Assembly: GCA_947497475.1 (NCBI GenBank)
Contig: CANMGS010000001.1
Span: 372,001 to 436,000, forward strand
Length of the DNA stretch: 64,000 nucleotides
Reading direction: 5' to 3'
DNA from: an uncultured Amylibacter sp.
Lineage (GTDB): Bacteria; Pseudomonadota; Alphaproteobacteria; Rhodobacterales; Rhodobacteraceae
The translations under genes and the position numbers were made by a program. The notes beneath the pieces were generated by a model that did no database searches, was not told the DNA's origin, and saw nothing but the letters and a program-made list of their open reading frames with translations. Positions 1 through 64,000 of this stretch are shown piece by piece. Position 1 is the first letter of the stretch. Every line of letters begins with the position of its first letter.

Positions 1-777
1 AAGTTGCGTGATGAAGTTATTGATGAACTTCATAAAGAACTTCTTTTGATAAATCTGAAAACGAATATCAAACAACGTACCAAGGCGTTCGGAAATCATT
101 GCCATACGGTGCCGCCAACCACCGTTTGTTCTTAACGAGCTTGCACCCGCTGCATTTTCGCCAATTTCTGCGGCAAGTTTACGGACTTCTTGAATGCGTT
201 CCTTGTGCAATAGATTCACTTGACGTTGTAGTTTTGGAATAAGCCAAGCTTGCAAAGGGATAAATGCAACAGCAGCTAACCCAAGCCAAAAGCTTTGCAT
301 AAATAAGAACACCAATATTGTCAGCATTTGCCCTGCTTGCAACACAGGTTGTGCCAATGCATCGCCCATCAACCCACCCAAAGGCTCAGCCTCTGCCGTG
401 ATCATAGAAACGAGTTCGGCTTGCGAAGTCCGTCGGAAATACGGTTGTGGAAAACGTAATACGCGTGAAATCAACGAATATCGAAAACGGCGCAACATGC
501 GCTCAGACAAGACACCTTTCATTGTATTGATACGCATCTTTAACAAGCCATGGGCAAGTATAGCGACAAGGAAAGCTATACAGAGCAGGCCCAAATACGG
601 CACTTGCTCGATATCATAGCCATAGGCATTAATTACATCACTATCTGCACCAATCGCATCGTTGATGATCTGTTTTGGCAACTCGAGCGTTAGATAAAGT
701 AATGGAAACAAAAATGCTGTAACAGCAAGTAAAATAAACTGCTGTCGTTTCGAATATTTCCAAATAAATGCAAACAA
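1..777 (-). CDS. ABC transporter, transmembrane domain (partial, C-terminus outside window)
   Basis: The minus-strand frame is open from about 819 to the window edge and encodes an exporter-type ABC membrane domain. It has hydrophobic helices near residues 15-35, 60-80 and 145-185 and the usual amphipathic cytoplasmic loops. The nucleotide-binding domain would lie beyond base 1, so substrate and domain completeness are unknown. The start is unclear: no ATG exists near the expected N-terminus, and TTG at 777 is the first plausible start in frame. A GTG at 801-803 in another frame gives a short peptide that stops after six codons, just where the long frame picks up, so a one-base frameshift is possible. 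It is divergent from the XRE-cupin gene. Confidence 0.75.
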   Translation of the reverse strand, partial: MFAFIWKYSKRQQFILLAVTAFLFPLLYLTLELPKQIINDAIGADSDVINAYGYDIEQVPYLGLLCIAFLVAILAHGLLKMRINTMKGVLSERMLRRFRYSLISRVLRFPQPYFRRTSQAELVSMITAEAEPLGGLMGDALAQPVLQAGQMLTILVFLFMQSFWLGLAAVAFIPLQAWLIPKLQRQVNLLHKERIQEVRKLAAEIGENAAGASSLRTNGGWRHRMAMISERLGTLFDIRFQIYQKKFFMKFINNFITQL

Positions 778-822
778 AGATTTAGGTATTGGATTTCTCC
801 ACTCTAATATTGGAGGTTGTTA

Positions 823-1163
823 AATTGCATCTCTATAGACGCAGGAATAGACACATATAAGTCTTTAATTTTGCAGACAACCATTGTTTGTAAGTAGACA
901 GTAACATTATCGCTATGTCTATACATCTAGCCAAATATCAGCCGTCAAAATGATGGCAATAACACAGATGGTAAACGCAATAATTTCACCTTTGTTTTAT
1001 TCGTGAACAAATAGATAGGCCTAGAGTTCTTTTTCGCAAAAAATTCCTAAGAATTAAATTAATTTACCCATATGATAAAAAATTCTTCGGGTGCACAATA
1101 TTTATGCTATAAAGAGAAATATTTACACGAATACGATGGTGAACACTTTAAGGAGTTATTATT
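823..1163. other. Intergenic region between ABC transporter and XRE-cupin regulator
   Basis: This is an AT-rich, gene-free stretch that should hold the divergent promoters of the ABC transporter and the regulator. A small inverted repeat (AATTC-CTAA-GAATT) lies at 1042-1055. A good Shine-Dalgarno sequence (AAGGAG) sits at about 1150-1155, just before the GTG at 1164. I see no RNA gene or small ORF in it. Confidence 0.5.
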
Positions 1164-1820
1164 GTGGCTGGGTATAAAACCGCAGTGGAACAGAATATCG
1201 TGAATTTAGGCCAGAACCCACACCGCATTCGTGATGAACGTGAAAAAGTCCTTGAAATTGCTATTGGCAGAGAAGTTAAAGCGCACCGGCGTCAAAAATC
1301 TCTTACCGTATCAGAGCTGTCTGAACGGACAGGTCTGTCTATTGGCATGTTATCCAAAATAGAAAATGGCAATACTTCACCATCATTGACCACATTGCAA
1401 ATGTTGGCAGACGCACTTGGATTGCCGATTACGGCCTTCTTTAAACGTTTTGAAGAAAACCGTGTAGCTGTTCACACGAAAGCCGATGAAGGCGTTGAGA
1501 TGGAGCGTGCAGGTACACGTGCGGGGCATCAATATAATCTGTTGGGGCACATAGGCACGAATTCAAGCGGTGTAACTGTAGAACCGTATCTGATCACCTT
1601 AAGCACAGAAGCTGATGTTTTTCCAACATTCCAACATGATGGGATCGAGACACTTTACATGTTGGAAGGAGAAGTGGATTATCGTCACGGAGATGATATT
1701 TACCCCCTTAAACCAGGTGACACGCTTTTCTTTGATGCCGATGCACGTCATGGGCCAGAAAAGCTGGTAAAGTTGCCAGCAAAATATCTTTCTATTATTT
1801 CTTATCCGCAGAAATCTTAA
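1164..1820 (+). CDS. XRE-family regulator with C-terminal cupin domain
   Basis: This is a 218-residue DNA-binding regulator of the XRE-cupin class. An N-terminal helix-turn-helix spans about residues 35-90 (GREVKAHRR, LSERTGLSIGMLSKIENG, SPSLTTLQMLADAL). A cupin_2 beta-barrel spans about 145-215 (HDGIETLYMLEGEV, LKPGDTLFFDA, RHGPEKL). The start is GTG at 1164, chosen for the AAGGAG ribosome-binding site about 8 bases upstream. Proteins of this build often control amine or amino-acid catabolism, with the cupin binding a ligand. Its place at the edge of the methylated-amine island, convergent with the dmm transcript, makes it the best candidate regulator of these genes. That role is inferred from position only. 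Confidence 0.88.
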   Translation: MAGYKTAVEQNIVNLGQNPHRIRDEREKVLEIAIGREVKAHRRQKSLTVSELSERTGLSIGMLSKIENGNTSPSLTTLQMLADALGLPITAFFKRFEENRVAVHTKADEGVEMERAGTRAGHQYNLLGHIGTNSSGVTVEPYLITLSTEADVFPTFQHDGIETLYMLEGEVDYRHGDDIYPLKPGDTLFFDADARHGPEKLVKLPAKYLSIISYPQKS

Positions 1821-1829
1821 AACGCTTCC

Positions 1830-2777
1830 TTAAGTGTTTGGTGCATCTGCAACATGATCCAAAGATTGCATGATTGGTTTTGCTTCACCAATTGGGTCGC
1901 GCATTGCGTTTATTATGGGCTCAAAAGCCAGTCTCAATGTATTAATACACACGCCATGCTGATTGAATGGGGTAGGCCTCTGTTGGTATTTGCCGTTCTT
2001 GTCAAATAGATCGGGTAATTTACTGTTGGCATAAAACCCTTCGATCATTTTTAAAGACCAAATATTTTCTTTATGGTCTTGTGATATAAGCTCGAAGGCC
2101 TTTTCATTAGTTTTTTCAAAATCTATCATCATAAGTATACCCACAAGGGTAAGCATTTCTTTGTCGTTTGATCCAAACAACATATCGTTACGCATTGTCG
2201 CATTATAATATCTGAAGATATTCAAATAAGTATAAGCGAAGCCCAAAGGCTCTATCTGCTCTTTTGGGTAATTCTTCAGAGCTTCTTTGTAGCTGGTTAC
2301 GGTTTTTGCTTGGTTTTCCAATTCCTTCAAAGCCAAATCAGGCTTAACCAGATGATTAAGCCGAAGGGGTTTTATAAGGTCAGCAATATCTTTCATATAA
2401 TGTACGTTTTCGTATTCATCTGGATCCAAATACGGTTTCTCAGCGATCCTATTCCGATATTTGATTAAGAATGACTCTGAACCCAACTCTTGTGCAGACT
2501 TGCCGCTTCGTTTCATCGCCATATGAGGTAAATTAACGAAGCTTAAAATCCGAGCCCAGATATATGCTTTTTTTGATATCTTACGTCCAGAATGCGTAAA
2601 GCTATCCCGTGAAAAAGAGCCTCTATTACTTTCTCTGTATTCCGCACAGGCGACCAATCCGCATGATGTACATTTGATTAATTGAAAACGGTGGTCATCA
2701 TCAAATTCGCTTGGACCTAGCTCTGCACTATATGTGATTTTTAAACTGCTATTATCACATTCGGGACATACAAGCAC
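1830..2777 (-). CDS. Hypothetical protein with N-terminal zinc-ribbon-like motif
   Basis: I do not recognise this 315-residue protein. The N-terminus carries two CxxC pairs about 30 residues apart (CPEC near residue 4, CTSC near residue 36), typical of a zinc ribbon. The rest is helical, charged and without membrane segments. It starts at a GTG inside the 3' end of the preceding gene (23-base overlap) behind a GAAGGGA ribosome-binding sequence, so it is probably translationally coupled. It is last in the minus-strand series dmmABC-orf109-orf315. A role in assembly or regulation of the dimethylamine monooxygenase is possible but rests only on this linkage. Confidence 0.75.
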   Translation of the reverse strand: MLVCPECDNSSLKITYSAELGPSEFDDDHRFQLIKCTSCGLVACAEYRESNRGSFSRDSFTHSGRKISKKAYIWARILSFVNLPHMAMKRSGKSAQELGSESFLIKYRNRIAEKPYLDPDEYENVHYMKDIADLIKPLRLNHLVKPDLALKELENQAKTVTSYKEALKNYPKEQIEPLGFAYTYLNIFRYYNATMRNDMLFGSNDKEMLTLVGILMMIDFEKTNEKAFELISQDHKENIWSLKMIEGFYANSKLPDLFDKNGKYQQRPTPFNQHGVCINTLRLAFEPIINAMRDPIGEAKPIMQSLDHVADAPNT

Positions 2778-3084
2778 TTAAAGTCCCTTCAATAAATTTA
2801 TCTGGCACGTCAAAAATACCGTCTTTCATATTATCTGACTCGTCTAAGCGCACCTGTGTACCATTCGTCCCTTCGACGAAAAATAACATGACGTGGCAAT
2901 AGTGACTGCCCTTTGCCGAACCATGCGCACGCATTAGTAATGCGCCGCTTGCATCGCGAACTTCGAAACTTTCACTTACCCCGAAATCATGACCGCCATC
3001 TGAATAAGAACGGTCATTTAGTTTAAAGATTTGACGCCCAGATATAGGGTCAGTTTCTACAAGTTCCCATTGTTTTTCAGACAT
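2755..3084 (-). CDS. Hypothetical small protein downstream of dmmC
   Basis: This is a soluble, acidic protein of 109 residues and unknown family. I used the ATG at 3084; TTG and GTG codons further upstream could lengthen it to 120 residues but have no better ribosome-binding site. It follows dmmC by 67 bases in the same direction and overlaps the next gene by 23 bases, so the two unknown genes form a coupled pair. Visible features are one internal Cys-His pair (SHYCHV) and a C-terminal Cys. I see no signal peptide or membrane segment. Function unknown; an accessory role for DmmABC is only a guess from location. Confidence 0.7.
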   Translation of the reverse strand: MSEKQWELVETDPISGRQIFKLNDRSYSDGGHDFGVSESFEVRDASGALLMRAHGSAKGSHYCHVMLFFVEGTNGTQVRLDESDNMKDGIFDVPDKFIEGTLSACMSRM

Positions 3085-3151
3085 ACTACTATCTTTAGTT
3101 TTTGAGTTCACATTCAAAAAACTACCAACAGCGCCAAATAAAGCAATAGGG

Positions 3152-4219
3152 CTATTTTTCTAATGCTGGTTCAGTTTCCAAATCAGGCCAAATGCCATCG
3201 GATGTCGGCTTGCCATCATCAAACTTTGATAGATAATCCAACATCATAGGGCGATTATCGATGAAGCCTTTGTAAGTTGCCAACTCTACAGGCAGATCAC
3301 GGATCACACGATGCAAACGGCGGCCCCATTTTGGAACTGTCATCAAATCTTGGAAAGAACAAAGATAACAGCGGATTGGGAATACGAGCGCGTTTGAACG
3401 CGGCAGGCGGAAAAATGTTTGTAGCTCTACACGCAAATGTTGTTTCTCACCGATATTTTCAGGTGTCAGCGTAGTTTTTTGAACACCCCACTTATGATAA
3501 TTTTCAGGGGAGGTATCCAACAATGGGTTCACCGTCATTGTCCAGTTCAAACGACGCGCTGGTGATCCCTGTTGAATGTTCAAAAGGAATTTCAAAGCGC
3601 GCACAAAGATACCTTTTTCATGCGCCAACGGCACAGGTGCATGCCATTCAAAGAAATTCATGCCGATATCAAAATCCAAAGACCAATCGGCCTGAGTGGT
3701 AACGATGCCTGCATCCATCCACAGATTATCATCGCGCTGATCTAGCACACAAAAATCACCTTGCGTCTGACGCGTGATATATTCCATTGGACCGTATGGC
3801 AGCGTGGTTTCATCCATGAACGTAAACTTATCATCAATACCAAGTGGCTTGTTGATCCAATGCCATTGGTCACCATCACGGTGTAGTTCGAACAGATCAG
3901 GGTAATCTTCGGATTTTGAAACCATGATCAGTTCCAACAAGTCCCACCCAGCCAAGGTCATATGCGGTAATGACTGACAGCGTAATGGGTCGTCATTCAG
4001 AACCATCGCGCGGTCCTTCATTTCCGCCACATAGTGTTCATCCACATCAAAGCGTTTTTCATAAACAGAGCCATCTGGGCCACCACGATGCTGTTCCATA
4101 TTTACTGCATACATATAGCTGTCTTCGTGGAACGGGAATGGGAAGCGTTTGATCGCCCAATCAGAGTTCTTAAACGTATAATCGTCGCGAAACGTTTCTT
4201 CGTTGAATTGTATTGTCAT
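3152..4219 (-). CDS. dmmC: Dimethylamine monooxygenase haem subunit DmmC (DUF3445 / oxidative N-demethylase family)
   Basis: This 355-residue protein belongs to the haem-dependent oxidative N-demethylase family (DUF3445). Family hallmarks include the RQTQGDFCVL stretch, a histidine-rich FEWHAPVPLAHEKG segment, and the C-terminal RLPRSNALVFPIRCYL region. Together with DmmA and DmmB it forms dimethylamine monooxygenase, which converts dimethylamine, O2 and NAD(P)H to monomethylamine and formaldehyde. In Ruegeria pomeroyi dmmABC suffice for activity. Here it follows dmmB by 9 bases, and the gene order dmmD-A-B-C matches the known cluster. DmmC should be the oxygen-activating subunit that receives electrons from DmmB. 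Assignment of letters follows the published order. Confidence 0.9.
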   Translation of the reverse strand: MTIQFNEETFRDDYTFKNSDWAIKRFPFPFHEDSYMYAVNMEQHRGGPDGSVYEKRFDVDEHYVAEMKDRAMVLNDDPLRCQSLPHMTLAGWDLLELIMVSKSEDYPDLFELHRDGDQWHWINKPLGIDDKFTFMDETTLPYGPMEYITRQTQGDFCVLDQRDDNLWMDAGIVTTQADWSLDFDIGMNFFEWHAPVPLAHEKGIFVRALKFLLNIQQGSPARRLNWTMTVNPLLDTSPENYHKWGVQKTTLTPENIGEKQHLRVELQTFFRLPRSNALVFPIRCYLCSFQDLMTVPKWGRRLHRVIRDLPVELATYKGFIDNRPMMLDYLSKFDDGKPTSDGIWPDLETEPALEK

Positions 4220-4228
4220 AACTCTCTC

Positions 4229-5194
4229 CTATCGGTCCAAAACAAGGGTTTTACCCTCGAACCGAGATACGCATGGCATGATCTTTTTGCCTGATGCGTG
4301 TTCATCTTCTTCTAGCCAGTGATCGCGGTGGATGAATTTACCATCATAACCAATCACATTGGTTTCGCATTGGCCACAAGCCCCGCCACGGCACAAATAA
4401 GGCGCATCTACACCTTCACGTTCCATGGCCTCTAACAGGCTTTCTTGTTCGCCAACTTGGATCACCTTGTTGGATACAGCGAGTTTAACCTCAAACGGTT
4501 TGCCGGGTTGTGGCGCTAAGAATTCTTCGTAATGAACTGCTTCACGTGGCCAACCCAATTCAGCCGCTTTTCCGCGCACCCAATCAATCATACCTTTCGG
4601 CCCACACACATAGATATGCGTCCCAAGTGGTTGGCCGTCTAATAGGTTTTCCAGATCGATAAACTGTTTCTGATCATCGTAATAAATATTCACATCGTTC
4701 GGATGTGTAGATGTTAGTTCATCGACATAAGACCCCAACGCTTCTGAACGACACGCGTAATGTAGCTCCCAGTTGCCGTGCGCATGATCCAATTGTTTGA
4801 TCTGCGCCATAAACGGTGTGATCCCAATACCACCCGCAATCATCAGATGCTTCTTGGCACGTAAATCCAATGAAAACAGATTCACTGGGTAACTCAGAAC
4901 CATTTCATCGCCCACGCTTACATTGTTATGCATAAACAATGATCCGCCACGGCCTTCGTCATCACGGCGCACTGAGATCATATAGGTGCTTTGATCACGC
5001 GGATCGGACATCAAGGAATATGGGTTTAGACGTGTGATATCGCCATCCTTCATCTCAATAACAGTATGTGCACCACCAGAGAATGTAGGGAAAAGCTCAC
5101 CATCTGTGCGTTTGAATTCGAACCGTGTCACCAAGTCGTTTAGTTTTACAATATTGGATATGGTTACAGCTATTTTATCTGTGCCAGCGCTCAT
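4229..5194 (-). CDS. dmmB: Dimethylamine monooxygenase reductase DmmB (FNR-like with C-terminal 2Fe-2S ferredoxin)
   Basis: This is a 321-residue reductase of the phthalate dioxygenase reductase/VanB type. An N-terminal FMN-binding barrel is followed by an NAD-binding lobe (IAGGIGITPFMAQI, YVCGPKGMIDWV) and a C-terminal plant-type ferredoxin domain with the cluster motif C-x4-C-x2-C (CRGGACGQC) and a distal Cys (MPC). It takes electrons from NAD(P)H and passes them to the haem subunit DmmC. The start codon overlaps the end of dmmA by 4 bases, so the two are translationally coupled. Length and domain order are normal. Confidence 0.93.
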   Translation of the reverse strand: MSAGTDKIAVTISNIVKLNDLVTRFEFKRTDGELFPTFSGGAHTVIEMKDGDITRLNPYSLMSDPRDQSTYMISVRRDDEGRGGSLFMHNNVSVGDEMVLSYPVNLFSLDLRAKKHLMIAGGIGITPFMAQIKQLDHAHGNWELHYACRSEALGSYVDELTSTHPNDVNIYYDDQKQFIDLENLLDGQPLGTHIYVCGPKGMIDWVRGKAAELGWPREAVHYEEFLAPQPGKPFEVKLAVSNKVIQVGEQESLLEAMEREGVDAPYLCRGGACGQCETNVIGYDGKFIHRDHWLEEDEHASGKKIMPCVSRFEGKTLVLDR

Positions 5195-5799
5195 TTGTAC
5201 AACTCCACAGCTTCAGGAACATTTCCAGGATCTTCGGCATCAATGCATACACCTTGGTATGCTGCTAAACGACGAGAATAATGATCACGCACAAAGAGAT
5301 TCAATCCGCAATGTGAGCAGACGAATGGATCCATGATGACATCTTCGGTTATGCCTTTGCAGTGAACACATTGCATGCGGCGTGCAACGGATCCGCGATG
5401 TTCTGTTTGAATGGCAGTATATGGGATGCCGGCATTTGTTGCCTCTAACATGGCTTGCCCCATCAAACCTTCGGTTCCAGTCAGGTATACCTGCAGCCCC
5501 ATATGGGCGTCTGCCAATGTGCGCTGTAACCGTGTAACAGATGCAGCATAACTTGGCCCGACATACATCTGCTGTGGCTTTAACGCTTCCAGCTTTTTGA
5601 CGTATGTATCACCCGTATTTTTGGGGATATAAATGATGTGTGCATTCGCCACTAAATCTTTATCTGCTTTAGCCACATCAAGAATAGCTTCTGCACCTTC
5701 TGCATCAGCCACAAATAGATGCGCCTTGCCTGCGCGTGGTTCTAGCGTGCCATAGACGGGGCGACTTTTTATACTTTCTGGAAATTTGAATTTGGACAT
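5191..5799 (-). CDS. dmmA: Dimethylamine monooxygenase subunit DmmA
   Basis: This 202-residue protein matches the DmmA family. A Rossmann-like N-terminal region (about 1-130) is followed by a C-terminal zinc or iron ribbon with four cysteines at about 144, 147, 161 and 164 (CVHC and CSHC). It is one of the three proteins needed for dimethylamine oxidation; the cysteine ribbon may bind iron for electron transfer. It lies 71 bases after dmmD, with a strong hairpin in the gap, and overlaps dmmB by 4 bases. Its exact mechanistic role is not settled. Confidence 0.9.
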   Translation of the reverse strand: MSKFKFPESIKSRPVYGTLEPRAGKAHLFVADAEGAEAILDVAKADKDLVANAHIIYIPKNTGDTYVKKLEALKPQQMYVGPSYAASVTRLQRTLADAHMGLQVYLTGTEGLMGQAMLEATNAGIPYTAIQTEHRGSVARRMQCVHCKGITEDVIMDPFVCSHCGLNLFVRDHYSRRLAAYQGVCIDAEDPGNVPEAVELYK

Positions 5800-5834
5800 A
5801 TGCCCAGCATCCTCTTTATTTTAGTAAATTGAAA

Positions 5835-5856
5835 GGTGTGGGCTTGAACCCACACC
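5835..5856 (-). terminator. Hairpin between dmmD and dmmA
   Basis: A perfect 8-bp stem (GGTGTGGG / CCCACACC) with a 6-base loop lies in the dmmD-dmmA gap. On the minus strand it is followed by TTTCAATTT, a weak U-rich tail. It could act as an attenuator or partial terminator, or as an mRNA processing or stability element that sets different levels of dmmD and dmmABC. Confidence 0.6.
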
Positions 5857-5870
5857 AATTTTGAAATCGC

Positions 5871-7019
5871 TTAGCCTTTGGCTGCGCGAATTTTCTTTTC
5901 TTTGTCGTAGAATGGCATTTCCTCTGCTGTTGCTGCCAATTCAGTGCCATCTGGTTGGCGTACAGTCAGTTTTGTGCCTGCCTTAGCAACAGAAGGATCA
6001 AGACGCGCAATTGCAACGCTGTAGTTGTTCAATTCTGACGATAAGCCATAAGTGATAACGCCAACATCCTTACCGTCATGCAATACGCGAGCATACATTT
6101 CCATCTGATCCATGCTGTCGCTCAATTGCACACCGTAAATCTTGAAACGTTCTTTGCCTTCCATTGCATAATGGTTTTCAGCGCCAATGAACCCTTCTTT
6201 GCCTGGTGAAACTGTGAACTCCAATCCCAACTCCCAGATTGTATCGCCACAGGGTTCATCATCGAATGGGAATGTTTCGGAGTTGTCGCCTGGATAAAAC
6301 AACAGATAGCTTTCAATCCGTAGCATATCGAGTGTAGAGAATTGCACTGGACGAATGCCCATGCTTTCGCCTTCGGATAGGATACTATCCCATACGTGAA
6401 CAGTATCTTTTGCACCTACAAAAATCTCATAGCCACGCTCACCAGTATAACCTGTGCGAGAGATCATAACGTTCACACCAAATAGCTTGGTATGCATAAT
6501 GCCGAAATAGGCTAAATCACGTATGCCATCGATATGCTTTGCTAAGAAATCAACAGCAACAGGGCCTTGCAGTGACATATCGTGCAGATCGTCATCAAAC
6601 AGCACAGATACGTTCTTTGCCGCAGCAACCGTTGTTAATTGCTCCATTCCTGTGCCAGTACCGTGTACTACCATCCATTGATTAACACTGATGTGGTAGA
6701 TGATGCAGTCGTCAATAAATTTACCGTCAGAGTTCAGAATAGACGCATAGGTTGAGCGACCAACGCCAATTTTATCTACATTGCGCGTTGTTACGCGGTC
6801 AATCACATAGGCCGCATCTGGACCAACCAAATGCACTTTTTTCAAACCAGATACATCCATCAATCCAGCTTTTGTTCGAATAGCTTCGTAATCAGCTTTT
6901 GCGCGTTCTGGTGTGTTGTCATAGAACCATGCGGTTCCCATACCGTTCCAGTCTTCTAACTCACCGCCAATTGCGCGATGTCGCTCTGCGAGCACAGATG
7001 CTCTCCAAAGAATAGCCAT
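5871..7019 (-). CDS. dmmD: GcvT-like aminomethyltransferase DmmD (folate-dependent)
   Basis: This 382-residue protein is a GcvT/YgfZ-fold aminomethyltransferase. An N-terminal folate-binding domain (about 40-290, with RTGYTGERGYEIFV and the SYLLFYPGD region) is followed by a C-terminal barrel (about 300-375). In R. pomeroyi dmmD is required for growth on methylamines although dmmABC alone give activity; it probably channels the formaldehyde released by the monooxygenase onto tetrahydrofolate. The start at 7019 is chosen for its GGGAG ribosome-binding site; the frame continues upstream without one. It lies ahead of dmmABC in the same direction, separated by a hairpin. Confidence 0.88.
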   Translation of the reverse strand: MAILWRASVLAERHRAIGGELEDWNGMGTAWFYDNTPERAKADYEAIRTKAGLMDVSGLKKVHLVGPDAAYVIDRVTTRNVDKIGVGRSTYASILNSDGKFIDDCIIYHISVNQWMVVHGTGTGMEQLTTVAAAKNVSVLFDDDLHDMSLQGPVAVDFLAKHIDGIRDLAYFGIMHTKLFGVNVMISRTGYTGERGYEIFVGAKDTVHVWDSILSEGESMGIRPVQFSTLDMLRIESYLLFYPGDNSETFPFDDEPCGDTIWELGLEFTVSPGKEGFIGAENHYAMEGKERFKIYGVQLSDSMDQMEMYARVLHDGKDVGVITYGLSSELNNYSVAIARLDPSVAKAGTKLTVRQPDGTELAATAEEMPFYDKEKKIRAAKG

Positions 7020-7116
7020 AGTGAATCTCCCAAGTGTTTTTGTTTTTCTAAAATACATTCAGACTCAGGATGCATCAAAAAGCAAGACTGTTATTAAATA
7101 AATATTCCTCTCAGGC

Positions 7117-7144
7117 AAAAAAGAAGGGCCGCAAAATGCAGCCC
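7117..7144 (-). terminator. Rho-independent terminator after amtB-orf57
   Basis: On the minus strand, a 7-bp stem (GGGCTGC / GCGGCCC, one G-U pair) with an ATTTT loop is followed by TTCTTTTTT. It ends the amtB-small protein transcript before dmmD, so dmmD must have its own promoter in 7020-7116 or depend on read-through. Confidence 0.8.
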
Positions 7145-7168
7145 CTCCTATTCATGTAAGTGTTAAGC

Positions 7169-7342
7169 TTACTTTTCAGCTTTTTCGTATTGCTTCTTCT
7201 CTGAACGGTTGCCCGCCCATAGAACGTAAACGCAGATACCCGCTGCTATCAAAGTGTAGATCCCAGTCATTGCAGATCCTGCACCCATAAACATGGCTCC
7301 GTCTACTACGTCCCAAGTCGCACTATCATATGGAAAACCCAT
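7169..7342 (-). CDS. Small single-pass membrane protein (57 aa) next to amtB
   Basis: This 57-residue ORF starts at ATG 7342 with a GGAGAGAA ribosome-binding site about 6 bases upstream and stops at 7169. The N-terminal part is short and acidic, one hydrophobic segment spans about residues 20-43 (GIYTLIAAGICVYVLW lies within it), and the C-terminal tail is highly charged and lysine-rich, predicting a single helix with a cytoplasmic tail. It begins 25 bases after amtB in the same direction and is followed by a clear terminator, so it is co-transcribed with amtB. It may be an AmtB partner or a methylamine transport helper. I recognise no named family. Sequence composition and context support a real gene. 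Confidence 0.78.
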   Translation of the reverse strand: MGFPYDSATWDVVDGAMFMGAGSAMTGIYTLIAAGICVYVLWAGNRSEKKQYEKAEK

Positions 7343-7367
7343 TTGTTCTCTCCTTTTCTAGTTTCGA

Positions 7368-8762
7368 TTAATCAGACGCCGCAGCAGATGCTGGGATGCC
7401 TTCTGGATAACCTTGTGCCGGTACTTTCACTGGATCTAATCCTGCGATTTCAGCTGCTTCAGGTGTACGTAACATACCCATAGACTTAAGGATAAGAGAC
7501 ACAACATAACCTGGAACAAAGCCGAGCAAGAAGAATACAACAGCACCAACGATTTGACCGATTAGGTTAATTGTTGGCACTTCACCTGCTGCACCTTGTA
7601 ACGCTGGAAAACCTGATGCAAATACACCAAGCATAATCACACCATATACACCGATTGTACCATGGACAGTTACAGCGCCCACAGCATCGTCGATACCGCG
7701 GTTCTCTAACCAAGTTGCGCATGGTTTAAGGATAACCCCTGCGCTGAATGCAACGATAAATGCCAATGCTGGGTAGTAGATATCCAAACCAGAAGCGGTT
7801 GAGATAATACCAGCAAGTGCACCAGACATCATCCAGAATGGGTCTTTTGTATAAATCCATGCACCGATGATACCACCTGCAATAGCCATAAGAATGTTGA
7901 ATGACAATGCAGATAGCGTGATTGGAGTGCCGTAAATAGTCGCCGGTTTATCCGCGAACCAAGACCAAGCTTCACCTGGTACGATGACACAAGCCATCAA
8001 GAAACCCCAGAAACCGACGATGATTAACATCAAACCTGTCACTGTAAGTGGCATGTTGTGACCTGCAATATGATTTGCAGAACCGTCAGCATTAAACTTG
8101 CCAATACGTGGACCTAGATTGATCAAGACACCCAGTGCAAAGAAACCAGCCACTGCGTGTACAAGACCCGCTGCACCGAAATCATGAACACCAAACTTAG
8201 TCACTAACCAACCATCTGCATGCCAACCCCAAGCCGCAGCAACAACCCAAGCAAATGAGCCAAGCACGATAGCGAGGATAACAAATCCGACTGTTTGGAT
8301 ACGTTCAATCACAGCACCGGACATGATGGATGCAGTTGTAGCTGCAAACAATGCAAACGCACCAAAGAATACACCAGAGGCCTGATCGGCGATGTTCGGA
8401 CCCATGTATTGTGCGCTTTCACCCCAACCTAACGCGATAGAACTGGCATATTCAGCGCCAGAGATACCCGCAGGGCCTGCTGTGAATGTAAAGCCTGTTG
8501 GGAAACCCCAATAAACCCACCATCCAAAGAAATAGAATGTTGGAACCATAAAGGCGAACGCCAATATGTTCTTCACACCTGATGATAAAACGTTTTTCAT
8601 CCGCGATGCACCCATCTCGTAGGCCAAAAAGCCTGCGTGAATAATGATCATCAACGGAATTGTTAGATAATAGAATGTTTCGGCAAACATGGTGTTGGTG
8701 ACACCAGCACTTCCCTTTAACGCGGCAACTTGTGCCGTGAGTTCAGCAATTTGTTCTTCCAC
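7368..8762 (-). CDS. amtB: Ammonium transporter, AmtB family
   Basis: This 464-residue membrane protein has about eleven transmembrane helices and Amt-family motifs (AGFLAYEMG, AAAWGWHADGWL, FGAAGLVHAVAGF, GTIGVYGVIMLG). It moves ammonium across the inner membrane. Translation starts at GTG 8762 behind a GGGAGGG ribosome-binding site. It is divergent from mgsA and lies inside the methylated-amine island, where it may take up ammonium or methylammonium or recover ammonia released by N-methylglutamate synthase. No glnK gene is adjacent, which is unlike the usual glnK-amtB arrangement. Substrate preference cannot be read from sequence. Confidence 0.93.
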   Translation of the reverse strand: MEEQIAELTAQVAALKGSAGVTNTMFAETFYYLTIPLMIIIHAGFLAYEMGASRMKNVLSSGVKNILAFAFMVPTFYFFGWWVYWGFPTGFTFTAGPAGISGAEYASSIALGWGESAQYMGPNIADQASGVFFGAFALFAATTASIMSGAVIERIQTVGFVILAIVLGSFAWVVAAAWGWHADGWLVTKFGVHDFGAAGLVHAVAGFFALGVLINLGPRIGKFNADGSANHIAGHNMPLTVTGLMLIIVGFWGFLMACVIVPGEAWSWFADKPATIYGTPITLSALSFNILMAIAGGIIGAWIYTKDPFWMMSGALAGIISTASGLDIYYPALAFIVAFSAGVILKPCATWLENRGIDDAVGAVTVHGTIGVYGVIMLGVFASGFPALQGAAGEVPTINLIGQIVGAVVFFLLGFVPGYVVSLILKSMGMLRTPEAAEIAGLDPVKVPAQGYPEGIPASAAASD

Positions 8763-8787
8763 TTTTTCCCTCCCATGGGTTGTAAAA

Positions 8788-8832
8788 CCAACTGTTGGAC
8801 ACGCCTATTAGTCTCTAATCACTGCAGTGATT
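8788..8832. promoter_or_regulatory. Divergent amtB/mgsA promoter region with two dyads
   Basis: The 213-base gap between amtB and mgsA holds two clear dyads. One is a perfect 16-bp palindrome AATCACTGCAGTGATT at 8817-8832. The other is CCAAC-T-GTTGG at 8788-8798. Either could be the operator for a regulator of both transcripts, such as the XRE-cupin protein. No obvious sigma-54 (GG-N10-GC) promoter was seen by eye. Confidence 0.5.
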
Positions 8833-8975
8833 GGTGGCGCTGTCGTATTTCAAGCATGATTTGTCTTTTCTTGCGAGTCTTTTTTTCATTTAAGGAAAAA
8901 AAGTTTCTTAGGTGTTGAGTGATAATTTTTTTGGTGTTAGCTTTTGATTCTCGAATTTAAGAAGGAGTTGCGCAA

Positions 8976-9872
8976 ATGTGCGGCATCGTGGGGTTATTCC
9001 TAAAAGATAAAAAACTAGAGCCGGAACTGGGCAGTATGTTGACCGACATGTTGGTCACAATGACTGATCGTGGCCCAGACAGTGCAGGGATCGCAATTTA
9101 TGGATCCGATACAGATAACAAAGCGAAAATGACTGTTCAGTCAGATACGCCTGACGAAGATTTTACGGGACTAGATAAGGCGATTAAAGCAGCAACAGGC
9201 ACATCTGTTTCCATTTCGCGCAAGGACACACACGCAATTTTAGAAATGGATGCTGATGCAGCATCTGCAGTACGCGAAAGCCTACGCGAGACACACCCAT
9301 CCATTCGCGTCATGAGCACAGGCGATACAATAGAGATATATAAAGAAGTCGGTTTGCCAAAAGATGTAGCAGCACGTTTCGAAGTGAGCAAAATGTCAGG
9401 GACACATGGTATTGGTCACACACGAATGGCGACAGAATCTGCAGTTACAACAATGGGCGCACATCCATTTTCAACGGGTGCAGATCAATGTTTGGTGCAC
9501 AACGGTTCTTTATCTAATCACAACAGCTTACGCCGCAAATTGCGTCGTGACGGTGTTCACATTGAAACCGAAAACGATACAGAAGTGGGCGCTGCATACC
9601 TGACATGGAAAATGCAACAAGGCAGCAGCTTAGGCGAAGCTCTGGAAAGCAGTTTAGATGATCTGGACGGATTCTTTACCTTTGTCGTAGGTACGAAAGA
9701 TGGCTTTGGCGTTGTTCGTGATCCAATCGCTTGTAAGCCTGCCGTGATGGCAGAAACGGATCAATATGTAGCGTTCGGTTCTGAGTATCGCGCATTGGTT
9801 AATCTACCAGGTATTGAAGAGGCCCGTGTTTGGGAACCTGAACCTGCAACTGTTTATTTCTGGAAACACTGA
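8976..9872 (+). CDS. mgsA: N-methylglutamate synthase subunit A (class II glutamine amidotransferase)
   Basis: This 298-residue protein begins MCGIVG, the N-terminal-nucleophile class II amidotransferase signature, where Cys2 becomes the catalytic residue. Further motifs are GIGHTRMATES and HNGSLSNHN, as in GlxB/PurF-like domains. It is one of three MgsABC subunits of N-methylglutamate synthase (EC 2.1.1.21), which together resemble a split glutamate synthase and make N-methylglutamate from methylamine and glutamate. A good ribosome-binding site (AAGGAG) precedes the ATG. The next gene starts 1 base after its stop codon. Confidence 0.93.
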   Translation: MCGIVGLFLKDKKLEPELGSMLTDMLVTMTDRGPDSAGIAIYGSDTDNKAKMTVQSDTPDEDFTGLDKAIKAATGTSVSISRKDTHAILEMDADAASAVRESLRETHPSIRVMSTGDTIEIYKEVGLPKDVAARFEVSKMSGTHGIGHTRMATESAVTTMGAHPFSTGADQCLVHNGSLSNHNSLRRKLRRDGVHIETENDTEVGAAYLTWKMQQGSSLGEALESSLDDLDGFFTFVVGTKDGFGVVRDPIACKPAVMAETDQYVAFGSEYRALVNLPGIEEARVWEPEPATVYFWKH

Positions 9873-9873
9873 T

Positions 9874-10557
9874 ATGCAAAGTTTTGATTTAGAAGCGCAG
9901 GGATTGCGCGAATTAAATGCAACCCTGCACGCGCAGGCCGATGATACGAACCAAACGGCTTGGGAAATTGATAATCCAAAAGGTGCGCATGCAATTGCAG
10001 TGGGTTTGGATGCCCCTATCGAAGTGACTGTCAAAGGATCTACTGGATATTATTGTGCAGGCATGAACCAGCAAGCAACTGTGAATGTAACAGGATCAGC
10101 GGGCCCAGGAGTTGCCGAAAACATGATGTCTGGCAAAGTCGTTATAGAAGGCGATGCCAGCCAATACGCGGGTGCGACAGGTCATGGTGGCTTGCTCGTT
10201 ATCAAAGGGAACGCATCATCACGCTGCGGCATTTCGATGAAGGGTATCAACATCGTGGTGCACGGAAATATCGGCCATATGTCTGGTTTCATGGCGCAAT
10301 CAGGTAACATGGTTGTTTGCGGTGATGCAGGCGATGCATTGGGTGATAGCTGTTATGAAGCGCGGTTCTTTGTGCGCGGTTCCGTAAAAAGCCTAGGGGC
10401 TGACTGCGAAGAAAAAGAAATGCGCCCAGAGCATATTGAGATTTTAAAAGAGCTTTTGGCAGAGGCAGAATGTGATGCCAAACCCGAAGAATTTAAGCGC
10501 TATGGCTCTGCACGCAATCTATATAATTTCGACGTTGATAACGCAGCGGCTTACTAA
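9874..10557 (+). CDS. mgsB: N-methylglutamate synthase subunit B (GltB gamma-domain-like)
   Basis: This 227-residue protein resembles the C-terminal beta-helix (GXGXG) domain of glutamate synthase, also known as GlxC. Repeated Gly-rich turns are visible (VTGSAGPGVAENMMSGKVVI, GATGHGGLLVIKGNASSR, NIGHMSGFMAQSGNMVVCG). It is a structural subunit of the MgsABC complex. The ATG at 9874 lies one base after the mgsA stop codon and fits the family N-terminus. An upstream in-frame start at 9814 would overlap mgsA by 59 bases and is unlikely. Confidence 0.92.
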   Translation: MQSFDLEAQGLRELNATLHAQADDTNQTAWEIDNPKGAHAIAVGLDAPIEVTVKGSTGYYCAGMNQQATVNVTGSAGPGVAENMMSGKVVIEGDASQYAGATGHGGLLVIKGNASSRCGISMKGINIVVHGNIGHMSGFMAQSGNMVVCGDAGDALGDSCYEARFFVRGSVKSLGADCEEKEMRPEHIEILKELLAEAECDAKPEEFKRYGSARNLYNFDVDNAAAY

Positions 10558-10568
10558 GGATCAAATTT

Positions 10569-11915
10569 ATGAAAACACATGACGATAAAGGGATCCCGCA
10601 CACATCACCGCGCCAATCCGCTACCTTTACCAATGATATAAACAGCGATATCCGCCGCGCAGCTGCGACAGGGATTTATGACATTCGTGGGGGCGGCGCA
10701 AAACGCAAAGTTCCAAGCTTTGATGACCTTCTGTTTATGGGGGCATCTATTTCGCGTTACCCGTTAGAGGGTTACCGTGAAAAATGTGAAACCAGCGTTA
10801 CAATCGGTGGTCGTTACGCTTCAAACCCGATTGAGTTGGACATTCCGATTACAATTGCGGGCATGAGCTTTGGCGCTTTGTCTGGCCCAGCCAAAGAGGC
10901 TTTGGGCCGCGGTGCATCAGCAGCAGGTACATCCACAACAACGGGTGACGGTGGTATGACACCAGAAGAACGCGGGCATTCTAACAAGCTCGTCTATCAA
11001 TATCTGCCTTCTCGTTACGGTATGAACCCAAATGATCTGCGCAAAGCAGATGCTATTGAAATCGTAGTCGGTCAAGGTGCCAAGCCAGGTGGCGGCGGTA
11101 TGTTGCTTGGGCAGAAAATCAGCGACCGCGTAGCAGAAATGCGTAACCTTCCTAAAGGGATCGACCAGCGTTCAGCCTGCCGTCATCCTGATTGGACTGG
11201 TCCTGATGATTTGGAAATCAAAATTCTCGAACTTCGTGAGATCACAGGTTGGAAAGTGCCAATTTACGTGAAAGTCGCTGGTGCCAGACCGTATTACGAT
11301 ACGACATTGGCAATTAAAGCGGGTGCTGACGCAGTTGTTTTAGACGGTATGCAAGGGGGAACGGCGGCTACACAAGATGTATTCATTGAACACGTCGGCC
11401 AGCCTAGCTTGGCAATCGTTCGTCCTGCTGTTCAAGCGCTCCAAGATTTGGGTATGCATCGCAAAGTGCAGCTGATCTTATCGGGTGGTATCCGTTCTGG
11501 TGCTGACGTAGCCAAAGCAATGGCACTTGGTGCTGATGCTGTCGCGATTGGGACAGCAGCTTTAATCGCATTGGGTGACAATGATCCTAAATGGGAAGCG
11601 GAATATAATGAGCTTGGCACAACAACAGGTGCATATGATGATTGGCATGAGGGTAAAGACCCTGCGGGTATCACAACTCAGGATCCAGAGCTGATGAAGC
11701 GTTTTGATCCAGTTGAAGGTGGTCGCAGATTAAGAAATTACCTGAAAGTAATGACTTTAGAGGCTCAAACGATTGCAAGGGCATGTGGTAAAAACCACCT
11801 CCATAACCTAGAGCCCGAAGATTTAGTTGCCTTAACAATGGAAGCGGCTGCAATGGCAAAAGTTCCATTGGCTGGAACAGACTGGTGGCCAGGGAAATCT
11901 GGCACAGGATTTTAA
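10569..11915 (+). CDS. mgsC: N-methylglutamate synthase subunit C (glutamate synthase FMN-domain-like)
   Basis: This 448-residue protein corresponds to the FMN-binding synthase domain of glutamate synthase. Landmark segments are GMSFGALSGPAKEALGRG, GQGAKPGGGGMLLGQK, KVAGARPYYDT, VLDGMQGGTAATQDV and the phosphate-binding ILSGGIRSGADVAKAMALGA. As the catalytic subunit of N-methylglutamate synthase it should join methylamine with the glutamate skeleton and release ammonia. It follows mgsB by 11 bases and is closed by a hairpin terminator at 11925-11956. The sarcosine-oxidase-like mgdABCD genes that oxidise N-methylglutamate, often linked in this group, are not in the window. Confidence 0.93.
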   Translation: MKTHDDKGIPHTSPRQSATFTNDINSDIRRAAATGIYDIRGGGAKRKVPSFDDLLFMGASISRYPLEGYREKCETSVTIGGRYASNPIELDIPITIAGMSFGALSGPAKEALGRGASAAGTSTTTGDGGMTPEERGHSNKLVYQYLPSRYGMNPNDLRKADAIEIVVGQGAKPGGGGMLLGQKISDRVAEMRNLPKGIDQRSACRHPDWTGPDDLEIKILELREITGWKVPIYVKVAGARPYYDTTLAIKAGADAVVLDGMQGGTAATQDVFIEHVGQPSLAIVRPAVQALQDLGMHRKVQLILSGGIRSGADVAKAMALGADAVAIGTAALIALGDNDPKWEAEYNELGTTTGAYDDWHEGKDPAGITTQDPELMKRFDPVEGGRRLRNYLKVMTLEAQTIARACGKNHLHNLEPEDLVALTMEAAAMAKVPLAGTDWWPGKSGTGF

Positions 11916-11924
11916 ATGAGAGTT

Positions 11925-11956
11925 AGGCGTACCTTTTGGGGTGCGCCTTTCTTTTT
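11925..11956 (+). terminator. Terminator after mgsC
   Basis: A 9-bp stem (AGGCGTACC / GGTGCGCCT, one G-U pair) with a short loop is followed by TTCTTTTT. It lies between the mgsC stop and the gmaS ribosome-binding site, so gmaS expression needs read-through or its own promoter. Confidence 0.82.
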
Positions 11957-11989
11957 ACAAACAAGAATGAATACACAGGGAGAAAGACC

Positions 11990-13321
11990 ATGACGACAGA
12001 TCTGGCAGCTTTTGCAAAAGACAAAGGTATTAAGTATTTCATGATTTCATTCACCGATTTGTTCGGTGGACAACGCGCCAAACTGGTACCAGCACAAGCG
12101 ATTGCAGATATGCAAGAAGACGGTGCTGGGTTTGCAGGATTTGCGACCTATCTGGACATGACACCAGCCCATCCTGATATGTTGGCTGTGCCTGACCCAT
12201 CTTCAGTGATCCAACTTCCATGGAAGCCAGAAGTGGCGTGGGTTGCGGGCAATTGCGTGATGGAAGATGAAGATGTGGCGCAAGCACCGCGTAATGTATT
12301 GCGCCGTTTGATTGACGAAGCTGCAGCAGAAGGCATGCATGTTAAAACAGGGATTGAAGCAGAGTTTTTCTTGCTTACCCCTGATGGCAGCCAAATTTCC
12401 GATGAGTTCGATACAGCAGACAAGCCTTGCTACGATCAACAGGCAGTGATGCGCCGCTATGATGTGGTGCGTGAGATTTGTGATTACATGTTAGAGCTGG
12501 GGTGGGGACCTTATCAAAACGACCATGAGGATGCGAATGGTCAGTTCGAAATGAACTGGGAGTTTGATGATGCTTTGCGTACAGCAGACAAACACAGTTT
12601 CTTTAAGTTCATGACAAAATCTGTTGCTGAAAAGCACGGCTTCCGCGCGACCTTTATGCCAAAACCTGTAGAGGGTTTAACAGGTAACGGCTGCCATGCA
12701 CACATCTCTGTTTGGGATGCACCGGGCGACAAATCTAAGGTAAATGTTTTCGCAACAGATAAAGGTGAAGGTCAAACGGGTGAAGTTGGATTATCAGCAA
12801 AAGGCGCTGCATTCCTTGGCGGCATTATGAAACACGCCTCTGCTTTGGCAGCGATCACCAATCCAACGGTGAACAGCTACAAACGTATCAATGCACCACG
12901 CACCATGTCAGGTGCCACATGGGCGCCAAATACTGTGACATGGACAGGCAATAACCGCACACACATGGTACGTGTTCCAGGTCCAGGCCGTTTTGAGCTT
13001 CGCCTGCCAGATGGCGCAGTAAACCCATATCTATTACAAGCGGTGATTATTGCGGCTGGTCTTGATGGTGTGCGCACGAATGCTGATCCAGGCAAACGCC
13101 ATGACATCGATATGTATGCAGAAGGGCATAAGATCAAAGATGCACCAAGGTTGCCTTTGAACATGCTAGATGCGCTACGTTTCTATGACAAAGACACATC
13201 TTTGAAAGCGGCCATGGGCGAAGAATTTTCAGCCGCTTATCTGAAAATGAAAAATGATGAGTGGAATGATTTCTGTAATCATTTCTCGGCGTGGGAAAAA
13301 CAAAACGCATTGGACATCTGA
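11990..13321 (+). CDS. gmaS: Gamma-glutamylmethylamide synthetase
   Basis: This 443-residue member of the glutamine synthetase superfamily makes gamma-glutamylmethylamide from methylamine, glutamate and ATP (EC 6.3.4.12), the marker step of the indirect methylamine pathway. Visible GS motifs are the N-terminal beta-grasp, the metal-binding EAEFFLL, NGCHAHISVWD (His in the ATP/metal site), NPTVNSYKRI, and NNRTHMVRVPG with RFELRLPDGAVNPYL. The ATG at 11990 has a GGGAG ribosome-binding site; the frame continues upstream through the terminator and is not coding there. The context with mgsABC, tmm and dmm distinguishes it from an ordinary glutamine synthetase. Confidence 0.93.
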   Translation: MTTDLAAFAKDKGIKYFMISFTDLFGGQRAKLVPAQAIADMQEDGAGFAGFATYLDMTPAHPDMLAVPDPSSVIQLPWKPEVAWVAGNCVMEDEDVAQAPRNVLRRLIDEAAAEGMHVKTGIEAEFFLLTPDGSQISDEFDTADKPCYDQQAVMRRYDVVREICDYMLELGWGPYQNDHEDANGQFEMNWEFDDALRTADKHSFFKFMTKSVAEKHGFRATFMPKPVEGLTGNGCHAHISVWDAPGDKSKVNVFATDKGEGQTGEVGLSAKGAAFLGGIMKHASALAAITNPTVNSYKRINAPRTMSGATWAPNTVTWTGNNRTHMVRVPGPGRFELRLPDGAVNPYLLQAVIIAAGLDGVRTNADPGKRHDIDMYAEGHKIKDAPRLPLNMLDALRFYDKDTSLKAAMGEEFSAAYLKMKNDEWNDFCNHFSAWEKQNALDI

Positions 13322-13350
13322 TGCGAAATTTAAACGCATAAATTTATAGG

Positions 13351-13383
13351 GCAGTTGCATAGAAATGTGCAGCTGCTTTTTTG
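13351..13383 (+). terminator. Terminator after gmaS
   Basis: An imperfect stem (GCAGTTGCA / TGTGCAGCTGC with G-U pairs) around a short AGAAA loop is followed by TTTTTTG. It separates gmaS from tmm by a hairpin, as also happens between mgsC and gmaS. Confidence 0.75.
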
Positions 13384-13404
13384 TTTGAAGAAGAGGATAA
13401 ACGA

Positions 13405-14742
13405 ATGACGAAACGTGTTGCTGTTATAGGGGCTGGCCCATCGGGTTTGGCACAATTACGTGCTTTTCAATCTGCTAAAAACAACGGCGAAGACATCCCA
13501 GAAATAGTATGCTTTGAAAAGCAATCAGATTGGGGCGGCTTGTGGAATTACACTTGGCGTACAGGGCTTGATGAATACGGAGAACCTGTTCATGGCTCTA
13601 TGTATCGCTATCTTTGGTCGAATGGACCAAAAGAAGGTTTAGAATTTGCCGATTACTCTTTTGAAGAACATTTCGGCAAGCAAATCGCGTCCTACCCTCC
13701 TCGTGCGGTCTTGTTTGACTACATCGTGGGACGCGTGAAAAAAGCAAACGTACGTGATTGGATACGGTTTTCCACTGCCGTGCGGGATGTACAATATAAG
13801 GACGGAAAGTTCACTGTCAGCGTTCATGATTTACCCAATGACCGCGTTTATACAGAAGAGTTCGATAATGTTGTGGTTGCATGTGGTCACTTTAGCACGC
13901 CAAACGTTCCATATTTTCAAGGCTTCGAAAGTTTTAAAGGTCGTGTTTTACACGCCCATGATTTCCGTGATGCAATGGAATTTAAGGGCAAGGATATCTT
14001 GATCGTTGGTACCAGCTATTCTGCCGAAGACATTGGATCGCAATGTTGGAAATACGGTGCGAAATCCATAACCGTTTCTCACCGTACAGCAGCTATGGGA
14101 TATGATTGGCCTGACAATTGGGAAGAAGTGCCGCTACTGACCAAAGTCGAGGGCAACACCGCCCATTTCAAAGATGAGACAACTAAGGAAATTGATGCCG
14201 TGATCCTATGTACAGGGTACAAACATCACTTCCCATTTTTGCCTGATGATCTGCGCCTAAAAACCGCAAACCGTTTGGCATCCGCTGACCTCTATAAAGG
14301 CGTCGCATACGTTCACAATCCAGCAATGATGTATATCGGTATGCAGGACCAGTGGTTCACATTTAACATGTTTGATGCCCAAGCATGGTGGGCGCGTGAT
14401 GTGATTATGGGTAAGATTGATATCCCATCTGATAAAGCCGTTTTGATAGCCGATGTCGATGATCGCGTTGCCCGTGAAGATGCTGGTGAAGATGATTACG
14501 ATGCCATCTGGTATCAAGGCAATTATGTCAAAGAACTGATCGAAGAAACAGACTATCCAACCTTTGATGTTGAAGGCGCATGTAAGGCTTTCAAAGAATG
14601 GAAAGGCCATAAGAAGAAGGGTATCATGACCTTCCGCGATAATTCGTATAAATCCGTCATCACGGGCACGATGGCACCTGTGCATCACACGCCTTGGAAA
14701 GATGCGTTGGATGACAGTCTAGAGGTTTATCTCGAAAACTGA
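13405..14742 (+). CDS. tmm: Trimethylamine monooxygenase (flavin-containing monooxygenase)
   Basis: This 445-residue FMO oxidises trimethylamine to trimethylamine N-oxide with NADPH and O2. It has the FAD Rossmann motif GAGPSG near residue 10, the FMO fingerprint around [13 protein letters not shown], and the NADPH-binding motif [10 protein letters not shown]. Length and motif spacing match marine Tmm. The ATG at 13405 is used; an in-frame TTG at 13381 lies inside the preceding terminator. The next gene starts 3 bases after its stop codon, so the two form an operon. Bacterial Tmm can also make indigo from indole, a side activity that could confuse pigment screens in this strain. Confidence 0.94.
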
Positions 14743-14745
14743 TCC

Positions 14746-15462
14746 ATGCGGGTTCTGGTTTTTCAACATATCAAGGGCGAACACCCAGCAGCGTTCGCCC
14801 AACTTATGGATGCGCATGGCGATACCTATGACATTGTGCGCTTCTATGAAGATGATCCTATTCCAGATATGTCCGATTATGACATGTTGCTTGTCATGGG
14901 CGGGCCAATGGATGTGTGGGAAATAAATGATAACCCTTGGTTGATAAGTGAAAAAGAAGCGATCCGATATTGGGTGAAAGAGCTCAAACGTCCATATCTG
15001 GGGATATGCCTTGGCCACCAATTATTGGCAGATGCATTGGGTGGAGAATGCACACTTATGAATACCGCAGAAGTTGGGCTACTATCTATTGATATTGCGG
15101 CTGCGGGTAAAATTGACCCCGTGTTTCAAAGTTTCGAGACAAGTTTAAAATGCATGCAATGGCACGGCGTTCACGTTACCGAGTTACCAGACAACACTGT
15201 TTGTTTGGCTGCTAACGATATCTGTCCAACGCAAGCAATACGATATGGAAAACATGCATACGGTGTTCAGTTTCATCCAGAACTGATTACGGGTCTATTG
15301 GAAGATTGGCTGAGTGACAGCGCAAATAGCGATTGGCTGGAAGGTTTTCTGGGCAAAGAAGGGGCGCAAAATATGGTTGCTGATGTGAATACACAGATAT
15401 CAACTGTGCTTGAAACATCCAAAATACTTTATACAGGGATTAGACGCTTGGCGCATCCGTGA
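14746..15462 (+). CDS. Class I glutamine amidotransferase-like protein
   Basis: This 238-residue protein has the class I amidotransferase fold. Its nucleophile elbow is GICLGHQLLAD (Cys about residue 88), and the catalytic HPE comes near residue 178 (GVQFHPELIT). Such stand-alone proteins resemble the GMP synthase amidotransferase domain or PuuD gamma-glutamyl hydrolases. It starts 3 bases after tmm and is probably co-translated. A gamma-glutamyl hydrolase acting on gamma-glutamylmethylamide would fit the pathway, but no experiment known to me shows this. Its 3' end overlaps the convergent globin gene by 23 bases. Confidence 0.85.
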   Translation: MRVLVFQHIKGEHPAAFAQLMDAHGDTYDIVRFYEDDPIPDMSDYDMLLVMGGPMDVWEINDNPWLISEKEAIRYWVKELKRPYLGICLGHQLLADALGGECTLMNTAEVGLLSIDIAAAGKIDPVFQSFETSLKCMQWHGVHVTELPDNTVCLAANDICPTQAIRYGKHAYGVQFHPELITGLLEDWLSDSANSDWLEGFLGKEGAQNMVADVNTQISTVLETSKILYTGIRRLAHP

Positions 15463-15850
15463 TAGGTTTGCCATCATTAACCAAAGCATTTGCCACGCGT
15501 TCAAATGATGTCATTAACCGTATTTTAATAGGCTCTTGATGCCCACATACATCTAATGCCTGTTCCATACACGCCAACCAATTTTCAGCGTCTTTTTGTG
15601 TAATCGGCACATGCGCATGCATCAGCTTTACGTCCATATGCCCATGTTTTTCATAGTAATGGCGACGGCCGCCAAAAAATGCACTTAGGAAATTAAACTG
15701 TTCCAAACGCGCATGTGGAATACCGTGCCCGCGTGTGTGAAGCAACCTAATATTCTCACCTTCAGGTTTGCTTTCAATCAGATCATAGAAGGTTTCAACC
15801 AAGTGTCGAACTGCCGTTTCGCCGCCAATTTCGTCAATGATTTTATCCAT
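15440..15850 (-). CDS. Group II truncated haemoglobin
   Basis: This 136-residue protein has the truncated globin 2-on-2 fold. The N-terminal IGGETAVRHLVETFYDLI helix, the FLSAFFGGRRHYYEKHGH segment ahead of the proximal His, and a conserved Trp (ENWLACMEQAL) point to group II (TrbO-like). It binds O2 or NO in the cytoplasm. The start lies 2 bases after the tdm stop codon, so it is an operon partner of TMAO demethylase. It could serve in O2 delivery or protection in a cell running several oxygenases, but this is inference. Confidence 0.88.
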   Translation of the reverse strand: MDKIIDEIGGETAVRHLVETFYDLIESKPEGENIRLLHTRGHGIPHARLEQFNFLSAFFGGRRHYYEKHGHMDVKLMHAHVPITQKDAENWLACMEQALDVCGHQEPIKIRLMTSFERVANALVNDGKPITDAPSV

Positions 15851-15852
15851 AC

Positions 15853-18222
15853 TTAGGACCGTGGACGTTCTTTCTTTGGATCATAATGCGCGAAAGGTAC
15901 AATCGTCGCTGGTAAACGTTTTTGATGCCCATCTAGCTTTCCAATTTCCAATTCAGTGCCAACGTCACAATGCGCCACATCAACACGAGCCAATGCAATG
16001 TTTTTGCCCAATATTGGCGAACGCATAGACGAGGTTACTTCTCCAATTTGCGCACGACCAACATGAACGCAATCGCCGTGTTCAACATCCACAGCGCTAT
16101 CAATATCCAAACCAACCAATTTACGTGATGGTGTTTCTTTACGACGGATCAAAGCATCGCGCCCAATGAAGTCATCTGTTTTTGATTTTAACGGAACCGT
16201 AAAGCCAATGCCTGCTTCAAATGGATCCGTTTGATCCGAAAAATCATACCCAGCAAATATCAAACCTGCCTCAATACGCACCATATTCAAGGCTTCTAAC
16301 CCCATAGGTTTGATCCCATGATCTTGGCCTGCCGCCCAAACAGCATCAAAAACGTCTTTGGCATGTTTCGGATTACAGAAAATCTCATATCCAAGTTCAC
16401 CTGTGTACCCTGTTCGGGAAACGACAATCGGAACACCTTGATCATCGCCAATGCGTGCGGGCGTAAATTTGAACCATTCCAATTCGCCAACTTCGGGCTG
16501 ATGTGGCGCTGTCCATATAATCTTTCTCAGCAGATCACGGCTTTCGGGGCCTTGGACCGCAATGTTGTGCTGCATGTCTGTGCTCGAACGCACCAAAACA
16601 TTCAGCCCAAGCTCTTCGGCCTTTTCACGTATCCATTCACCGCCGTAATCCGAACCACCAATCCAGCGGAAATTATCACGGCCTAAACGGAACACCGTTC
16701 CGTCATCAATCATGCCACCGTGTTCATAACACATCGCGGTATATACCACGCCGCCATCCGCGAGCGTTTTCATATTGCGGGTGAATATATACTGACAAAG
16801 CGCTTCGCTGTCTGGCCCTGTAATTTCAAACTTCCGAAGCGGTGACAAATCCAAAACCACGCATTTTTCACGGCATGCATGATACTCATCAATCGGCCCA
16901 GACTTTGAAAAACAGTTCGCAAGCCAATACCCGTTATATTCAATAAAGTTACGCGTATGCTCTGCAAAACTTTCGTGAAATCCTGTTTGTTTCGTCATCT
17001 TAGGCTCCGCATCTGGCGTGGCACGAACAGCCACCGCACGTTGGAATTTCTCTTCGCCACTATACGTGCGAACATGAATATCAGTTGGGTTCCAGCCATT
17101 CGCGGCTGAGGTGTCATCAGGACAGGCCGAACTGACACAAATCAAATCGGTCAGGGCGCGAACCAAAACATAATCCCCTGGCCTTGACCAAGGTTCATCA
17201 GCGTACATAACGCCATGTTCATCAATACCTGTGTTGAAAAAGAAGTTGATCGCCATCCACCCAGCGCGATCTGTAACACCGTGTTTGCTTAAAGCACCAT
17301 TAAAGTTATCAGAACAATTCACATGCCCCGGATAACCGATATCGTCGTAATATTTTGCAGCACAGGCCAAAGCGAATGCGTCATGGCGTCCGCATGTATC
17401 TTGAATGACTTCAATCAGCGGCAACATATCCTGATCATAATATTTCGCATGTAAACCTGGCATGGGATAGGCATGCCCCATCAATGTCCGTGTCGTCGTT
17501 ACATCCAATGGGTGCTCAATCCCCTTGTCCAACTTACGTGCTGAGAAACATTGAAAATCCGTACATTGACGTCCATCCACATCCAAGATTTGGATATAAT
17601 CTCCTGCCTTAACAAAATATGTATCTGCCGTTTGCGAATGGATACGTAAATCCAAAACTGGGTCAGCCAAAGGATCGGGTAACTCAAATTTTGCAACTGA
17701 TTTAATCACGGCACGTTTGACCATAACTATCAAAGGCGTTGCCGTATCTTGTTGCTCGAAATCCATAATACCGCCAGGGGCGGCAATAATAACAACACCA
17801 TCACGTTGAGCCGTTAAATCAACGTCAGTCTTTGCTGGTGTACTTGCACCAAAAAACCGTATTGCACGCGCATCCGCTAAATCAATTTGGCGTGCATCTA
17901 ATCCCATGCGAAAGCCACGCAAACTGGTGTCTGAGCTGGCCAGTAGATGCTTCAAACCAGATGCATCACTATTAGACTTCTCGCCTAAAATCTGGGTGTC
18001 GATTTTACCAGCAGGATCAGCTGCAACAACTTCACAGACTTGCCCACCTTCATCATTTGTGATTGTCAGCCTATCCCCAGTTTCTACTGGGATTAGAATA
18101 GCACCGCATCCTTCGACAACATAACGTTCTGTACCAACCGGCATTGAAAAGACCTGCGGTTGAATAATCGCACTTGGCTTGGGTGGGCCAGAGATGACCT
18201 TTGGGTATTCTACATCCAACAT
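15853..18222 (-). CDS. tdm: Trimethylamine N-oxide demethylase (DUF1989 + GcvT fusion)
   Basis: This 789-residue two-part protein is TMAO demethylase (aldolase), which splits TMAO to dimethylamine and formaldehyde. The N-terminal half (about 25-380) is DUF1989, which binds zinc and performs the demethylation. The C-terminal half (about 410-785) is a GcvT-like folate domain (RTGYTGELGYEIFC, GLEALNMVRIEAGLIF) that captures formaldehyde on tetrahydrofolate. Length and fusion order match marine Tdm. The start codon faces the divergent threonine aldolase gene across a 286-base promoter region. The globin gene follows directly. Confidence 0.94.
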   Translation of the reverse strand: MLDVEYPKVISGPPKPSAIIQPQVFSMPVGTERYVVEGCGAILIPVETGDRLTITNDEGGQVCEVVAADPAGKIDTQILGEKSNSDASGLKHLLASSDTSLRGFRMGLDARQIDLADARAIRFFGASTPAKTDVDLTAQRDGVVIIAAPGGIMDFEQQDTATPLIVMVKRAVIKSVAKFELPDPLADPVLDLRIHSQTADTYFVKAGDYIQILDVDGRQCTDFQCFSARKLDKGIEHPLDVTTTRTLMGHAYPMPGLHAKYYDQDMLPLIEVIQDTCGRHDAFALACAAKYYDDIGYPGHVNCSDNFNGALSKHGVTDRAGWMAINFFFNTGIDEHGVMYADEPWSRPGDYVLVRALTDLICVSSACPDDTSAANGWNPTDIHVRTYSGEEKFQRAVAVRATPDAEPKMTKQTGFHESFAEHTRNFIEYNGYWLANCFSKSGPIDEYHACREKCVVLDLSPLRKFEITGPDSEALCQYIFTRNMKTLADGGVVYTAMCYEHGGMIDDGTVFRLGRDNFRWIGGSDYGGEWIREKAEELGLNVLVRSSTDMQHNIAVQGPESRDLLRKIIWTAPHQPEVGELEWFKFTPARIGDDQGVPIVVSRTGYTGELGYEIFCNPKHAKDVFDAVWAAGQDHGIKPMGLEALNMVRIEAGLIFAGYDFSDQTDPFEAGIGFTVPLKSKTDDFIGRDALIRRKETPSRKLVGLDIDSAVDVEHGDCVHVGRAQIGEVTSSMRSPILGKNIALARVDVAHCDVGTELEIGKLDGHQKRLPATIVPFAHYDPKKERPRS

Positions 18223-18508
18223 ATGCTACTTTCATGTAATTGATTTTGCACTTAAGGAATATTTATTTAATTATATGAATAATTGCAATGTAAATTGCTG
18301 GGCATTATGAAATTGTGTTCAGTTACCCGTTCATAGCCTAGATCGTTCTCGTATACAGCTTATGTTGGCCAATCGGATTGCTAAATCAAGTTATTCTAAA
18401 TCTTAGTTTCAATACGTAACAATGCTTCTTAAGGTGTCATCAATTATAACGTATTGAGGGTGTTCATAAGACAGCTGCAACACCCCTAAAACAGCATCAA
18501 GGTTCAAC
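18223..18508. promoter_or_regulatory. Divergent tdm/ltaE promoter region with two inverted repeats
   Basis: The gap has two strong dyads near the aldolase start. CAATACGT at 18410-18417 pairs with ACGTATTG at 18449-18456. GGGTGTT at 18458-18464 pairs with AACACCC at 18479-18485. The first could be an operator or an RNA arm. The second lies in the aldolase leader and has no U-run, so it is not a plain terminator. The tdm-proximal half is AT-rich and promoter-like. Confidence 0.5.
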
Positions 18509-19561
18509 ATGAGTACATATTCCGGCATGACCGCAACCACAGATACAGATTGTATATGTGATCTACGCAGCGATACATTTACGCGCCCAGATGATGCTAT
18601 GCGTAAAGTTATGGCATCTGCCATTGTCGGCGATGATGTATATGGCGAAGACCCGACAGTGAACCATCTTGAGGCTCGGCTGGCAGATATGATGGGGAAA
18701 GAAGCCGCTGTGTTTTTCCCAACAGGCACACAAAGCAACTTGGCTGCCATTATGGCCCATTGTGGGCGTGGCGATGAAATTATCGTCGGCAATGAATATC
18801 ACACGTTTTGCGATGAGGCTGCTGGCGCTTCGGTACTTGCGGGTATCTCACTAAATCCCATTAAAACGGAAGCTGGTGGGGAGATTTCCCCTGTATCGGT
18901 TGCAGCCGCGATTAAAGAAGATGACCCACATTATGCGCGCAGCCGTTTGTTGTGCTTGGAAAACACTGTCGGTGGTCGTGTTATCCCAATCGATACAATC
19001 AAATCTGCCACCAAGATTGCCAAAGACAATGGTCTATCTGTGCATCTTGATGGCGCACGCTTCTTTCATGCAATTACAGACTTAAATTGCAAAGCAAAAG
19101 ATTTAGCCGATTGCGCTGATAGTGTTTCACTTTGTATGTCCAAAGGCTTGGGAGCCCCTGTTGGATCAGTATTGGTCGGCTCTCGAGAATTGACAGCCCA
19201 AGCAAGACGCAACCGCAAAATTTTGGGGGGTTCCATGCGCCAATCTGGTGTTTTGGCCGCCGCTGCACTTTATGCCCTAGATCACAATATTGAAGGTTTA
19301 TCAGAAGACCATCGACGTGCCACATTACTCGCAGATGCTTTGAAAGCACTGGATGTTGGTGATGTAAAAATTAATAGCAATATGCTGTTCTTTACCCCTG
19401 CTCCAGAACATCATGCATCATTACATGACCATATGAAAAAATCGGGCGTAATGATAGGCGGGCAATCCCCTGCAATGAGAATGGTTCTACACCGAGACAT
19501 CAATGATGAAAGCCTCGATACAGCAATCAAGGCTTTCCAGTCCTATTATAAATCTTTGTAA
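18509..19561 (+). CDS. ltaE: Low-specificity L-threonine aldolase
   Basis: This 350-residue PLP enzyme of the beta-eliminating lyase family cleaves threonine or allo-threonine to glycine and acetaldehyde. Features are the N-terminal DLRSDTFTRP motif, GDDVYGEDPTVNHLE, the FPTGTQSNL cofactor loop, HLDGAR, and the PLP lysine in SLCMSKGLGAPVGSVLVG. It stands between tdm and an amino-acid ABC transporter. Supplying glycine for the folate one-carbon pool would fit the demethylation genes nearby; that link is inference. The start could instead be the ATG six codons downstream. Confidence 0.92.
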   Translation: MSTYSGMTATTDTDCICDLRSDTFTRPDDAMRKVMASAIVGDDVYGEDPTVNHLEARLADMMGKEAAVFFPTGTQSNLAAIMAHCGRGDEIIVGNEYHTFCDEAAGASVLAGISLNPIKTEAGGEISPVSVAAAIKEDDPHYARSRLLCLENTVGGRVIPIDTIKSATKIAKDNGLSVHLDGARFFHAITDLNCKAKDLADCADSVSLCMSKGLGAPVGSVLVGSRELTAQARRNRKILGGSMRQSGVLAAAALYALDHNIEGLSEDHRRATLLADALKALDVGDVKINSNMLFFTPAPEHHASLHDHMKKSGVMIGGQSPAMRMVLHRDINDESLDTAIKAFQSYYKSL

Positions 19562-19566
19562 GGAAA

Positions 19567-19595
19567 AGGCAGAGCGGGTATATTCGTCTCTGCCT
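19567..19595. terminator. Bidirectional terminator between ltaE and ABC transporter genes
   Basis: A perfect 8-bp stem (AGGCAGAG / CTCTGCCT) with a 13-base loop lies in the 41-base gap between the convergent ltaE and ABC ATPase genes. It has A-rich flanks on the left and a TAAACATTTT run on the right, suiting termination from both sides. Confidence 0.75.
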
Positions 19596-19602
19596 AAACA
19601 TT

Positions 19603-20343
19603 TTAATGTTGTAGGATTTGACTTAAGAAATTTTGCGTCCGCTTACTTTGTGGATTTTCAAAGAAATTGATTGGATCATTTTCCTCTACGATTGATCCCT
19701 CATCCATAAAAATCACACGGTCAGCCACTGCTTTTGCAAAGCCCATTTCATGTGTCACGCAGACCATTGTCATACCGTCTTTGGCAAGGCTTACCATCGT
19801 ATCCAAAACCTCTGAGACCATTTCAGGGTCTAAAGCCGATGTTGGCTCATCAAACAGCATGACTTTTGGCTTCATACACAATGACCGCGCAATAGCTACA
19901 CGCTGTTGTTGGCCACCTGATAGTTGCCCAGGGTATTTATCAGCCTGTTCTGGGATACGCACTCGTTCCAAATACATCATAGCTGTTTTGCGGGCTTCCT
20001 CTTGGGCAATTCCGCGTACCCACATCGGGCCAGCCATTAGGTTTTCAAGGATCGTAAGGTGTGGAAACAGGTTAAAATGTTGGAATACCATCCCAACATC
20101 CATACGTACCTTATCCACATCTTTCATTCTAGGATGCATATCCGTGCCATTCACACGAATGGTGCCCTCTTGATGTGCTTCCAGATAGTTCAACGTACGG
20201 ATCATCGTTGATTTACCAGACCCAGACGGCCCGCAAACAACGATCTTATCACCTTCATTCACTGTAAAATTGATATTACGCAAAGCATGGTAAGTCCCGT
20301 ACCATTTGTTCACGTTCGTCATTTCGATTATGGGTGCAGACAT
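19603..20343 (-). CDS. Amino acid ABC transporter, ATP-binding protein
   Basis: This 246-residue ATPase of the polar amino acid type (GlnQ/HisP-like) has Walker [10 protein letters not shown] near residue 38, the signature [15 protein letters not shown], Walker [15 protein letters not shown] and the switch His in CVTHEMGFA. It drives import by the permease and binding protein encoded just upstream in the same direction (9-base gap). The set is a typical three-gene uptake system with a single permease gene. Confidence 0.95.
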
Positions 20344-20352
20344 AACGATCTC

Positions 20353-21324
20353 CTAATGGCTTGCTGTACGGTAGTGGCGTTCAATACGGCTTTGGATAAA
20401 TTCCAATACCATCGTTAAACACCAATAGATCAACGCTGCTGTGATCAGCATTTCCATATGACGGAAGTCTTTGTTACCCATTGTACGTGCAAGGAACATC
20501 AATTCCCAAACGCCAATTACAGAAACCAATGAGCTGTCTTTTAACATCGCAATAAACTGGTTGCCTGTTGGTGGAATAATCAATGGCATTGCTTGCGGTA
20601 AAATAATGCGGCGCATTGTTAGTCCAAATCCAAAACCCATTGAACGGGATGCTTCCCACTGACCTTTGTTAATGGATTGTATCCCTGCGCGGAAAATTTC
20701 GGTCATATAAGCACCGTAACACAATGTTAATGCCAATATGCCAGCGGGCACAGCGTCAATCACATATCCAAGTTGCGGCATACCCAGATAGATCAAGTAT
20801 AGCTGCATCAACAATGGTAACCCACGGAAAAAAGATGTGTAAAAACTGGCAATCGCAAATGCAAAGCCATTGCTTGAAAGTTTTGCAATCGCGCCAAATA
20901 TCGCAACAAATGATGCAAGTATGATCGATATGGCGGAAATATAGAGTGTTGTGAAAACACCCTGTGTGATCATGAACCAAATCTTTGATCTGATGAATTC
21001 GATTTTAAGGTCGAAGCTATAGAAAAACGTGAGGAAAAGCGCGAGCAATTGAAGCCAGACAACAATCACTTGATATCGAAATGGAAGAAACCCAATTAAA
21101 ACGATATTAATGACCAGTATAATGGCTAAGACAAAGCCAACAGATAAATTGCCAAATAATCCAGACTCTTTTGGCTCACCAATTACAGGCCTCATTATTT
21201 CACCAAAAATTGTATCGTTCAAACCAAGCAATGTAAAAATGACCGTAGCAACAACAACCATGATCAAAATAACTTTTGGTTTATGAACACCTGTGTCGCC
21301 AACAACTGTATCGGCAAATAACAT
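20353..21324 (-). CDS. Amino acid ABC transporter, permease
   Basis: This 323-residue inner-membrane permease of the HisMQ type has several predicted helices and the conserved cytoplasmic EAA-like loop (EASRSMGFGFGLTMRRIILPQ). The N-terminal extension with about three extra helices is longer than in short HisM proteins. I start at ATG 21324 because GAGGAGGG lies just upstream; the frame extends five codons further through that ribosome-binding sequence. It pairs with the ATPase downstream and the binding protein upstream. The substrate is likely a polar amino acid or related amine and cannot be fixed from sequence. Confidence 0.93.
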   Translation of the reverse strand: MLFADTVVGDTGVHKPKVILIMVVVATVIFTLLGLNDTIFGEIMRPVIGEPKESGLFGNLSVGFVLAIILVINIVLIGFLPFRYQVIVVWLQLLALFLTFFYSFDLKIEFIRSKIWFMITQGVFTTLYISAISIILASFVAIFGAIAKLSSNGFAFAIASFYTSFFRGLPLLMQLYLIYLGMPQLGYVIDAVPAGILALTLCYGAYMTEIFRAGIQSINKGQWEASRSMGFGFGLTMRRIILPQAMPLIIPPTGNQFIAMLKDSSLVSVIGVWELMFLARTMGNKDFRHMEMLITAALIYWCLTMVLEFIQSRIERHYRTASH

Positions 21325-21398
21325 AGCTTCCCTCCTCACAGAAAAGCCCAGCTCAAAAGATTGAGCTAGGCTTACTTATTTATAAAATGGATATAATC

Positions 21399-22235
21399 TT
21401 ATTCGATCGCTGTAGTGTAATCGATACCATACCATTTTTCAGACAAAGTTTTCAAAGTACCGTCTGAACGCATTTCGCTTACGATACCTGCAAGTTTGTC
21501 ATTGAATTCTGCATCACCCTTATCGATCGCTAAGGATAATGGTTCATAGAATACTGGATCACCAAGAACGCGTAGTGGGTAGTTATTCTTGATGCCTTCA
21601 AGTATCGCTGGCAAAGACCCAACCATACCGTCAATACGGACACCATCACCTAGGCGAAGATCGTCCATTACAGCCGTATCATCTTGGTATGATTTAATCT
21701 CAGATGGTGAAATTTTATATTCAAAGGATGGCGTGCCTTCTGCATCAATTGTCAAATCTTTTTGAAGATACAGATTAAATGTAGAGGCAGTAGATGCACC
21801 AACATTTTTACCGTTCAAATCAGAAACGCTTTCTGCTGAGCTGTCTTTGTGAACAGCTGCAGATGCTGGTGTGTAATAATATACGGCAGGAAAGCTTAGC
21901 ACTTCTGCGCGTGCTTTTGTTGGTGTCATTGATCCTACAGACAGATCCCAACGGCCATTCCAATTACCAGCAGTGATAATATCCCATGATGGTGTTACGA
22001 ACTCAACTTCAACACCCAAACGTTTTGCAACTTCGCGTGCAACATCAACATCAAAGCCATCCATTTTATTTTCATCATTTAAAAATGATTGTGGCGCCCA
22101 GTTCGCATCTGTAGCAACTTTCAGTGTGCCAGTAGACATGACACGGTCCATTGCTTCGCCAGCGAATGATACGCTTGATGACAGTGCAAGTGCCACACCC
22201 GTTGCGAATGTAAATATACGTCGGTTAAGTTTCAT
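21399..22235 (-). CDS. Amino acid ABC transporter, periplasmic binding protein
   Basis: This 278-residue protein starts with a Sec signal peptide (cleavage likely after VSFA, about residue 25). It has the bacterial solute-binding family 3 fold (TGTLKVATDANWAPQSF, GFDVDVAREVAKRLGVEVEFV, WDLSVGSMTPTKAR). It captures the substrate in the periplasm for the permease and ATPase encoded downstream. It is first in the operon. It is not an OpuAC-like TmoX, so it is not the known TMAO binding protein. Confidence 0.94.
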   Translation of the reverse strand: MKLNRRIFTFATGVALALSSSVSFAGEAMDRVMSTGTLKVATDANWAPQSFLNDENKMDGFDVDVAREVAKRLGVEVEFVTPSWDIITAGNWNGRWDLSVGSMTPTKARAEVLSFPAVYYYTPASAAVHKDSSAESVSDLNGKNVGASTASTFNLYLQKDLTIDAEGTPSFEYKISPSEIKSYQDDTAVMDDLRLGDGVRIDGMVGSLPAILEGIKNNYPLRVLGDPVFYEPLSLAIDKGDAEFNDKLAGIVSEMRSDGTLKTLSEKWYGIDYTTAIE

Positions 22236-22432
22236 AATTTTCTCCCTATTTTGAAACCGTTATTTTTATCTTACAAAATGCTATTGTTTCGTGCTTTGAA
22301 CGTCTTCGCGTCCTTAAAAGCAAACAGCCAATATAAAGTCAGAGCATTTATTCAAGAACATTAACGGGTTCTTGGCACATGTAAAGTCGTCAGAATCTTA
22401 CCGCTACGTAAGTCTGCGCCTATACCATAGGG

Positions 22433-24700
22433 TCAACTACACTTCGAATGTCCACAATCCCCACACGTCATACACCCTTCGATCATGCGCATACTGCCGT
22501 ATTGGCCACATGATGGGCATGCAGGGCCTTTGGGGCGTTCACCAACGGCCATCACTTCGGCCTGTGGGTCAGATTTCAGATGACCACCCTCGCCTGCAAT
22601 AAATCCGATGCGGATCATGTGTTGTTCAATCACACCGCCGATAGCAGCCAAGATAGATGGGATGTATTTACCACCAACCCATGCACCACCACGTGGATCG
22701 AACACAGCTTTTAACTCTTCAACTACAAAAGACACGTCACCACCACGGCGGAACACGGCTGACACCATACGTGTCAGGGCCAAAGTCCATGCGTAATGCT
22801 CCATGTTTTTTGAGTTGATAAACACCTCGAATGGGCGACGTTTTTCATTCTCAACAACATCATTGATCGTGATGTAAATCGCGTGCTCATTTTCAGGCCA
22901 TTTGATTTTATACGTGTGCCCTTCCAAAGCCTCTGGGCGGCTTAGTGGTTCAGACAAATACACAACGTCCGCGCCCGTATCCACCTCTGGTGCTTTTTCT
23001 TCTGTTTCAGAGACAGACAATACAGACCCCGTCACATCATTCGGACGGTATGTTGTACATCCCTTACAGCCCTGATCCCAAGCGGCCATATAGACCTCTT
23101 TGAAATCATCAAAACTGATGTCTTCTGGGCAATTGATGGTTTTTGAAATTGAACTGTCGATCCATTTTTGTGCAGCCGATTGCATGCGCACATGATCCAA
23201 TGGTGCCAACGTTTGTGCATTGGTGAAATAATCAGGCAATACTTTATCGCCAAACTTTTCACGCCACATTTCAACCGCGTAATCCACGACCTCTTCTTCA
23301 GTACGTGATCCGTCTTTTTGCAAAACCTTACGGGTGTACGAATAGGCAAACACGGGTTCAATACCGCTGGACACATTGCCCGCATAAAGTGAAATTGTGC
23401 CTGTTGGTGCGATGGATGTCAGCAGCGCATTGCGAATACCCTTATCCGCAATCGCATCACGTACATCCGCGTCCATTTCCATCATTGTTTCAGACGCCAA
23501 GAATGCATCCTGATCATACAGCGGGAATGCACCCTTTTCTGCTGCCAGATCAGCCGATGCCAAATAGGCCGCACGTGCCACACGGTTCATCCAATCCTCA
23601 GTGATTTTTGCAGCTTCTTCCGATCCATAACGCTGACCAACCATCAACAATGCATCGGCCAATCCTGTGACACCCAAACCAATACGGCGCTTTGCTTGCG
23701 CCTCTTGTGCCTGTGCATCTAATGGAAAGCGGGATGCATCCACCACGTTATCCATCATACGCACGGCTGTGCGCACCAAATCATCCAAGGCGGCTGTATC
23801 CAGATCAGCACCGTTTTCAAACGGGTCCTTTACCAAACGCGCAAAGTTAATAGACCCCAACAAACATGCACCATATGGTGGCAGCGGTTGTTCACCGCAT
23901 GGATTCGTAGCAGCAATACTTTCACAATAATGCAGGTTGTTCTTTTGATTGATACGGTCAATGAAAATTACACCAGGCTCGGCATAATCATACGTGGCCC
24001 GCATGATTTGGTTCCACAAATCCAACGCATTTACTGTTTTGTAAATTTTGTCGTCGAATTTTAATTCCCATGGGCCGTTGGCTTTAACAGCTTCCATGAA
24101 ATCATCTGTAATCAGAACTGACAAATTGAACATACGCAAACGCGCACTGTCTTGTTTTGCCTCAATGAATTGCTCTACATCAGGATGATCGCAACGCATC
24201 GTCGCCATCATCGCACCGCGGCGTGAACCTGCAGACATAATCGTGCGGCACATCGCATCCCACACATCCATGAATGATAATGGCCCGCTCGCATCCGCAG
24301 ACACACCTTTAACAAAAGCACCTTTGGGACGAAGTGTCGAAAAATCATATCCAATACCGCCGCCCTGCTGCATTGTTAAAGCGGCTTCTTTCAACATATC
24401 GAAAATACCGCCCATCGTATCTGGGATCGTGCCCATAACGAAACAATTGAACAAAGTCACAGACCGTTTGGTGCCAGCACCCGCAATAATACGGCCCGCT
24501 GGCAAGAATTTAAAATCTTCTAAGGCACTGTAAAATTTAGGTTCCCACTCAGATGGCGAGTTTTCAACAGAGGCCAAAGCACCTGCAATACGGTGCCAAG
24601 TATCTTCGACAGTTTCATCAATCGGTTTACCTTCCGCATCTTTAAAACGGTACTTCATGTCCCAAATTTGTTCAGCGATAGGGGCGGCAAAACGGCTCAT
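22433..24700 (-). CDS. nrdJ: Adenosylcobalamin-dependent ribonucleotide reductase (class II)
   Basis: This 755-residue class II ribonucleotide reductase makes deoxyribonucleotides without oxygen by using adenosylcobalamin. The active-site region TNPCGEQPLPPYGACLLGS, the RGAMMATMRCDHPDVEQFI segment and the C-terminal Cys-rich tail (CPSCGQYG, CMTCGDCG) are visible. The tail holds the redox or zinc cysteines expected of this vitamin B12 form. The upstream gap is only 92 bases, and I see no cobalamin riboswitch there. Confidence 0.95.
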   Translation of the reverse strand: MSRFAAPIAEQIWDMKYRFKDAEGKPIDETVEDTWHRIAGALASVENSPSEWEPKFYSALEDFKFLPAGRIIAGAGTKRSVTLFNCFVMGTIPDTMGGIFDMLKEAALTMQQGGGIGYDFSTLRPKGAFVKGVSADASGPLSFMDVWDAMCRTIMSAGSRRGAMMATMRCDHPDVEQFIEAKQDSARLRMFNLSVLITDDFMEAVKANGPWELKFDDKIYKTVNALDLWNQIMRATYDYAEPGVIFIDRINQKNNLHYCESIAATNPCGEQPLPPYGACLLGSINFARLVKDPFENGADLDTAALDDLVRTAVRMMDNVVDASRFPLDAQAQEAQAKRRIGLGVTGLADALLMVGQRYGSEEAAKITEDWMNRVARAAYLASADLAAEKGAFPLYDQDAFLASETMMEMDADVRDAIADKGIRNALLTSIAPTGTISLYAGNVSSGIEPVFAYSYTRKVLQKDGSRTEEEVVDYAVEMWREKFGDKVLPDYFTNAQTLAPLDHVRMQSAAQKWIDSSISKTINCPEDISFDDFKEVYMAAWDQGCKGCTTYRPNDVTGSVLSVSETEEKAPEVDTGADVVYLSEPLSRPEALEGHTYKIKWPENEHAIYITINDVVENEKRRPFEVFINSKNMEHYAWTLALTRMVSAVFRRGGDVSFVVEELKAVFDPRGGAWVGGKYIPSILAAIGGVIEQHMIRIGFIAGEGGHLKSDPQAEVMAVGERPKGPACPSCGQYGSMRMIEGCMTCGDCGHSKCS

Positions 24701-24792
24701 ATGATAATTCTTTCGATTCCAGAGGTAGAGAACAGAAGGTAAACTTTTGTTAAGCTCTGGTCAATTCTGTTAGCGCAGATTAACTTAAAAAA

Positions 24793-25224
24793 ATGACCGA
24801 ATATGTGAATCTCATAAAACTCAGCGTGGGCAGCGAAAGTGTTGAAACTTTAAGCGAATGGCAAGCCAATCGTCGCATTGAATTGAACCGCGACCATTCG
24901 TTGCACATCACCCGCATGTGGCCAAAACGCGAACCCGAAATCCTGAAAGGTGGTTCAATGTATTGGGTTATCAAAGGCTTTATTCAAGCACGCCAAGTGA
25001 TCATAGGTTTCGATGAAATCATCGGCCAAGATGGTATCCGACGTTGCGGTATTAAACTGGCCCCCGAACTGATCCGCACAACAGCCGCCCAACGCCGCCC
25101 TTTCCAAGGCTGGCGCTATTTAACCGCGGATGATGCCCCATCAGACCTGCCACAAGGCCGCGCCTCTGATGATAACTTACCCAAAGACTTAGAGATTGCA
25201 TTGGCTGATTTAGGGTTGCGATAA
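24793..25224 (+). CDS. DUF1489 family protein
   Basis: This 143-residue protein matches the alphaproteobacterial DUF1489 family (VNLIKLSVGSESVETL, THRMP-like HITRMWPKR, GGSMYWVIKGFIQARQ, QGWRYL). Function is unknown. It is divergent from nrdJ, and the next gene starts within its stop codon (TAATG overlap), so the two are translationally coupled. Confidence 0.9.
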   Translation: MTEYVNLIKLSVGSESVETLSEWQANRRIELNRDHSLHITRMWPKREPEILKGGSMYWVIKGFIQARQVIIGFDEIIGQDGIRRCGIKLAPELIRTTAAQRRPFQGWRYLTADDAPSDLPQGRASDDNLPKDLEIALADLGLR

Positions 25225-25706
25225 TGGATATCACCAAAGCGGCAGAACGACTGATGACAATGGATGACGCAACTTGGGACCGCCATGCAAATCCATTAAG
25301 CGTCTACACCCGCTTCACGATCCTACCCTTATTTGCACTTGCAATCTGGAGTCGCGTTTGGCTGGGATGGTGGTGCCTGATCCCCATTGCGCTTACTCTT
25401 TTTTGGACATGGTACAACCCACGCGCTTTCGCCAAGCCATCATCAACAAAAAACTGGGCATCGCGCGTCACATTAGGGGAACGTCACTATTTAAACCGTA
25501 AGTCGACGCCTATTCTGGATCACCACAATGGCATCCTGACAGCGACACATGTTCTATCTATTATTGGGTTGATTGCCCTAACATACGGCCTGATTGTTCT
25601 AAGCTTATGGGCAACAGTGTTCGGAGTATCTATCATTATGATTGCCAAAACATGGTTTTGTGATCGCATGGTCTGGCTTTACATGGAAACCCACCCAGAG
25701 GGCTAA
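25224..25706 (+). CDS. Small membrane protein, DUF6653-like
   Basis: This 160-residue protein begins with a soluble MDDATWDRHANPLSVYTRF segment followed by two hydrophobic spans (about 32-60) and two more (about 108-140), and ends in a charged tail. The RHANPLSVYTRF and NPRAF pattern fits DUF6653-type membrane proteins. Function unknown. It is coupled to the DUF1489 gene and overlaps the convergent panC by 4 bases. Confidence 0.8.
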   Translation: MDITKAAERLMTMDDATWDRHANPLSVYTRFTILPLFALAIWSRVWLGWWCLIPIALTLFWTWYNPRAFAKPSSTKNWASRVTLGERHYLNRKSTPILDHHNGILTATHVLSIIGLIALTYGLIVLSLWATVFGVSIIMIAKTWFCDRMVWLYMETHPEG

Positions 25707-26551
25707 TTCACCAAATGATTATCAATCAAACGTGCACGCCCCAAATGGGCTGCCCCAAAGATACGACAAGATCGCCCTTCTGACTTTTCAACCAATTCCA
25801 GCGTGTCCGCATCACGGCATTCCACGTAATCAACCTTCTCAAACCCAGCTTTCAAAATCGCTTCAGCGGCTTTTTCACAAGCATCCGCCGTAAAACCACC
25901 TGTGCCAATATCATAGGCTGCTTTTTTCAAGATCACGTTGAGCTTTCGTGCAATCTCAATTTCTTCTTCGCTCAAATATCCATTACGCGACGACAACGCC
26001 AATCCGTAATCATCGCGGACGATCGGCACACCGTTAATCACCGTAGGAATATCCAAATCGCGCGCAAGCCGCTTTACGACGGCCAACTGCTGCCAGTCTT
26101 TTTCACCAAAGAATGTCTCATCCGCCTGTGCTTGGTTTAATAATTTAGTCACAATTTGCGCAACGCCATCAAAATGCCCAGGGCGTGCAGCACCGCATAA
26201 AACATCCGTTAACCCGTCAACAATCACACGCGTTGAAAACCCTTCTGGATACATTTCAGAAACAGATGGTACAAACATTGCATGACCACCTGCTGCGGCG
26301 ACCATATCCGTATCTTTTTCATGCGTACGCGGATAGCTGTCTAAATCTTCGCCTTCCCCAAATTGCGTTGGATTTACAAAGATCGTGGTGATAACGCGGT
26401 CTGTTTTTTTAAGAGCAGCCTCAACCAAAGCTATGTGCCCTTCGTGCAGATTGCCCATCGTGAACACCACACCAACGCGCAATCCATCAAGTCGCCACGC
26501 AGCAACCTGATCGCGCATTTCTTGGACAGTTCTAAACGTTGGAAGGGGCAT
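25703..26551 (-). CDS. panC: Pantothenate synthetase
   Basis: This 282-residue enzyme condenses pantoate and beta-alanine with ATP to pantothenate, leading to coenzyme A and, in this window, to the phosphopantetheine arm of the NRPS. It has the TMGNLHEGHIALV motif, TTIFVNPTQFGEGEDLDSYPRT, and FFGEKDWQQLAVVKRL as in PanC. It lies just downstream of hisG in the same direction (2-base gap). Confidence 0.95.
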   Translation of the reverse strand: MPLPTFRTVQEMRDQVAAWRLDGLRVGVVFTMGNLHEGHIALVEAALKKTDRVITTIFVNPTQFGEGEDLDSYPRTHEKDTDMVAAAGGHAMFVPSVSEMYPEGFSTRVIVDGLTDVLCGAARPGHFDGVAQIVTKLLNQAQADETFFGEKDWQQLAVVKRLARDLDIPTVINGVPIVRDDYGLALSSRNGYLSEEEIEIARKLNVILKKAAYDIGTGGFTADACEKAAEAILKAGFEKVDYVECRDADTLELVEKSEGRSCRIFGAAHLGRARLIDNHLVN

Positions 26552-26553
26552 AT

Positions 26554-27270
26554 CTAACCTTTTAGCTTTGCAACATCCCAGCCTGTTTTGGCTGCCATTG
26601 CATCCAAAGCTGTTTTTGCATCATCAGACCAATCGGCCGCATAGCTGCCAAAAACACAAGCTTGCGATTGTAAGATCAGGCCATCTGATAGGATTTTAAG
26701 GTGGTTCGCACGCAAAGTTTCACCCGAAGATGTAATATCCGCAATCGCTTCTGCCGTCAGGTTTTTCACCACACCCTCTGTCGCTCCTTGGCTGTCCACC
26801 AACTGGTAATCCGCCACACCACGTGAGCGTAAGAAACCACGCACCAAATTGTGGTACTTCGTAGCAATGCGCAAACGATAACCGTGGTTCGTGCGGAATT
26901 GGGCACAAACTGCATCCAAGTCTTCGATGCAATCCACATCAATCCAACCTTTGGGCACCGCAATGATCAAATCCGCATGACCAAAACCAAGCTCTTGTAG
27001 GTTCACAACTTCTCGTTCCCACAATGGCAGTTTTTCATGAATCAAATCTTCGCCTGTCACACCTAAATGGATACGGCCCGCTTTCAACTCTTTTGGGATT
27101 TCCCCCGCAGACAACATCACCAATTCAACGCCGTCTACACCAGAGACCGCACCAGAATATTCGCGATCTGATCCTGTACGCGACAGTTTGATCCCGTGAT
27201 CCGCAAACCAATCCATTGTCTTTTCTTGCAGACGTCCTTTGGACGGCACACCAAGCTTCAAAACACTCAT
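26554..27270 (-). CDS. hisG: ATP phosphoribosyltransferase, short form
   Basis: This 238-residue short-form HisG catalyses the first step of histidine synthesis, joining ATP and PRPP. It has the LGVPSKGRLQEKTMDWF start, GRIHLGVTGEDLI, and the PRPP loop region ADITSSGETLRAN. Short HisG needs HisZ as a regulatory subunit, encoded directly upstream with a 4-base overlap. Confidence 0.95.
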   Translation of the reverse strand: MSVLKLGVPSKGRLQEKTMDWFADHGIKLSRTGSDREYSGAVSGVDGVELVMLSAGEIPKELKAGRIHLGVTGEDLIHEKLPLWEREVVNLQELGFGHADLIIAVPKGWIDVDCIEDLDAVCAQFRTNHGYRLRIATKYHNLVRGFLRSRGVADYQLVDSQGATEGVVKNLTAEAIADITSSGETLRANHLKILSDGLILQSQACVFGSYAADWSDDAKTALDAMAAKTGWDVAKLKG

Positions 27271-28358
27271 GATGCACCTCCACCAACAGCAGCCAGAACA
27301 TCAGGGCGGATCACACCACCCACCGCAGGAATAGATCGCCCCTGCCCCAAAACTTGGGTCAGTGCATCATAGCGCCCACCTGTGGCAATGACATTTTCAC
27401 CGTCAAAGAAGCCGAATACAAAACCGTCGTAATATTCCATTGATGTCAGGCCAAAGTTTGCCTCAAACGGCAACGATTTAATATCAATGCCACTCGCAGC
27501 CAAAGCCGTCAGACGCATTTCTAAACAATCTACGGCGCGAGCAAAACCATTCAAACGGTCCTGAACGCCGCGCAATATTTTCAATGCCTCGGCAGCCGTT
27601 CCATTCAACGCCAACAATTCCTCGACAACAGCGAGTTCTTCAACGGGGATAGCAGCAGTAGCCGCATCCTCTTGCAAACTGTTCACACGCGCCAAAACTT
27701 CAGCTTCACTGCGCACACCCAAGAAAGGTTGCGCATCGGCCAAAACAGTCTCAGCATTTGAAGTGGCAACTTGATTCAACAATACAACACGCGACGGCAG
27801 ATTATCCGCCTTACCACTGTACCAATCTAACAATTGACGAAAACGAGCCGGGCGCCAAATCTGACGTTTCAAACGTTCCTTACGGCGGTCTGTTGTCGAC
27901 AGACCATCAATTGCAGCAGACAACAGGCCAATATCACCTGTCATTGTGCGCAACCCATATGGGCGCAAAATATTGTAAAACAACGCAAACACTTCTGCGT
28001 CTGACAACGCTGAATCGTTACGATCAAACAGCTCGTATCCAACTTGCAGGTATTCAGTCGCGCGCCCTTGCTTTGGCTCTTGCTTACGCCAAACAGGGCC
28101 ATTGTAGGTATACCGCGCAGGTTCCGCCCCATCATTCATATGCATCTGCACCACTGGCACAGTGAAATCTGGGCGCAACATTTGTTCACCGTTCACAGGG
28201 TCATCTGTCACATAAGCACGACCACGAATATCTTCGCCGTATAGATCCAGCAACACTTCCGCTGGCTGCAACGCAGGCGCTTCTACAGGTACAGCGCCTG
28301 CGTTCATAAACGCATTCGACAATTGCCCAGCTAAAGTTTTAATCGCAACAGGTGACAT
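27267..28358 (-). CDS. hisZ: ATP phosphoribosyltransferase regulatory subunit
   Basis: This 363-residue paralogue of histidyl-tRNA synthetase lacks the anticodon domain. Motif 2-like PARYTYNGPVWRKQEP and the late FANFGL- and GGRYDALTQVLG-type segments are visible. It activates short-form HisG and mediates histidine feedback. It overlaps hisG by 4 bases and shares one base with hisS, forming a tight hisS-hisZ-hisG unit. Confidence 0.94.
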   Translation of the reverse strand: MSPVAIKTLAGQLSNAFMNAGAVPVEAPALQPAEVLLDLYGEDIRGRAYVTDDPVNGEQMLRPDFTVPVVQMHMNDGAEPARYTYNGPVWRKQEPKQGRATEYLQVGYELFDRNDSALSDAEVFALFYNILRPYGLRTMTGDIGLLSAAIDGLSTTDRRKERLKRQIWRPARFRQLLDWYSGKADNLPSRVVLLNQVATSNAETVLADAQPFLGVRSEAEVLARVNSLQEDAATAAIPVEELAVVEELLALNGTAAEALKILRGVQDRLNGFARAVDCLEMRLTALAASGIDIKSLPFEANFGLTSMEYYDGFVFGFFDGENVIATGGRYDALTQVLGQGRSIPAVGGVIRPDVLAAVGGGAS

Positions 28359-29854
28359 TATTCGGCACTCTCCGCACGCGCAATCATCTTGCGCACTTCA
28401 GCAACCAGATCACCACGTTTGATTTCCATCTGCGCAGGTTGTGCTTTCCATTCTTCGGTTGTCTCAATATCAGCCGACAAACGTGCGCCCAGCGCCAAAT
28501 CTTTGATCTGCACAACACCGTTGGCTTTTTCGTCACCACCTTCGATCACAGCCACAGGGCTTTCGCGCTTATCTGCATATTTCAACTGATTGCCAAAGTT
28601 CTTTGGGTTGCCCAAATAAACTTCCGCACGAATACCTGCATTGCGCAATTCCGCAACCATCTCTTGATAATCACCCATACGGTCACGATCCATAACGGTC
28701 ACAACAACTGGCCCTTTGGAAACAGAGCCCATACGACCCTTTTCGCGAAGCGCTGCCAACAAACGATCCACACCGATGGAAACACCCGTTGCTGGCACTT
28801 CTTGGCCTGTGAACCGTTTCACCAAATCATCATAGCGGCCACCGCCAGAGACAGAACCGAACTGACGTTTGCGGCCTTTGGCATCCAAAATCTCAAACGT
28901 TAATTCAGCCTCATACACAGGGCCCGTGTAATACCCCAAGCCGCGCACAACAGATGGATCAATTTCCACCCGATCAGACCCATAGCCACCAGAGGCCATC
29001 AGATCGCCAATGGTTTCCAGCTCATTAATTCCGTCCAAGCCAATTTTCGAACCGCCAACCGCATTATGCAAATTTGCCAATGTGCCAGCAGCATCCGCTG
29101 CTTTGGATGTTAGAAACGCAATCACAGGTTCCGCTTGATCCGCAGACAGACCAACACCGTCGATATAAGCACCAGAAGCATCCAAACGCCCTTTGGTCAG
29201 CAACTCACGCACACCACTTTCGCCAACTTTGTCGAACTTATCGATCGTGCGCAAAACTGCATCGCGATCCGTACCTGCCTCTTCAGACAATCCCATGCTT
29301 TCCAAAACACCGTTCAGAACTTTGCGGTTGTTCACACGCACGATGTAATCACCACGCGGAATGCCTACATTTTCCAACGTGTCAGACAGCATCGAACAAA
29401 TCTCTGCATCCGCTGCAACAGACGCAGCACCCACTGTATCCGCATCACATTGATAGAACTGACGGAACCGACCAGGGCCTGGCTTTTCATTGCGCCAAAC
29501 AGGACCCATCGCATAACGGCGATATGGAGACGGCAGGTCATTGCGGAACTGCGCATAAACACGCGCCAAAGGCGCTGTCAGATCATAGCGCAGCGCCATC
29601 CAAGCGTCATCTTCGTCTTGCCATGCAAACACACCCGCATTTGGGCGTTCAACGTCTGGCAAAAAGCTGCCCAAAGCCTCTACTGTTTCCACAGCAGAAC
29701 TTTCCAATGCGTCAAACCCATAGCGATGATAAACCTCGGTAATCTGGGAAAGCATTGCTGAACGTTCAGCCACTTCCGCCCCAAAATAATCCCGAAAACC
29801 CTTAGGCGGTAACGCCTTTGGTCGTTGTGGTTTCTTTTTCTTATCTCTAGCCAT
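28358..29854 (-). CDS. hisS: Histidyl-tRNA synthetase
   Basis: This 498-residue class II aminoacyl-tRNA synthetase has motif 1 near the N-terminus ([18 protein letters not shown]), motif 2 [25 protein letters not shown], the HisS peptide [13 protein letters not shown], motif 3 [15 protein letters not shown], and an anticodon-binding C-terminus. It charges tRNA-His. The short lysine-rich N-terminal extension ([11 protein letters not shown]) is common in this group. Confidence 0.95.
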
Positions 29855-29926
29855 CGCTTTAGGCTCCTTTACTTAAGGCTCATCTAACGGATTGCACCTC
29901 AAGGGGCAAGTTTGTAAGACAGATGT

Positions 29927-30139
29927 ATGAACGATAATGACCGCATAACCGAATTGGAAATCCAACTGGCCCACGCAACCCGCTTGGCAGAGGAATTGTC
30001 CGATATTGTCGCAGAGCAAACTAAGCGCCTTGAATTGGCCGAGCGCCGTATCCAAATGTTAATGGAGCGCGCCGCCGAACAAGAAGCACAATCCTTGTCT
30101 GGCGAAGTCGTCGGAAATCAACCACCACCCCATTGGTAG
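29927..30139 (+). CDS. slyX: SlyX family protein
   Basis: This 70-residue coiled-coil protein has the SlyX pattern: RITELEIQLAHATRLAEELSD, a heptad-rich middle (EQTKRLELAERRIQML), and a Pro-rich end (NQPPPHW). The cellular role of SlyX is not established. It stands divergent to hisS, ahead of the peroxidase-related gene. Confidence 0.9.
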   Translation: MNDNDRITELEIQLAHATRLAEELSDIVAEQTKRLELAERRIQMLMERAAEQEAQSLSGEVVGNQPPPHW

Positions 30140-30157
30140 AACAGGATTAGGATAGAT

Positions 30158-30730
30158 ATGACACCCCCCATCAGCCGCTTCCCCGTCCCAGAACTTGCAG
30201 ATATGCCTGACGATATCCGTGAACGTATTTTGGCTGTACAGGAAAAAGCGGGGTTTGTTCCAAATGTATTCCTGACATTCGCGCATCGCCCCGATGAATT
30301 CCGTGCCTTTTTCGCCTATCACGACGCACTGATGGAAAAAGAAGGCGGGTTAACACAAGCTGAACGTGAAATGATCATTGTGGCGACTTCCAACGAAAAC
30401 GGCTGCCTCTACTGCGTCATCGCCCACGGTGCCGTATTACGTATCCGCGCTAAGAATGCCTTGATCGCCGACCAAGTGGCAGTGAACTACCGCAAGGCAG
30501 ATATCACCGACCGCCAAAAAGCCATGCTGGATTTCGCAATGAAAGTTTGCACAAACAGTGCAGCTATTGGTCGTGAAGATTACGAAACATTGCATGCACA
30601 TGGATTTACGGACCAAGACGCATGGGACATCGGTGCGATCACTGCTTTCTTTGGCCTATCCAACCGCATGGTCAATGTCACGGGTATGCGCCCAAATGAT
30701 GAGTTTTTCGGTATGGCGCGCGACATCTAA
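30158..30730 (+). CDS. AhpD-like peroxidase-related enzyme
   Basis: This 190-residue alkylhydroperoxidase-D/CMD-fold protein has the paired cysteines CLYCVIAHGA (Cys-x2-Cys-x3-His) near residue 84, typical of the uncharacterised peroxidase-related family. It may detoxify hydroperoxides; the physiological substrate is unknown. It starts 18 bases after slyX and is probably co-transcribed. Confidence 0.9.
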   Translation: MTPPISRFPVPELADMPDDIRERILAVQEKAGFVPNVFLTFAHRPDEFRAFFAYHDALMEKEGGLTQAEREMIIVATSNENGCLYCVIAHGAVLRIRAKNALIADQVAVNYRKADITDRQKAMLDFAMKVCTNSAAIGREDYETLHAHGFTDQDAWDIGAITAFFGLSNRMVNVTGMRPNDEFFGMARDI

Positions 30731-31011
30731 GCCCCTCAGCGTACGCTAGCCTAAGACATCCTAAACCCTTTGCGTTGTATAACAGCCCTGCTAGCAAAAG
30801 TGGTTCACGGGTTTTCAAAGGATGTGTGACGGCATCGAATGTGAAAACCACCGAAACAACGTTCCATTAGGTGCAGGATTAACAACCCTGTTCGGCTCAT
30901 ATATCCACAAACGGTGGCGCCACCTTTTCAAACTGACATACCCTAACAACCTTACTGCATAAGGACAGCAGCGAGGTTATTACCCATACCCTAAGATAAT
31001 ATAAGTGGGAT
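30731..31011. other. Structured intergenic region, possible small RNA
   Basis: This 281-base gap has no ORF but much secondary structure. GAAAACCACCG (about 30842-30852) can pair with CGGTGG near 30912-30917 and the downstream TTTTC, enclosing a CAGG...CCTG arm. GGTGGCGCCACC at 30913-30924 is a perfect palindrome. AACCT-TA-CTGC pairs with GCAG-CG-AGGTT at 30948-30978. CATACCCTAA occurs twice (30937-30946 and 30985-30994). The pattern suits a stable small RNA such as 6S-like RNA, on either strand. I cannot match it to a named family. Confidence 0.35.
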
Positions 31012-31020
31012 TTATCCCAC
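31005..31020 (-). terminator. Hairpin over the stop codon of the thioesterase gene
   Basis: GTGGGAT-TT-ATCCCAC is a perfect dyad that includes the stop codon of the dnaE-thioesterase transcript. On the minus strand it is followed by TTATATTATCTT. It is a plausible terminator with an unusually tight loop. Confidence 0.5.
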
Positions 31021-31467
31021 TACATCACTGCGCCCAGTGACTGCCATCATTGTTGCTGTCATCGTCGCAATTAACTTCTCAGAGCCATCCTTCACGGCAT
31101 AAGCGCGGCTTTCCGTAAATGTCAGCGTGCGGCCAGGCTTTAAAACCTCACCGCGGAAAATGAAACGCTCGCCATCTGCTGGTGCCAAAAGGCTGGTTTT
31201 GAATTCAGCGGTCAGTACAGCCGCATCGTCCGCCATTAAAGAATATGCGGCATAGCCAGCGGCACTGTCCAATGCCGTGGTGATCACACCCGCATGGACG
31301 AACCCGTGTTGCTGGGTGGTTTTCCGATCATAAAGCATCGATAAATCAACACGTCCAGCCGCAACATGATCTAATGTAATGCCCAACGTTTCCATCGCAA
31401 TTTGACGGGCAAAACTGTCACGCACACGTTGGCCATAATTTGCTGATCTTGGCTTAAAATCGGCCAT
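31012..31467 (-). CDS. PaaI family thioesterase
   Basis: This 151-residue hot-dog-fold protein carries the thioesterase motif (HGFVHAGVITTALDSAAGYAAYS, with Asp as likely catalytic base) and the KTSLLAPADGERF strand. It probably hydrolyses an acyl-CoA. It follows dnaE by 3 bases on the minus strand. The substrate is unknown. Confidence 0.9.
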   Translation of the reverse strand: MADFKPRSANYGQRVRDSFARQIAMETLGITLDHVAAGRVDLSMLYDRKTTQQHGFVHAGVITTALDSAAGYAAYSLMADDAAVLTAEFKTSLLAPADGERFIFRGEVLKPGRTLTFTESRAYAVKDGSEKLIATMTATMMAVTGRSDVVG

Positions 31468-31470
31468 CCA

Positions 31471-34400
31471 TCAAAATTCCTCGACCATCTGGACACCCTG
31501 AATATGTTTCAAGGCACCTTTCACCTGCGGGTTCAACGGGTATTCATTGGGCAGTGCCATTTCGACCTCTCCTGGCAATTCAGGATGGGTCAAAACCAGA
31601 TGTACAGGTCCGCGCCCGCGTGGGCCAGCATCTTTGGACACTTCGATCAGGCGTGTGGCGATGGAATCCACTGCTTTTTCGTCATTCACGAAAATCTTTA
31701 AACCCATCGCAGCGGCATCTGCCACAGCACCATCAACAGGTTGCACAGCTTGGGCCAGCAACTTCAATTGATCCGCTTCCATATCGGCCTTTACCGACAG
31801 CACAACGTTTTGCCCTGGTTCCAACAGATCACGGAATTTCTCCAATGTATCCGAAAACACCGTAACCTCATAAAGCCCAGTCGTGTCAGACAATTGCACA
31901 AAGGCAAAGCGATTACCACGTGCCGATTTTCGTTCCTGTTTCCCAGCAACAGAACCCGCAATTTTTGCAACCACAGTCCCACCAGATGCTTTTTGTTCCA
32001 GTTCTGCCAAAGTCAAAACCTGCTTGCGCTTCAACGCGCCAACATAATCATCCAGCGGGTGCCCAGACAGGTAGAAGCCAACAGCCGTATGCTCCTGACG
32101 CAACCGTTCCGTTGGCAACCAATCCTCTGGCATTGGCAAACGCGGTGCAGGCAATGCCTCGCCCGCATCGCCAAACAAGCCACCTTGGGCAGAGTTGCGA
32201 TCCTCATGTGTGGCGGCAGAATAGGCCACTAATTGATCGACACTTTCCAAACATTTGCGTCGATTGCCATCCAACAAATCAAAGCCACCTGCACGCGCCA
32301 GCATTTCCATCGGGCGCTTACCGACACGTTTCAAATCAACGCGGCGTGCGAAATCAAAGAGGTCAGAGAATTCACCGCCCTCTGCACGGGCATCCGTGAT
32401 CAAACGCATGGCTTCAGCACCAACATTCTTCAAACCACCCAGCGCATAGGCGATTTTTCCATCGACCACACTGAACAAAGCCTGCCCGCGGTTCACACAT
32501 GGCGGGATCACTTCAATGTCTAGACGTTTCACCTCTTGGTGGAACACATTCAACTTATCGGTCAGATGCAAGTCACAATTCATCGCCGCTGCCATGAATT
32601 CCACAGGGTGGTTCGCTTTCAGCCAACCTGTTTGATAAGATACAACCGCATAGGCCGCCGCGTGAGATTTGTTGAAACCATAGTTCGCGAATTTATCCAG
32701 AAGGTTCCAAACCTCCATCGCTTTTTTCTTATCAACGCCGTTCTTAGCAGAGCCTTCAAGGAACTTCGGGCGTTCCTCATCCATCGCTTCTTGGATTTTC
32801 TTACCCATAGCACGGCGCAAGAGATCAGCCCCACCAAGCGAGTAGCCCGCCATTTCCTGTGCGATCTGCATCACCTGTTCCTGATAGACAATAATGCCCT
32901 GCGTTTCGTCCAAAAGATGGTCGATAGAGGGGTGCAGTAATTCCCGTTCTGCCCGTCCGTTTTTCACATCACAAAACATCGGAATGTTTTCCATTGGGCC
33001 CGGACGATACAGTGCCACAAGCGCAACAATATCTTCAATACAGGTTGGTTTCATGCGCCGCAGCGCATCCATCATGCCCGAACTTTCCACCTGAAAAACA
33101 GCCACGGTTTTAGCAGAGGCATAGAGATCATAGGTGGCTTTATCTTCCAGATCGATCGCACCGATATCAATATCAATGCCGCGCTCTTTGATCATATCAA
33201 CGGCGCCTTGGATCACGGTCAGGGTTTTCAAACCCAAGAAGTCAAATTTTACCAAGCCCGCTTGTTCAACCCACTTCATGTTGAACTGGGTTGCAGGCAT
33301 ATCCGAACGCGGGTCTTTATATAGGGCTACCAATTCATCCAGTGGACGGTCACCGATTACAACACCCGCCGCGTGCGTGGACGCATTCCGCAACAAACCT
33401 TCTAGTTTTTCGGCAAAACCCAACATGCGGTCGACGATCTCTTCAGCATTCGCCTCTTCGCGCAAACGCGGTTCATCCGCCAAGGCTTTGGTGATGGAAA
33501 CAGGTTTCACACCCTCAACAGGGATCAGCTTTGATAAGCGATCCACCTGCCCGTATGGCATTTGCAAAACACGCCCGACATCGCGCACAGCCGCTTTAGA
33601 CAACAACGCACCAAAGGTAATGATTTGTGCAACTTTATCGCGCCCATATTTCTCCTGAACGTATTGAATAACCTCTTCGCGACGATCCATGCAAAAGTCG
33701 ATATCGAAATCGGGCATGGACACACGTTCGGGGTTCAAGAACCGCTCAAACAGCAATGAATAGCGCAGTGGGTCAAGGTCAGTAATGGTCAACGCATAGG
33801 CCACAAGGGAGCCCGCACCAGACCCACGACCAGGTCCTACAGGAATATCATTTTCCTTTGCCCAATAGATAAAGTCAGCAACGATCAAAAAATAGCCAGG
33901 GAACCCCATACCTTCAATAATATCCAGCTCGAAATCCAACCGTTTTTGATATTCTTCAACAGTCGTCGCATGCGGGATAACAGCCAAACGCGCCTTTAAG
34001 CCCTCATTCGCCTGACGGCGTAATTCTTCAACTTCGTCATCCGCAAACTTTGGCAGGATCGGATCACGCAAATAGGCTTTGAACGCGCACCGTTTGGCAA
34101 TCTCTATCGTATTCTCAACCGCTTCTGGCAAATCCGCAAACAGTTTCACCATCTCATCTTGCGATTTAAAATAATGCTCGGGCGTCAAACGGCGGCGATC
34201 ATTTTGCTGATCCACATACGCCCCATCTGAAATACAGATCAGCGCATCATGCGCCTCGTACATGTCCTTTTCAGGGAAATAGACATCGTTCGTTGCCACC
34301 AATGGCAAATCCAAATCATAGGCCAGTGTAACCATCGGCCCTTCGGTCAATTCCTCAACAGGCGTGCGTGGGTGATCGCCATCTGGGTGGCGCTGTAATT

Positions 34401-34923
34401 CGATATAGAACCGATCAGGGTAAATTCCCGCCAAACGCTCCACCAAAGCCCGTGCTTTTTCTGATTGTCCATCTTGGATCAGTTGACCAAGCGGCCCCAA
34501 TGAACCACCAGACAAACAAATCAAACCATCCGAATATTGTGCCAGTTGGTCCAATGTTACATGAGGTAGCGCATCACCAGATTCCAAAAACGTACATGAA
34601 TTCAGCTTCATCAGGTTCATATAACCCGCTTCGGATTGTGCTAATAAAACGATCGACTTGGCATCTGGCGTTTTTTCACCTGGGCGCGATGCAGGTGCAT
34701 AGCTTAGGTCAAACTGACACCCGATAATGGGCTGCACACCAGATTTCTTTGCGGTTTCGGAAAACTCCAATGCGCCAAACAGGTTGTTTGTGTCTGTCAC
34801 AGCAACTGCGGGCATATCTCCCTTAACACACATATCAGGGAGTTTTTTCAGCTGAATAGCCCCTTCTAACAGGGAATATGCTGTGTGGACGCGCAGATGA
34901 ATGAATCGGGGATTATTGCTCAT
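31471..34923 (-). CDS. dnaE: DNA polymerase III alpha subunit
   Basis: This 1150-residue replicative polymerase has an N-terminal PHP domain (FIHLRVHTAYSLLEGA), the polymerase palm with catalytic aspartates in MPDFDIDFCMDRR, the GPGRGSGAGSLVAYAL segment, the finger region YRPGPMENIPMF and NKSHAAAYAVVSYQT, and C-terminal tandem HhH and OB domains. It extends DNA in the Pol III holoenzyme. Length and domain order are normal. Confidence 0.97.
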   Translation of the reverse strand: MSNNPRFIHLRVHTAYSLLEGAIQLKKLPDMCVKGDMPAVAVTDTNNLFGALEFSETAKKSGVQPIIGCQFDLSYAPASRPGEKTPDAKSIVLLAQSEAGYMNLMKLNSCTFLESGDALPHVTLDQLAQYSDGLICLSGGSLGPLGQLIQDGQSEKARALVERLAGIYPDRFYIELQRHPDGDHPRTPVEELTEGPMVTLAYDLDLPLVATNDVYFPEKDMYEAHDALICISDGAYVDQQNDRRRLTPEHYFKSQDEMVKLFADLPEAVENTIEIAKRCAFKAYLRDPILPKFADDEVEELRRQANEGLKARLAVIPHATTVEEYQKRLDFELDIIEGMGFPGYFLIVADFIYWAKENDIPVGPGRGSGAGSLVAYALTITDLDPLRYSLLFERFLNPERVSMPDFDIDFCMDRREEVIQYVQEKYGRDKVAQIITFGALLSKAAVRDVGRVLQMPYGQVDRLSKLIPVEGVKPVSITKALADEPRLREEANAEEIVDRMLGFAEKLEGLLRNASTHAAGVVIGDRPLDELVALYKDPRSDMPATQFNMKWVEQAGLVKFDFLGLKTLTVIQGAVDMIKERGIDIDIGAIDLEDKATYDLYASAKTVAVFQVESSGMMDALRRMKPTCIEDIVALVALYRPGPMENIPMFCDVKNGRAERELLHPSIDHLLDETQGIIVYQEQVMQIAQEMAGYSLGGADLLRRAMGKKIQEAMDEERPKFLEGSAKNGVDKKKAMEVWNLLDKFANYGFNKSHAAAYAVVSYQTGWLKANHPVEFMAAAMNCDLHLTDKLNVFHQEVKRLDIEVIPPCVNRGQALFSVVDGKIAYALGGLKNVGAEAMRLITDARAEGGEFSDLFDFARRVDLKRVGKRPMEMLARAGGFDLLDGNRRKCLESVDQLVAYSAATHEDRNSAQGGLFGDAGEALPAPRLPMPEDWLPTERLRQEHTAVGFYLSGHPLDDYVGALKRKQVLTLAELEQKASGGTVVAKIAGSVAGKQERKSARGNRFAFVQLSDTTGLYEVTVFSDTLEKFRDLLEPGQNVVLSVKADMEADQLKLLAQAVQPVDGAVADAAAMGLKIFVNDEKAVDSIATRLIEVSKDAGPRGRGPVHLVLTHPELPGEVEMALPNEYPLNPQVKGALKHIQGVQMVEEF

Positions 34924-35060
34924 TCCCGAACACTATAGCAGCTTTGAATTTAGGGAAAGCGGTTGCAAAATTTATCTTACCGTTTAAATCTATTTTATAC
35001 GTTACCCGTATAAAACCAATAAACACTGGGTAGCAGCCAAACAGGGGGCTTAATTAATAG

Positions 35061-35843
35061 ATGACATGTCTGTTCACAAAAATATTTGGCGAACGCAATA
35101 CCGGCGCCACATATCTTAGCAAATTGGTCGACAAGAACTTTGCCACTGACAATTTACGCGGTGACTTTGGTGTTGATCGTCGTGTCATGCGTTTGGTTCT
35201 ACAAACGTACAAGCCAAAAGAACGCCCGTTTCACAACAACCGTCTGCAAGACGAATACCACGAACGTATTTTATATTCCGACTTTGGTTTAAAACATGCG
35301 GCCCCGCCCATTGATGTGATTCGCGCAGCGCCACATTCACAAAGCACGCTGTTTTTGTTGATCACAAAACATCCTGTACACTTCTTAACCTCTTTACATG
35401 CCCGTCCAGAAAACCCGCTTTTATCAAGTGATGAGATTTCTTTTGAAAAATTCCTAATGTCCGAATGGCCTGTATCAGAGCGCGATAATATTGGCGAAGA
35501 AGATTTGGAAAGTCCGATGGAGCTTTGGAACAGCAAAATGCGCGAATATCTACGGGTGATGGAAGTGGCCGACAATGTTCTGCACATACGATACGAGGAT
35601 ATCCTATCTGACTTTGAAGGCCAGATGGATCACATTGCTGATTACATTCCGAAAATCACAAACGGGTATGGCAATATTCGCAGATCAGTGAAAGCCAAAG
35701 ACAACATGCGGTTTGAAGATTACCAACGCCGTTACAAATATCACAAACTAAAAACCGACCAAAAGAAACGTGATTTGGAATATATTTACCGCAAAATCGA
35801 TGATGAGTTGATGGATGCGCTTGGATACCGCGACGTGATGTAA
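35061..35843 (+). CDS. Sulfotransferase-like protein
   Basis: This 260-residue protein starts with a P-loop-like FGERNTGATYLSKLVDKNF that resembles the PAPS 5'-phosphosulfate loop (GxRxTGTxYL). ITKHPVHFLTSLH resembles the RNP-type 3'-phosphate motif, and VLHIRYEDILSDF is the family YEDL motif. It probably transfers sulfate to a surface glycan, but the acceptor is unknown. It is a single gene divergent from dnaE and convergent with the MFS gene (1-base gap). Confidence 0.75.
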   Translation: MTCLFTKIFGERNTGATYLSKLVDKNFATDNLRGDFGVDRRVMRLVLQTYKPKERPFHNNRLQDEYHERILYSDFGLKHAAPPIDVIRAAPHSQSTLFLLITKHPVHFLTSLHARPENPLLSSDEISFEKFLMSEWPVSERDNIGEEDLESPMELWNSKMREYLRVMEVADNVLHIRYEDILSDFEGQMDHIADYIPKITNGYGNIRRSVKAKDNMRFEDYQRRYKYHKLKTDQKKRDLEYIYRKIDDELMDALGYRDVM

Positions 35844-35844
35844 C

Positions 35845-37098
35845 CTAAGCTGGCAGCGTTTTTAGGTGCCGCATATATGCAAGCACCAACACGGCTAAAG
35901 CACCCGCTTCTAATATCCCTGCAAAATAATAAGGGGCGGCTGGTAAATATATCGGCGCGCTTTCAGCTGTGAAATAGCCGAACAACCCAGTCATCACCAA
36001 CGGGCTCATAATGGATGCAATCGCCGCGACCCCTGTCATGACACCTTGCAATTCACCCTGCTCACTATCACTCACGGCTTTAGACGTTACACTTTGCAAA
36101 GCGGGGTTATTGACCATGCCCAGACATGTAACTGGCATAAGCGCGTAAACCATCCATCCCTGCCAAGCCCCTGCGAAACATATGTACGATACTGTCGCAA
36201 TCGTCATACCAAAAATCATCGTACGCCATTCACCCAAACGCGGCACAATCATGCGAATGATACCGCCTTGGACAACGGCCATACCAATCCCGAAACAGGA
36301 AAGCGAAATACCCACATCCCACGCCGTCCATGCAAATTTTTCCTGCGTGTAATAGGCCCAAGTCGTTGGGTAGACGAAAAACGCGATTTGATGGATGAAA
36401 TAGACGATCAGCAACAATCCAAGACCGGGTAACGATCCGATATATTGCAGTGCGCGAAACGGATTCATGCGGCGCCATTCCAAAGGGCGCCTGATTTTAT
36501 CAGTAACCGTTTCTGGTACGATGAAATACCCAAAGATCAGATTGGCCGTGGCCAAAACAGCAGCCGCATAGAACGGTGCGCGCGATCCAAACTCGCTTAA
36601 CAAGCCACCCATCATTGGCCCCAAAACAAAGCCAATACCAAAGGCAGCGCCAAGCAAGCCAAAGTTAGATGACTTTTCTTCTGGTGTCGAAATATCCGCC
36701 ATATATGCCGCCGCTGTTGATTGCGTTGCGGATGCAACACCGCCAATAAGCCGCCCAAGCAAAAGAACCCAAATAGACTGTGTTAACCCCATAATCACAT
36801 AGTCCACAGCCATTACGAACAGTGACAGCAGCAAAACTGGTCTGCGCCCATAACGATCTGACAAGTTTCCAATGGCAGCGCCAAACAGGAATTGCATCAC
36901 AGCAAATGACGAACTTAAAACCCCGCCCCATATCGCCGCTTCTGATAATTCAGCGCCCAACAATTCGCGGATCAAATCTGGGGTGACAGGCATAATCAAA
37001 CCGATGCCCATGGCATCGATCACAACCGTCATCAACAAAAATAAGATCGCAAGTTTTTTATTCAAAGTGGAACCCAATGTGGCAAAATATACTGCCAC
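35845..37098 (-). CDS. MFS drug transporter, TetA-like
   Basis: This 417-residue protein has about 12 transmembrane helices. It has the MFS motif A GNLSDRYGRRPVLLLSLF between helices 2 and 3, IDAMGIGLIMPVTPDLI in helix 1, and GLLGAAFGIGFVLGPMMGG in helix 5, as in TCR/Tet-type exporters. It probably exports a small hydrophobic compound with protons. The start is GTG at 37098 or a later in-frame TTG at 37065. It is not a proven resistance gene. Confidence 0.9.
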   Translation of the reverse strand: MAVYFATLGSTLNKKLAILFLLMTVVIDAMGIGLIMPVTPDLIRELLGAELSEAAIWGGVLSSSFAVMQFLFGAAIGNLSDRYGRRPVLLLSLFVMAVDYVIMGLTQSIWVLLLGRLIGGVASATQSTAAAYMADISTPEEKSSNFGLLGAAFGIGFVLGPMMGGLLSEFGSRAPFYAAAVLATANLIFGYFIVPETVTDKIRRPLEWRRMNPFRALQYIGSLPGLGLLLIVYFIHQIAFFVYPTTWAYYTQEKFAWTAWDVGISLSCFGIGMAVVQGGIIRMIVPRLGEWRTMIFGMTIATVSYICFAGAWQGWMVYALMPVTCLGMVNNPALQSVTSKAVSDSEQGELQGVMTGVAAIASIMSPLVMTGLFGYFTAESAPIYLPAAPYYFAGILEAGALAVLVLAYMRHLKTLPA

Positions 37099-37171
37099 TC
37101 AACACCAGAGCGCAGATATAAACAACCCATTCCGCTGGGTCATTACATTTGTCATCAGCTCTAATAATTAA

Positions 37172-37618
37172 TTAACCGAATAGATCTCTTTCCCACCAAC
37201 TATTAAATTTATCTTCGCGAAAAATAATAATCTGGTCACCTTTTTGCAGATTGGAAAAATCGCTTTCAACCCCAGATAAACTTCTACCCTCATATCCATC
37301 TGTATCTTGCCACATTAGATATAGACGTTGCTCGGAATCTGAATCTGTCAGCCGTTTATATATTCCCAGAACTATAGCTTCTCGGCGCACTCCACTATTA
37401 AGTGCACTTAATGCTTTACCAACTCTGAGAAATATAAACCAAAAACCAATAATCAATATCAGTACAAACAATATTGAAAAACGGCCAGCATTATAGCGTA
37501 CTATAGCATCAGAACTGAAAAACCATGTCCCAAGGGCAATTAAGTTAGCCAGAACCGCAAACAGAACAAGGTTGCCTCCTAACCTCCTGAACAATTCAAT
37601 TTTTTGTACAAAATTCAT
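37172..37618 (-). CDS. Hypothetical membrane protein
   Basis: This 148-residue protein has two N-terminal hydrophobic segments (about 14-35 and 46-65). A soluble beta-rich C-terminus follows (YLMWQDTDGYEGRS, GDQIIIFREDKFNSWWERDLFG), reminiscent of DUF3592-type proteins. I do not recognise it firmly. It is upstream of the MFS gene in the same direction (73-base gap). Confidence 0.65.
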   Translation of the reverse strand: MNFVQKIELFRRLGGNLVLFAVLANLIALGTWFFSSDAIVRYNAGRFSILFVLILIIGFWFIFLRVGKALSALNSGVRREAIVLGIYKRLTDSDSEQRLYLMWQDTDGYEGRSLSGVESDFSNLQKGDQIIIFREDKFNSWWERDLFG

Positions 37619-37672
37619 ATCTATAATCTACATTATGAGTATCACGGTTGTAAGACGCATTTACTCGCAGAC

Positions 37673-38902
37673 CTAATCCGCTGCACCACCTTGGAAGGCA
37701 TTTCCGTTTTTATAATCACATGGCTCATCTTGCATTTCCAAATGCAACCCTGTGCCCGTGTAAGGATTGGCCTTGGCTAGGCCCTCGTCAAACTCTATCC
37801 CAATGCCAGCAGCTTTAGGCGCATGAACAAACCCATCTTCCCACTGAATGCTATGCTTGATCAGATCACCCGCAAAGCCGCCACCCGTTCCAATGGTTTC
37901 CACCATTAATATGTTTGGTATATTTGCAGCCAGTTGGATGTTTGCAGCCCATTCCACAGGCCCTGCATATAAATGTGGTGCGACTTGAGCGTTATACACC
38001 TCTGCCATGCCAGCGATTTTCTTGGTTTCCAGAATGCCACCAGAACGCCCCAATGCAGGTTGTAAAATATTTGCAGCCCCAGCACGCAAGACAGGTGCGA
38101 ACTCTGCTTTTGTGGTTAACCGCTCACCTGTTGCCACAGGTATACGCACCGATTGCGCGACTTTTGCCATGGCTTCCACATTATCAGGCGGCACAGGTTC
38201 CTCGTACCACAACGGATCATAGGGTTCTAAGGCACGCCCTAAACGAATGGCACCACCTGTAGTGAATTGCCCATGCGTTCCGAATAATAAATCAGCTTTT
38301 GTACCAACAGCCCCGCGAATGGCGGCACACATCTGAACGCTCAGATCAATATCCGTCATCGCAGGCATATGGCCACCGCGCGATGTATATGGCCCCGCCG
38401 GATCAAACTTTACGGCTGTAAAACCAAGCTTAACCATCTCCTTGGCTGTTTCGGCTTGTAACTCTGGCGATACCCAGAATTCTGATGGGTCATGGTGAGG
38501 CAGTGGATATAGATATGTATAGGAGCGAATGCGTTCGTTCATCACCCCACCGATCAGGGCATAAGCTGGGCGATCATGCGCCTTGCCTAAAATATCCCAG
38601 CAGGCAATTTCCAACCCTGAAAACGCCCCTATCGTTGTGGGGTCGGGGCGTTGTGTAAAGCCGCTGGAATACACACGGCGAAACATCATTTCAATATTTT
38701 CTGGGTTTTCATCCAACATATGCCGTTCGAACACATCGCGGATCACAGCACTCATTGCATCGGGACCAACGGCAGCGGCGTACACTTCACCGTACCCCAT
38801 TATACCTGTATCCGTAGTAAGTTTTACGAATATAAAATAGCGCCCACCCCAGCCGGGAGGGTGGTTACCTACAACGAAAATTTCCAGATCTGTGAGTTTC
38901 AT
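37673..38902 (-). CDS. Mandelate racemase/muconate lactonising enzyme family protein
   Basis: This 409-residue enolase-superfamily protein has an N-terminal capping domain and a C-terminal barrel. AVKFDPAG holds the strand-2 lysine, WYEEPVPPDN and ATGERLTT hold metal-ligand glutamates, and VAPHLYAGP holds a possible acid-base His. At the first metal site it has FGTHGQF where D-galactonate dehydratase has an Asp-x-His motif, so that Asp seems absent. It is probably a sugar-acid dehydratase or epimerase, with the substrate unknown. I start at ATG 38902 behind GGGTGA. It follows an alcohol dehydrogenase gene, and the pair may form a small catabolic unit. Confidence 0.85.
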   Translation of the reverse strand: MKLTDLEIFVVGNHPPGWGGRYFIFVKLTTDTGIMGYGEVYAAAVGPDAMSAVIRDVFERHMLDENPENIEMMFRRVYSSGFTQRPDPTTIGAFSGLEIACWDILGKAHDRPAYALIGGVMNERIRSYTYLYPLPHHDPSEFWVSPELQAETAKEMVKLGFTAVKFDPAGPYTSRGGHMPAMTDIDLSVQMCAAIRGAVGTKADLLFGTHGQFTTGGAIRLGRALEPYDPLWYEEPVPPDNVEAMAKVAQSVRIPVATGERLTTKAEFAPVLRAGAANILQPALGRSGGILETKKIAGMAEVYNAQVAPHLYAGPVEWAANIQLAANIPNILMVETIGTGGGFAGDLIKHSIQWEDGFVHAPKAAGIGIEFDEGLAKANPYTGTGLHLEMQDEPCDYKNGNAFQGGAAD

Positions 38903-38923
38903 AGGTTCACCCAATCACGGAGT

Positions 38924-40006
38924 TCAGTCAAAAACAATAACATTGCGGCGCGATTGCCCCGCTTTGGTATCCTCAATCGCCTCGTTAATCTGATCCAACG
39001 TGTATCTGTTGGTAATCAACTCATCCAATTTCAAACGGCCCGCTTTGTAATGGTCCAGCAATACCGGGATGTCACGTTGCAACACCGTGTCACCCATTTT
39101 AGAGCCACGCAAAACTTGGCTCATGGCGGCAATGTTCACAGGTTCAATACCCATTTCATGCCCACTTGGGGTCATGCCAACCATCACTAATTCACCACGT
39201 GCTGCCAAATAATCCAATGCTGATTTATAAGCTGCAACAGAGCCAACCGTTACAAAGACATAATCCACACCGCGCCCGTTTGTAATGGCACGCACCTGAT
39301 CAGCTGCATCTTTATCCATGGCATTTACGGTATGGGTTGCACCAAATTCCATGGCACCATCCAGTTTCGATTGCTCTATATCCAACACAATCACATGTGA
39401 CGCTTCAGATAAAACTGCGCCTTGTATCGTGTTCAACCCAACGCCACCTGCACCAATCACCGCTGCACTTGCACCTTTAGGTACAGCCGCTGAATTCGTC
39501 ACCGCACCAATGCCAGTGATAGCTCCGCACGCCAACAAACTGGCCGCATCCATTTTAATACTTTCAGGCAAGCCAATCACTTGGCTTTGATCTACAACCA
39601 CCTCTTCGGCAAAGGCGGCTGTTGCCATGCCATGTTCTAGCTTTTCACCATCTGCGCCTGTTATGGGCGAGCTGCCAACACGGTCATAAGGTGTTTCGCA
39701 ATCTGTAGGATGATCACTTTCACACATCGCGCAGGTCCCGCAAGCTTTGATCAACGTCACCAAAACCGCATCCCCAACGGATACATTCGAAACGTTTTCA
39801 CCAACGGCCAGAACTGTCCCTGCTGCCTCATGACCATAGACCGCAGGCAAATGCCCCCCCCATGCTCCTGATGCAAACATGATATCGGAATGACAGATAG
39901 CACAGGCAGCGACCTTTACATGCACCTGATCATCCGAAACCGAGCCCAGTGTAACCTCTTCAATCGTCAATGGTTTTCCGAATTCACGGCAGACAGCAGC
40001 CTTCAT
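38924..40006 (-). CDS. Zinc-dependent alcohol dehydrogenase
   Basis: This 360-residue medium-chain dehydrogenase has the catalytic zinc motif (ACAICHSDIMFASGAWGGHLPAVYGHEAAG), four structural-zinc cysteines (CGTCAMCESDHPTDC), and the Rossmann motif AVIGAGGVGLNTI. It oxidises an alcohol with NAD(P). It starts upstream of the enolase-superfamily gene (21-base gap), and both may serve sugar or aromatic acid breakdown. Exact substrate unknown. Confidence 0.93.
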   Translation of the reverse strand: MKAAVCREFGKPLTIEEVTLGSVSDDQVHVKVAACAICHSDIMFASGAWGGHLPAVYGHEAAGTVLAVGENVSNVSVGDAVLVTLIKACGTCAMCESDHPTDCETPYDRVGSSPITGADGEKLEHGMATAAFAEEVVVDQSQVIGLPESIKMDAASLLACGAITGIGAVTNSAAVPKGASAAVIGAGGVGLNTIQGAVLSEASHVIVLDIEQSKLDGAMEFGATHTVNAMDKDAADQVRAITNGRGVDYVFVTVGSVAAYKSALDYLAARGELVMVGMTPSGHEMGIEPVNIAAMSQVLRGSKMGDTVLQRDIPVLLDHYKAGRLKLDELITNRYTLDQINEAIEDTKAGQSRRNVIVFD

Positions 40007-40178
40007 TTGATCTCTCCCTTTTTTATCAGATTGAGCGATGCGTGGATTAATAACCGCCTAAAGGCGACATGGATGCGTCGCAACATCATAAAATTTTCTT
40101 TTCCGCGCCGTAAAGTAAGGGCTTTCACAATAGGATAAGCTCGGTTACACGCAGCCCAACTTAGATTGAACATTCAAG

Positions 40179-41801
40179 GTGTACACCGTGGCCCGATTTA
40201 CAACGATTTCAGATTTTGCACGCGCATTGCGTAACGAAGATGCAAACGGCAACCCAATCACGCTGTCAGCAGCGCAAGGTAGAATTGAAATTCTATCAGG
40301 CTTAACTGTTGCTCTTGCATTGGTTCCTGAAGCCGTTGCATTCGCATTCGTTGCAGGCGTTCAACCGCTCGTTGGATTATATGCAGCTTTCATCGTGGGA
40401 TTGATCACAGCCGTTTTCGGTGGTCGCCCTGGTATGATTTCAGGTGCAACTGGTGCTTTGGCAGTGGTTATGGTGGCATTGGTTGCCCAACACGGCGTTC
40501 AATATCTATTCGCAACAGTTGTCCTGATGGGCATCATGCAAGTTTTGGCGGGTGCATTTAAACTGGGCAAATTCATTCGAATGGTCCCACATCCCGTTAT
40601 GTTAGGTTTCGTAAATGGTCTGGCGATCGTTATTTTCCTTGCGCAAATGGAACAATTCAAAGTGCCATCTGCAGATGGAGGCCATGAATGGATGTCTGGC
40701 CTGGCTTTATGGATGACGCTTGGTTTGGTTGGCGCAACGATGGCAATCATCTGGGGCACGCCGAAAGTCACAAAACTGATCCCTGCCCCATTGGCAGCAA
40801 TCGGATTGGTTACGGCAGCCGTAATCGTATTCGACATTCCAGTACCACGCGTTGGCGATTTGGCATCAGTTAAAGGTGGCTTACCAGAATTCGCCATCCC
40901 ACAAGTGCCGTTTGATTTGGAAACATTCAAAATCATCTTCCCATATGCTTTGATCCTTGCCGCAATTGGCTTGATCGAAAGCTTGCTAACATTGAACCTT
41001 GTGGGTGAAATCACACGCCAACGCGGTGGCGCATCTCAAGAATGCCTTGCCCAAGGTGGCGCCAATATCGTTACTGGTTTCTTTGGCGGCATGGGTGGTT
41101 GTGCGATGATTGGTCAGTCTATGATCAACGTAAACTCTGGTGGCCGAACACGTTTATCAGGCATTTCAGCGGCCTTATTCTTACTCAGCTTTATCCTATT
41201 CGCCAGTAGCATCATTGAATTGATCCCATTGGCTGCTTTGGTCGGTGTGATGTTCATGGTGGTTATCGGCACGTTTGCATGGCAATCAATCCGTCTGATG
41301 CGCCGCATCCCTATGTCTGATGCCTTGGTTATTCTAACAGTGACTGTTGTGACTGTTCTGGAAGATTTGGCAATAGCAGTTGTTGTCGGCGTGATTATTT
41401 CAGCATTGGTCTATGCATGGAATGCTGCTGCACAAATTCGCGCCAACCCGCGCCCATCTGAATCTGAAAAAGGTGCCTTGGTTTATGACATCCAAGGTCC
41501 ACTGTTCTTTGGCTCTGCCACAAGCTTCCAAGAAATGTTTGACCCTGCAAACGACCCAGACACGGTTATCCTAGATTTCGATCAATCACGCGTTGTGGAT
41601 CAAAGTGCCCTACAAGCTATTGAAGCTGTCGCTGAAAAATATTCTCAAGCGGGGAAAAAACTAAAACTACGCCATCTGTCGAAAGACTGTTACCGTCTGT
41701 TGCGCAGTGCAGGCCAGCTGATGGTTGAGGCGAATGACGATCCAAGTTACCGTTTGGCTGTTGATTACGATATTCAACTTGGCCGCTTAGGCGGGCATTA
41801 A
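40179..41801 (+). CDS. SulP family anion transporter with STAS domain
   Basis: This 540-residue protein has 10-14 membrane helices with the SulP signature near the start (GLTVALALVPEAVAFAFVAG, PLVGLYAAF). A C-terminal cytoplasmic STAS domain (about 420-535, with VILDFDQSRVVDQSAL) follows. Members move sulfate, bicarbonate or related anions. The start is GTG 40179, or GTG 40188 three codons later. The gene is followed 16 bases later by rsgA. Confidence 0.93.
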   Translation: MYTVARFTTISDFARALRNEDANGNPITLSAAQGRIEILSGLTVALALVPEAVAFAFVAGVQPLVGLYAAFIVGLITAVFGGRPGMISGATGALAVVMVALVAQHGVQYLFATVVLMGIMQVLAGAFKLGKFIRMVPHPVMLGFVNGLAIVIFLAQMEQFKVPSADGGHEWMSGLALWMTLGLVGATMAIIWGTPKVTKLIPAPLAAIGLVTAAVIVFDIPVPRVGDLASVKGGLPEFAIPQVPFDLETFKIIFPYALILAAIGLIESLLTLNLVGEITRQRGGASQECLAQGGANIVTGFFGGMGGCAMIGQSMINVNSGGRTRLSGISAALFLLSFILFASSIIELIPLAALVGVMFMVVIGTFAWQSIRLMRRIPMSDALVILTVTVVTVLEDLAIAVVVGVIISALVYAWNAAAQIRANPRPSESEKGALVYDIQGPLFFGSATSFQEMFDPANDPDTVILDFDQSRVVDQSALQAIEAVAEKYSQAGKKLKLRHLSKDCYRLLRSAGQLMVEANDDPSYRLAVDYDIQLGRLGGH

Positions 41802-41817
41802 CTTCGGGATGGCATGA

Positions 41818-42873
41818 ATGGCGGAACGTTCACTTATTGCACTTGGTTGGTCAGATCACTTTGATGATCAGATCGAAGACGCTGCATTTGTGAACACGCC
41901 ACCTGCCCGCATCAGTGATATAAACCGCAAACAAATCTCGGCCTTTAGTGCGCATGGTGAGATGACTTTGGATTTGCCCCCCACTATGAGTGCGGGTGAT
42001 CTTACTGTTGGGGATTGGATTTTAACCGACCCTGAAACCAACCGAGTTTTATCCGTTTTGGATCGCCATACATTACTGCAACGCCAATCCGCTGGGGCTG
42101 GTATTACACGGCAATTGATATCAGCGAATGTGGATACGTTGATGATTGTGTCGTCTTGCAATGACGACTTTAACCTTGCACGTCTTGAGCGTTATTTGAT
42201 CCTTGCGGAATCCAATGACACGCAACCTTTAATCGTTCTGACAAAAATTGACTTAACCGATGATGCGGAAAGCTATCGCCAAAAAGCAGAAGCCTTGTCG
42301 CCCGATGTGCAAGCCATTGCGATAAATTCCAAAGACCCAGCATCACTTGATCAATTATCTCCATGGGTAAAGGCAGGTAAAACCGCCGCCCTTGTGGGAT
42401 CATCAGGCGTGGGAAAATCCACCATTCTAAGCGGCCTGACAGGTATAAAAGTCGCAACACAAGGCATTCGTGAAGATGACAGCAAAGGCCGTCATACAAC
42501 CACAGCACGCAGCCTGCGCCCCGCTTTGGCAGGTGGTTGGTTGATCGATACACCAGGTGTACGGTCGCTGGGCTTGGGTGAAAGCGATGAAGGGTTGGAA
42601 CGTGTTTTTTCTGATCTGGCTGAAATAGCACGAGGGTGTAAGTTTTCCGACTGTAAACACGAGAGCGAACCCAAATGTGCGATCAACGCTGCGATTGCCG
42701 CTGGCACCATAGACCCCGTACGAGTGGAGCGTTGGAAAAAGCTGCTGCGTGAAAACGAGCAGAACTCAGAAACCATTGCCAAAGAACGGGAACGGTTGAG
42801 CAATCTGGGCAAACGCTCTAAGTCCTACGCCAAGAAAAAACGTCGTGATGCTAGCAGGGATTGGGACGGTTAA
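41818..42873 (+). CDS. rsgA: Ribosome small subunit-dependent GTPase RsgA
   Basis: This 351-residue circularly permuted GTPase has an N-terminal OB domain and the G4 motif VLTKIDL ahead of G1 (GSSGVGKSTILSGL). The G3-like DTPGVRSLGL follows, and a C-terminal zinc motif (CKFSDCKHESEPKC) closes the domain. It helps final maturation of the 30S subunit. It overlaps the convergent speB by 4 bases. Confidence 0.95.
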   Translation: MAERSLIALGWSDHFDDQIEDAAFVNTPPARISDINRKQISAFSAHGEMTLDLPPTMSAGDLTVGDWILTDPETNRVLSVLDRHTLLQRQSAGAGITRQLISANVDTLMIVSSCNDDFNLARLERYLILAESNDTQPLIVLTKIDLTDDAESYRQKAEALSPDVQAIAINSKDPASLDQLSPWVKAGKTAALVGSSGVGKSTILSGLTGIKVATQGIREDDSKGRHTTTARSLRPALAGGWLIDTPGVRSLGLGESDEGLERVFSDLAEIARGCKFSDCKHESEPKCAINAAIAAGTIDPVRVERWKKLLRENEQNSETIAKERERLSNLGKRSKSYAKKKRRDASRDWDG

Positions 42874-43832
42874 CTTTTTCGCCCAGCGCCCCACAAACAT
42901 AACAACTCAACTGCCACATGTGCCCCTGCAATCGCGGTCGCCCCTGTTGTGTCATAGGGTGGCGATACCTCGACCACATCCATGCCAACCAGATTGATCC
43001 CAGCCAAATCGCGCAACATCATTGATGCTTGTGCAGATGTCAGACCGCCCCAAACGGGCGTACCAGTACCAGGTGCATAGGCTGGATCAAGGGCATCAAT
43101 ATCGAAGGTTAGATAGGATTGATGATTGCCCACGATCTCTTTGATCTGACGAACCGTTTCTTCTGGCCCTTGCGTATGCACTTGGCGCGCATCGATGATA
43201 TTGACGCCCAATGTGTCCTCATTGGTGGTGCGAATGCCGATTTGTACGGAACGTTCAGGCACAACGATGCCGTCTTTCACGGCCTTATAAAACATTGTGC
43301 CGTGATCAATGCGGGTTGGATCATCATCCACCCATGTGTCTGTATGTGCATCAAACTGGATCAGCGACAAAGGACCATATTTTTCAGCATAAGCTTTCAA
43401 TACGGGATAGGTGATATAGTGATCTCCACCCAACACCAATGATGCAGCGCCCGCATCCAGAATACCTTTGATGTGGTTTTGTAAGGCGGCGGGAAATTCA
43501 GAAACTTTTGCATGGTCGAATGCAACATCACCGTAATCGACCACATTAAAATCGGTCATAGGGTTGATGTCCCACCCATAAGGCGCATCAGGGGATTGCA
43601 AGGCTGATGCTTCACGGATTGCACGTGGGCCAAGCCGTGTGCCTGGGCGATTTGTGGTTGCACAATCAAACGGAACGCCTGTGACGGCTACATCAACGCC
43701 CGTTAAATCTTTGGTATAGGAGCGGCGCAGGAAACTGGTGATACCGCCAAACGTTAATTCATAAGAATGGCCCTTATGTCCTTCACGTGTGATGGCTGTA
43801 TCAATCTCATTGGCTGCATCTTCTAAGGCCAT
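42870..43832 (-). CDS. speB: Agmatinase / ureohydrolase
   Basis: This 320-residue arginase-family enzyme has the Mn ligands GGDHYITYP, IQFDAHTDTW and FDIDALDPAYAPGTGTPVWGG. It most likely hydrolyses agmatine to putrescine and urea. Other guanidino substrates used by the family cannot be excluded. It lies upstream of rsgA in convergent orientation and directly after dtd on the minus strand (3-base gap). Confidence 0.9.
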   Translation of the reverse strand: MALEDAANEIDTAITREGHKGHSYELTFGGITSFLRRSYTKDLTGVDVAVTGVPFDCATTNRPGTRLGPRAIREASALQSPDAPYGWDINPMTDFNVVDYGDVAFDHAKVSEFPAALQNHIKGILDAGAASLVLGGDHYITYPVLKAYAEKYGPLSLIQFDAHTDTWVDDDPTRIDHGTMFYKAVKDGIVVPERSVQIGIRTTNEDTLGVNIIDARQVHTQGPEETVRQIKEIVGNHQSYLTFDIDALDPAYAPGTGTPVWGGLTSAQASMMLRDLAGINLVGMDVVEVSPPYDTTGATAIAGAHVAVELLCLWGAGRKS

Positions 43833-43835
43833 CGT

Positions 43836-44285
43836 TTATTTTCCTTCTTCCGTATCTATCCAAATTGTCACTGGTCCATCATTGAGCAATGACACTTTCA
43901 TATCTGCACCAAACTGACCCGTTTCGACTGGAATTCCAAGGCTTTTAAAATCATCAACGAAAGTCTCATACAAAGCCTGCCCTTCTTCGGCAGGGGCAGA
44001 CATCGAAAACCCTGGGCGGTTGCCACGACTGGTATCAGCGCCCAATGTGAATTGACTGACAATCAACGCAGAGCCTTGGATATCTGCCAGAGATCGATTC
44101 ATTCGTCCTTCATCATCCTTAAATATCCGAAGCTTAGAGATTTTCTGGGCAAGCTTTGCGCCTATTGCAGCCGTATCCCCCCGCATCGCGCAGATCAAAA
44201 TCAATAATCCTGCATCGATTTTTCCAATTGTATCTCCATCCACATCAACCTGTGCATGGGTAACTCTCTGTATCAACGCCCTCAT
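43836..44285 (-). CDS. dtd: D-aminoacyl-tRNA deacylase
   Basis: This 149-residue protein matches DTD from its start [17 protein letters not shown] to the [21 protein letters not shown] and [10 protein letters not shown] motifs, the last being the Gly-cis-Pro pocket region. It removes D-amino acids from mischarged tRNAs. The frame runs eight codons further upstream; 44285 fits the family and has GGGG ahead of it. Confidence 0.95.
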
Positions 44286-44429
44286 AAATCGGCCCCATTT
44301 CATACGCATTATATTCTAGTCTTGGGCAATACTTGGCATAGTTTTAAAGGCACCGCCAAGAAAATCCTTTTAAAGCTTAGAATCCCACTTGACGCTTACC
44401 AACATCTGTCTTAATCACGCCTCACCTTT

Positions 44430-44506
44430 GGCGGGGTAGCTCAGGTGGTTAGAGCAGCGGAATCATAATCCGCGTGTCGGGGGTTCAAGTCCCTCTCCCG
44501 CTACCA
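44430..44506 (+). tRNA. tRNA-Met (CAT), elongator type
   Basis: This 77-base tRNA ends in an encoded CCA. It folds with acceptor GGCGGGG/TCCCGCT, the D-arm from GCTC to GAGC, anticodon stem GCGGA/TCCGC with loop ATCATAA (anticodon CAT), and T-arm GGGGG-TTCAAGT-CCCTC (partial end pairing). Overall identity to alphaproteobacterial elongator tRNA-Met is high in my memory. A tRNA-Ile2 with a modified CAT anticodon has a different acceptor stem. It marks the left edge of the accessory region. Confidence 0.95.
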
Positions 44507-44509
44507 AAG

Positions 44510-44577
44510 GTTTTCAAAAATTTATTAAATAATGACTATTCCGTAGTACCAATCGACATTAGAGATTTTTTGAAAAC
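44510..44577. repeat. Inverted repeat just after tRNA-Met
   Basis: GTTTTCAAAAAT at 44510-44521 is mirrored by ATTTTTTGAAAAC at 44565-44577 with one extra T, about 43 bases apart. It begins 3 bases past the tRNA CCA end and may act as a weak terminator for the tRNA or be a remnant of an integration site. Confidence 0.45.
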
Positions 44578-44742
44578 AAAACTGAAGCTGCAAATAATAT
44601 TTTATTCAGTCACTCCATTTTAAAATAGCATGTAATTCTCTTGTTATTTTCTATTTATAAGCCACTTACTTGTTTGATGTCGTTTTTGGCATAGTGTATT
44701 TGATATTCAAAAACAAAACCAAATAAGGGGAAAACAAGGTTA

Positions 44743-45558
44743 ATGGATTTAAAACCTGAAAATCAGGAAACCCTTATTGCTGCATTCAAAATATCAATGC
44801 GGCATCCATTAACGCTGAGTGTTGCTGTCTTTTTTTTCTTATTCTATGCCGTCTTTGAAATTCCCGGGGATAAGCTTGAAATATGGCTTCCAGAAACATT
44901 TTTGTTGCTCTGCATTTGGGCGGTTTGCTGGATTTCATTCTATTATTGGTCGATCTATTTGGCAGGCCCAAAACTTATCAAACTGTCCCTGAAGTATAGA
45001 ATATCATTCCCTTGGTCATTCTCTATTTTTGTAAGCTTACTCGAAGTTGTTGAAGCCATTGTTACAACCGTATTTTTCGACCCAAGTGCAAGTTTGTCAA
45101 AAGTACTTTCGTTTTGGTTTTACAACACGATCCTGCTTACTTTTTTCGTTTCACTGCTTTGTTATTTTTTCAAAGAACGCTTCATTGAAATATTGGGCAT
45201 AAATGTGATGACATTTACCCCGTTCTTTCCAATGCCTAAAGTTATCAATAAATTACAAGACATGCTGCCAAAGGACATACAGGGTGTGGTAGAGGAAATA
45301 GAGACCCAGAACCAGAGCGTTATGGTGAGAACTGAGAATGGATCAAGCTTTATCCCAATGCGAATGAAAGAGGCTGTACAATATGTCCCCGATGATGCCG
45401 GTTGGATTGTGCATAGGTCACGGTGGATTAAGAAGACGCAAGTTAAAGGGCTGACTTACATATCTGGCAACCCCTTTATTATTGACAAAGATGGCAAACA
45501 ATTTCCAATCAGCCGCACAAAGCGCGATATTATACGCGATTATCTTGAAGAAGGCTGA
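44743..45558 (+). CDS. Membrane-anchored LytTR-type transcriptional regulator
   Basis: This 271-residue protein has about four hydrophobic segments in the N-terminal 150 residues (near 25-45, 48-70, 85-105 and 120-145). A C-terminal LytTR DNA-binding domain (about 175-265) follows, recognised by WIVHRSRWIKKTQVKG and GKQFPISRTKRDIIRDYL. Such membrane LytTR proteins act without a phosphorylation receiver domain, sensing a signal in or across the membrane. It is near the autotransporter gene and could control it, but that is not shown. Confidence 0.85.
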   Translation: MDLKPENQETLIAAFKISMRHPLTLSVAVFFFLFYAVFEIPGDKLEIWLPETFLLLCIWAVCWISFYYWSIYLAGPKLIKLSLKYRISFPWSFSIFVSLLEVVEAIVTTVFFDPSASLSKVLSFWFYNTILLTFFVSLLCYFFKERFIEILGINVMTFTPFFPMPKVINKLQDMLPKDIQGVVEEIETQNQSVMVRTENGSSFIPMRMKEAVQYVPDDAGWIVHRSRWIKKTQVKGLTYISGNPFIIDKDGKQFPISRTKRDIIRDYLEEG

Positions 45559-45636
45559 TTGGTTCTCGCTTAAACGGTAGAGCAACAGTTTTCCAGACTT
45601 TAACCACTATACCGAACCACCTTATAAATGCTTACA

Positions 45637-45774
45637 TTACATAACTCTATCTGAATCGGATATAACTTTAACAGCTAGCATTTTAGTTAGCTCGATTTCA
45701 CGTCTTTTTTGCTGAGCTTTTAAAGCAAGCTCTTCCATTACTTTTGCTAAATCTGCCCTTAGCTGTGGTGTCAT
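45637..45774 (-). CDS. Possible small helical protein (45 aa)
   Basis: The frame runs from ATG 45774 to TAA 45637 and encodes 45 residues. It is charged and amphipathic with several Lys, Arg and Glu-rich heptads (MEELALKAQQKRREIELTK), which suits a coiled coil. The ribosome-binding sequence is weak (GGGCG). It is downstream of the autotransporter gene on the same strand, but a strong terminator lies between them. It could be real or chance. Confidence 0.3.
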   Translation of the reverse strand: MTPQLRADLAKVMEELALKAQQKRREIELTKMLAVKVISDSDRVM

Positions 45775-45851
45775 TTATTCGCCCGCCCAAAGTATAATTA
45801 AAAATAGATGTTGTTATTTCACCTCTCGAATATATCGAGACACATTTTAGG

Positions 45852-45885
45852 AAATTTGGGCGCCTCTATAGACACGCCCAAATTT
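45852..45885 (-). terminator. Terminator of the autotransporter gene
   Basis: A perfect 11-bp stem (AAATTTGGGCG / CGCCCAAATTT) with a 12-base loop lies about 25 bases after the stop codon. The A/T-rich ends of the stem supply the U-tract on both strands. Confidence 0.78.
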
Positions 45886-45910
45886 TAACTGTGTTAAAAT
45901 CGAGATTTTA

Positions 45911-48900
45911 CTAAAAGCTCATTTGGTACCTTGCCGTCAGTGTTTTCTCAATGCCCCCATTATCATCTAGGGAAACGCCTGTTTTGATACTCAGATCACC
46001 ATTGCCTATGCGGATATTGTCCAAATCAAGAGTGAACTTCGCGCCACTCATATCTTGATTGGCAGCACTTACCGCCTGTGTTTGACCAAAAAGCGTTACA
46101 TTTGAAGTATCACCACCAGACCAATTTGTAGCAAACAATGATGCCCCAGCTGTAAGCACGCCTGCATCAAATGCTTTGGAAGCTTTCAGGCCAATTTCAC
46201 CAGTTGTAGCAGTCGATTTACGGCTTGATACTGTAGCAAGTCCTGCAGCTGTCCCAGTTTCCGTGTAACCACCGATGTCAACGCGTGAGATGCTTAGTTT
46301 ACCTGATGGCGTCAAAGACCAACTGTTCGTCCAATCATATGATTTGGAAATTTCTGCATTCACTCCAACCCAATTGCTGTCGGATTCAGACAATGCAGCA
46401 GTTGCCCCAACATTGCGGCGCTGGTCATTCGTAATACGCCCTGCACTCACACCAAACGTAACCGTCGCAAAGTACAAATCAGGCGTATAGGCAAGATCCA
46501 AAGCAAATCCTCTGCCTTCAGAACTGTTACTTGTTGCGCCTGTTGCGGTAATGACTGAGCTAGAGTGAATATCGATGGCAGAGATCATGCCCCCGATTGT
46601 GCCACCATTGTTCAACTCCACCAATGCACCAGCCTGTAAGGCCGCAGTCCCAACATGAGAGTCACTTCCTGCAAAGACATTGTAGTCCGCTTGCGCACGT
46701 GTGACTTGCAAGAACGGATAATAGTTGATTGCTCCGTGTGTCGCAGTTGCTGCACCTGTGCCTTTTGATGAGAACGTCAGAATATCCTTGGATGCGGTAC
46801 CATTACCAACAGAAGAAGATAGTTTTCCTAAGAAACTGCTTAAACCCAGTGCTTGGTTGGTTCCTAAGCTCTGATCACTGAATGAGGATTGACCAAACGT
46901 AGAGTAAATTGGATTAGCACCACCTTCATCTTGAACGAACCATGGTGCACCACCTTGTTCAATCGTCGTGAATACACCAGCTGCGGTATTTGCATCCTCG
47001 AACTCGAAGGTTGCAGATGGACCCGCAAGAGAGGTTAAGTTCACATCATGGTCAGCGACACGGATCAATCCATTGACATTGTCCAAGGTATCAACATTCA
47101 AGGTACCCGTACCGGTCCCAAGGAAGATCGCGTAAGCACTGCCACCCTCTGATGTCGCAGAAATTGTGCCAACATCAGTGATTGTCCCATCAAAGTTGTC
47201 GAAATTCACACCGATTGCGTTTGTTACCCCGCCCCTTGCTGTGGCGGTAATTGTGCCAGTGTTGGCAAAATCACCTGTCATATTTGTAGCATTCACACCA
47301 CTAGCCAGACCGCTGCTCCCGCTGGCAAAAGCAGTAATTGTACCGCTGTTTGTTACATTTGCGTTGATTGCACTGTCCGTGAAGATACCGCTCGCCGTTG
47401 CAAAGCCTGTTGTATATATTGCACTCGCGGCTAATGTTCTAGAGTTGTTGATCGAACCGTTTATATCCCCTTGGATATAGATAGCCGCAGCATCTGCCGA
47501 GGAGCTGTCATCAAATGCAAGGGCTGCTATTGTACCTGAATTACTCAGGTCAGAATTTAAAATTCCGCCGATATGAATACCGTAAACTGTTGCAGATGTT
47601 ACACCGACACCCTGTGCTGTAATTGTACCGCTGTTTGCAATGTTCGCGTTCGCATCACCCGATAGGTCAAAACCAGCTGCGTAAGCTTGATCTATCGAAT
47701 CTGCGAATGCCAAGGCTGAAATGGTGCCAGAGTTCGTGAAAGCACCATCAAGATCACCACCAAAAACCCTTACACCATATGCGGTCGCGGATGAACTTGT
47801 TAAATTACGGGCTGTTGCGTTAATTGTACCAGAGTTATTAATACTCCCCAGTGCCGAAACGCCGCTAGATACGTCTATACCTGCCGCATAAGCCGTGCTT
47901 TCACTGGCTGTCGCGGATACTGTGATTGTACCAGAATTGTCGATTGCGCTATTCGCGATGCCGCCAACATACAGGCCATAGGCTTCCGCACTATCGGTTT
48001 GATCAACAGCTGTCACAGAAATTGTTCCAGAATTATCAAAACCACTGTTTAAGTCACCACTTATATCAAAACCATAAGCTGTTGCAGAGGAGTACCCGAA
48101 CGCTTGCACTGACACACTACCATTGTTTGTAATCGAACCATTTGCATCACCAGAGAGAGAGAAACCAAAAGCCTGCGCTGTTTCGGAGCTTCTTGCTGTT
48201 GCCGAAACCGAAATTGTACCAGAGTTATCAAATGATCCGTTAAAATCGCCCCCAACTCGGTAACCATGCGCACTTGCAGATGAATCGGAAGCCGCAGTTA
48301 CAGAGACTGTACCTGAATTGGAAAGGTTGCCATCAAAAGCACCAGGCGAAACTCCAATTGGTGCCCCTACCCCAGTTGGGTTTCCGAAGATAAAGGTAAG
48401 GCCACTTCTGACATACACACCATATGCATTCGCATCTGTTATACCTGTAGCCAGCACATTGATTGTGCCCGAATTATTTATATCACCAGCGAGTCTTCCG
48501 CCAGAAGTGCCCGGGAAGTTATCTTCAGAAATATAAATACCGTAGGCCGTTGCAGAATAAGATGTTTGCGTTTCCGCCAAAACATTTATCGTACCAGAGT
48601 TATTAACACTTGCCCCTGCACTGAAACTTGGATGAATATTTATACCGTATGCGCTTGCCGAACTGACACCTATAGCTGTCACATCAATTGTGCCTGCATT
48701 GTTAATCGTTCCAAAGAAACCACCAGTCTGAGAGCTAAAAGGATTTCCTGCCCTGTCTGTTACATCAATACCATATGCTTCTGCGTCGTTGGACGAATTG
48801 GATTGTGCCAAAACAGTGATTGTACCAGAGTTTTCGATGACTGCATCTGCCCCAACACCTGGGGCAATCTGAATACCATATGCAGTTGCACTGGTCTGAG

Positions 48901-49783
48901 CGATTGCGCTCACATCAATGACACCTGAATTGCTGATTGAACCATTTAGGAGAGTATTACCAGAAGGAAATGGGCTTGGCAGACCCTCAGATACAAAGAT
49001 TCCATGAGCTCCTGCACCAGAAGTTGTATTCGCTTGCGCCCGAACAGTGATCGTACCAGAGTTGTTAATACTTCCCCCTGTACGCAAACTCGGGCTGACA
49101 AAAAGACCATAAGCTGACGCCGTTCCAGATGACGTTGCCATCACATCTATTGTGCCTGAGTTATTTATAGCACCAGCCAAACCAGCACTTGGAGTGGGAA
49201 ATGGGCCAAAAGGCATTTCAGACAAATGCACACCGTAAGCTGTCGCGCCTGAAGACGAGTTTGATTGCGCTCGAACAGTGATCGTACCAGAGTTATTAAT
49301 ATTACCTGCGATACCATCAGTTGAATTCAGGAAAATGCCATTTGCAGATGCTGCCGTCGTAGAATTCAACTGAACATCAATCGTTCCGTTATTGTTAATC
49401 TCACCGCCACTAAGCAGGCGAGCAGGCAATTCAAGACCAACCGCAGCAGGTATTCCTAAGCCAGATAAATTGACACTGATTGTGCCATCGTTTGTGAATA
49501 CGTTCGATAGGTCAGTTTGAATAAAAATCGCTGGCGCTGATGTTGTCGTAACAGAAACACTTCCCGTCGATGTAATCGTGTGATTTTCGTCTGCAAAGAA
49601 AATCTGCGGTGTTGTTTCCGCCGTGCTAATCGTTCTAGCCTGCGCAGCGCCCATTGAAAGTGCCGCGATAGAGACCGTCGCCAAAAGCGCCATAGGTGCA
49701 GCACTTGCGATTTGGCCTTTCCACTTGGTCATCCGCCCGCCACGATGCCCACAGATTACCGTGCGTTGATTAGTCTTATTCAT
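45911..49783 (-). CDS. Large autotransporter with about 22 beta-helix repeats
   Basis: This 1290-residue protein is a type V-secreted surface protein. It has an extended N-terminal signal peptide (about residues 1-50, ending in SMGAAQA) and a passenger of about 22 imperfect repeats of 30-45 residues built on NSGTI-V-A...AYG(I/V) (about 90-890). A linker follows, then a C-terminal beta-barrel (about 1040-1290) that ends in Phe, as expected for outer-membrane insertion. The passenger should form a beta-helix and may act in adhesion. The start at 49783 has an AGGGGAAA ribosome-binding site; a shorter start at 49732 is possible. The repeats make recombination and copy-number change likely. Confidence 0.9.
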   Translation of the reverse strand: MNKTNQRTVICGHRGGRMTKWKGQIASAAPMALLATVSIAALSMGAAQARTISTAETTPQIFFADENHTITSTGSVSVTTTSAPAIFIQTDLSNVFTNDGTISVNLSGLGIPAAVGLELPARLLSGGEINNNGTIDVQLNSTTAASANGIFLNSTDGIAGNINNSGTITVRAQSNSSSGATAYGVHLSEMPFGPFPTPSAGLAGAINNSGTIDVMATSSGTASAYGLFVSPSLRTGGSINNSGTITVRAQANTTSGAGAHGIFVSEGLPSPFPSGNTLLNGSISNSGVIDVSAIAQTSATAYGIQIAPGVGADAVIENSGTITVLAQSNSSNDAEAYGIDVTDRAGNPFSSQTGGFFGTINNAGTIDVTAIGVSSASAYGINIHPSFSAGASVNNSGTINVLAETQTSYSATAYGIYISEDNFPGTSGGRLAGDINNSGTINVLATGITDANAYGVYVRSGLTFIFGNPTGVGAPIGVSPGAFDGNLSNSGTVSVTAASDSSASAHGYRVGGDFNGSFDNSGTISVSATARSSETAQAFGFSLSGDANGSITNNGSVSVQAFGYSSATAYGFDISGDLNSGFDNSGTISVTAVDQTDSAEAYGLYVGGIANSAIDNSGTITVSATASESTAYAAGIDVSSGVSALGSINNSGTINATARNLTSSSATAYGVRVFGGDLDGAFTNSGTISALAFADSIDQAYAAGFDLSGDANANIANSGTITAQGVGVTSATVYGIHIGGILNSDLSNSGTIAALAFDDSSSADAAAIYIQGDINGSINNSRTLAASAIYTTGFATASGIFTDSAINANVTNSGTITAFASGSSGLASGVNATNMTGDFANTGTITATARGGVTNAIGVNFDNFDGTITDVGTISATSEGGSAYAIFLGTGTGTLNVDTLDNVNGLIRVADHDVNLTSLAGPSATFEFEDANTAAGVFTTIEQGGAPWFVQDEGGANPIYSTFGQSSFSDQSLGTNQALGLSSFLGKLSSSVGNGTASKDILTFSSKGTGAATATHGAINYYPFLQVTRAQADYNVFAGSDSHVGTAALQAGALVELNNGGTIGGMISAIDIHSSSVITATGATSNSSEGRGFALDLAYTPDLYFATVTFGVSAGRITNDQRRNVGATAALSESDSNWVGVNAEISKSYDWTNSWSLTPSGKLSISRVDIGGYTETGTAAGLATVSSRKSTATTGEIGLKASKAFDAGVLTAGASLFATNWSGGDTSNVTLFGQTQAVSAANQDMSGAKFTLDLDNIRIGNGDLSIKTGVSLDDNGGIEKTLTARYQMSF

Positions 49784-50276
49784 TTATTTTCCCCTAACGA
49801 AAACTCTTTTATTTTTCCCAAACGCACCCAGCACATTTGCCGCGATACGACATTCAAATCATTCCATAGGAACAACACATTGTTTTTGGAGTTACTGCTC
49901 GAACCACTCATATAAAAAGCAACAGGTTGTATCCTGCGCCACCACTTGCAGGAGAGTTAAACACACTAGAATTATGCGTGAAGAGCTAATACGCAGCATA
50001 TAACCAAGGTTTATGTTTGCTGGCGGTTACGTAGAGCCACAGTCAAAATTTCGAATGCGGCTTCTTGTGAATGACTGCACATTTATAACTAAAGTTTACG
50101 ATTGAGATGCTTCATAATCAGCATATGCCTTAATCACTGATAGAAACTTGGCGAACATATCATTAAACAATATCCCTAATACTCGGGAAGTAGGCTGGCT
50201 TTGTGTTCGAATGTATATTGATTACCTGCAGTAGTTAAGATGGCCCATAGCTTCACAATCACAGCAAGGTTGAAGA
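49784..50276. other. Divergent promoter region between autotransporter and LuxR-HTH gene
   Basis: This 493-base gap has no convincing gene. It must hold the promoters of the autotransporter (minus) and the LuxR-HTH membrane regulator (plus). A small dyad TCCTGC...GCAGGA lies at 49932-49953. No lux-box-like site was seen here. Confidence 0.5.
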
Positions 50277-50765
50277 ATGAAAAAAACAAACTGGACACCC
50301 ATATTATTCATTATTGCGGGCCTCTCGACGACAATTTTAATCATAGAAGAAATTGCAGAGCATAATACGCACATATGGATCATTGAATGGGCTGTGAACC
50401 ACGTCTTTATCACTGTCATAAATTTGATCCTGATTGTGTGCATCATTTTGGGTTGGATCATTGTGAAAAAAATGAACCGGCACCAATCCAAACTTGAAGA
50501 CAAAGTTGCACTTGCCTCTGATGCTTTCCGCGAAATGCTTGAACAATATTTCGAAGAGTGGAACCTATCTGCATCCGAGATTGAGATTTTTCACTTATTG
50601 TTAAAAGGGTGCACAATCGCAGAAATATCGGAAATCCGTGGCACGGCTGTTGGAACAATTAAGTCGCAAACGAATGCGATTTATAAAAAGTCTGGTTATT
50701 CCAATAAAACGCAACTGCTCAGCGCATTGATCGAGGATCTAACCGATGGTCGGTCTGCGTTCTAA
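50277..50765 (+). CDS. Membrane-anchored LuxR-type helix-turn-helix regulator
   Basis: This 162-residue protein has two predicted N-terminal transmembrane helices (about 8-25 and 40-65), a short coiled linker, and a C-terminal GerE/LuxR DNA-binding domain (about 95-158, with LSASEIEIFHLLLKGCTIAEI and GTIKSQTNAIYKKSGYSNKT). It lacks receiver and autoinducer domains, so it may sense a membrane or periplasmic signal through its membrane part. It is divergent from the autotransporter and is followed by the TPR-sulfotransferase gene (42-base gap). Confidence 0.88.
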   Translation: MKKTNWTPILFIIAGLSTTILIIEEIAEHNTHIWIIEWAVNHVFITVINLILIVCIILGWIIVKKMNRHQSKLEDKVALASDAFREMLEQYFEEWNLSASEIEIFHLLLKGCTIAEISEIRGTAVGTIKSQTNAIYKKSGYSNKTQLLSALIEDLTDGRSAF

Positions 50766-50807
50766 AAGAAACGTTTATCCAATCCCCAAAATGGAGAACA
50801 CAGTGTA

Positions 50808-52904
50808 ATGGCAGAACAGAGTACGCTCACAATAGAAGACGCTTTCAAGCAGGCTATGGTGCATTATCAAAAAGGCCAACTTCAACCTGCTGTCGCATTA
50901 TTCTCCAAAATCATTCAGGCTGCGCCTCAACATGCTCATGCACATCAAATGCTGGGATTGATCGCGTTTCAGACAGAACAATACGAACCAGCCGTCAAAG
51001 CAATGACAGAGGCCGTACGCTTGCAGCCTCAAAATCCGCAGTTTCTGATGAACTATGTCGAAGTATTGCGTAAAGCGGGCAACATAGAAGCAGCTATTTC
51101 AGTTGGGAAGCGCGCAGTGCAAGCCGACCCAAACAACCCAGCAGCGCATTCAAATCTTGGACTTGCTTATTACGACGATCAAAACATTATTGAGGCTGAA
51201 GCATCACAACAGCGCGCTTTGGCTTTAAACTCAGATTTTAGCGCAGCCTTGAATAACCTTGGCAGTATTGCACGTGACAATGGCGACTTAGAGGGCGCGG
51301 TAACCTATTACCGTAAAGCTTTACGCACCAATCCAACTTATTCCGAAGCTGCAAACAATTGCATTTCCGTCTTTATTGAAGGGGAACGATATGAGGAAGC
51401 AAAGGAACTGGCGTATTCAGAATTAAAGCAAAACCCAAATGTTTCCGAATTACAGCGCAACATGGGGCGCATACATCTCTATGAGCATAAGCTGGACGAC
51501 GCAGAAACCAGTTTCCGCAACGCAATATCTTTGAACGAAAATAAAGCTGAGAATTATTTGGGGTTATCCCAAGTGCTTTATGAAAAGAACCATTCAAAAC
51601 TTGCTCTTATAGAAGCCGAAACCGCTTATCGTTTAGACCCTGAAAACCCGCAAATTTGCCATCAGATTGCAATCACCAAGGCTCATCTTGGGGATATGGA
51701 TGCAGGGTTTGAGTTCTATGAAAAAGCGCTCGCGCTAAACCCAGATATGACCGCCAGCCGTCTCGCGCTTGGGTATCTAAAAATGGAAAACGGGGACTTC
51801 GATGGTGCACGTGCTGATTTCGAACTGGCGGCGCAATCCACATATGATGCTTTGAATGCACAAATGGCACTCGCACGTATGGAAAAAATGACGCCTGATA
51901 ACTCTGCCTTTGTTGCACTTGAAGCGGCTTTACCAGAAGCAGAAAAGATGCCAGCGATGAAAGCAGCCGCTTATCATTACGCTTTGGGCAAGTGTTATGA
52001 GGATCTGTCTCGGTACGAAAATGCGTTTGAGCAATATGCTATAGGTGCAAAGGTTAAACGATCAACGTTTGATTATGATCCCGCTGAAACGGATCAAGTG
52101 ACAGATGATATCATCGCTCTTTTCGATAAGGGTATGATCGAAAAACTACGCAAAAGCGCAATATCAACAGAACAACCAATCTTTGTGTTAGGGATGCCAA
52201 GGTCAGGCACAACATTAACTGAATCTATTCTGGACAGTCATAGCAAAATTTCAGGCGCAGGCGAATTGAATTATCTGCAAAACCTATTTGGATTGTGTCC
52301 CACCAGCGGTAAATTTGATATGCCGCGTATTTTACCCCAAATGCCTGCGCATGATCTGACCAGAAAGATCGAAGAATATATCGAAAGCGCAAAAACACAC
52401 GCGCCCAACACACCGTATATTGTCGATAAAATGCCAGCAAACTTCCAAATGCTCGGCCTAATCTACGCATTGTTACCAAATGCAAAAATCATCCACATTG
52501 CACGCAATCCGTTTGACACTTGCCTGTCATGTTTTACGCGTATTTTTGAGCGCAGTCAGTTACACAGTTATGATCAAGTGGAATTAGGGCGCTATTTTAA
52601 CAACTATATTCGCCTGATGAACCACTGGCATACGCTTTTGCCAAAAGACAGTTTCCATACGGTTCATTATGAAAACCTCGTTGAGGATATAGATACCGAG
52701 GCACGCCGTATCATCGATTTCTGTGGTCTGGGCTGGGAAGACGCGTGTTTAGAGTTCTATAAAGGCAAACGCCGCGTTCGCACAGCCAGCGTACAACAGG
52801 TGCGGCAGCCGCTTTATAAAACGTCTAAAGAAAAGTGGAAAAGGTACGAGGCACAATTGCAACCTCTTGTTGATATTATTGCTTACAACAAAATCTCATT
52901 TTGA
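50808..52904 (+). CDS. TPR-repeat protein with C-terminal sulfotransferase domain
   Basis: This 698-residue fusion has about ten TPR units in residues 10-400 (repeats with the AxxxLGxxxxxxGxxxxAxxxY pattern). A sulfotransferase domain spans about 455-690, with the PAPS loop FVLGMPRSGTTLTESILDSH and the 3'-phosphate motif HIARNPFDTCLSCFTR, plus YENLVEDIDTEAR. It could add sulfate to a protein or glycan partner docked on the TPR arm. It is downstream of the membrane LuxR gene. Similar fusions are common in marine proteobacteria; acceptors are unknown. Confidence 0.9.
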   Translation: MAEQSTLTIEDAFKQAMVHYQKGQLQPAVALFSKIIQAAPQHAHAHQMLGLIAFQTEQYEPAVKAMTEAVRLQPQNPQFLMNYVEVLRKAGNIEAAISVGKRAVQADPNNPAAHSNLGLAYYDDQNIIEAEASQQRALALNSDFSAALNNLGSIARDNGDLEGAVTYYRKALRTNPTYSEAANNCISVFIEGERYEEAKELAYSELKQNPNVSELQRNMGRIHLYEHKLDDAETSFRNAISLNENKAENYLGLSQVLYEKNHSKLALIEAETAYRLDPENPQICHQIAITKAHLGDMDAGFEFYEKALALNPDMTASRLALGYLKMENGDFDGARADFELAAQSTYDALNAQMALARMEKMTPDNSAFVALEAALPEAEKMPAMKAAAYHYALGKCYEDLSRYENAFEQYAIGAKVKRSTFDYDPAETDQVTDDIIALFDKGMIEKLRKSAISTEQPIFVLGMPRSGTTLTESILDSHSKISGAGELNYLQNLFGLCPTSGKFDMPRILPQMPAHDLTRKIEEYIESAKTHAPNTPYIVDKMPANFQMLGLIYALLPNAKIIHIARNPFDTCLSCFTRIFERSQLHSYDQVELGRYFNNYIRLMNHWHTLLPKDSFHTVHYENLVEDIDTEARRIIDFCGLGWEDACLEFYKGKRRVRTASVQQVRQPLYKTSKEKWKRYEAQLQPLVDIIAYNKISF

Positions 52905-53077
52905 ATGTGTTGGTTGCTAATAGAGATCAAAATTTATAACTCATATGTATTGCTGACATAGCATAACACTTTTAAGTCTTTGACTTCTAATCCAAAGATT
53001 GATCGCTACCTGTGCTTGCATGGTGCTGTCGAGCCACTCTGCGATAATTCCCAAAATTTAAATCATCATGTAATCGT

Positions 53078-53833
53078 TTAAACTGATGGCGAGTTCATAG
53101 TGCTAGGTGTCGCTAGCTTATTGTCTTTTGATAAATGGCAAAAATCTAAATATACAATATCAGTAATATCATTATCTGCCGCTACCGAAATTATAAAATT
53201 ATTTATTTTATTATTAAATGTCCAAAGCCGATAATTCTTATATGGTATTACTAAGCCATTTTTCAGATCTGGGCAGGTGTTAATATATTTTATGTCTTCA
53301 TCTAGCCCCGTACCGTCCGCTTTAACCACAGCTTCTTTTCTAGTCCAACATGTCAAACGTCTTCTATTTAAAGAACGCTCATTATCATAAATCCATCTCA
53401 TCTCGGTATCATGGAAAACATTTTTAGGAATATCTATATATGAAACATCTTGGAATAAGCACTCGATATCTACGCCTATAGTTCGTGTTAAAGAAAGACA
53501 TAAAACAATGTAATTTTCAGAGTATGATATGGAAAAAACGCTGCCGTTTTTTATATAAGGCTTACCTTTTTGTGAAGTTTGTAGCGGTGTTTTACATGTC
53601 TCTAAATTAAGTAAAAAACGCAATAATTTTCGGCCAATTATATAACGCCTTGAATGTAGAGAGCATCTGAACTTCTGTGCTTTATAGAGTTCGCAATCAG
53701 ATAAAAGGATATTTTCTGGGACAGGCGTCGTTGTTGAGAATAATATTGTTAGGCATTTTTCCTGATCATACAGAGTATTCAAACACCCTTTAAGCCAAGA
53801 GAATTCATCCGTAAAAGTACTATGATTATCCAT
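53078..53833 (-). CDS. 4'-phosphopantetheinyl transferase, Sfp type
   Basis: This 251-residue protein has the Sfp-type motifs: GKPYIKNGSVFSISYSEN (substrate strand), GVDIE (Mg-binding Asp/Glu), and WTRKEAVVKADGTGL. It attaches the phosphopantetheine arm of coenzyme A to the NRPS carrier protein (Ser962 of the synthase encoded upstream). The ATG at 53833 is chosen because the longer frame to 54007 overlaps the reductase gene. A hairpin lies 21 bases before its start. It is last in the biosynthetic operon and AT-rich. Confidence 0.9.
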   Translation of the reverse strand: MDNHSTFTDEFSWLKGCLNTLYDQEKCLTILFSTTTPVPENILLSDCELYKAQKFRCSLHSRRYIIGRKLLRFLLNLETCKTPLQTSQKGKPYIKNGSVFSISYSENYIVLCLSLTRTIGVDIECLFQDVSYIDIPKNVFHDTEMRWIYDNERSLNRRRLTCWTRKEAVVKADGTGLDEDIKYINTCPDLKNGLVIPYKNYRLWTFNNKINNFIISVAADNDITDIVYLDFCHLSKDNKLATPSTMNSPSV

Positions 53834-53853
53834 TGATATATTACGCGAAGAAT

Positions 53854-53881
53854 ACACCCAAAGAGCTATTTCTTTGGGTGT
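53854..53881 (-). terminator. Hairpin between OYE and PPTase genes
   Basis: A perfect 11-bp stem (ACACCCAAAGA / TCTTTGGGTGT) with a 6-base loop fills the gap between the two genes. It has no U-run on the minus strand, so it may be a stability or attenuation element that lowers PPTase expression relative to the synthase. Confidence 0.6.
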
Positions 53882-53894
53882 ACTGGAATGACAT

Positions 53895-54974
53895 CTAAAC
53901 TTTATTTTCCATAGTAGGATAGTCTGTATAGCCCCGCTCATCTCCACCATAAAAAGTATTTTCATCTGCTTGATTAAGAGCAGTATTTCCCCGTATACGG
54001 TCAACAAGATCTGGGTTTGCTAAGAATGAAGAACCAAGGCATACAGCTTCTGCAAGGCTCTGTTGTAAAATAGGTTCTACAAGCTGTGGTGATGCAGGCC
54101 AATGTTGCTCATCTTCATGTGGATTTAGGATAATTGCATTTTTCCATTGATTGCGGATCAATTGGGTTTGCGGGCGATTATTCGCTTCCATGATGCTAAT
54201 GAACGCCATATCAGGAAGCCCTGCTATCAAAGTGTTATAAAGCGCTTCAGTATCACCTTCGACAATATCATTATAAGGGTTTGCAGGTGAGATGCGAAGA
54301 CCTGTTTTGCTGCTGCCTATTTGATCAACAACAGCTTGTGCGACTTCAATCGGGAACCGCACTCTTGCAGATAAATCTCCGCCGTATTCATCCGTACGTT
54401 GGTTGGTGTTTTCTGCCATGAACTGGTGCAATAAAAAACCATTGCCTGCATGAATTTCAACACCATCAAATCCAGCATTAATTGCATTCTGGGCAGCCTG
54501 TATAAAATCGCTTATTGTTTCGTTAATGTCATTCTTTTTCATTGCGATTGGCGTTGGGTATTCAACCATACCATCTGTTGTAAATGTGCTGCCGCTTGCT
54601 GCGATTGCAGATGGCGCTAGTGATGTATGTGCGCTTGGATAAAGTGATGGGTGCCCAATACGGCCAGCATGCAAAATCTGAGCTACAATTTTACCACCTG
54701 CTTTGTGAACAGCATCCGTTACATGCTTCCATGAACGCACTTGCGCATCTGTGTATAAGCCAGGCGTATTCATAAAGCCTTGCCCAACTTGGCTTGGTTG
54801 AATTGCTTCCGAGATGATCAGACCAGCGCTTGCGCGCTGACTATAATAATCTGCCATCATATGCGTAGCCTCACCGCTTTGGGTGGCTCTGTTTCTGGTC
54901 ATTGGTGCCATAACCAGACGGTTTTCTAGGTCGATGTCGCCAATACGAATGGGTTCGAAGGTTTTCTGTGTCAT
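53895..54974 (-). CDS. Old Yellow Enzyme family alkene reductase
   Basis: This 359-residue FMN protein of the NemA/XenB type has the start motif NRLVMAPMTRNRA, QILHAGRIGHPSLYP, the active-site pair in EIHAGNGFLLHQF, and TDEYGGDLSARVRFP. It reduces activated C=C bonds with NAD(P)H. In this operon it may act on the unsaturated product or protect the cell from redox-active quinone-like pigment. The role is inferred from position only. It is 23 bases after the IndA-like gene. Confidence 0.9.
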   Translation of the reverse strand: MTQKTFEPIRIGDIDLENRLVMAPMTRNRATQSGEATHMMADYYSQRASAGLIISEAIQPSQVGQGFMNTPGLYTDAQVRSWKHVTDAVHKAGGKIVAQILHAGRIGHPSLYPSAHTSLAPSAIAASGSTFTTDGMVEYPTPIAMKKNDINETISDFIQAAQNAINAGFDGVEIHAGNGFLLHQFMAENTNQRTDEYGGDLSARVRFPIEVAQAVVDQIGSSKTGLRISPANPYNDIVEGDTEALYNTLIAGLPDMAFISIMEANNRPQTQLIRNQWKNAIILNPHEDEQHWPASPQLVEPILQQSLAEAVCLGSSFLANPDLVDRIRGNTALNQADENTFYGGDERGYTDYPTMENKV

Positions 54975-54997
54975 AATATCTCTTTCTAAAATGTTAA

Positions 54998-55936
54998 TTA
55001 TGTTTTTTGCAAAGCACTATAGGCTGCTGCGAGGCGTCCACCGGTTTCGGCGGTGCTTATTAAAACAGCCATATTGGCCTTTGAAGTACGCCCCCCCGAC
55101 GCTTTATCGACGGCACGCATTAGATATTTTGTAACCATGTTACCTGCAATATTTTCTGTTTTCGCATCAATAAGGGCTTGTTCAATTGCTCCTTCGATAT
55201 CGTTACGATCAATTGCGTCTTTGTCCAAAGGAGGGGTTGTAATTACAAAACTACTTTTAGGGTTGGTAAACCAATGGGTATCAATCGCTTTCGCCACGTC
55301 TGATGGCTCATCCATTCTGTGTGGACTTCGTATCCCGCTTGATGCGCAATAAAATGCAGGAAAGTCATCTGATTTATAAGAAACAACAGGAACACACTGG
55401 GTTTCAAGATACTCCATAGTGCGATCCAAATCCAAAATGCTTTTAGCACCAGCACAAACAACGGCAACTTTTGAGCGTGTAAACTGGATAAGATCTGCAG
55501 AAACATCCATTGAGTTTTCTCCACCACGGTGGACCCCTCCGATCCCAGCCGATGAGAAGAATGAGATACCTGCAAGTTCCGCACAGATAAGTGAAGATGC
55601 AACGGTCGTTGCTCCCGCTTTACCTTGCGCCAATACGATTGGTAAGTCACGACTGCTGACTTTAGGTATGCCGGATGTTGTTGCAAATTTTTCGATGGCG
55701 GCATCATCCATACCAACATGAATTACACCGTTATCAATGTATAATGTTGCAGGAATTGCACCACCTTTACGTACAGCTTGTGCGACTTTTTTAGCGGTTT
55801 CAGCATTCTCAGGGTATTCAAGACCGTGCGTGATCACATTAGATTCTAAAGCAACCACAGGCGCACCTGTTGCAAGTGCATCTTTGATTTCTTCGCTGTA
55901 ACGAATAGGTATTTTGTGTTTGGGAGACATTTTCAT
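54998..55936 (-). CDS. indA: Pseudouridine-5'-phosphate glycosidase-like protein (IndA/PsuG family)
   Basis: This 312-residue protein matches Psu[61 protein letters not shown] and [17 protein letters not shown]. PsuG cleaves or forms the C-glycosidic bond between uracil and ribose 5-phosphate. IndA homologues are constant partners of the indigoidine synthetase, and in Streptomyces MinB uses this fold to make the C-nucleoside minimycin. It starts near 55936 (an in-frame ATG at 55930 is equally possible), just after the tautomerase stop. No HAD phosphatase (IndB/MinC) is nearby. Confidence 0.9.
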
Positions 55937-55941
55937 TCTTT

Positions 55942-56166
55942 TCAATAACCAGGCTTTTTAATCAATAAATTACTACGCCCCATTATTTCGGGGACATAAA
56001 CCGTTGTTTGCCACTTTGAGGCGTCAATTTGTTCAAGAGCGATAGAGACATGTTCTTTTTTCGTTTTTAGATGATCTTGAATAAGCTTTGTAATCGCGTC
56101 ACTTAATTTCGTTTTTTGCTCATCCGATAACGATAATGGGAAATGTTTTATATTAATGTGAGGCAT
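55942..56166 (-). CDS. 4-oxalocrotonate tautomerase-like protein
   Basis: This 74-residue protein has Pro at position 2 ([10 protein letters not shown]), which becomes the catalytic N-terminal proline after Met removal, and a beta-alpha-beta tautomerase fold ([29 protein letters not shown]). The ATG at 56166 has GGG ahead and lies inside the 3' end of the NRPS gene (14-base overlap). It could isomerise a keto/enol or imine/enamine intermediate of the glutamine-derived ring. That role is inferred. Confidence 0.88.
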
Positions 56167-59100
56167 AGGAACCCTTTTGCATAAACTGGAGTTTGATATT
56201 ATTAAGCGCCATTTTGAATTGGTGTGGCCCATAAACTGTTGAGCCTTCAAGGATAGAGATTAATGCTTCGACGCTGCCGAGCTTTAGGATTTCGTAATGA
56301 TCTGTGTCAGATGTAATTATTTCTGGTGGAATAAATGAGAAATCTTTTTGTCCCTCAATGAAGGAATAGTCGTCACCTTTTGCTTTAATGATTGTAATTG
56401 GAGCCACAATTTGACGTTCGGTTAATTCTTTAAAACTATATTCAAACTCATAAGTTTGCCGCACAATATTCATGATCCGCACCGCAGTCGGTGCATCCAT
56501 CTCTGGGCGGCGTTCAAGTATAAATTCAATGAAACTTTTATGATCAGAACAATATTTATAACATGCTTCAACTTCTTCTGTATCAATTTTAGCCGTAAAA
56601 ACAGAGAGAAGGATTGCCAGATATGTTTTATTACTTAAATCGGTAGTACGGTTGGTTACTTCCCCATGAAATGTTCGCACTCGCGGGTTTCCTGGGCATA
56701 TTAAGACCACTTGGTCGACCTGCTTGTTCAATTGCTCTAATTGCCAAGCAGTTTCGAAAGCAACACGCGCGCCAAATGAATAACCCCATAAAGTATAGGG
56801 TCCCTCAGATTGCATTTTTAATATTTCTTTCACATCAGCTTTTGCCATTTCGGAAATTGTTGAAAATGGAACTTCATCTTGGTTAATACCGTAAGATTGG
56901 ACACCAAAAAAAGGACGTGGCTTAGATAGGTTTTGCGCTAATGGGCGTAGGTTCATAGGGTATCCACCAAGACCAGGCCAACAAAATATTGGCCTTCCGT
57001 TATTGCCATTATTCAGCTGCACTAAACGTGAATACTCTTTGGGGGAATTATCATCAATCCTTGCAGCTAGGTCAGTCAGGCGAGGATGCTCAAAAACAAT
57101 TTGGATAGGGAGTTTAATATTAAAATGCTTATTAATTTTTGAAATTATAGAAACAGCCGTTAATGAGTTTCCGCCAGAAGTGAAAAAATCATCCTCTTTA
57201 GAAACATCATTGTATTTCAACATGGCTTTCCATAAATCTGCTAACCATATTTCTGTAGGCGTTTCCGGAGCGATATAAGGTTGACCTTGTAAAGCTTCGC
57301 GCAATCTATCCGATGATTTAATTGCAAAGAGATCGACCTTACCATTTGCAGTTTGTGGTAATTTATCAAAAATAACAACGCGGTTTGGAATCATATAATC
57401 TGGCAATGACTTTGCCAAATCTTCTGTGATCATCTCTGCAGGACCTTGCATATGAACACGATCCTCATTCATACCTTCACTTTCATATTGTTCATCAGTG
57501 ATTTTACCACCGATGAAGAAATACGAGGCCCCAGTTGGAAGGTTATGATTTCCTAAAATATCTGTAATTCGTGTTGCAGGCCGCAAAGGGTTTCCAGTTT
57601 TAGAGCTATACCCAGAAGACATAAATCCAAAGTTTTTTGTGTTACTCTGGAAGCGATGTAATACATGCCCAAGTGCTATGTACTCTAACCAACTTTCTTT
57701 TTCACGACTGATTACTGAAATACCGAGACTAGAATTCTCATAAGTTTGCTGATTGATAGCAATAACTTGGTTTTTCTTTATAATTTTCTCAGAAATTAGG
57801 TTAAGTTTTGTGCCGTTAATTTTATATGTACCCTTTGGCATTCCTTCGACCTTATCGCCATGGGCTTGGAGATATAAATCAACATTTGGGCACCAATTTT
57901 GGGCTACTGGAACAATTTCAAACGTACCAAGATAATAATCATCATCTTGAATATTAAGGTGCGTACGCATTTTTTCGCAATGCCCAATCGGGCATATACC
58001 ATAACCATCTTTGGCTAGCACGTTTTGAAAAAGGCCTAGCATATGACCCGTTTCCATTTCCAGAACTTCAAGAATATTGTTTTTGTAGACGCTCTCGATA
58101 GCTGCCGTCTTACCCGTAAAATGAATGCGGACACCTGGGTTGCTGGAAATTGAATTGGAGATTTTTATAAATTTATGATCAATAGGATGGAAATAAAATA
58201 TACCATTCTCGATATCATCAATATCTTTACACTCAATGTAAATTTGTGTGGCGTATAACGCACCAGGAGAAGCATATGCGTATTTAGGCAACAAGCGGTT
58301 TTCACTTTTGAACTGACCAAACCAGCGCAAGGTTTTACTTAAAAATGCTGCATCTATTATTGTGTTGTTATGGGCCGCTTCTATATCGGAATGATATTCG
58401 CTTAAGAGGTCAATTATACTTTTAACTGTAACGTCATCACCATCATAAAAACGGTAAGTTTTTCGCCCAAAGGCTATACGACGTTGCTCGGCAGTTTCCT
58501 TGGCATAACCCAAAGGAATTATCTTTTTACCTTGGTCTAGATCGGGATCACGTAGTCCCCCATTTGAAAGCTGTGCTTTAACTTGGTGTTTGTTTGCTTT
58601 TGACTGATGATGCTTGCCTGCAACGCCCTGATCCATCAATGCAGCTTTTCGTTCACTCAGTTCGATACACGCCGTTAAGCTTTGACTGTTTGTCCGCTCA
58701 TCATCCGTAATTATAGCGGCGCCACAACGAACCCACTGGTGGCTTTCAATCGCTAATGCAACTTCTGCCAATTCTACGCGATATCCACGCAATTTAACTT
58801 GATGGTCTATGCGCCCGCAAAACTGCAAGTTGCCATCTGGTGTTTTTTTAACTAAATCCCCCGTTTTATAAATGCGCTCATTCTTGTTTTCTGGGTTATA
58901 GATAAAGCGTTCTAATGTTTGATTTGGTCGATTTAGATATCCACGCGCGACTTGAATACCCCCAATATACAACTCACCAGTCTCTCCAGTTTCAACTAAC
59001 CTCAAGTCTTTGTCTAAAACATAACATGTTGTTCCGAACACAGGCTTGCCAATGGTAACTGATTTACTGCTGTGTTGCGTATCAACCGAAGTAACCTCAT

Positions 59101-60049
59101 GGAATGTTGCGTTGATTGTGCATTCTGTTGGGCCATATAAATTGACCAAACGGCAGTTTGGCATGTAATCGTAAAAAGCTTTTGCCAGTTTTTGCGATAA
59201 GGCTTCACCACCAGAATAAATGGTGGTCAAGCTCGTACACTCATGGAATTTTTCAGTATCGATTAAAGCTTGTAAAAGTGTTGGTACACATTGCAATGCA
59301 GTTACCTTTTGCTCTTTGATGAGCTGCATTAAAGCATCAGGATCACGATATAAGCCAAACACTCCAGTAACAGTTACTCCACCCATTGCAGGAGCTAATA
59401 TTTCCCACTGCGCAGCATCAAAACTCATTGGCGTTTTTTGCAAGATACGTGTACCAGATGTTACATAACCGCGATTTTCCAACCATTTTAACTGTGACGT
59501 AATCGCATGGTTTTCAATCATGACACCTTTGGGCCGCCCAGTACTGCCTGATGTATAAATTACATAAGCCAGATCACTTTCATTTGCAGAAGATATATAT
59601 ACATCACTGCTTTCGTTTCCTTCATCTATGATGATGAAGCGGGTACCTGTTGGGGCATAGTTACTGATCTTTTCCAACAAGTGTGATTGCGTAACGATAA
59701 CATCCGTTTCGCTATTTTCGATTATGTAACGAATACGCTCTTCTGGATATTCTGGAGCTAAAGGCAGGTAAGCTTTACCTGAAAAAATAGCCCCCCATAC
59801 ACCAACAAGAAGATCTATAGATGGATCAGCATATACACCAACGCATAAAGTATTTGGCGTAGCTTCTTTTACAATTTGTGCTGCTAATTTAGCTGCTGAA
59901 TCGTACAACTCTGCAAATGTCAAATCGTTATCGCTTGATACAATGCATATATCGTTTGGTTTTTTCTGCACTTGCCATTGAAACATTTCAAGTAATGATT
60001 TGGTTTGGGATAATTCAATGGTTTCAGGAAGAAGAGAAGTAAGTTGCAT
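56153..60049 (-). CDS. indC: Indigoidine synthetase-like single-module NRPS (A-Ox-T-TE)
   Basis: This 1298-residue NRPS has the layout of indigoidine synthetases (IndC, BpsA, IgiD, about 1280 aa). The adenylation domain (about 15-440) shows A3 TSGSTGRPKG at 166-175, A5 YGPTE at 305-309, A7 YKTGDL at 394-399 and A8 GRIDHQVKLRGYRVE at 412-426. An FMN-type oxidase domain is inserted between A8 and A10 (about 500-850). A10 NGKVD is at 902-906, the carrier motif GGNSL has Ser962, and a thioesterase follows (GYSFG, Ser1091; DHYE, His1251). The family activates L-glutamine, cyclises and oxidises it, and two rings join to the blue pigment indigoidine. It starts 23 bases after the exporter gene. Confidence 0.95.
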   Translation of the reverse strand: MQLTSLLPETIELSQTKSLLEMFQWQVQKKPNDICIVSSDNDLTFAELYDSAAKLAAQIVKEATPNTLCVGVYADPSIDLLVGVWGAIFSGKAYLPLAPEYPEERIRYIIENSETDVIVTQSHLLEKISNYAPTGTRFIIIDEGNESSDVYISSANESDLAYVIYTSGSTGRPKGVMIENHAITSQLKWLENRGYVTSGTRILQKTPMSFDAAQWEILAPAMGGVTVTGVFGLYRDPDALMQLIKEQKVTALQCVPTLLQALIDTEKFHECTSLTTIYSGGEALSQKLAKAFYDYMPNCRLVNLYGPTECTINATFHEVTSVDTQHSSKSVTIGKPVFGTTCYVLDKDLRLVETGETGELYIGGIQVARGYLNRPNQTLERFIYNPENKNERIYKTGDLVKKTPDGNLQFCGRIDHQVKLRGYRVELAEVALAIESHQWVRCGAAIITDDERTNSQSLTACIELSERKAALMDQGVAGKHHQSKANKHQVKAQLSNGGLRDPDLDQGKKIIPLGYAKETAEQRRIAFGRKTYRFYDGDDVTVKSIIDLLSEYHSDIEAAHNNTIIDAAFLSKTLRWFGQFKSENRLLPKYAYASPGALYATQIYIECKDIDDIENGIFYFHPIDHKFIKISNSISSNPGVRIHFTGKTAAIESVYKNNILEVLEMETGHMLGLFQNVLAKDGYGICPIGHCEKMRTHLNIQDDDYYLGTFEIVPVAQNWCPNVDLYLQAHGDKVEGMPKGTYKINGTKLNLISEKIIKKNQVIAINQQTYENSSLGISVISREKESWLEYIALGHVLHRFQSNTKNFGFMSSGYSSKTGNPLRPATRITDILGNHNLPTGASYFFIGGKITDEQYESEGMNEDRVHMQGPAEMITEDLAKSLPDYMIPNRVVIFDKLPQTANGKVDLFAIKSSDRLREALQGQPYIAPETPTEIWLADLWKAMLKYNDVSKEDDFFTSGGNSLTAVSIISKINKHFNIKLPIQIVFEHPRLTDLAARIDDNSPKEYSRLVQLNNGNNGRPIFCWPGLGGYPMNLRPLAQNLSKPRPFFGVQSYGINQDEVPFSTISEMAKADVKEILKMQSEGPYTLWGYSFGARVAFETAWQLEQLNKQVDQVVLICPGNPRVRTFHGEVTNRTTDLSNKTYLAILLSVFTAKIDTEEVEACYKYCSDHKSFIEFILERRPEMDAPTAVRIMNIVRQTYEFEYSFKELTERQIVAPITIIKAKGDDYSFIEGQKDFSFIPPEIITSDTDHYEILKLGSVEALISILEGSTVYGPHQFKMALNNIKLQFMQKGSYASH

Positions 60050-60072
60050 ATTGAAAAGTCCTTAAGTGCTGT

Positions 60073-60966
60073 TCAATTATTTTTTTGAAGGAAGTTGGGT
60101 AAAAATGATTTTGATTGTGGTTGGGCTAAAACGACGGCAAAAATAACGGCGATCGCGCCAAGGATTTGTATACCATTCAAATTTTGATCTAGAAAAATAT
60201 ACCCTAGAGCAGCAGCTGAAAGTGGGCTTGCAAGAGATATGAATGAAACGGATAACGCAGGCAAACGATCAAGGCCACGAAACCAAAGAGCGTATGCAAC
60301 TAATGCACCAACGACGCAAAGATATGTAAAGCCAAGCCAATTCGTCAAAGTGATTTTTTCGGGAAGGCCTTCGCTTAAAAATGCGGGAGGAATTAAGACC
60401 AAGCCGCCAACAATGAGTTGCCAACCGGTAAAAGTTAATACACCAACATTTTTTGGGCGCCCCCAGCGTTTGGCAAAGACTAATCCTGTTGCCATACTTA
60501 AGGCTCCAGCGAACCCAGCAATGACACCAATAAAATCTAGCTTTGCAGTAGGTTGCAAAACAATTAGAGCAACGCCAACCATGCCTATAATACAAGCGGC
60601 CACCTGCGTTGTTTGAATAGATTGCCCAAGTAGAACAAGACCTAACAATAAAACAATTACGGGCTGAATCGACATGATCAACGCCGCAACCCCTCCAGGT
60701 AAATGATAGGCTGCTAAAAAAAGAAAATAAAAGAACGCACCAATATTCAAAATGCCTAATACGCAAGCTTTCCACCACCACTGACCTTCTGGGAGTTGCC
60801 TACCAATCAGCAAAAGCAATATTCCCGCAGGTAAAGCACGTAATACAGAAGCTAATAAAGGGCTGTTAGGAGGTAAGAATTCCGTGGTCACTAGGTAGGT
60901 GCTGCCCCAAACAATTGGAGCAACCGCCGTTAGAATTATATTAAAGGTAATGTTATCTTTTATCAT
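60073..60966 (-). CDS. EamA/DMT-type transporter
   Basis: This 297-residue protein has ten transmembrane helices in two EamA repeats (VWGSTYLVTTEFLPP start, GALVAYALWFRGLDRLPAL, LASPLSAAALGYIFLDQNLNG). It probably exports the operon product or a related compound. The ATG at 60966 overlaps the UPRT stop (TGATG), so the two are translationally coupled. In the min cluster an exporter (MinT) belongs to the self-protection set; family identity with MinT cannot be judged here. Confidence 0.93.
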   Translation of the reverse strand: MIKDNITFNIILTAVAPIVWGSTYLVTTEFLPPNSPLLASVLRALPAGILLLLIGRQLPEGQWWWKACVLGILNIGAFFYFLFLAAYHLPGGVAALIMSIQPVIVLLLGLVLLGQSIQTTQVAACIIGMVGVALIVLQPTAKLDFIGVIAGFAGALSMATGLVFAKRWGRPKNVGVLTFTGWQLIVGGLVLIPPAFLSEGLPEKITLTNWLGFTYLCVVGALVAYALWFRGLDRLPALSVSFISLASPLSAAALGYIFLDQNLNGIQILGAIAVIFAVVLAQPQSKSFLPNFLQKNN

Positions 60967-61625
60967 CACCTAAATACCTGCTGAGTTCCAAAATAGCGGT
61001 CACCAAAATCACCAATGCCTGGAATCATGTAAGCATCTGCGTTCAGTTCGCGTTCTATCGATGACGTCACGACATAGAGCTGCGGGTATTTTTGCGTTAA
61101 CCTTTCAATGCCATCTGGGGATGCTAAAAGGTTTACAAATATGATATTTTTCTCAGGGACACCTTTCTCTAACAATAAATCAATTGCAGCAATCGCCGAG
61201 CCGCCAGTTGCCAACATTGGCTCCAATAACAAAACATGCCTTTGTGAAATATCTTCGGGTAAATGTGAATAATAATACTTTGGTTTCTTAGTTGTTTTAT
61301 CTCTTTGAATTAAGATCTTGCCAATAGGCATACCTTTTACCAAATGTCCCAGCTCATGCTCCATACTTTCACCTGCGCGAATTACAGACACTGCGCATAG
61401 CTTTGCATTAATAGTGAGCCCCTCATAACTCTGACCAATTGGGGTGATGACATTTAGACCTTCATACGGGAGAAGATCTAAACTTGTTTCTAATAACTGC
61501 CTAATTATCCTATTCGAATAGAAGACAAAATCTGCCTGGCATGTGTCTTTGTTTCTCACAATTGAGTGTAATGCACGTAATTGCTTTGTTTGTTTTAAAA
61601 TGTGAACTTTTTCGTTAACACTCAT
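60966..61625 (-). CDS. upp: Uracil phosphoribosyltransferase, eukaryote-like
   Basis: This 219-residue enzyme makes UMP from uracil and PRPP. It has SVIRAGESMEHELG, the dianion loop IGKILIQRDKTTKKP, the PRPP-binding loop LLEPMLATGGSAI, and IPGIGDFGDRYFGT. Typical bacterial Upp reads GLGDAGDR at the last motif and LRAGLGM at the first. The variants here resemble Toxoplasma and fungal enzymes. In the min cluster MinD (a UPRT) protects the producer by raising UMP. It follows the TrpF-like gene by 26 bases. A housekeeping upp is expected elsewhere. Confidence 0.93.
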   Translation of the reverse strand: MSVNEKVHILKQTKQLRALHSIVRNKDTCQADFVFYSNRIIRQLLETSLDLLPYEGLNVITPIGQSYEGLTINAKLCAVSVIRAGESMEHELGHLVKGMPIGKILIQRDKTTKKPKYYYSHLPEDISQRHVLLLEPMLATGGSAIAAIDLLLEKGVPEKNIIFVNLLASPDGIERLTQKYPQLYVVTSSIERELNADAYMIPGIGDFGDRYFGTQQVFR

Positions 61626-61651
61626 GACAGTGCCCCCTGATAATAATGATT

Positions 61652-62353
61652 TTAGCTAGCTTTTTGATGCAGTTTTGCGCCACGCAATTCAGCGAACGCT
61701 CGGCGCGTCTCTGAGACAAACTTACGAACCTTCATTTGGTCCTTACGTTTATCAATACCTTCAAGTAGAGAATGCGCGTCTACCGCTGCCGGACGGACTT
61801 TTAAAATTGCATCTGCAACATTCTCTGGAGAAAGACCGCCAGCCATCATTAATGGTTTTGGCGAGCGCCGCACAAGTTCCGCGCTTACATCCCAGTTGTG
61901 CGTTAAGCCTGTCGCTCCTTTAGCACCTGTTGCTGGGTTAAATGTGTCTGTGATAAACATATCCACATGTTGTTGACAATCATCTACAAGCTTTAACAGT
62001 TCTTCCGCATTATCTTCACGCACAACTAAACTTTTTAGAATATATAATTCTGGACGTAGCTCTTTTAGTCTTTTCATTTCTGCGATTTCTACATCGCCAT
62101 GTAATTGAACTGCTTTAACACCAAGCTCATTACAAAACATGCTCACATCTTCAGCTTTCGTGAGATAGCTAATTAAAACACCAGCATGTTTTTGAGGAAG
62201 ATTCGAGATAATTTGTGTGGCCGCTTCTTCGCTGATATCATCTTTACCAGATGGCAAGCGCAGGGGGAAACCCAGCCAATCCACGTTCTCTTTTATAAGC
62301 ATATCTGCTTCTGCTGCATCAATAATACCCGCAACTTGTATAATATTTTCCAT
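61652..62353 (-). CDS. Phosphoribosylanthranilate isomerase-like protein with altered active site
   Basis: This 233-residue protein has the TrpF (beta-alpha)8 barrel: VQLHGDVEIAEMKRLK, FITDTFNPATGAKGATG and LMMAGGLSPENVADAI. TrpF normally begins KICGIT, with the Cys as general base; here the segment is IQVAGIID, so Cys is replaced by Ala. The usual VDVSSGVE end of the barrel is VDAHSLLEG. It is thus not a normal tryptophan enzyme and may act on a phosphoribosyl intermediate of the operon product. The ATG at 62353 has AAGGA at proper spacing, unlike the ATG at 62359. It is the first gene of the operon. Confidence 0.82.
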   Translation of the reverse strand: MENIIQVAGIIDAAEADMLIKENVDWLGFPLRLPSGKDDISEEAATQIISNLPQKHAGVLISYLTKAEDVSMFCNELGVKAVQLHGDVEIAEMKRLKELRPELYILKSLVVREDNAEELLKLVDDCQQHVDMFITDTFNPATGAKGATGLTHNWDVSAELVRRSPKPLMMAGGLSPENVADAILKVRPAAVDAHSLLEGIDKRKDQMKVRKFVSETRRAFAELRGAKLHQKAS

Positions 62354-62438
62354 CTTCATTCCTTTTCGCTATAGCGCGCCATATAGTTTTACGAAAATAG
62401 TCGTAACACATTGAAAAAATAAGTTTAATTATTAGCCG

Positions 62439-62482
62439 TTAGGCCTAAGCGATTCATCATCGCTTAAAGGTAGAGTGCCTAA
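62439..62482 (-). promoter_or_regulatory. Long hairpin downstream of the lux box
   Basis: TTAGGC at 62439-62444 pairs with GCCTAA at 62477-62482, and AAGCGAT at 62447-62453 pairs with ATCGCTT at 62459-62465. This makes a two-part stem. If transcription starts close to the lux box it would form at the very 5' end of the operon mRNA and could stabilise it or tune translation. It might instead end the marR transcript that reads in the same direction. Confidence 0.6.
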
Positions 62483-62498
62483 TTATTTTTATTTTCAC

Positions 62499-62518
62499 AC
62501 CTGTAAGATGTTACAGGT
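62499..62518 (-). promoter_or_regulatory. Lux box (LuxR-type binding site)
   Basis: The 20-bp site ACCTGTAAGATGTTACAGGT has perfect 8-bp arms around a 4-base centre and matches the Vibrio fischeri lux box ACCTGTAGGATCGTACAGGT at 17 of 20 positions. It is about 145 bases before the first operon gene and 138 bases after the end of marR. The AAAATAATTA run just downstream could serve as part of a promoter. It is the expected target of the LuxR receptor encoded at 63378. Confidence 0.85.
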
Positions 62519-62656
62519 TCTTGGCATCAGCCCAGTCTTCTGTGTGAAGTTGGCGAATTTACGCCGACCTGGATTTTGTAAATAATCATTTTCCACAGTT
62601 GTTCATTGCTTGAAAATGACATTTTTCAACTTCAAGGGGTTTAGAATTTATATGAA

Positions 62657-63175
62657 TTATGTATTGAGCTTTTGTAATAACTTTTGCAGCTGAGCACGTT
62701 CTAGCGTTGATAATTTCTTCAAAGCATCTTTCTCTGTTGCAACATGCGAAGAGACAAGTTCATCTACAAGGTCAAAGCCTTTTTGTGTTAAACTAATTTT
62801 CAAACCACGACGATCATTTGCATCTTGAGTTCGTTCAACAAGACCTTTTTCTTCTAACCTGTCCAACCGGTTGGTCATTGCAGATGTCGAACGCATCATT
62901 TCCTTGCTCAACTCTGACGGTGAAAGCGTTTGCCTGTAGCCTTGCCTTCGGAGTGTCAGCATGACATCACCTGCAGCAAGATCCAAATCAAACCGCTTCA
63001 TGTTATCTGCTACTGCAGCTTTTATAGATCGCCCTGCTTTCCAAATCTCACCACATAAAGACATTATGGATGCGTCTACATCTGGGCGCTCACGTTTCCA
63101 TTGGCCTGATATCTTATTTAAAGTGGTTTTTTTTTGCTCATTTGAAGTCGCACGAGAAGTCGTCTCTTGACACAT
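62657..63175 (-). CDS. MarR family regulator
   Basis: This 172-residue winged-helix protein has the MarR layout. Helices for dimerisation flank the DNA-binding core LSPSELSKEMMRSTSAMTNRLDRLEEKGLVER and the wing DANDRRGLKISLTQKG (Asp-Arg-Arg core). It reads towards the biosynthetic operon and is separated from it by the lux box region. The start at 63175 has GGTGGAA ahead. The frame continues to 63244 through a set of 15-bp repeats that look regulatory. It may sense the pigment or a related phenolic-like ligand. Confidence 0.9.
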   Translation of the reverse strand: MCQETTSRATSNEQKKTTLNKISGQWKRERPDVDASIMSLCGEIWKAGRSIKAAVADNMKRFDLDLAAGDVMLTLRRQGYRQTLSPSELSKEMMRSTSAMTNRLDRLEEKGLVERTQDANDRRGLKISLTQKGFDLVDELVSSHVATEKDALKKLSTLERAQLQKLLQKLNT

Positions 63176-63201
63176 ATTTCCACCTATAATATTTTGACGT
63201 G

Positions 63202-63237
63202 GTAATACTTTATACCGTAATACTTCACATCGTAATT
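63202..63237. repeat. 15-bp direct repeats upstream of marR
   Basis: GTAATACTT recurs at 63202 and 63217, and a partial third copy GTAATTTT starts at 63232, so the period is exactly 15 bases. They lie just upstream of the marR start and may be operator half-sites for MarR or LuxR on one helix face spacing of about 1.5 turns. Confidence 0.6.
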
Positions 63238-63333
63238 TTAACATAACTAGATTTAATATTTTAGTCTAGAGGAATGCGAAAACCAAATGAATTTCTGAAA
63301 GACCAATTGACCTTACATTTCTATTTTTATTCT

Positions 63334-63353
63334 CTGAAACCAATGTGTTTCAG
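63334..63353. promoter_or_regulatory. 20-bp dyad before luxR
   Basis: CTGAAAC-CAATGT-GTTTCAG is a perfect 7-bp inverted repeat with a 6-base spacer, 20 bp long in total. It ends 24 bases before the luxR start codon, a good place for an operator that controls luxR. Its sequence differs from the lux box. Confidence 0.5.
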
Positions 63354-63377
63354 TCTATTTCATGACTGGGAAGCAAA

Positions 63378-64000
63378 ATGAAAACTGGTGATTTCGAAGA
63401 TATTATTACCCAAACCCGCAATGCGTTATCTATGGTAGATATTGAAGCAATTCTTGAATGTATAAAAATACAATATGCTTTGTCAGGAATAGCATATTGC
63501 GGATCAAACTTTGACCAAATCCAAGATGAGAAAGCTTTATTAGTAAGCACGTGTCCGTTAAAATCAATGACACAACATATTAAGCCCCAGTTTTTTTGGG
63601 ATGATCCAGTTTTACAGCAAAGTTTTGAATCCTTTCTTCCATTAGATTGGCATACAATAGACAATAAAGACTCCAAAATAATTGATTATTTCCGCTACCA
63701 AGTCGAAAACCGTTCTAGCATGCAAGGCATGTCATTCTGTTTGCGCGGCTGTGGAAGTGAAAAGGGGGCTCTTTTGGTAGCATCTTATTGTGAATATAAT
63801 TACTGGATTTCAATATCACAAAAGATGGCAAGCCATTTTCAATTGATATGCTATTATTTACACGATCGAATTCAAAAAATAAAGGAAGCATCATCTCCAA
63901 AAATAACCATAACAAAGCGCGAAAATGAATGTTTATATTGGGCTAGCCTTGGAAAGACCGCTGGGGAGACGGCTTGTATATTAGGCATCTCAGAAAGAAC
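63378..64000 (+). CDS. LuxR-family quorum-sensing receptor (partial at window end)
   Basis: The reading frame starts at ATG 63378 (GGGAAG upstream) and runs off the window after 207 codons. The N-terminal part is an autoinducer-binding domain. FFWDDPVL near residue 72-79 matches the conserved Asp-Pro pair of TraR/LuxR, and Trp91 and the Gly of QGMSF (about 117) match further fold residues. The C-terminal part enters the GerE helix-turn-helix (ITKRENECLYWASLGKTAGETACILGISERT split across the edge). No luxI synthase is in the window. It is divergent from marR and is the likely activator of the lux box at 62499. Confidence 0.92.
   Translation, partial: MKTGDFEDIITQTRNALSMVDIEAILECIKIQYALSGIAYCGSNFDQIQDEKALLVSTCPLKSMTQHIKPQFFWDDPVLQQSFESFLPLDWHTIDNKDSKIIDYFRYQVENRSSMQGMSFCLRGCGSEKGALLVASYCEYNYWISISQKMASHFQLICYYLHDRIQKIKEASSPKITITKRENECLYWASLGKTAGETACILGISER

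Follow-up and report, generated by a model that had tools for sequence, protein, structure and literature searches.

A TrpF-like protein with two exchanged conserved residues in an indigoidine-type gene cluster shared by Actinomycetota and Pseudomonadota

Indochrome is a C-ribosylated indigoidine of Arthrobacter. It was considered as a product type for the genes described here and set aside, as no cluster could be tied to it in the open-licence literature. The available part of a paper on A. antioxidans QL17 (PMC13405713) mentions neither IndA nor pseudouridine nor indochrome. The min pathway of Streptomyces hygroscopicus JCM 4712, taken here from the accessible portion of a review (PMC8724604), yields both minimycin and indigoidine. 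PRT and PRAI homologs have been suggested to activate the NRPS of Corynebacterium aurimucosum (PMC2830990), a role that we do not think is supported by the protein families to which they belong. The available text of PMC10409956 assigns genes of Streptomyces lavendulae CCM 3239 to indigoidine, and Epibacterium ulvae was reported to make indigoidine on the basis of HPLC-MS (PMC7989816, available in part). E. coli carrying the E. ulvae fosmid 19F10, which has a bpsA-like NRPS, was antibacterial and formed no blue pigment; according to the portion of PMC3564156 consulted, other indigoidine genes are absent from this fosmid, and the clone may thus hold only part of the cluster. Within the open-licence literature, PMC2830990 is the only paper in which indigoidine occurs together with phosphoribosylanthranilate isomerase, and none joins a C-nucleoside with that enzyme.

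The window, as we call the whole 64,000-nucleotide stretch that was analyzed, carries eight co-directional genes on the minus strand, running from 62359 to 53078 and encoding in order a TrpF-like protein, a UPRT, an EamA protein, an NRPS, a tautomerase, an IndA, an OYE and a PPTase. The gaps from the TrpF-like gene to the OYE gene are 26, -4, 23, -14, -4 and 23 bases, with 61 more before the PPTase gene, so the eight genes are likely to form one operon. A MarR-family regulator (62657..63244; Pfam MarR) lies upstream on the same strand, 297 bases from the operon. All eight ORFs were found where the earlier note had placed them, and Pfam agrees with the identity claimed for each.

The single-module NRPS (56153..60049) is of the indigoidine-synthetase type, A-(Ox)-T-TE, with the A, T and TE domains identified by Pfam (AMP-binding, PP-binding, Thioesterase) and the oxidase by homology. 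Pfam listed no Ox domain in it; its putative presence is deduced from end-to-end similarity to such NRPSs and from an insertion that separates core motifs of the A domain and is conserved in an alignment of 33. Among the best 33 plasmid rows, plasmid-borne NRPSs are 40-51% identical to it over 95-99% of the length, and one of these is annotated as an indigoidine synthase. The 4-OT/PptA-like tautomerase (55942..56166; Pfam Tautomerase, NCBIfam PptA above cut-off, match to YdcE 1gyj) is an ORF of its own, whereas in the min-type cluster L109, on the S. mirabilis plasmid NZ_CP108478.1, it is fused to the NRPS; its start was refined to 56166, where ATG CCT gives an N-terminal proline and the gene overlaps the end of the NRPS gene by 14 bases. 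The EamA/DMT-family exporter (Pfam EamA) is encoded at 60073..60969.

IndA (54998..55945; Pfam Indigoidine_A, E 1.4e-108; PDB matches AlnA 4ex8 and PsuG 4gij) is the one protein of the genome that matches PF04227. Its Lys168, conserved among related loci, corresponds in alignment to the lysine replaced by Ala in PsuG structure 4gim, and IndA thus has the catalytic lysine of a MinB-type C-glycosynthase of the IndA/PsuG family. Since this lysine and the neighboring PsuG residues are intact, a C-nucleoside product, proposed in the earlier note, is indeed plausible. The UPRT (60966..61625; Pfam UPRTase) is of the MinD type; its best solved match in a PDB search is 1upf, presumably the UPRT of Toxoplasma. 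It has Glu135 in its PRPP motif, as do all 40 members compared (L050 being represented by one part of a split match), against an Asp in the L109 UPRT; the second UPRT of the genome also has Asp. The idea that Glu135 is a strict partner of the TrpF-like protein was discarded, as the UPRTs of L108 and L165 have Glu without a TrpF. The OYE (53895..54974; Pfam Oxidored_FMN, E 2e-75) is a flavoprotein of the N-ethylmaleimide-reductase type with OYE matches in the PDB, and directly downstream of it lies the PPTase (53078..53833, with an ACPS domain by Pfam), whose start is probably at 53833. A tblastn search of the window with two HAD proteins and the MinC-like protein of L109 detected neither a HAD phosphatase gene nor one for a DUF4243/Questin oxidase, so that the lack of a HAD phosphatase claimed earlier holds locally, as far as this search reaches.

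A genome scan with the TrpF-like query, considered over the best 80 of 294 relatives, gave 36 loci at 51% identity or more in Actinomycetota and Pseudomonadota, with the next match at 37%; the patterns LPSGKDDI and [KD]AVQ[LI]HGD were used to find such relatives. UPRT and EamA genes accompany all 36, and NRPS, IndA and OYE genes 31 each, counts that are conditional on the presence of the TrpF-like gene by which the loci were chosen. One of the 31 OYE matches is a fragment at a contig end; of the five loci without OYE, one lies at a contig end and one on a short contig. Two of the loci repeat the records of seeds (L034 that of L012, L046 that of L003) and L047 is a second strain of Agrobacterium vitis; the 40-member counts given here comprise the window, L003, L012, L014 and the 36 loci, duplicates included. 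Carriers include A. vitis, Streptomyces lavendulae and the roseobacter Epibacterium ulvae, and the window's own genome is the sole carrier of the TrpF-like family among 385 same-class genomes, the second of two matches there, G471, having been rejected for its KICG motif.

It is nearly certain that TrpF-like, UPRT, EamA, NRPS, IndA and OYE genes make up a conserved cluster type in two phyla. Recurrence of the set in 36 loci from other genomes rules out a unique operon or a chance grouping; for the same reason the description of the locus as a hybrid with extra enzymes is not supported, only the adjacent PPTase looking local. Pairwise distances, uncorrected for shared ancestry, correlate among six cluster proteins, with Spearman values of 0.55-0.91 for the 15 pairs. 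PPTase-like tblastn matches occur in just three of the 36 loci (L028, L031 and L034), at distances of 4 to 10 kb from TrpF. For the A. vitis cluster, a PPTase suggested by a PPTase-like stretch seen by eye in a hypothetical protein was not accepted, Pfam having found nothing. MarR genes are present in 22 of the 36, at 30-42% identity to that of the window and in some cases several kb away. No single one of UPRT, TrpF and OYE seems to be needed everywhere, since strain NBC_00158 has UPRT and IndA and neither TrpF nor OYE, and the UPRT match in Corynebacterium glaucum is split into two pieces 1.7 kb apart.

The TrpF-like protein (61652..62359; Pfam PRAI) has the (beta/alpha)8 fold of TrpF in its AF2 model (pLDDT 91.7), for which the top Foldseek match is TrpF 1dl3. 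The Cys of the KxCG motif, which we take to be the catalytic cysteine of TrpF, is present in all 45 canonical sequences and is Ala10 in 40 of 40 TrpF-like proteins, the Lys-x-Cys of the former having become Gln-x-Ala. Likewise Arg in loop 2, presumably the ligand of the anthranilate carboxylate, is found in 45/45 canonical TrpFs and replaced by Asp40 in 40/40 of the group. Asp138, at what we assume to be the general-acid position, is retained throughout (40/40, and 44/45 in canonical TrpF). Also invariant in all 40 are the GGL of the AGGL loop and the new polar residues Arg34, Asp40, Asp41, Glu44, His154 and His196; the constancy of Asp40 and Asp41 and of the QLHG His was in part selected, the former two lying within LPSGKDDI and the latter within [KD]AVQ[LI]HGD, and Ala10, Gln8, Asp138, His154 and His196 fall outside both patterns. 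Six of the 36 loci lack LPSGKDDI, yet retain Asp at position 40. In the tree, which carries long-branch warnings, a 100/100 branch with a length of 2.46 sets the group apart; five archaeal canonical TrpF rows, some being long, lie on the same side of the midpoint root as the TrpF-like proteins. Beside trpB, the genome encodes a canonical trpF, which rules out the cluster protein as the organism's only TrpF, and a UPRT of its own as well, so that both cluster proteins are paralogs.

Judging from these residues, we favor, at somewhat better than even confidence, a TrpF-like enzyme that acts on a phosphoribosylated ring rather than on PRA. The product is best read as a ribosylated pyridinedione, with or without indigoidine; we hold it slightly more probable than not that the operon leads to a ribosylated form of the ring made from glutamine, from which indigoidine also arises, and C-ribosylation of the ring by IndA, as its conserved lysine suggests, is reasonably probable. 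In this scheme the PPTase would arm the NRPS, which, going by the chemistry of its family, would turn L-glutamine into 5-aminopyridine-2,6-dione; the tautomerase would convert this to its aromatic tautomer, a role proposed for the MinA Tau domain, and IndA would couple the ring to ribose 5-phosphate by a C-C bond, as proposed for MinB. The TrpF-like enzyme would then act on the phosphoribosylated ring, most likely by opening or isomerizing the sugar; Asp138 would serve as the acid and His196 is a candidate for a new base, though any named reaction for the enzyme must be considered doubtful. The OYE may reduce an activated double bond of the ring or an intermediate, or may guard the ring against over-oxidation, and the UPRT may feed PRPP into the pathway or top up UMP for self-protection, as proposed for MinD. 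A phosphatase encoded elsewhere would strip the phosphate and EamA would export the product, and some of the ring may escape and dimerize to indigoidine.

PsuG is thought to work through opening of the furanose to a quinone methide. A specific version of the scheme, which we regard as decidedly speculative and improbable in full, has the TrpF-like enzyme performing the carbon analog of an Amadori rearrangement on the C-ribosyl aminopyridinedione 5'-phosphate from IndA: Asp138 would open the furanose to give the quinone methide, a new base, perhaps His196, would take the C2' proton, and the product would be an open-chain C-linked 1-deoxyribulose pyridinedione or, after OYE reduction of an exocyclic alkene, a C-linked deoxyribityl pyridinedione, a new class of exported metabolite across two phyla that would so far have been mistaken for indigoidine alone.

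Counted in favor of a C-ribosylated product are the PRPP synthetase found in 13 of the 36 related loci, the HAD phosphatase directly after OYE in two of them, L043 and L049, and the antibacterial, unpigmented E. coli with fosmid 19F10. Counted against it are the indigoidine reports for E. ulvae and CCM 3239, the lack of other indigoidine genes on that fosmid, the five loci without OYE, the gene losses in NBC_00158 and C. glaucum described above, the placement of the TrpF set and the NRPS of Kitasatospora humi on different contigs, and the scarcity of HAD phosphatases. These were detected in only three loci when all 36 were searched by tblastn and 70 of 148 flanking ORFs were scanned with Pfam, the third being L020, at about 4.5 kb from TrpF. 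Since PsuG enzymes also cleave, IndA could degrade rather than build. Indigoidine might be the only end product, with IndA, UPRT and the TrpF-like protein serving for protection: a uracil-like aminopyridinedione would be ribosylated by accident, IndA would split the C-nucleotide, UPRT would refill UMP and the TrpF-like protein would clear another phosphoribosyl by-product. The match of IndA to pseudouridine-5'-phosphate glycosidases, the proposal of MinD, a UPRT, as a self-resistance gene (PMC8724604, in its available part) and the indigoidine reported for cluster-bearing E. ulvae (PMC7989816, likewise) speak for this. Such NRPSs, however, often stand without these genes: 38 Streptomycetaceae loci around the NRPS (flanks of about 8 kb) contain TrpF in none, UPRT in one and IndA in two, although at least one of these genomes, that of K. 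humi, has its TrpF set on a different contig from the NRPS, so that absence refers to the locus and not the genome. In strain W1SF4, NRPS, Tau and EamA are retained, and the 21.8 kb searched contain none of TrpF, UPRT, IndA and OYE. Protection also leaves the PRPP synthetase and OYE without obvious explanation, and we consider a purely protective role rather unlikely.

Less likely still, the TrpF-like protein would be catalytically dead and act as a scaffold or sensor, binding a nucleotide product and controlling UPRT or IndA. The catalytic Cys is indeed gone in every member; the constancy of the general-acid Asp and of the other invariant residues listed above is, however, what is expected of an active site, as is a median identity to the window protein of 70% for the TrpF-like family against 38-63% for UPRT, IndA, OYE, EamA and tautomerase. 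An ordinary minimycin (oxazinomycin) pathway that borrows its missing step from another part of the genome is very improbable. NRPS, tautomerase, IndA, UPRT and exporter do match the min set in kind, but when the L109 MinC-like protein was run by tblastn against the window and the 36 loci, it gave no Questin-oxidase match and HAD-only matches in L043 and L049, the UPRT has Glu135 for the Asp of L109, and the pathway as described in the available part of PMC8724604 has no place for a TrpF-like protein or OYE.

At least two clusters of this type, those of S. lavendulae CCM 3239 and E. ulvae U95, have been published as indigoidine genes, and the conserved TrpF-like/UPRT/OYE/IndA set suggests that a whole branch makes something besides indigoidine, possibly ribosylated and antibacterial. 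The set could serve as an entry to the chemistry of the C. aurimucosum black pigment and of the unexplained colorless antibacterial E. ulvae clone, and it is a clear example of an enzyme from the tryptophan pathway taken over into secondary metabolism, with defined exchanges in its active site.

Among known systems, the igi operon for indigoidine in the roseobacter Leisingera (L006) shares the indigoidine-type NRPS and tautomerase with the locus. According to table 2 of PMC5014874, available in part, igi has a TetR (igiR), a hydroxyisobutyrate dehydrogenase (igiB), an arylmalonate decarboxylase (igiC) and an MFS exporter (igiE), none of which was found by Pfam among the eight operon proteins and MarR (the scan also took in one flanking gene); conversely, tblastn found no IndA, UPRT, TrpF or OYE in L006. 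The min cluster and L109 have in kind the same NRPS, tautomerase, IndA/MinB, UPRT/MinD and exporter, so that the likeness to MinA, MinB, MinD and MinT put forward earlier is borne out (roles as given in the available part of PMC8724604), with TrpF-like protein, OYE and PPTase added here. A plain min pathway is not supported: the cluster lacks the HAD and Questin oxidase domain pair of MinC, found in L109, its tautomerase is a gene of its own and the UPRT has its Glu. As MinC is absent, minimycin itself is an unlikely product. The black-pigment NRPS region of C. aurimucosum plasmid pET44827 (L014; PMC2830990) has TrpF-like, UPRT, NRPS, tautomerase, IndA, EamA and MarR genes as here, its TrpF-like protein falling in the same clade, but in another order, with no OYE found and an NRPS only 36% identical. 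S. lavendulae CCM 3239 (L012, inside the auricin region) has the whole set of TrpF-like, UPRT, EamA, NRPS, Tau, IndA and OYE genes, in another order, with a PRPP synthetase added and no PPTase adjoining. The same seven are carried by E. ulvae U95 (L048), with a LysR gene upstream, no MarR match and no adjoining PPTase; this being a published indigoidine producer (PMC7989816, in the part available), the cluster is not new for a marine alphaproteobacterium, as had been supposed. With canonical TrpF, finally, the cluster protein shares the fold, the general-acid Asp, the QLHG His and the AGGL loop, but the catalytic Cys and the invariant Arg are replaced and the family stands apart on a long stem: a TrpF-related enzyme that seems, from its residues, to have moved to a different job after the loss of two usually conserved positions.

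The MarR gene (62657-63244) comes first in transcription order, followed on the same minus strand by the genes for the TrpF-like protein (61652-62359), the UPRT (60966-61625), an EamA exporter (60073-60969), an NRPS of 1298 residues (56153-60049), a small tautomerase (55942-56166), IndA (54998-55945), an Old Yellow Enzyme (OYE; 53895-54974) and a PPTase (53078-53833). In the stretch that begins with the TrpF-like gene and ends with OYE, adjacent genes overlap or have at most 26 bases between them; the gap between OYE and the PPTase is 61 bases. ORFs and Pfam names bear out all eight genes that the earlier note had assigned to the operon. Pfam gives no Ox domain in the NRPS; its presence there is supported by end-to-end sequence homology.

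A tblastn search of plasmids with the NRPS found 37 records with a single place matching 80% or more of the protein. Eighteen of these were examined, four of them by tblastn alone for want of usable annotation; five of the 18 carry the TrpF-like gene. Agrobacterium vitis pAvCG78a carries the TrpF-like gene, UPRT, EamA, NRPS, tautomerase, IndA and OYE in the gene order of the window, Streptomyces lavendulae CCM 3239 and Streptomyces sp. NBC_01276 have these seven genes plus a PRPP synthetase in a different order, and two Corynebacterium plasmids have six of the seven, without OYE.

Four TrpF-like proteins, used as queries against one genome per species (84,980 species), gave 36 loci at 51% identity or above and then none above 37% among the best 80 of 294 relatives. 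UPRT and EamA genes are present in all 36 loci, and NRPS, IndA and OYE in 31 each, one OYE being a fragment at a contig end. The tautomerase was detected in 24, probably too low a count since the protein is short and divergent, and MarR in 22. For three of the five loci without an NRPS (L019, L032, L038), the gene is found in another part of the genome; the other two (L021, L024) lie on short contigs. PRPP synthetase occurs in 13 loci, every one from Actinomycetota. In Corynebacterium glaucum (L050), which has TrpF, NRPS, tautomerase, IndA and EamA, the UPRT gene seems to be interrupted, as its match falls into two parts separated by 1.7 kb, a gap that contains long minus-strand ORFs, transposase-like by eye (10765-13155). 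The earlier note had seen a hybrid with extra enzymes; what the 36 loci show is a conserved set, extras such as OYE included.

The hosts are Streptomyces, Kitasatospora, Actinoplanes, Actinopolyspora, Rhodococcus, Millisia and Corynebacterium on the Actinomycetota side, along with Shewanella, Rheinheimera, Pseudoalteromonas, Chromohalobacter, an Oxalobacteraceae, an Oceanospirillales MAG, A. vitis and Epibacterium ulvae; with the last of these, the suggested novelty for marine alphaproteobacteria falls away. The window's TrpF-like protein is closest to those of Shewanella (78%) and Streptomyces (76%), while A. vitis and E. ulvae are lower (62-65%), a pattern of sequence identities that points to horizontal movement. 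Within the window's order, 196 sampled genomes yielded the NRPS twice: once in the window's own genome and once in another, where the 6.8 kb searched shows no TrpF match. None of the five same-genus genomes of that sample has it. A TPR-sulfotransferase gene flanks the cluster at 50808-52904; this flank seems variable within the genus too, as the relatives of that gene, present in four of five same-genus genomes, are just 30-40% identical.

A canonical trpF adjoins trpB in the window's genome, and the cluster protein, judged by its sequence, is not a TrpF. AlphaFold2 predicts a barrel with confidence (pLDDT 91.7), and TrpF structures rank first in a Foldseek search. When 40 cluster proteins are aligned with 45 canonical ones, the canonical Lys-x-Cys-Gly (Lys and Cys 45/45) is replaced by Gln-x-Ala-Gly (Gln and Ala 40/40), and an Arg found in all 45 canonical proteins is Asp40 in all 40; the cluster proteins retain the putative general-acid Asp (44/45 and 40/40), the QLHG His and, in the AGGL loop, the GGL. 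In TrpF the Cys is catalytic, the Arg is a ligand of the anthranilate carboxylate and the Asp is the general acid. Newly invariant in the cluster proteins are Asp14, Trp28, Arg34, Asp41, Glu44, Tyr65, Thr137, Thr139, His154 and His196. The constancy of Asp40, Asp41 and the QLHG His is partly selected, these lying inside the scan's search patterns; the LPSGKDDI pattern is missing in 6 of the 36 loci, and Asp40 is nonetheless present there. The cluster proteins form one side of a branch of length 2.46 with 100/100 support, in a tree that carries warnings of long branches among the canonical proteins. Among the proteins compared, the TrpF-like one is closest to its window counterpart (median identity 70%), against 63% for IndA, 61% for EamA, 58% for both UPRT and OYE, and 38% for the tautomerase.

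The best solved matches of the UPRT are 1upf and 1bd3 (E 1e-69), which we take to be Toxoplasma UPRT structures, with 1i5e, presumably bacterial, far behind (E 4e-34). Its GDFGDR loop is retained, and Glu135 stands in the place of the Asp found in both the genome's second UPRT and a min-type cluster UPRT. IndA matches AlnA, a C-ribosylating enzyme of alnumycin biosynthesis, and PsuG in the structural database; Lys168, which corresponds to the lysine of PsuG changed to Ala in 4gim, is conserved, as are Glu34, Lys95, His139, Asp151 and Asn291.

Because the Arg is replaced, the residues suggest a TrpF-like substrate without the anthranilate carboxylate, and because the Asp and the AGGL loop are retained, one carrying a phosphoribosyl group. 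From the identity of that substrate onward we infer the steps: the obvious candidate is a phosphoribosylated aminopyridinedione from IndA, UPRT plus PRPP being a less likely source. On this IndA product the TrpF-like protein would open or isomerise the sugar ring, chemistry natural to the fold.

Natural variants lack parts of the set. A Streptomyces mirabilis plasmid (L109; NZ_CP108478.1, 9001-16946; its PLSDB record is without annotation) has a min-type cluster with fused NRPS-tautomerase, IndA, HAD plus Questin oxidase, and UPRT, and neither TrpF nor OYE. Strain NBC_00158 keeps UPRT, IndA and PRPP synthetase without TrpF or OYE, and W1SF4 keeps just EamA, tautomerase and NRPS. In 38 Streptomycetaceae NRPS loci from 200 genomes (flanks of about 8 kb, two clipped by contig ends), TrpF was found in 0, UPRT in 1, IndA and EamA in 2 each and a separately detected tautomerase in 16, counts that refer to absence at the locus and not from the genome; in Kitasatospora humi, one of these Streptomycetaceae, a different contig carries the TrpF set. 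A HAD gene directly follows OYE in two TrpF loci (L043, L049), and L020 has a HAD-like match about 4.5 kb from TrpF. An intermediate cluster in another Streptomycetaceae genome (L165 in G745) has IndA, NRPS, HAD, EamA and a Glu-type UPRT, with TrpF and OYE absent. Plasmids of Rhizobium rhizogenes K84 and Rhizobium sp. B21/90 carry an indigoidine-type NRPS in another context (DMT exporter, cysteine synthase, cupin, nickel permease, PPTase, CysE). On a Streptomyces microflavus plasmid an indigoidine-like NRPS (35%) is flanked by two aroA-like genes and asnB, and its region gave no tautomerase match.

The black pigment of C. aurimucosum has been attributed, in the part of PMC2830990 available, to an NRPS region also carrying phosphoribosyltransferase and phosphoribosylanthranilate isomerase homologues, suggested as possible NRPS activators. 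Indigoidine is reported from the algal isolate E. ulvae U95 (PMC7989816, excerpt), and E. coli with U95 fosmid 19F10 (JX523956), bearing a bpsA-like NRPS, was antibacterial with no blue colour; other indigoidine genes were stated to be absent and a non-indigoidine product was suggested (PMC3564156, excerpt). The two excerpts disagree on this clone: PMC7989816 describes it as antibacterial and antinematodal and carrying the indigoidine cluster, PMC3564156 as antibacterial only in its table 1. Neither names TrpF, UPRT, IndA or OYE homologues in the portions available. In the minimycin pathway, as given in the part of PMC8724604 available, the ring comes from MinA, is tautomerised by the MinA Tau domain and C-glycosylated by MinB, MinC carries out oxidation and dephosphorylation, and MinD is thought to protect by raising UMP. 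A C-nucleoside-like product, as the earlier note proposed, is plausible for the window, but the cluster is not that of minimycin. What is new here is that a cluster type spanning two phyla can be recognised, marked by a TrpF relative whose active site is altered.
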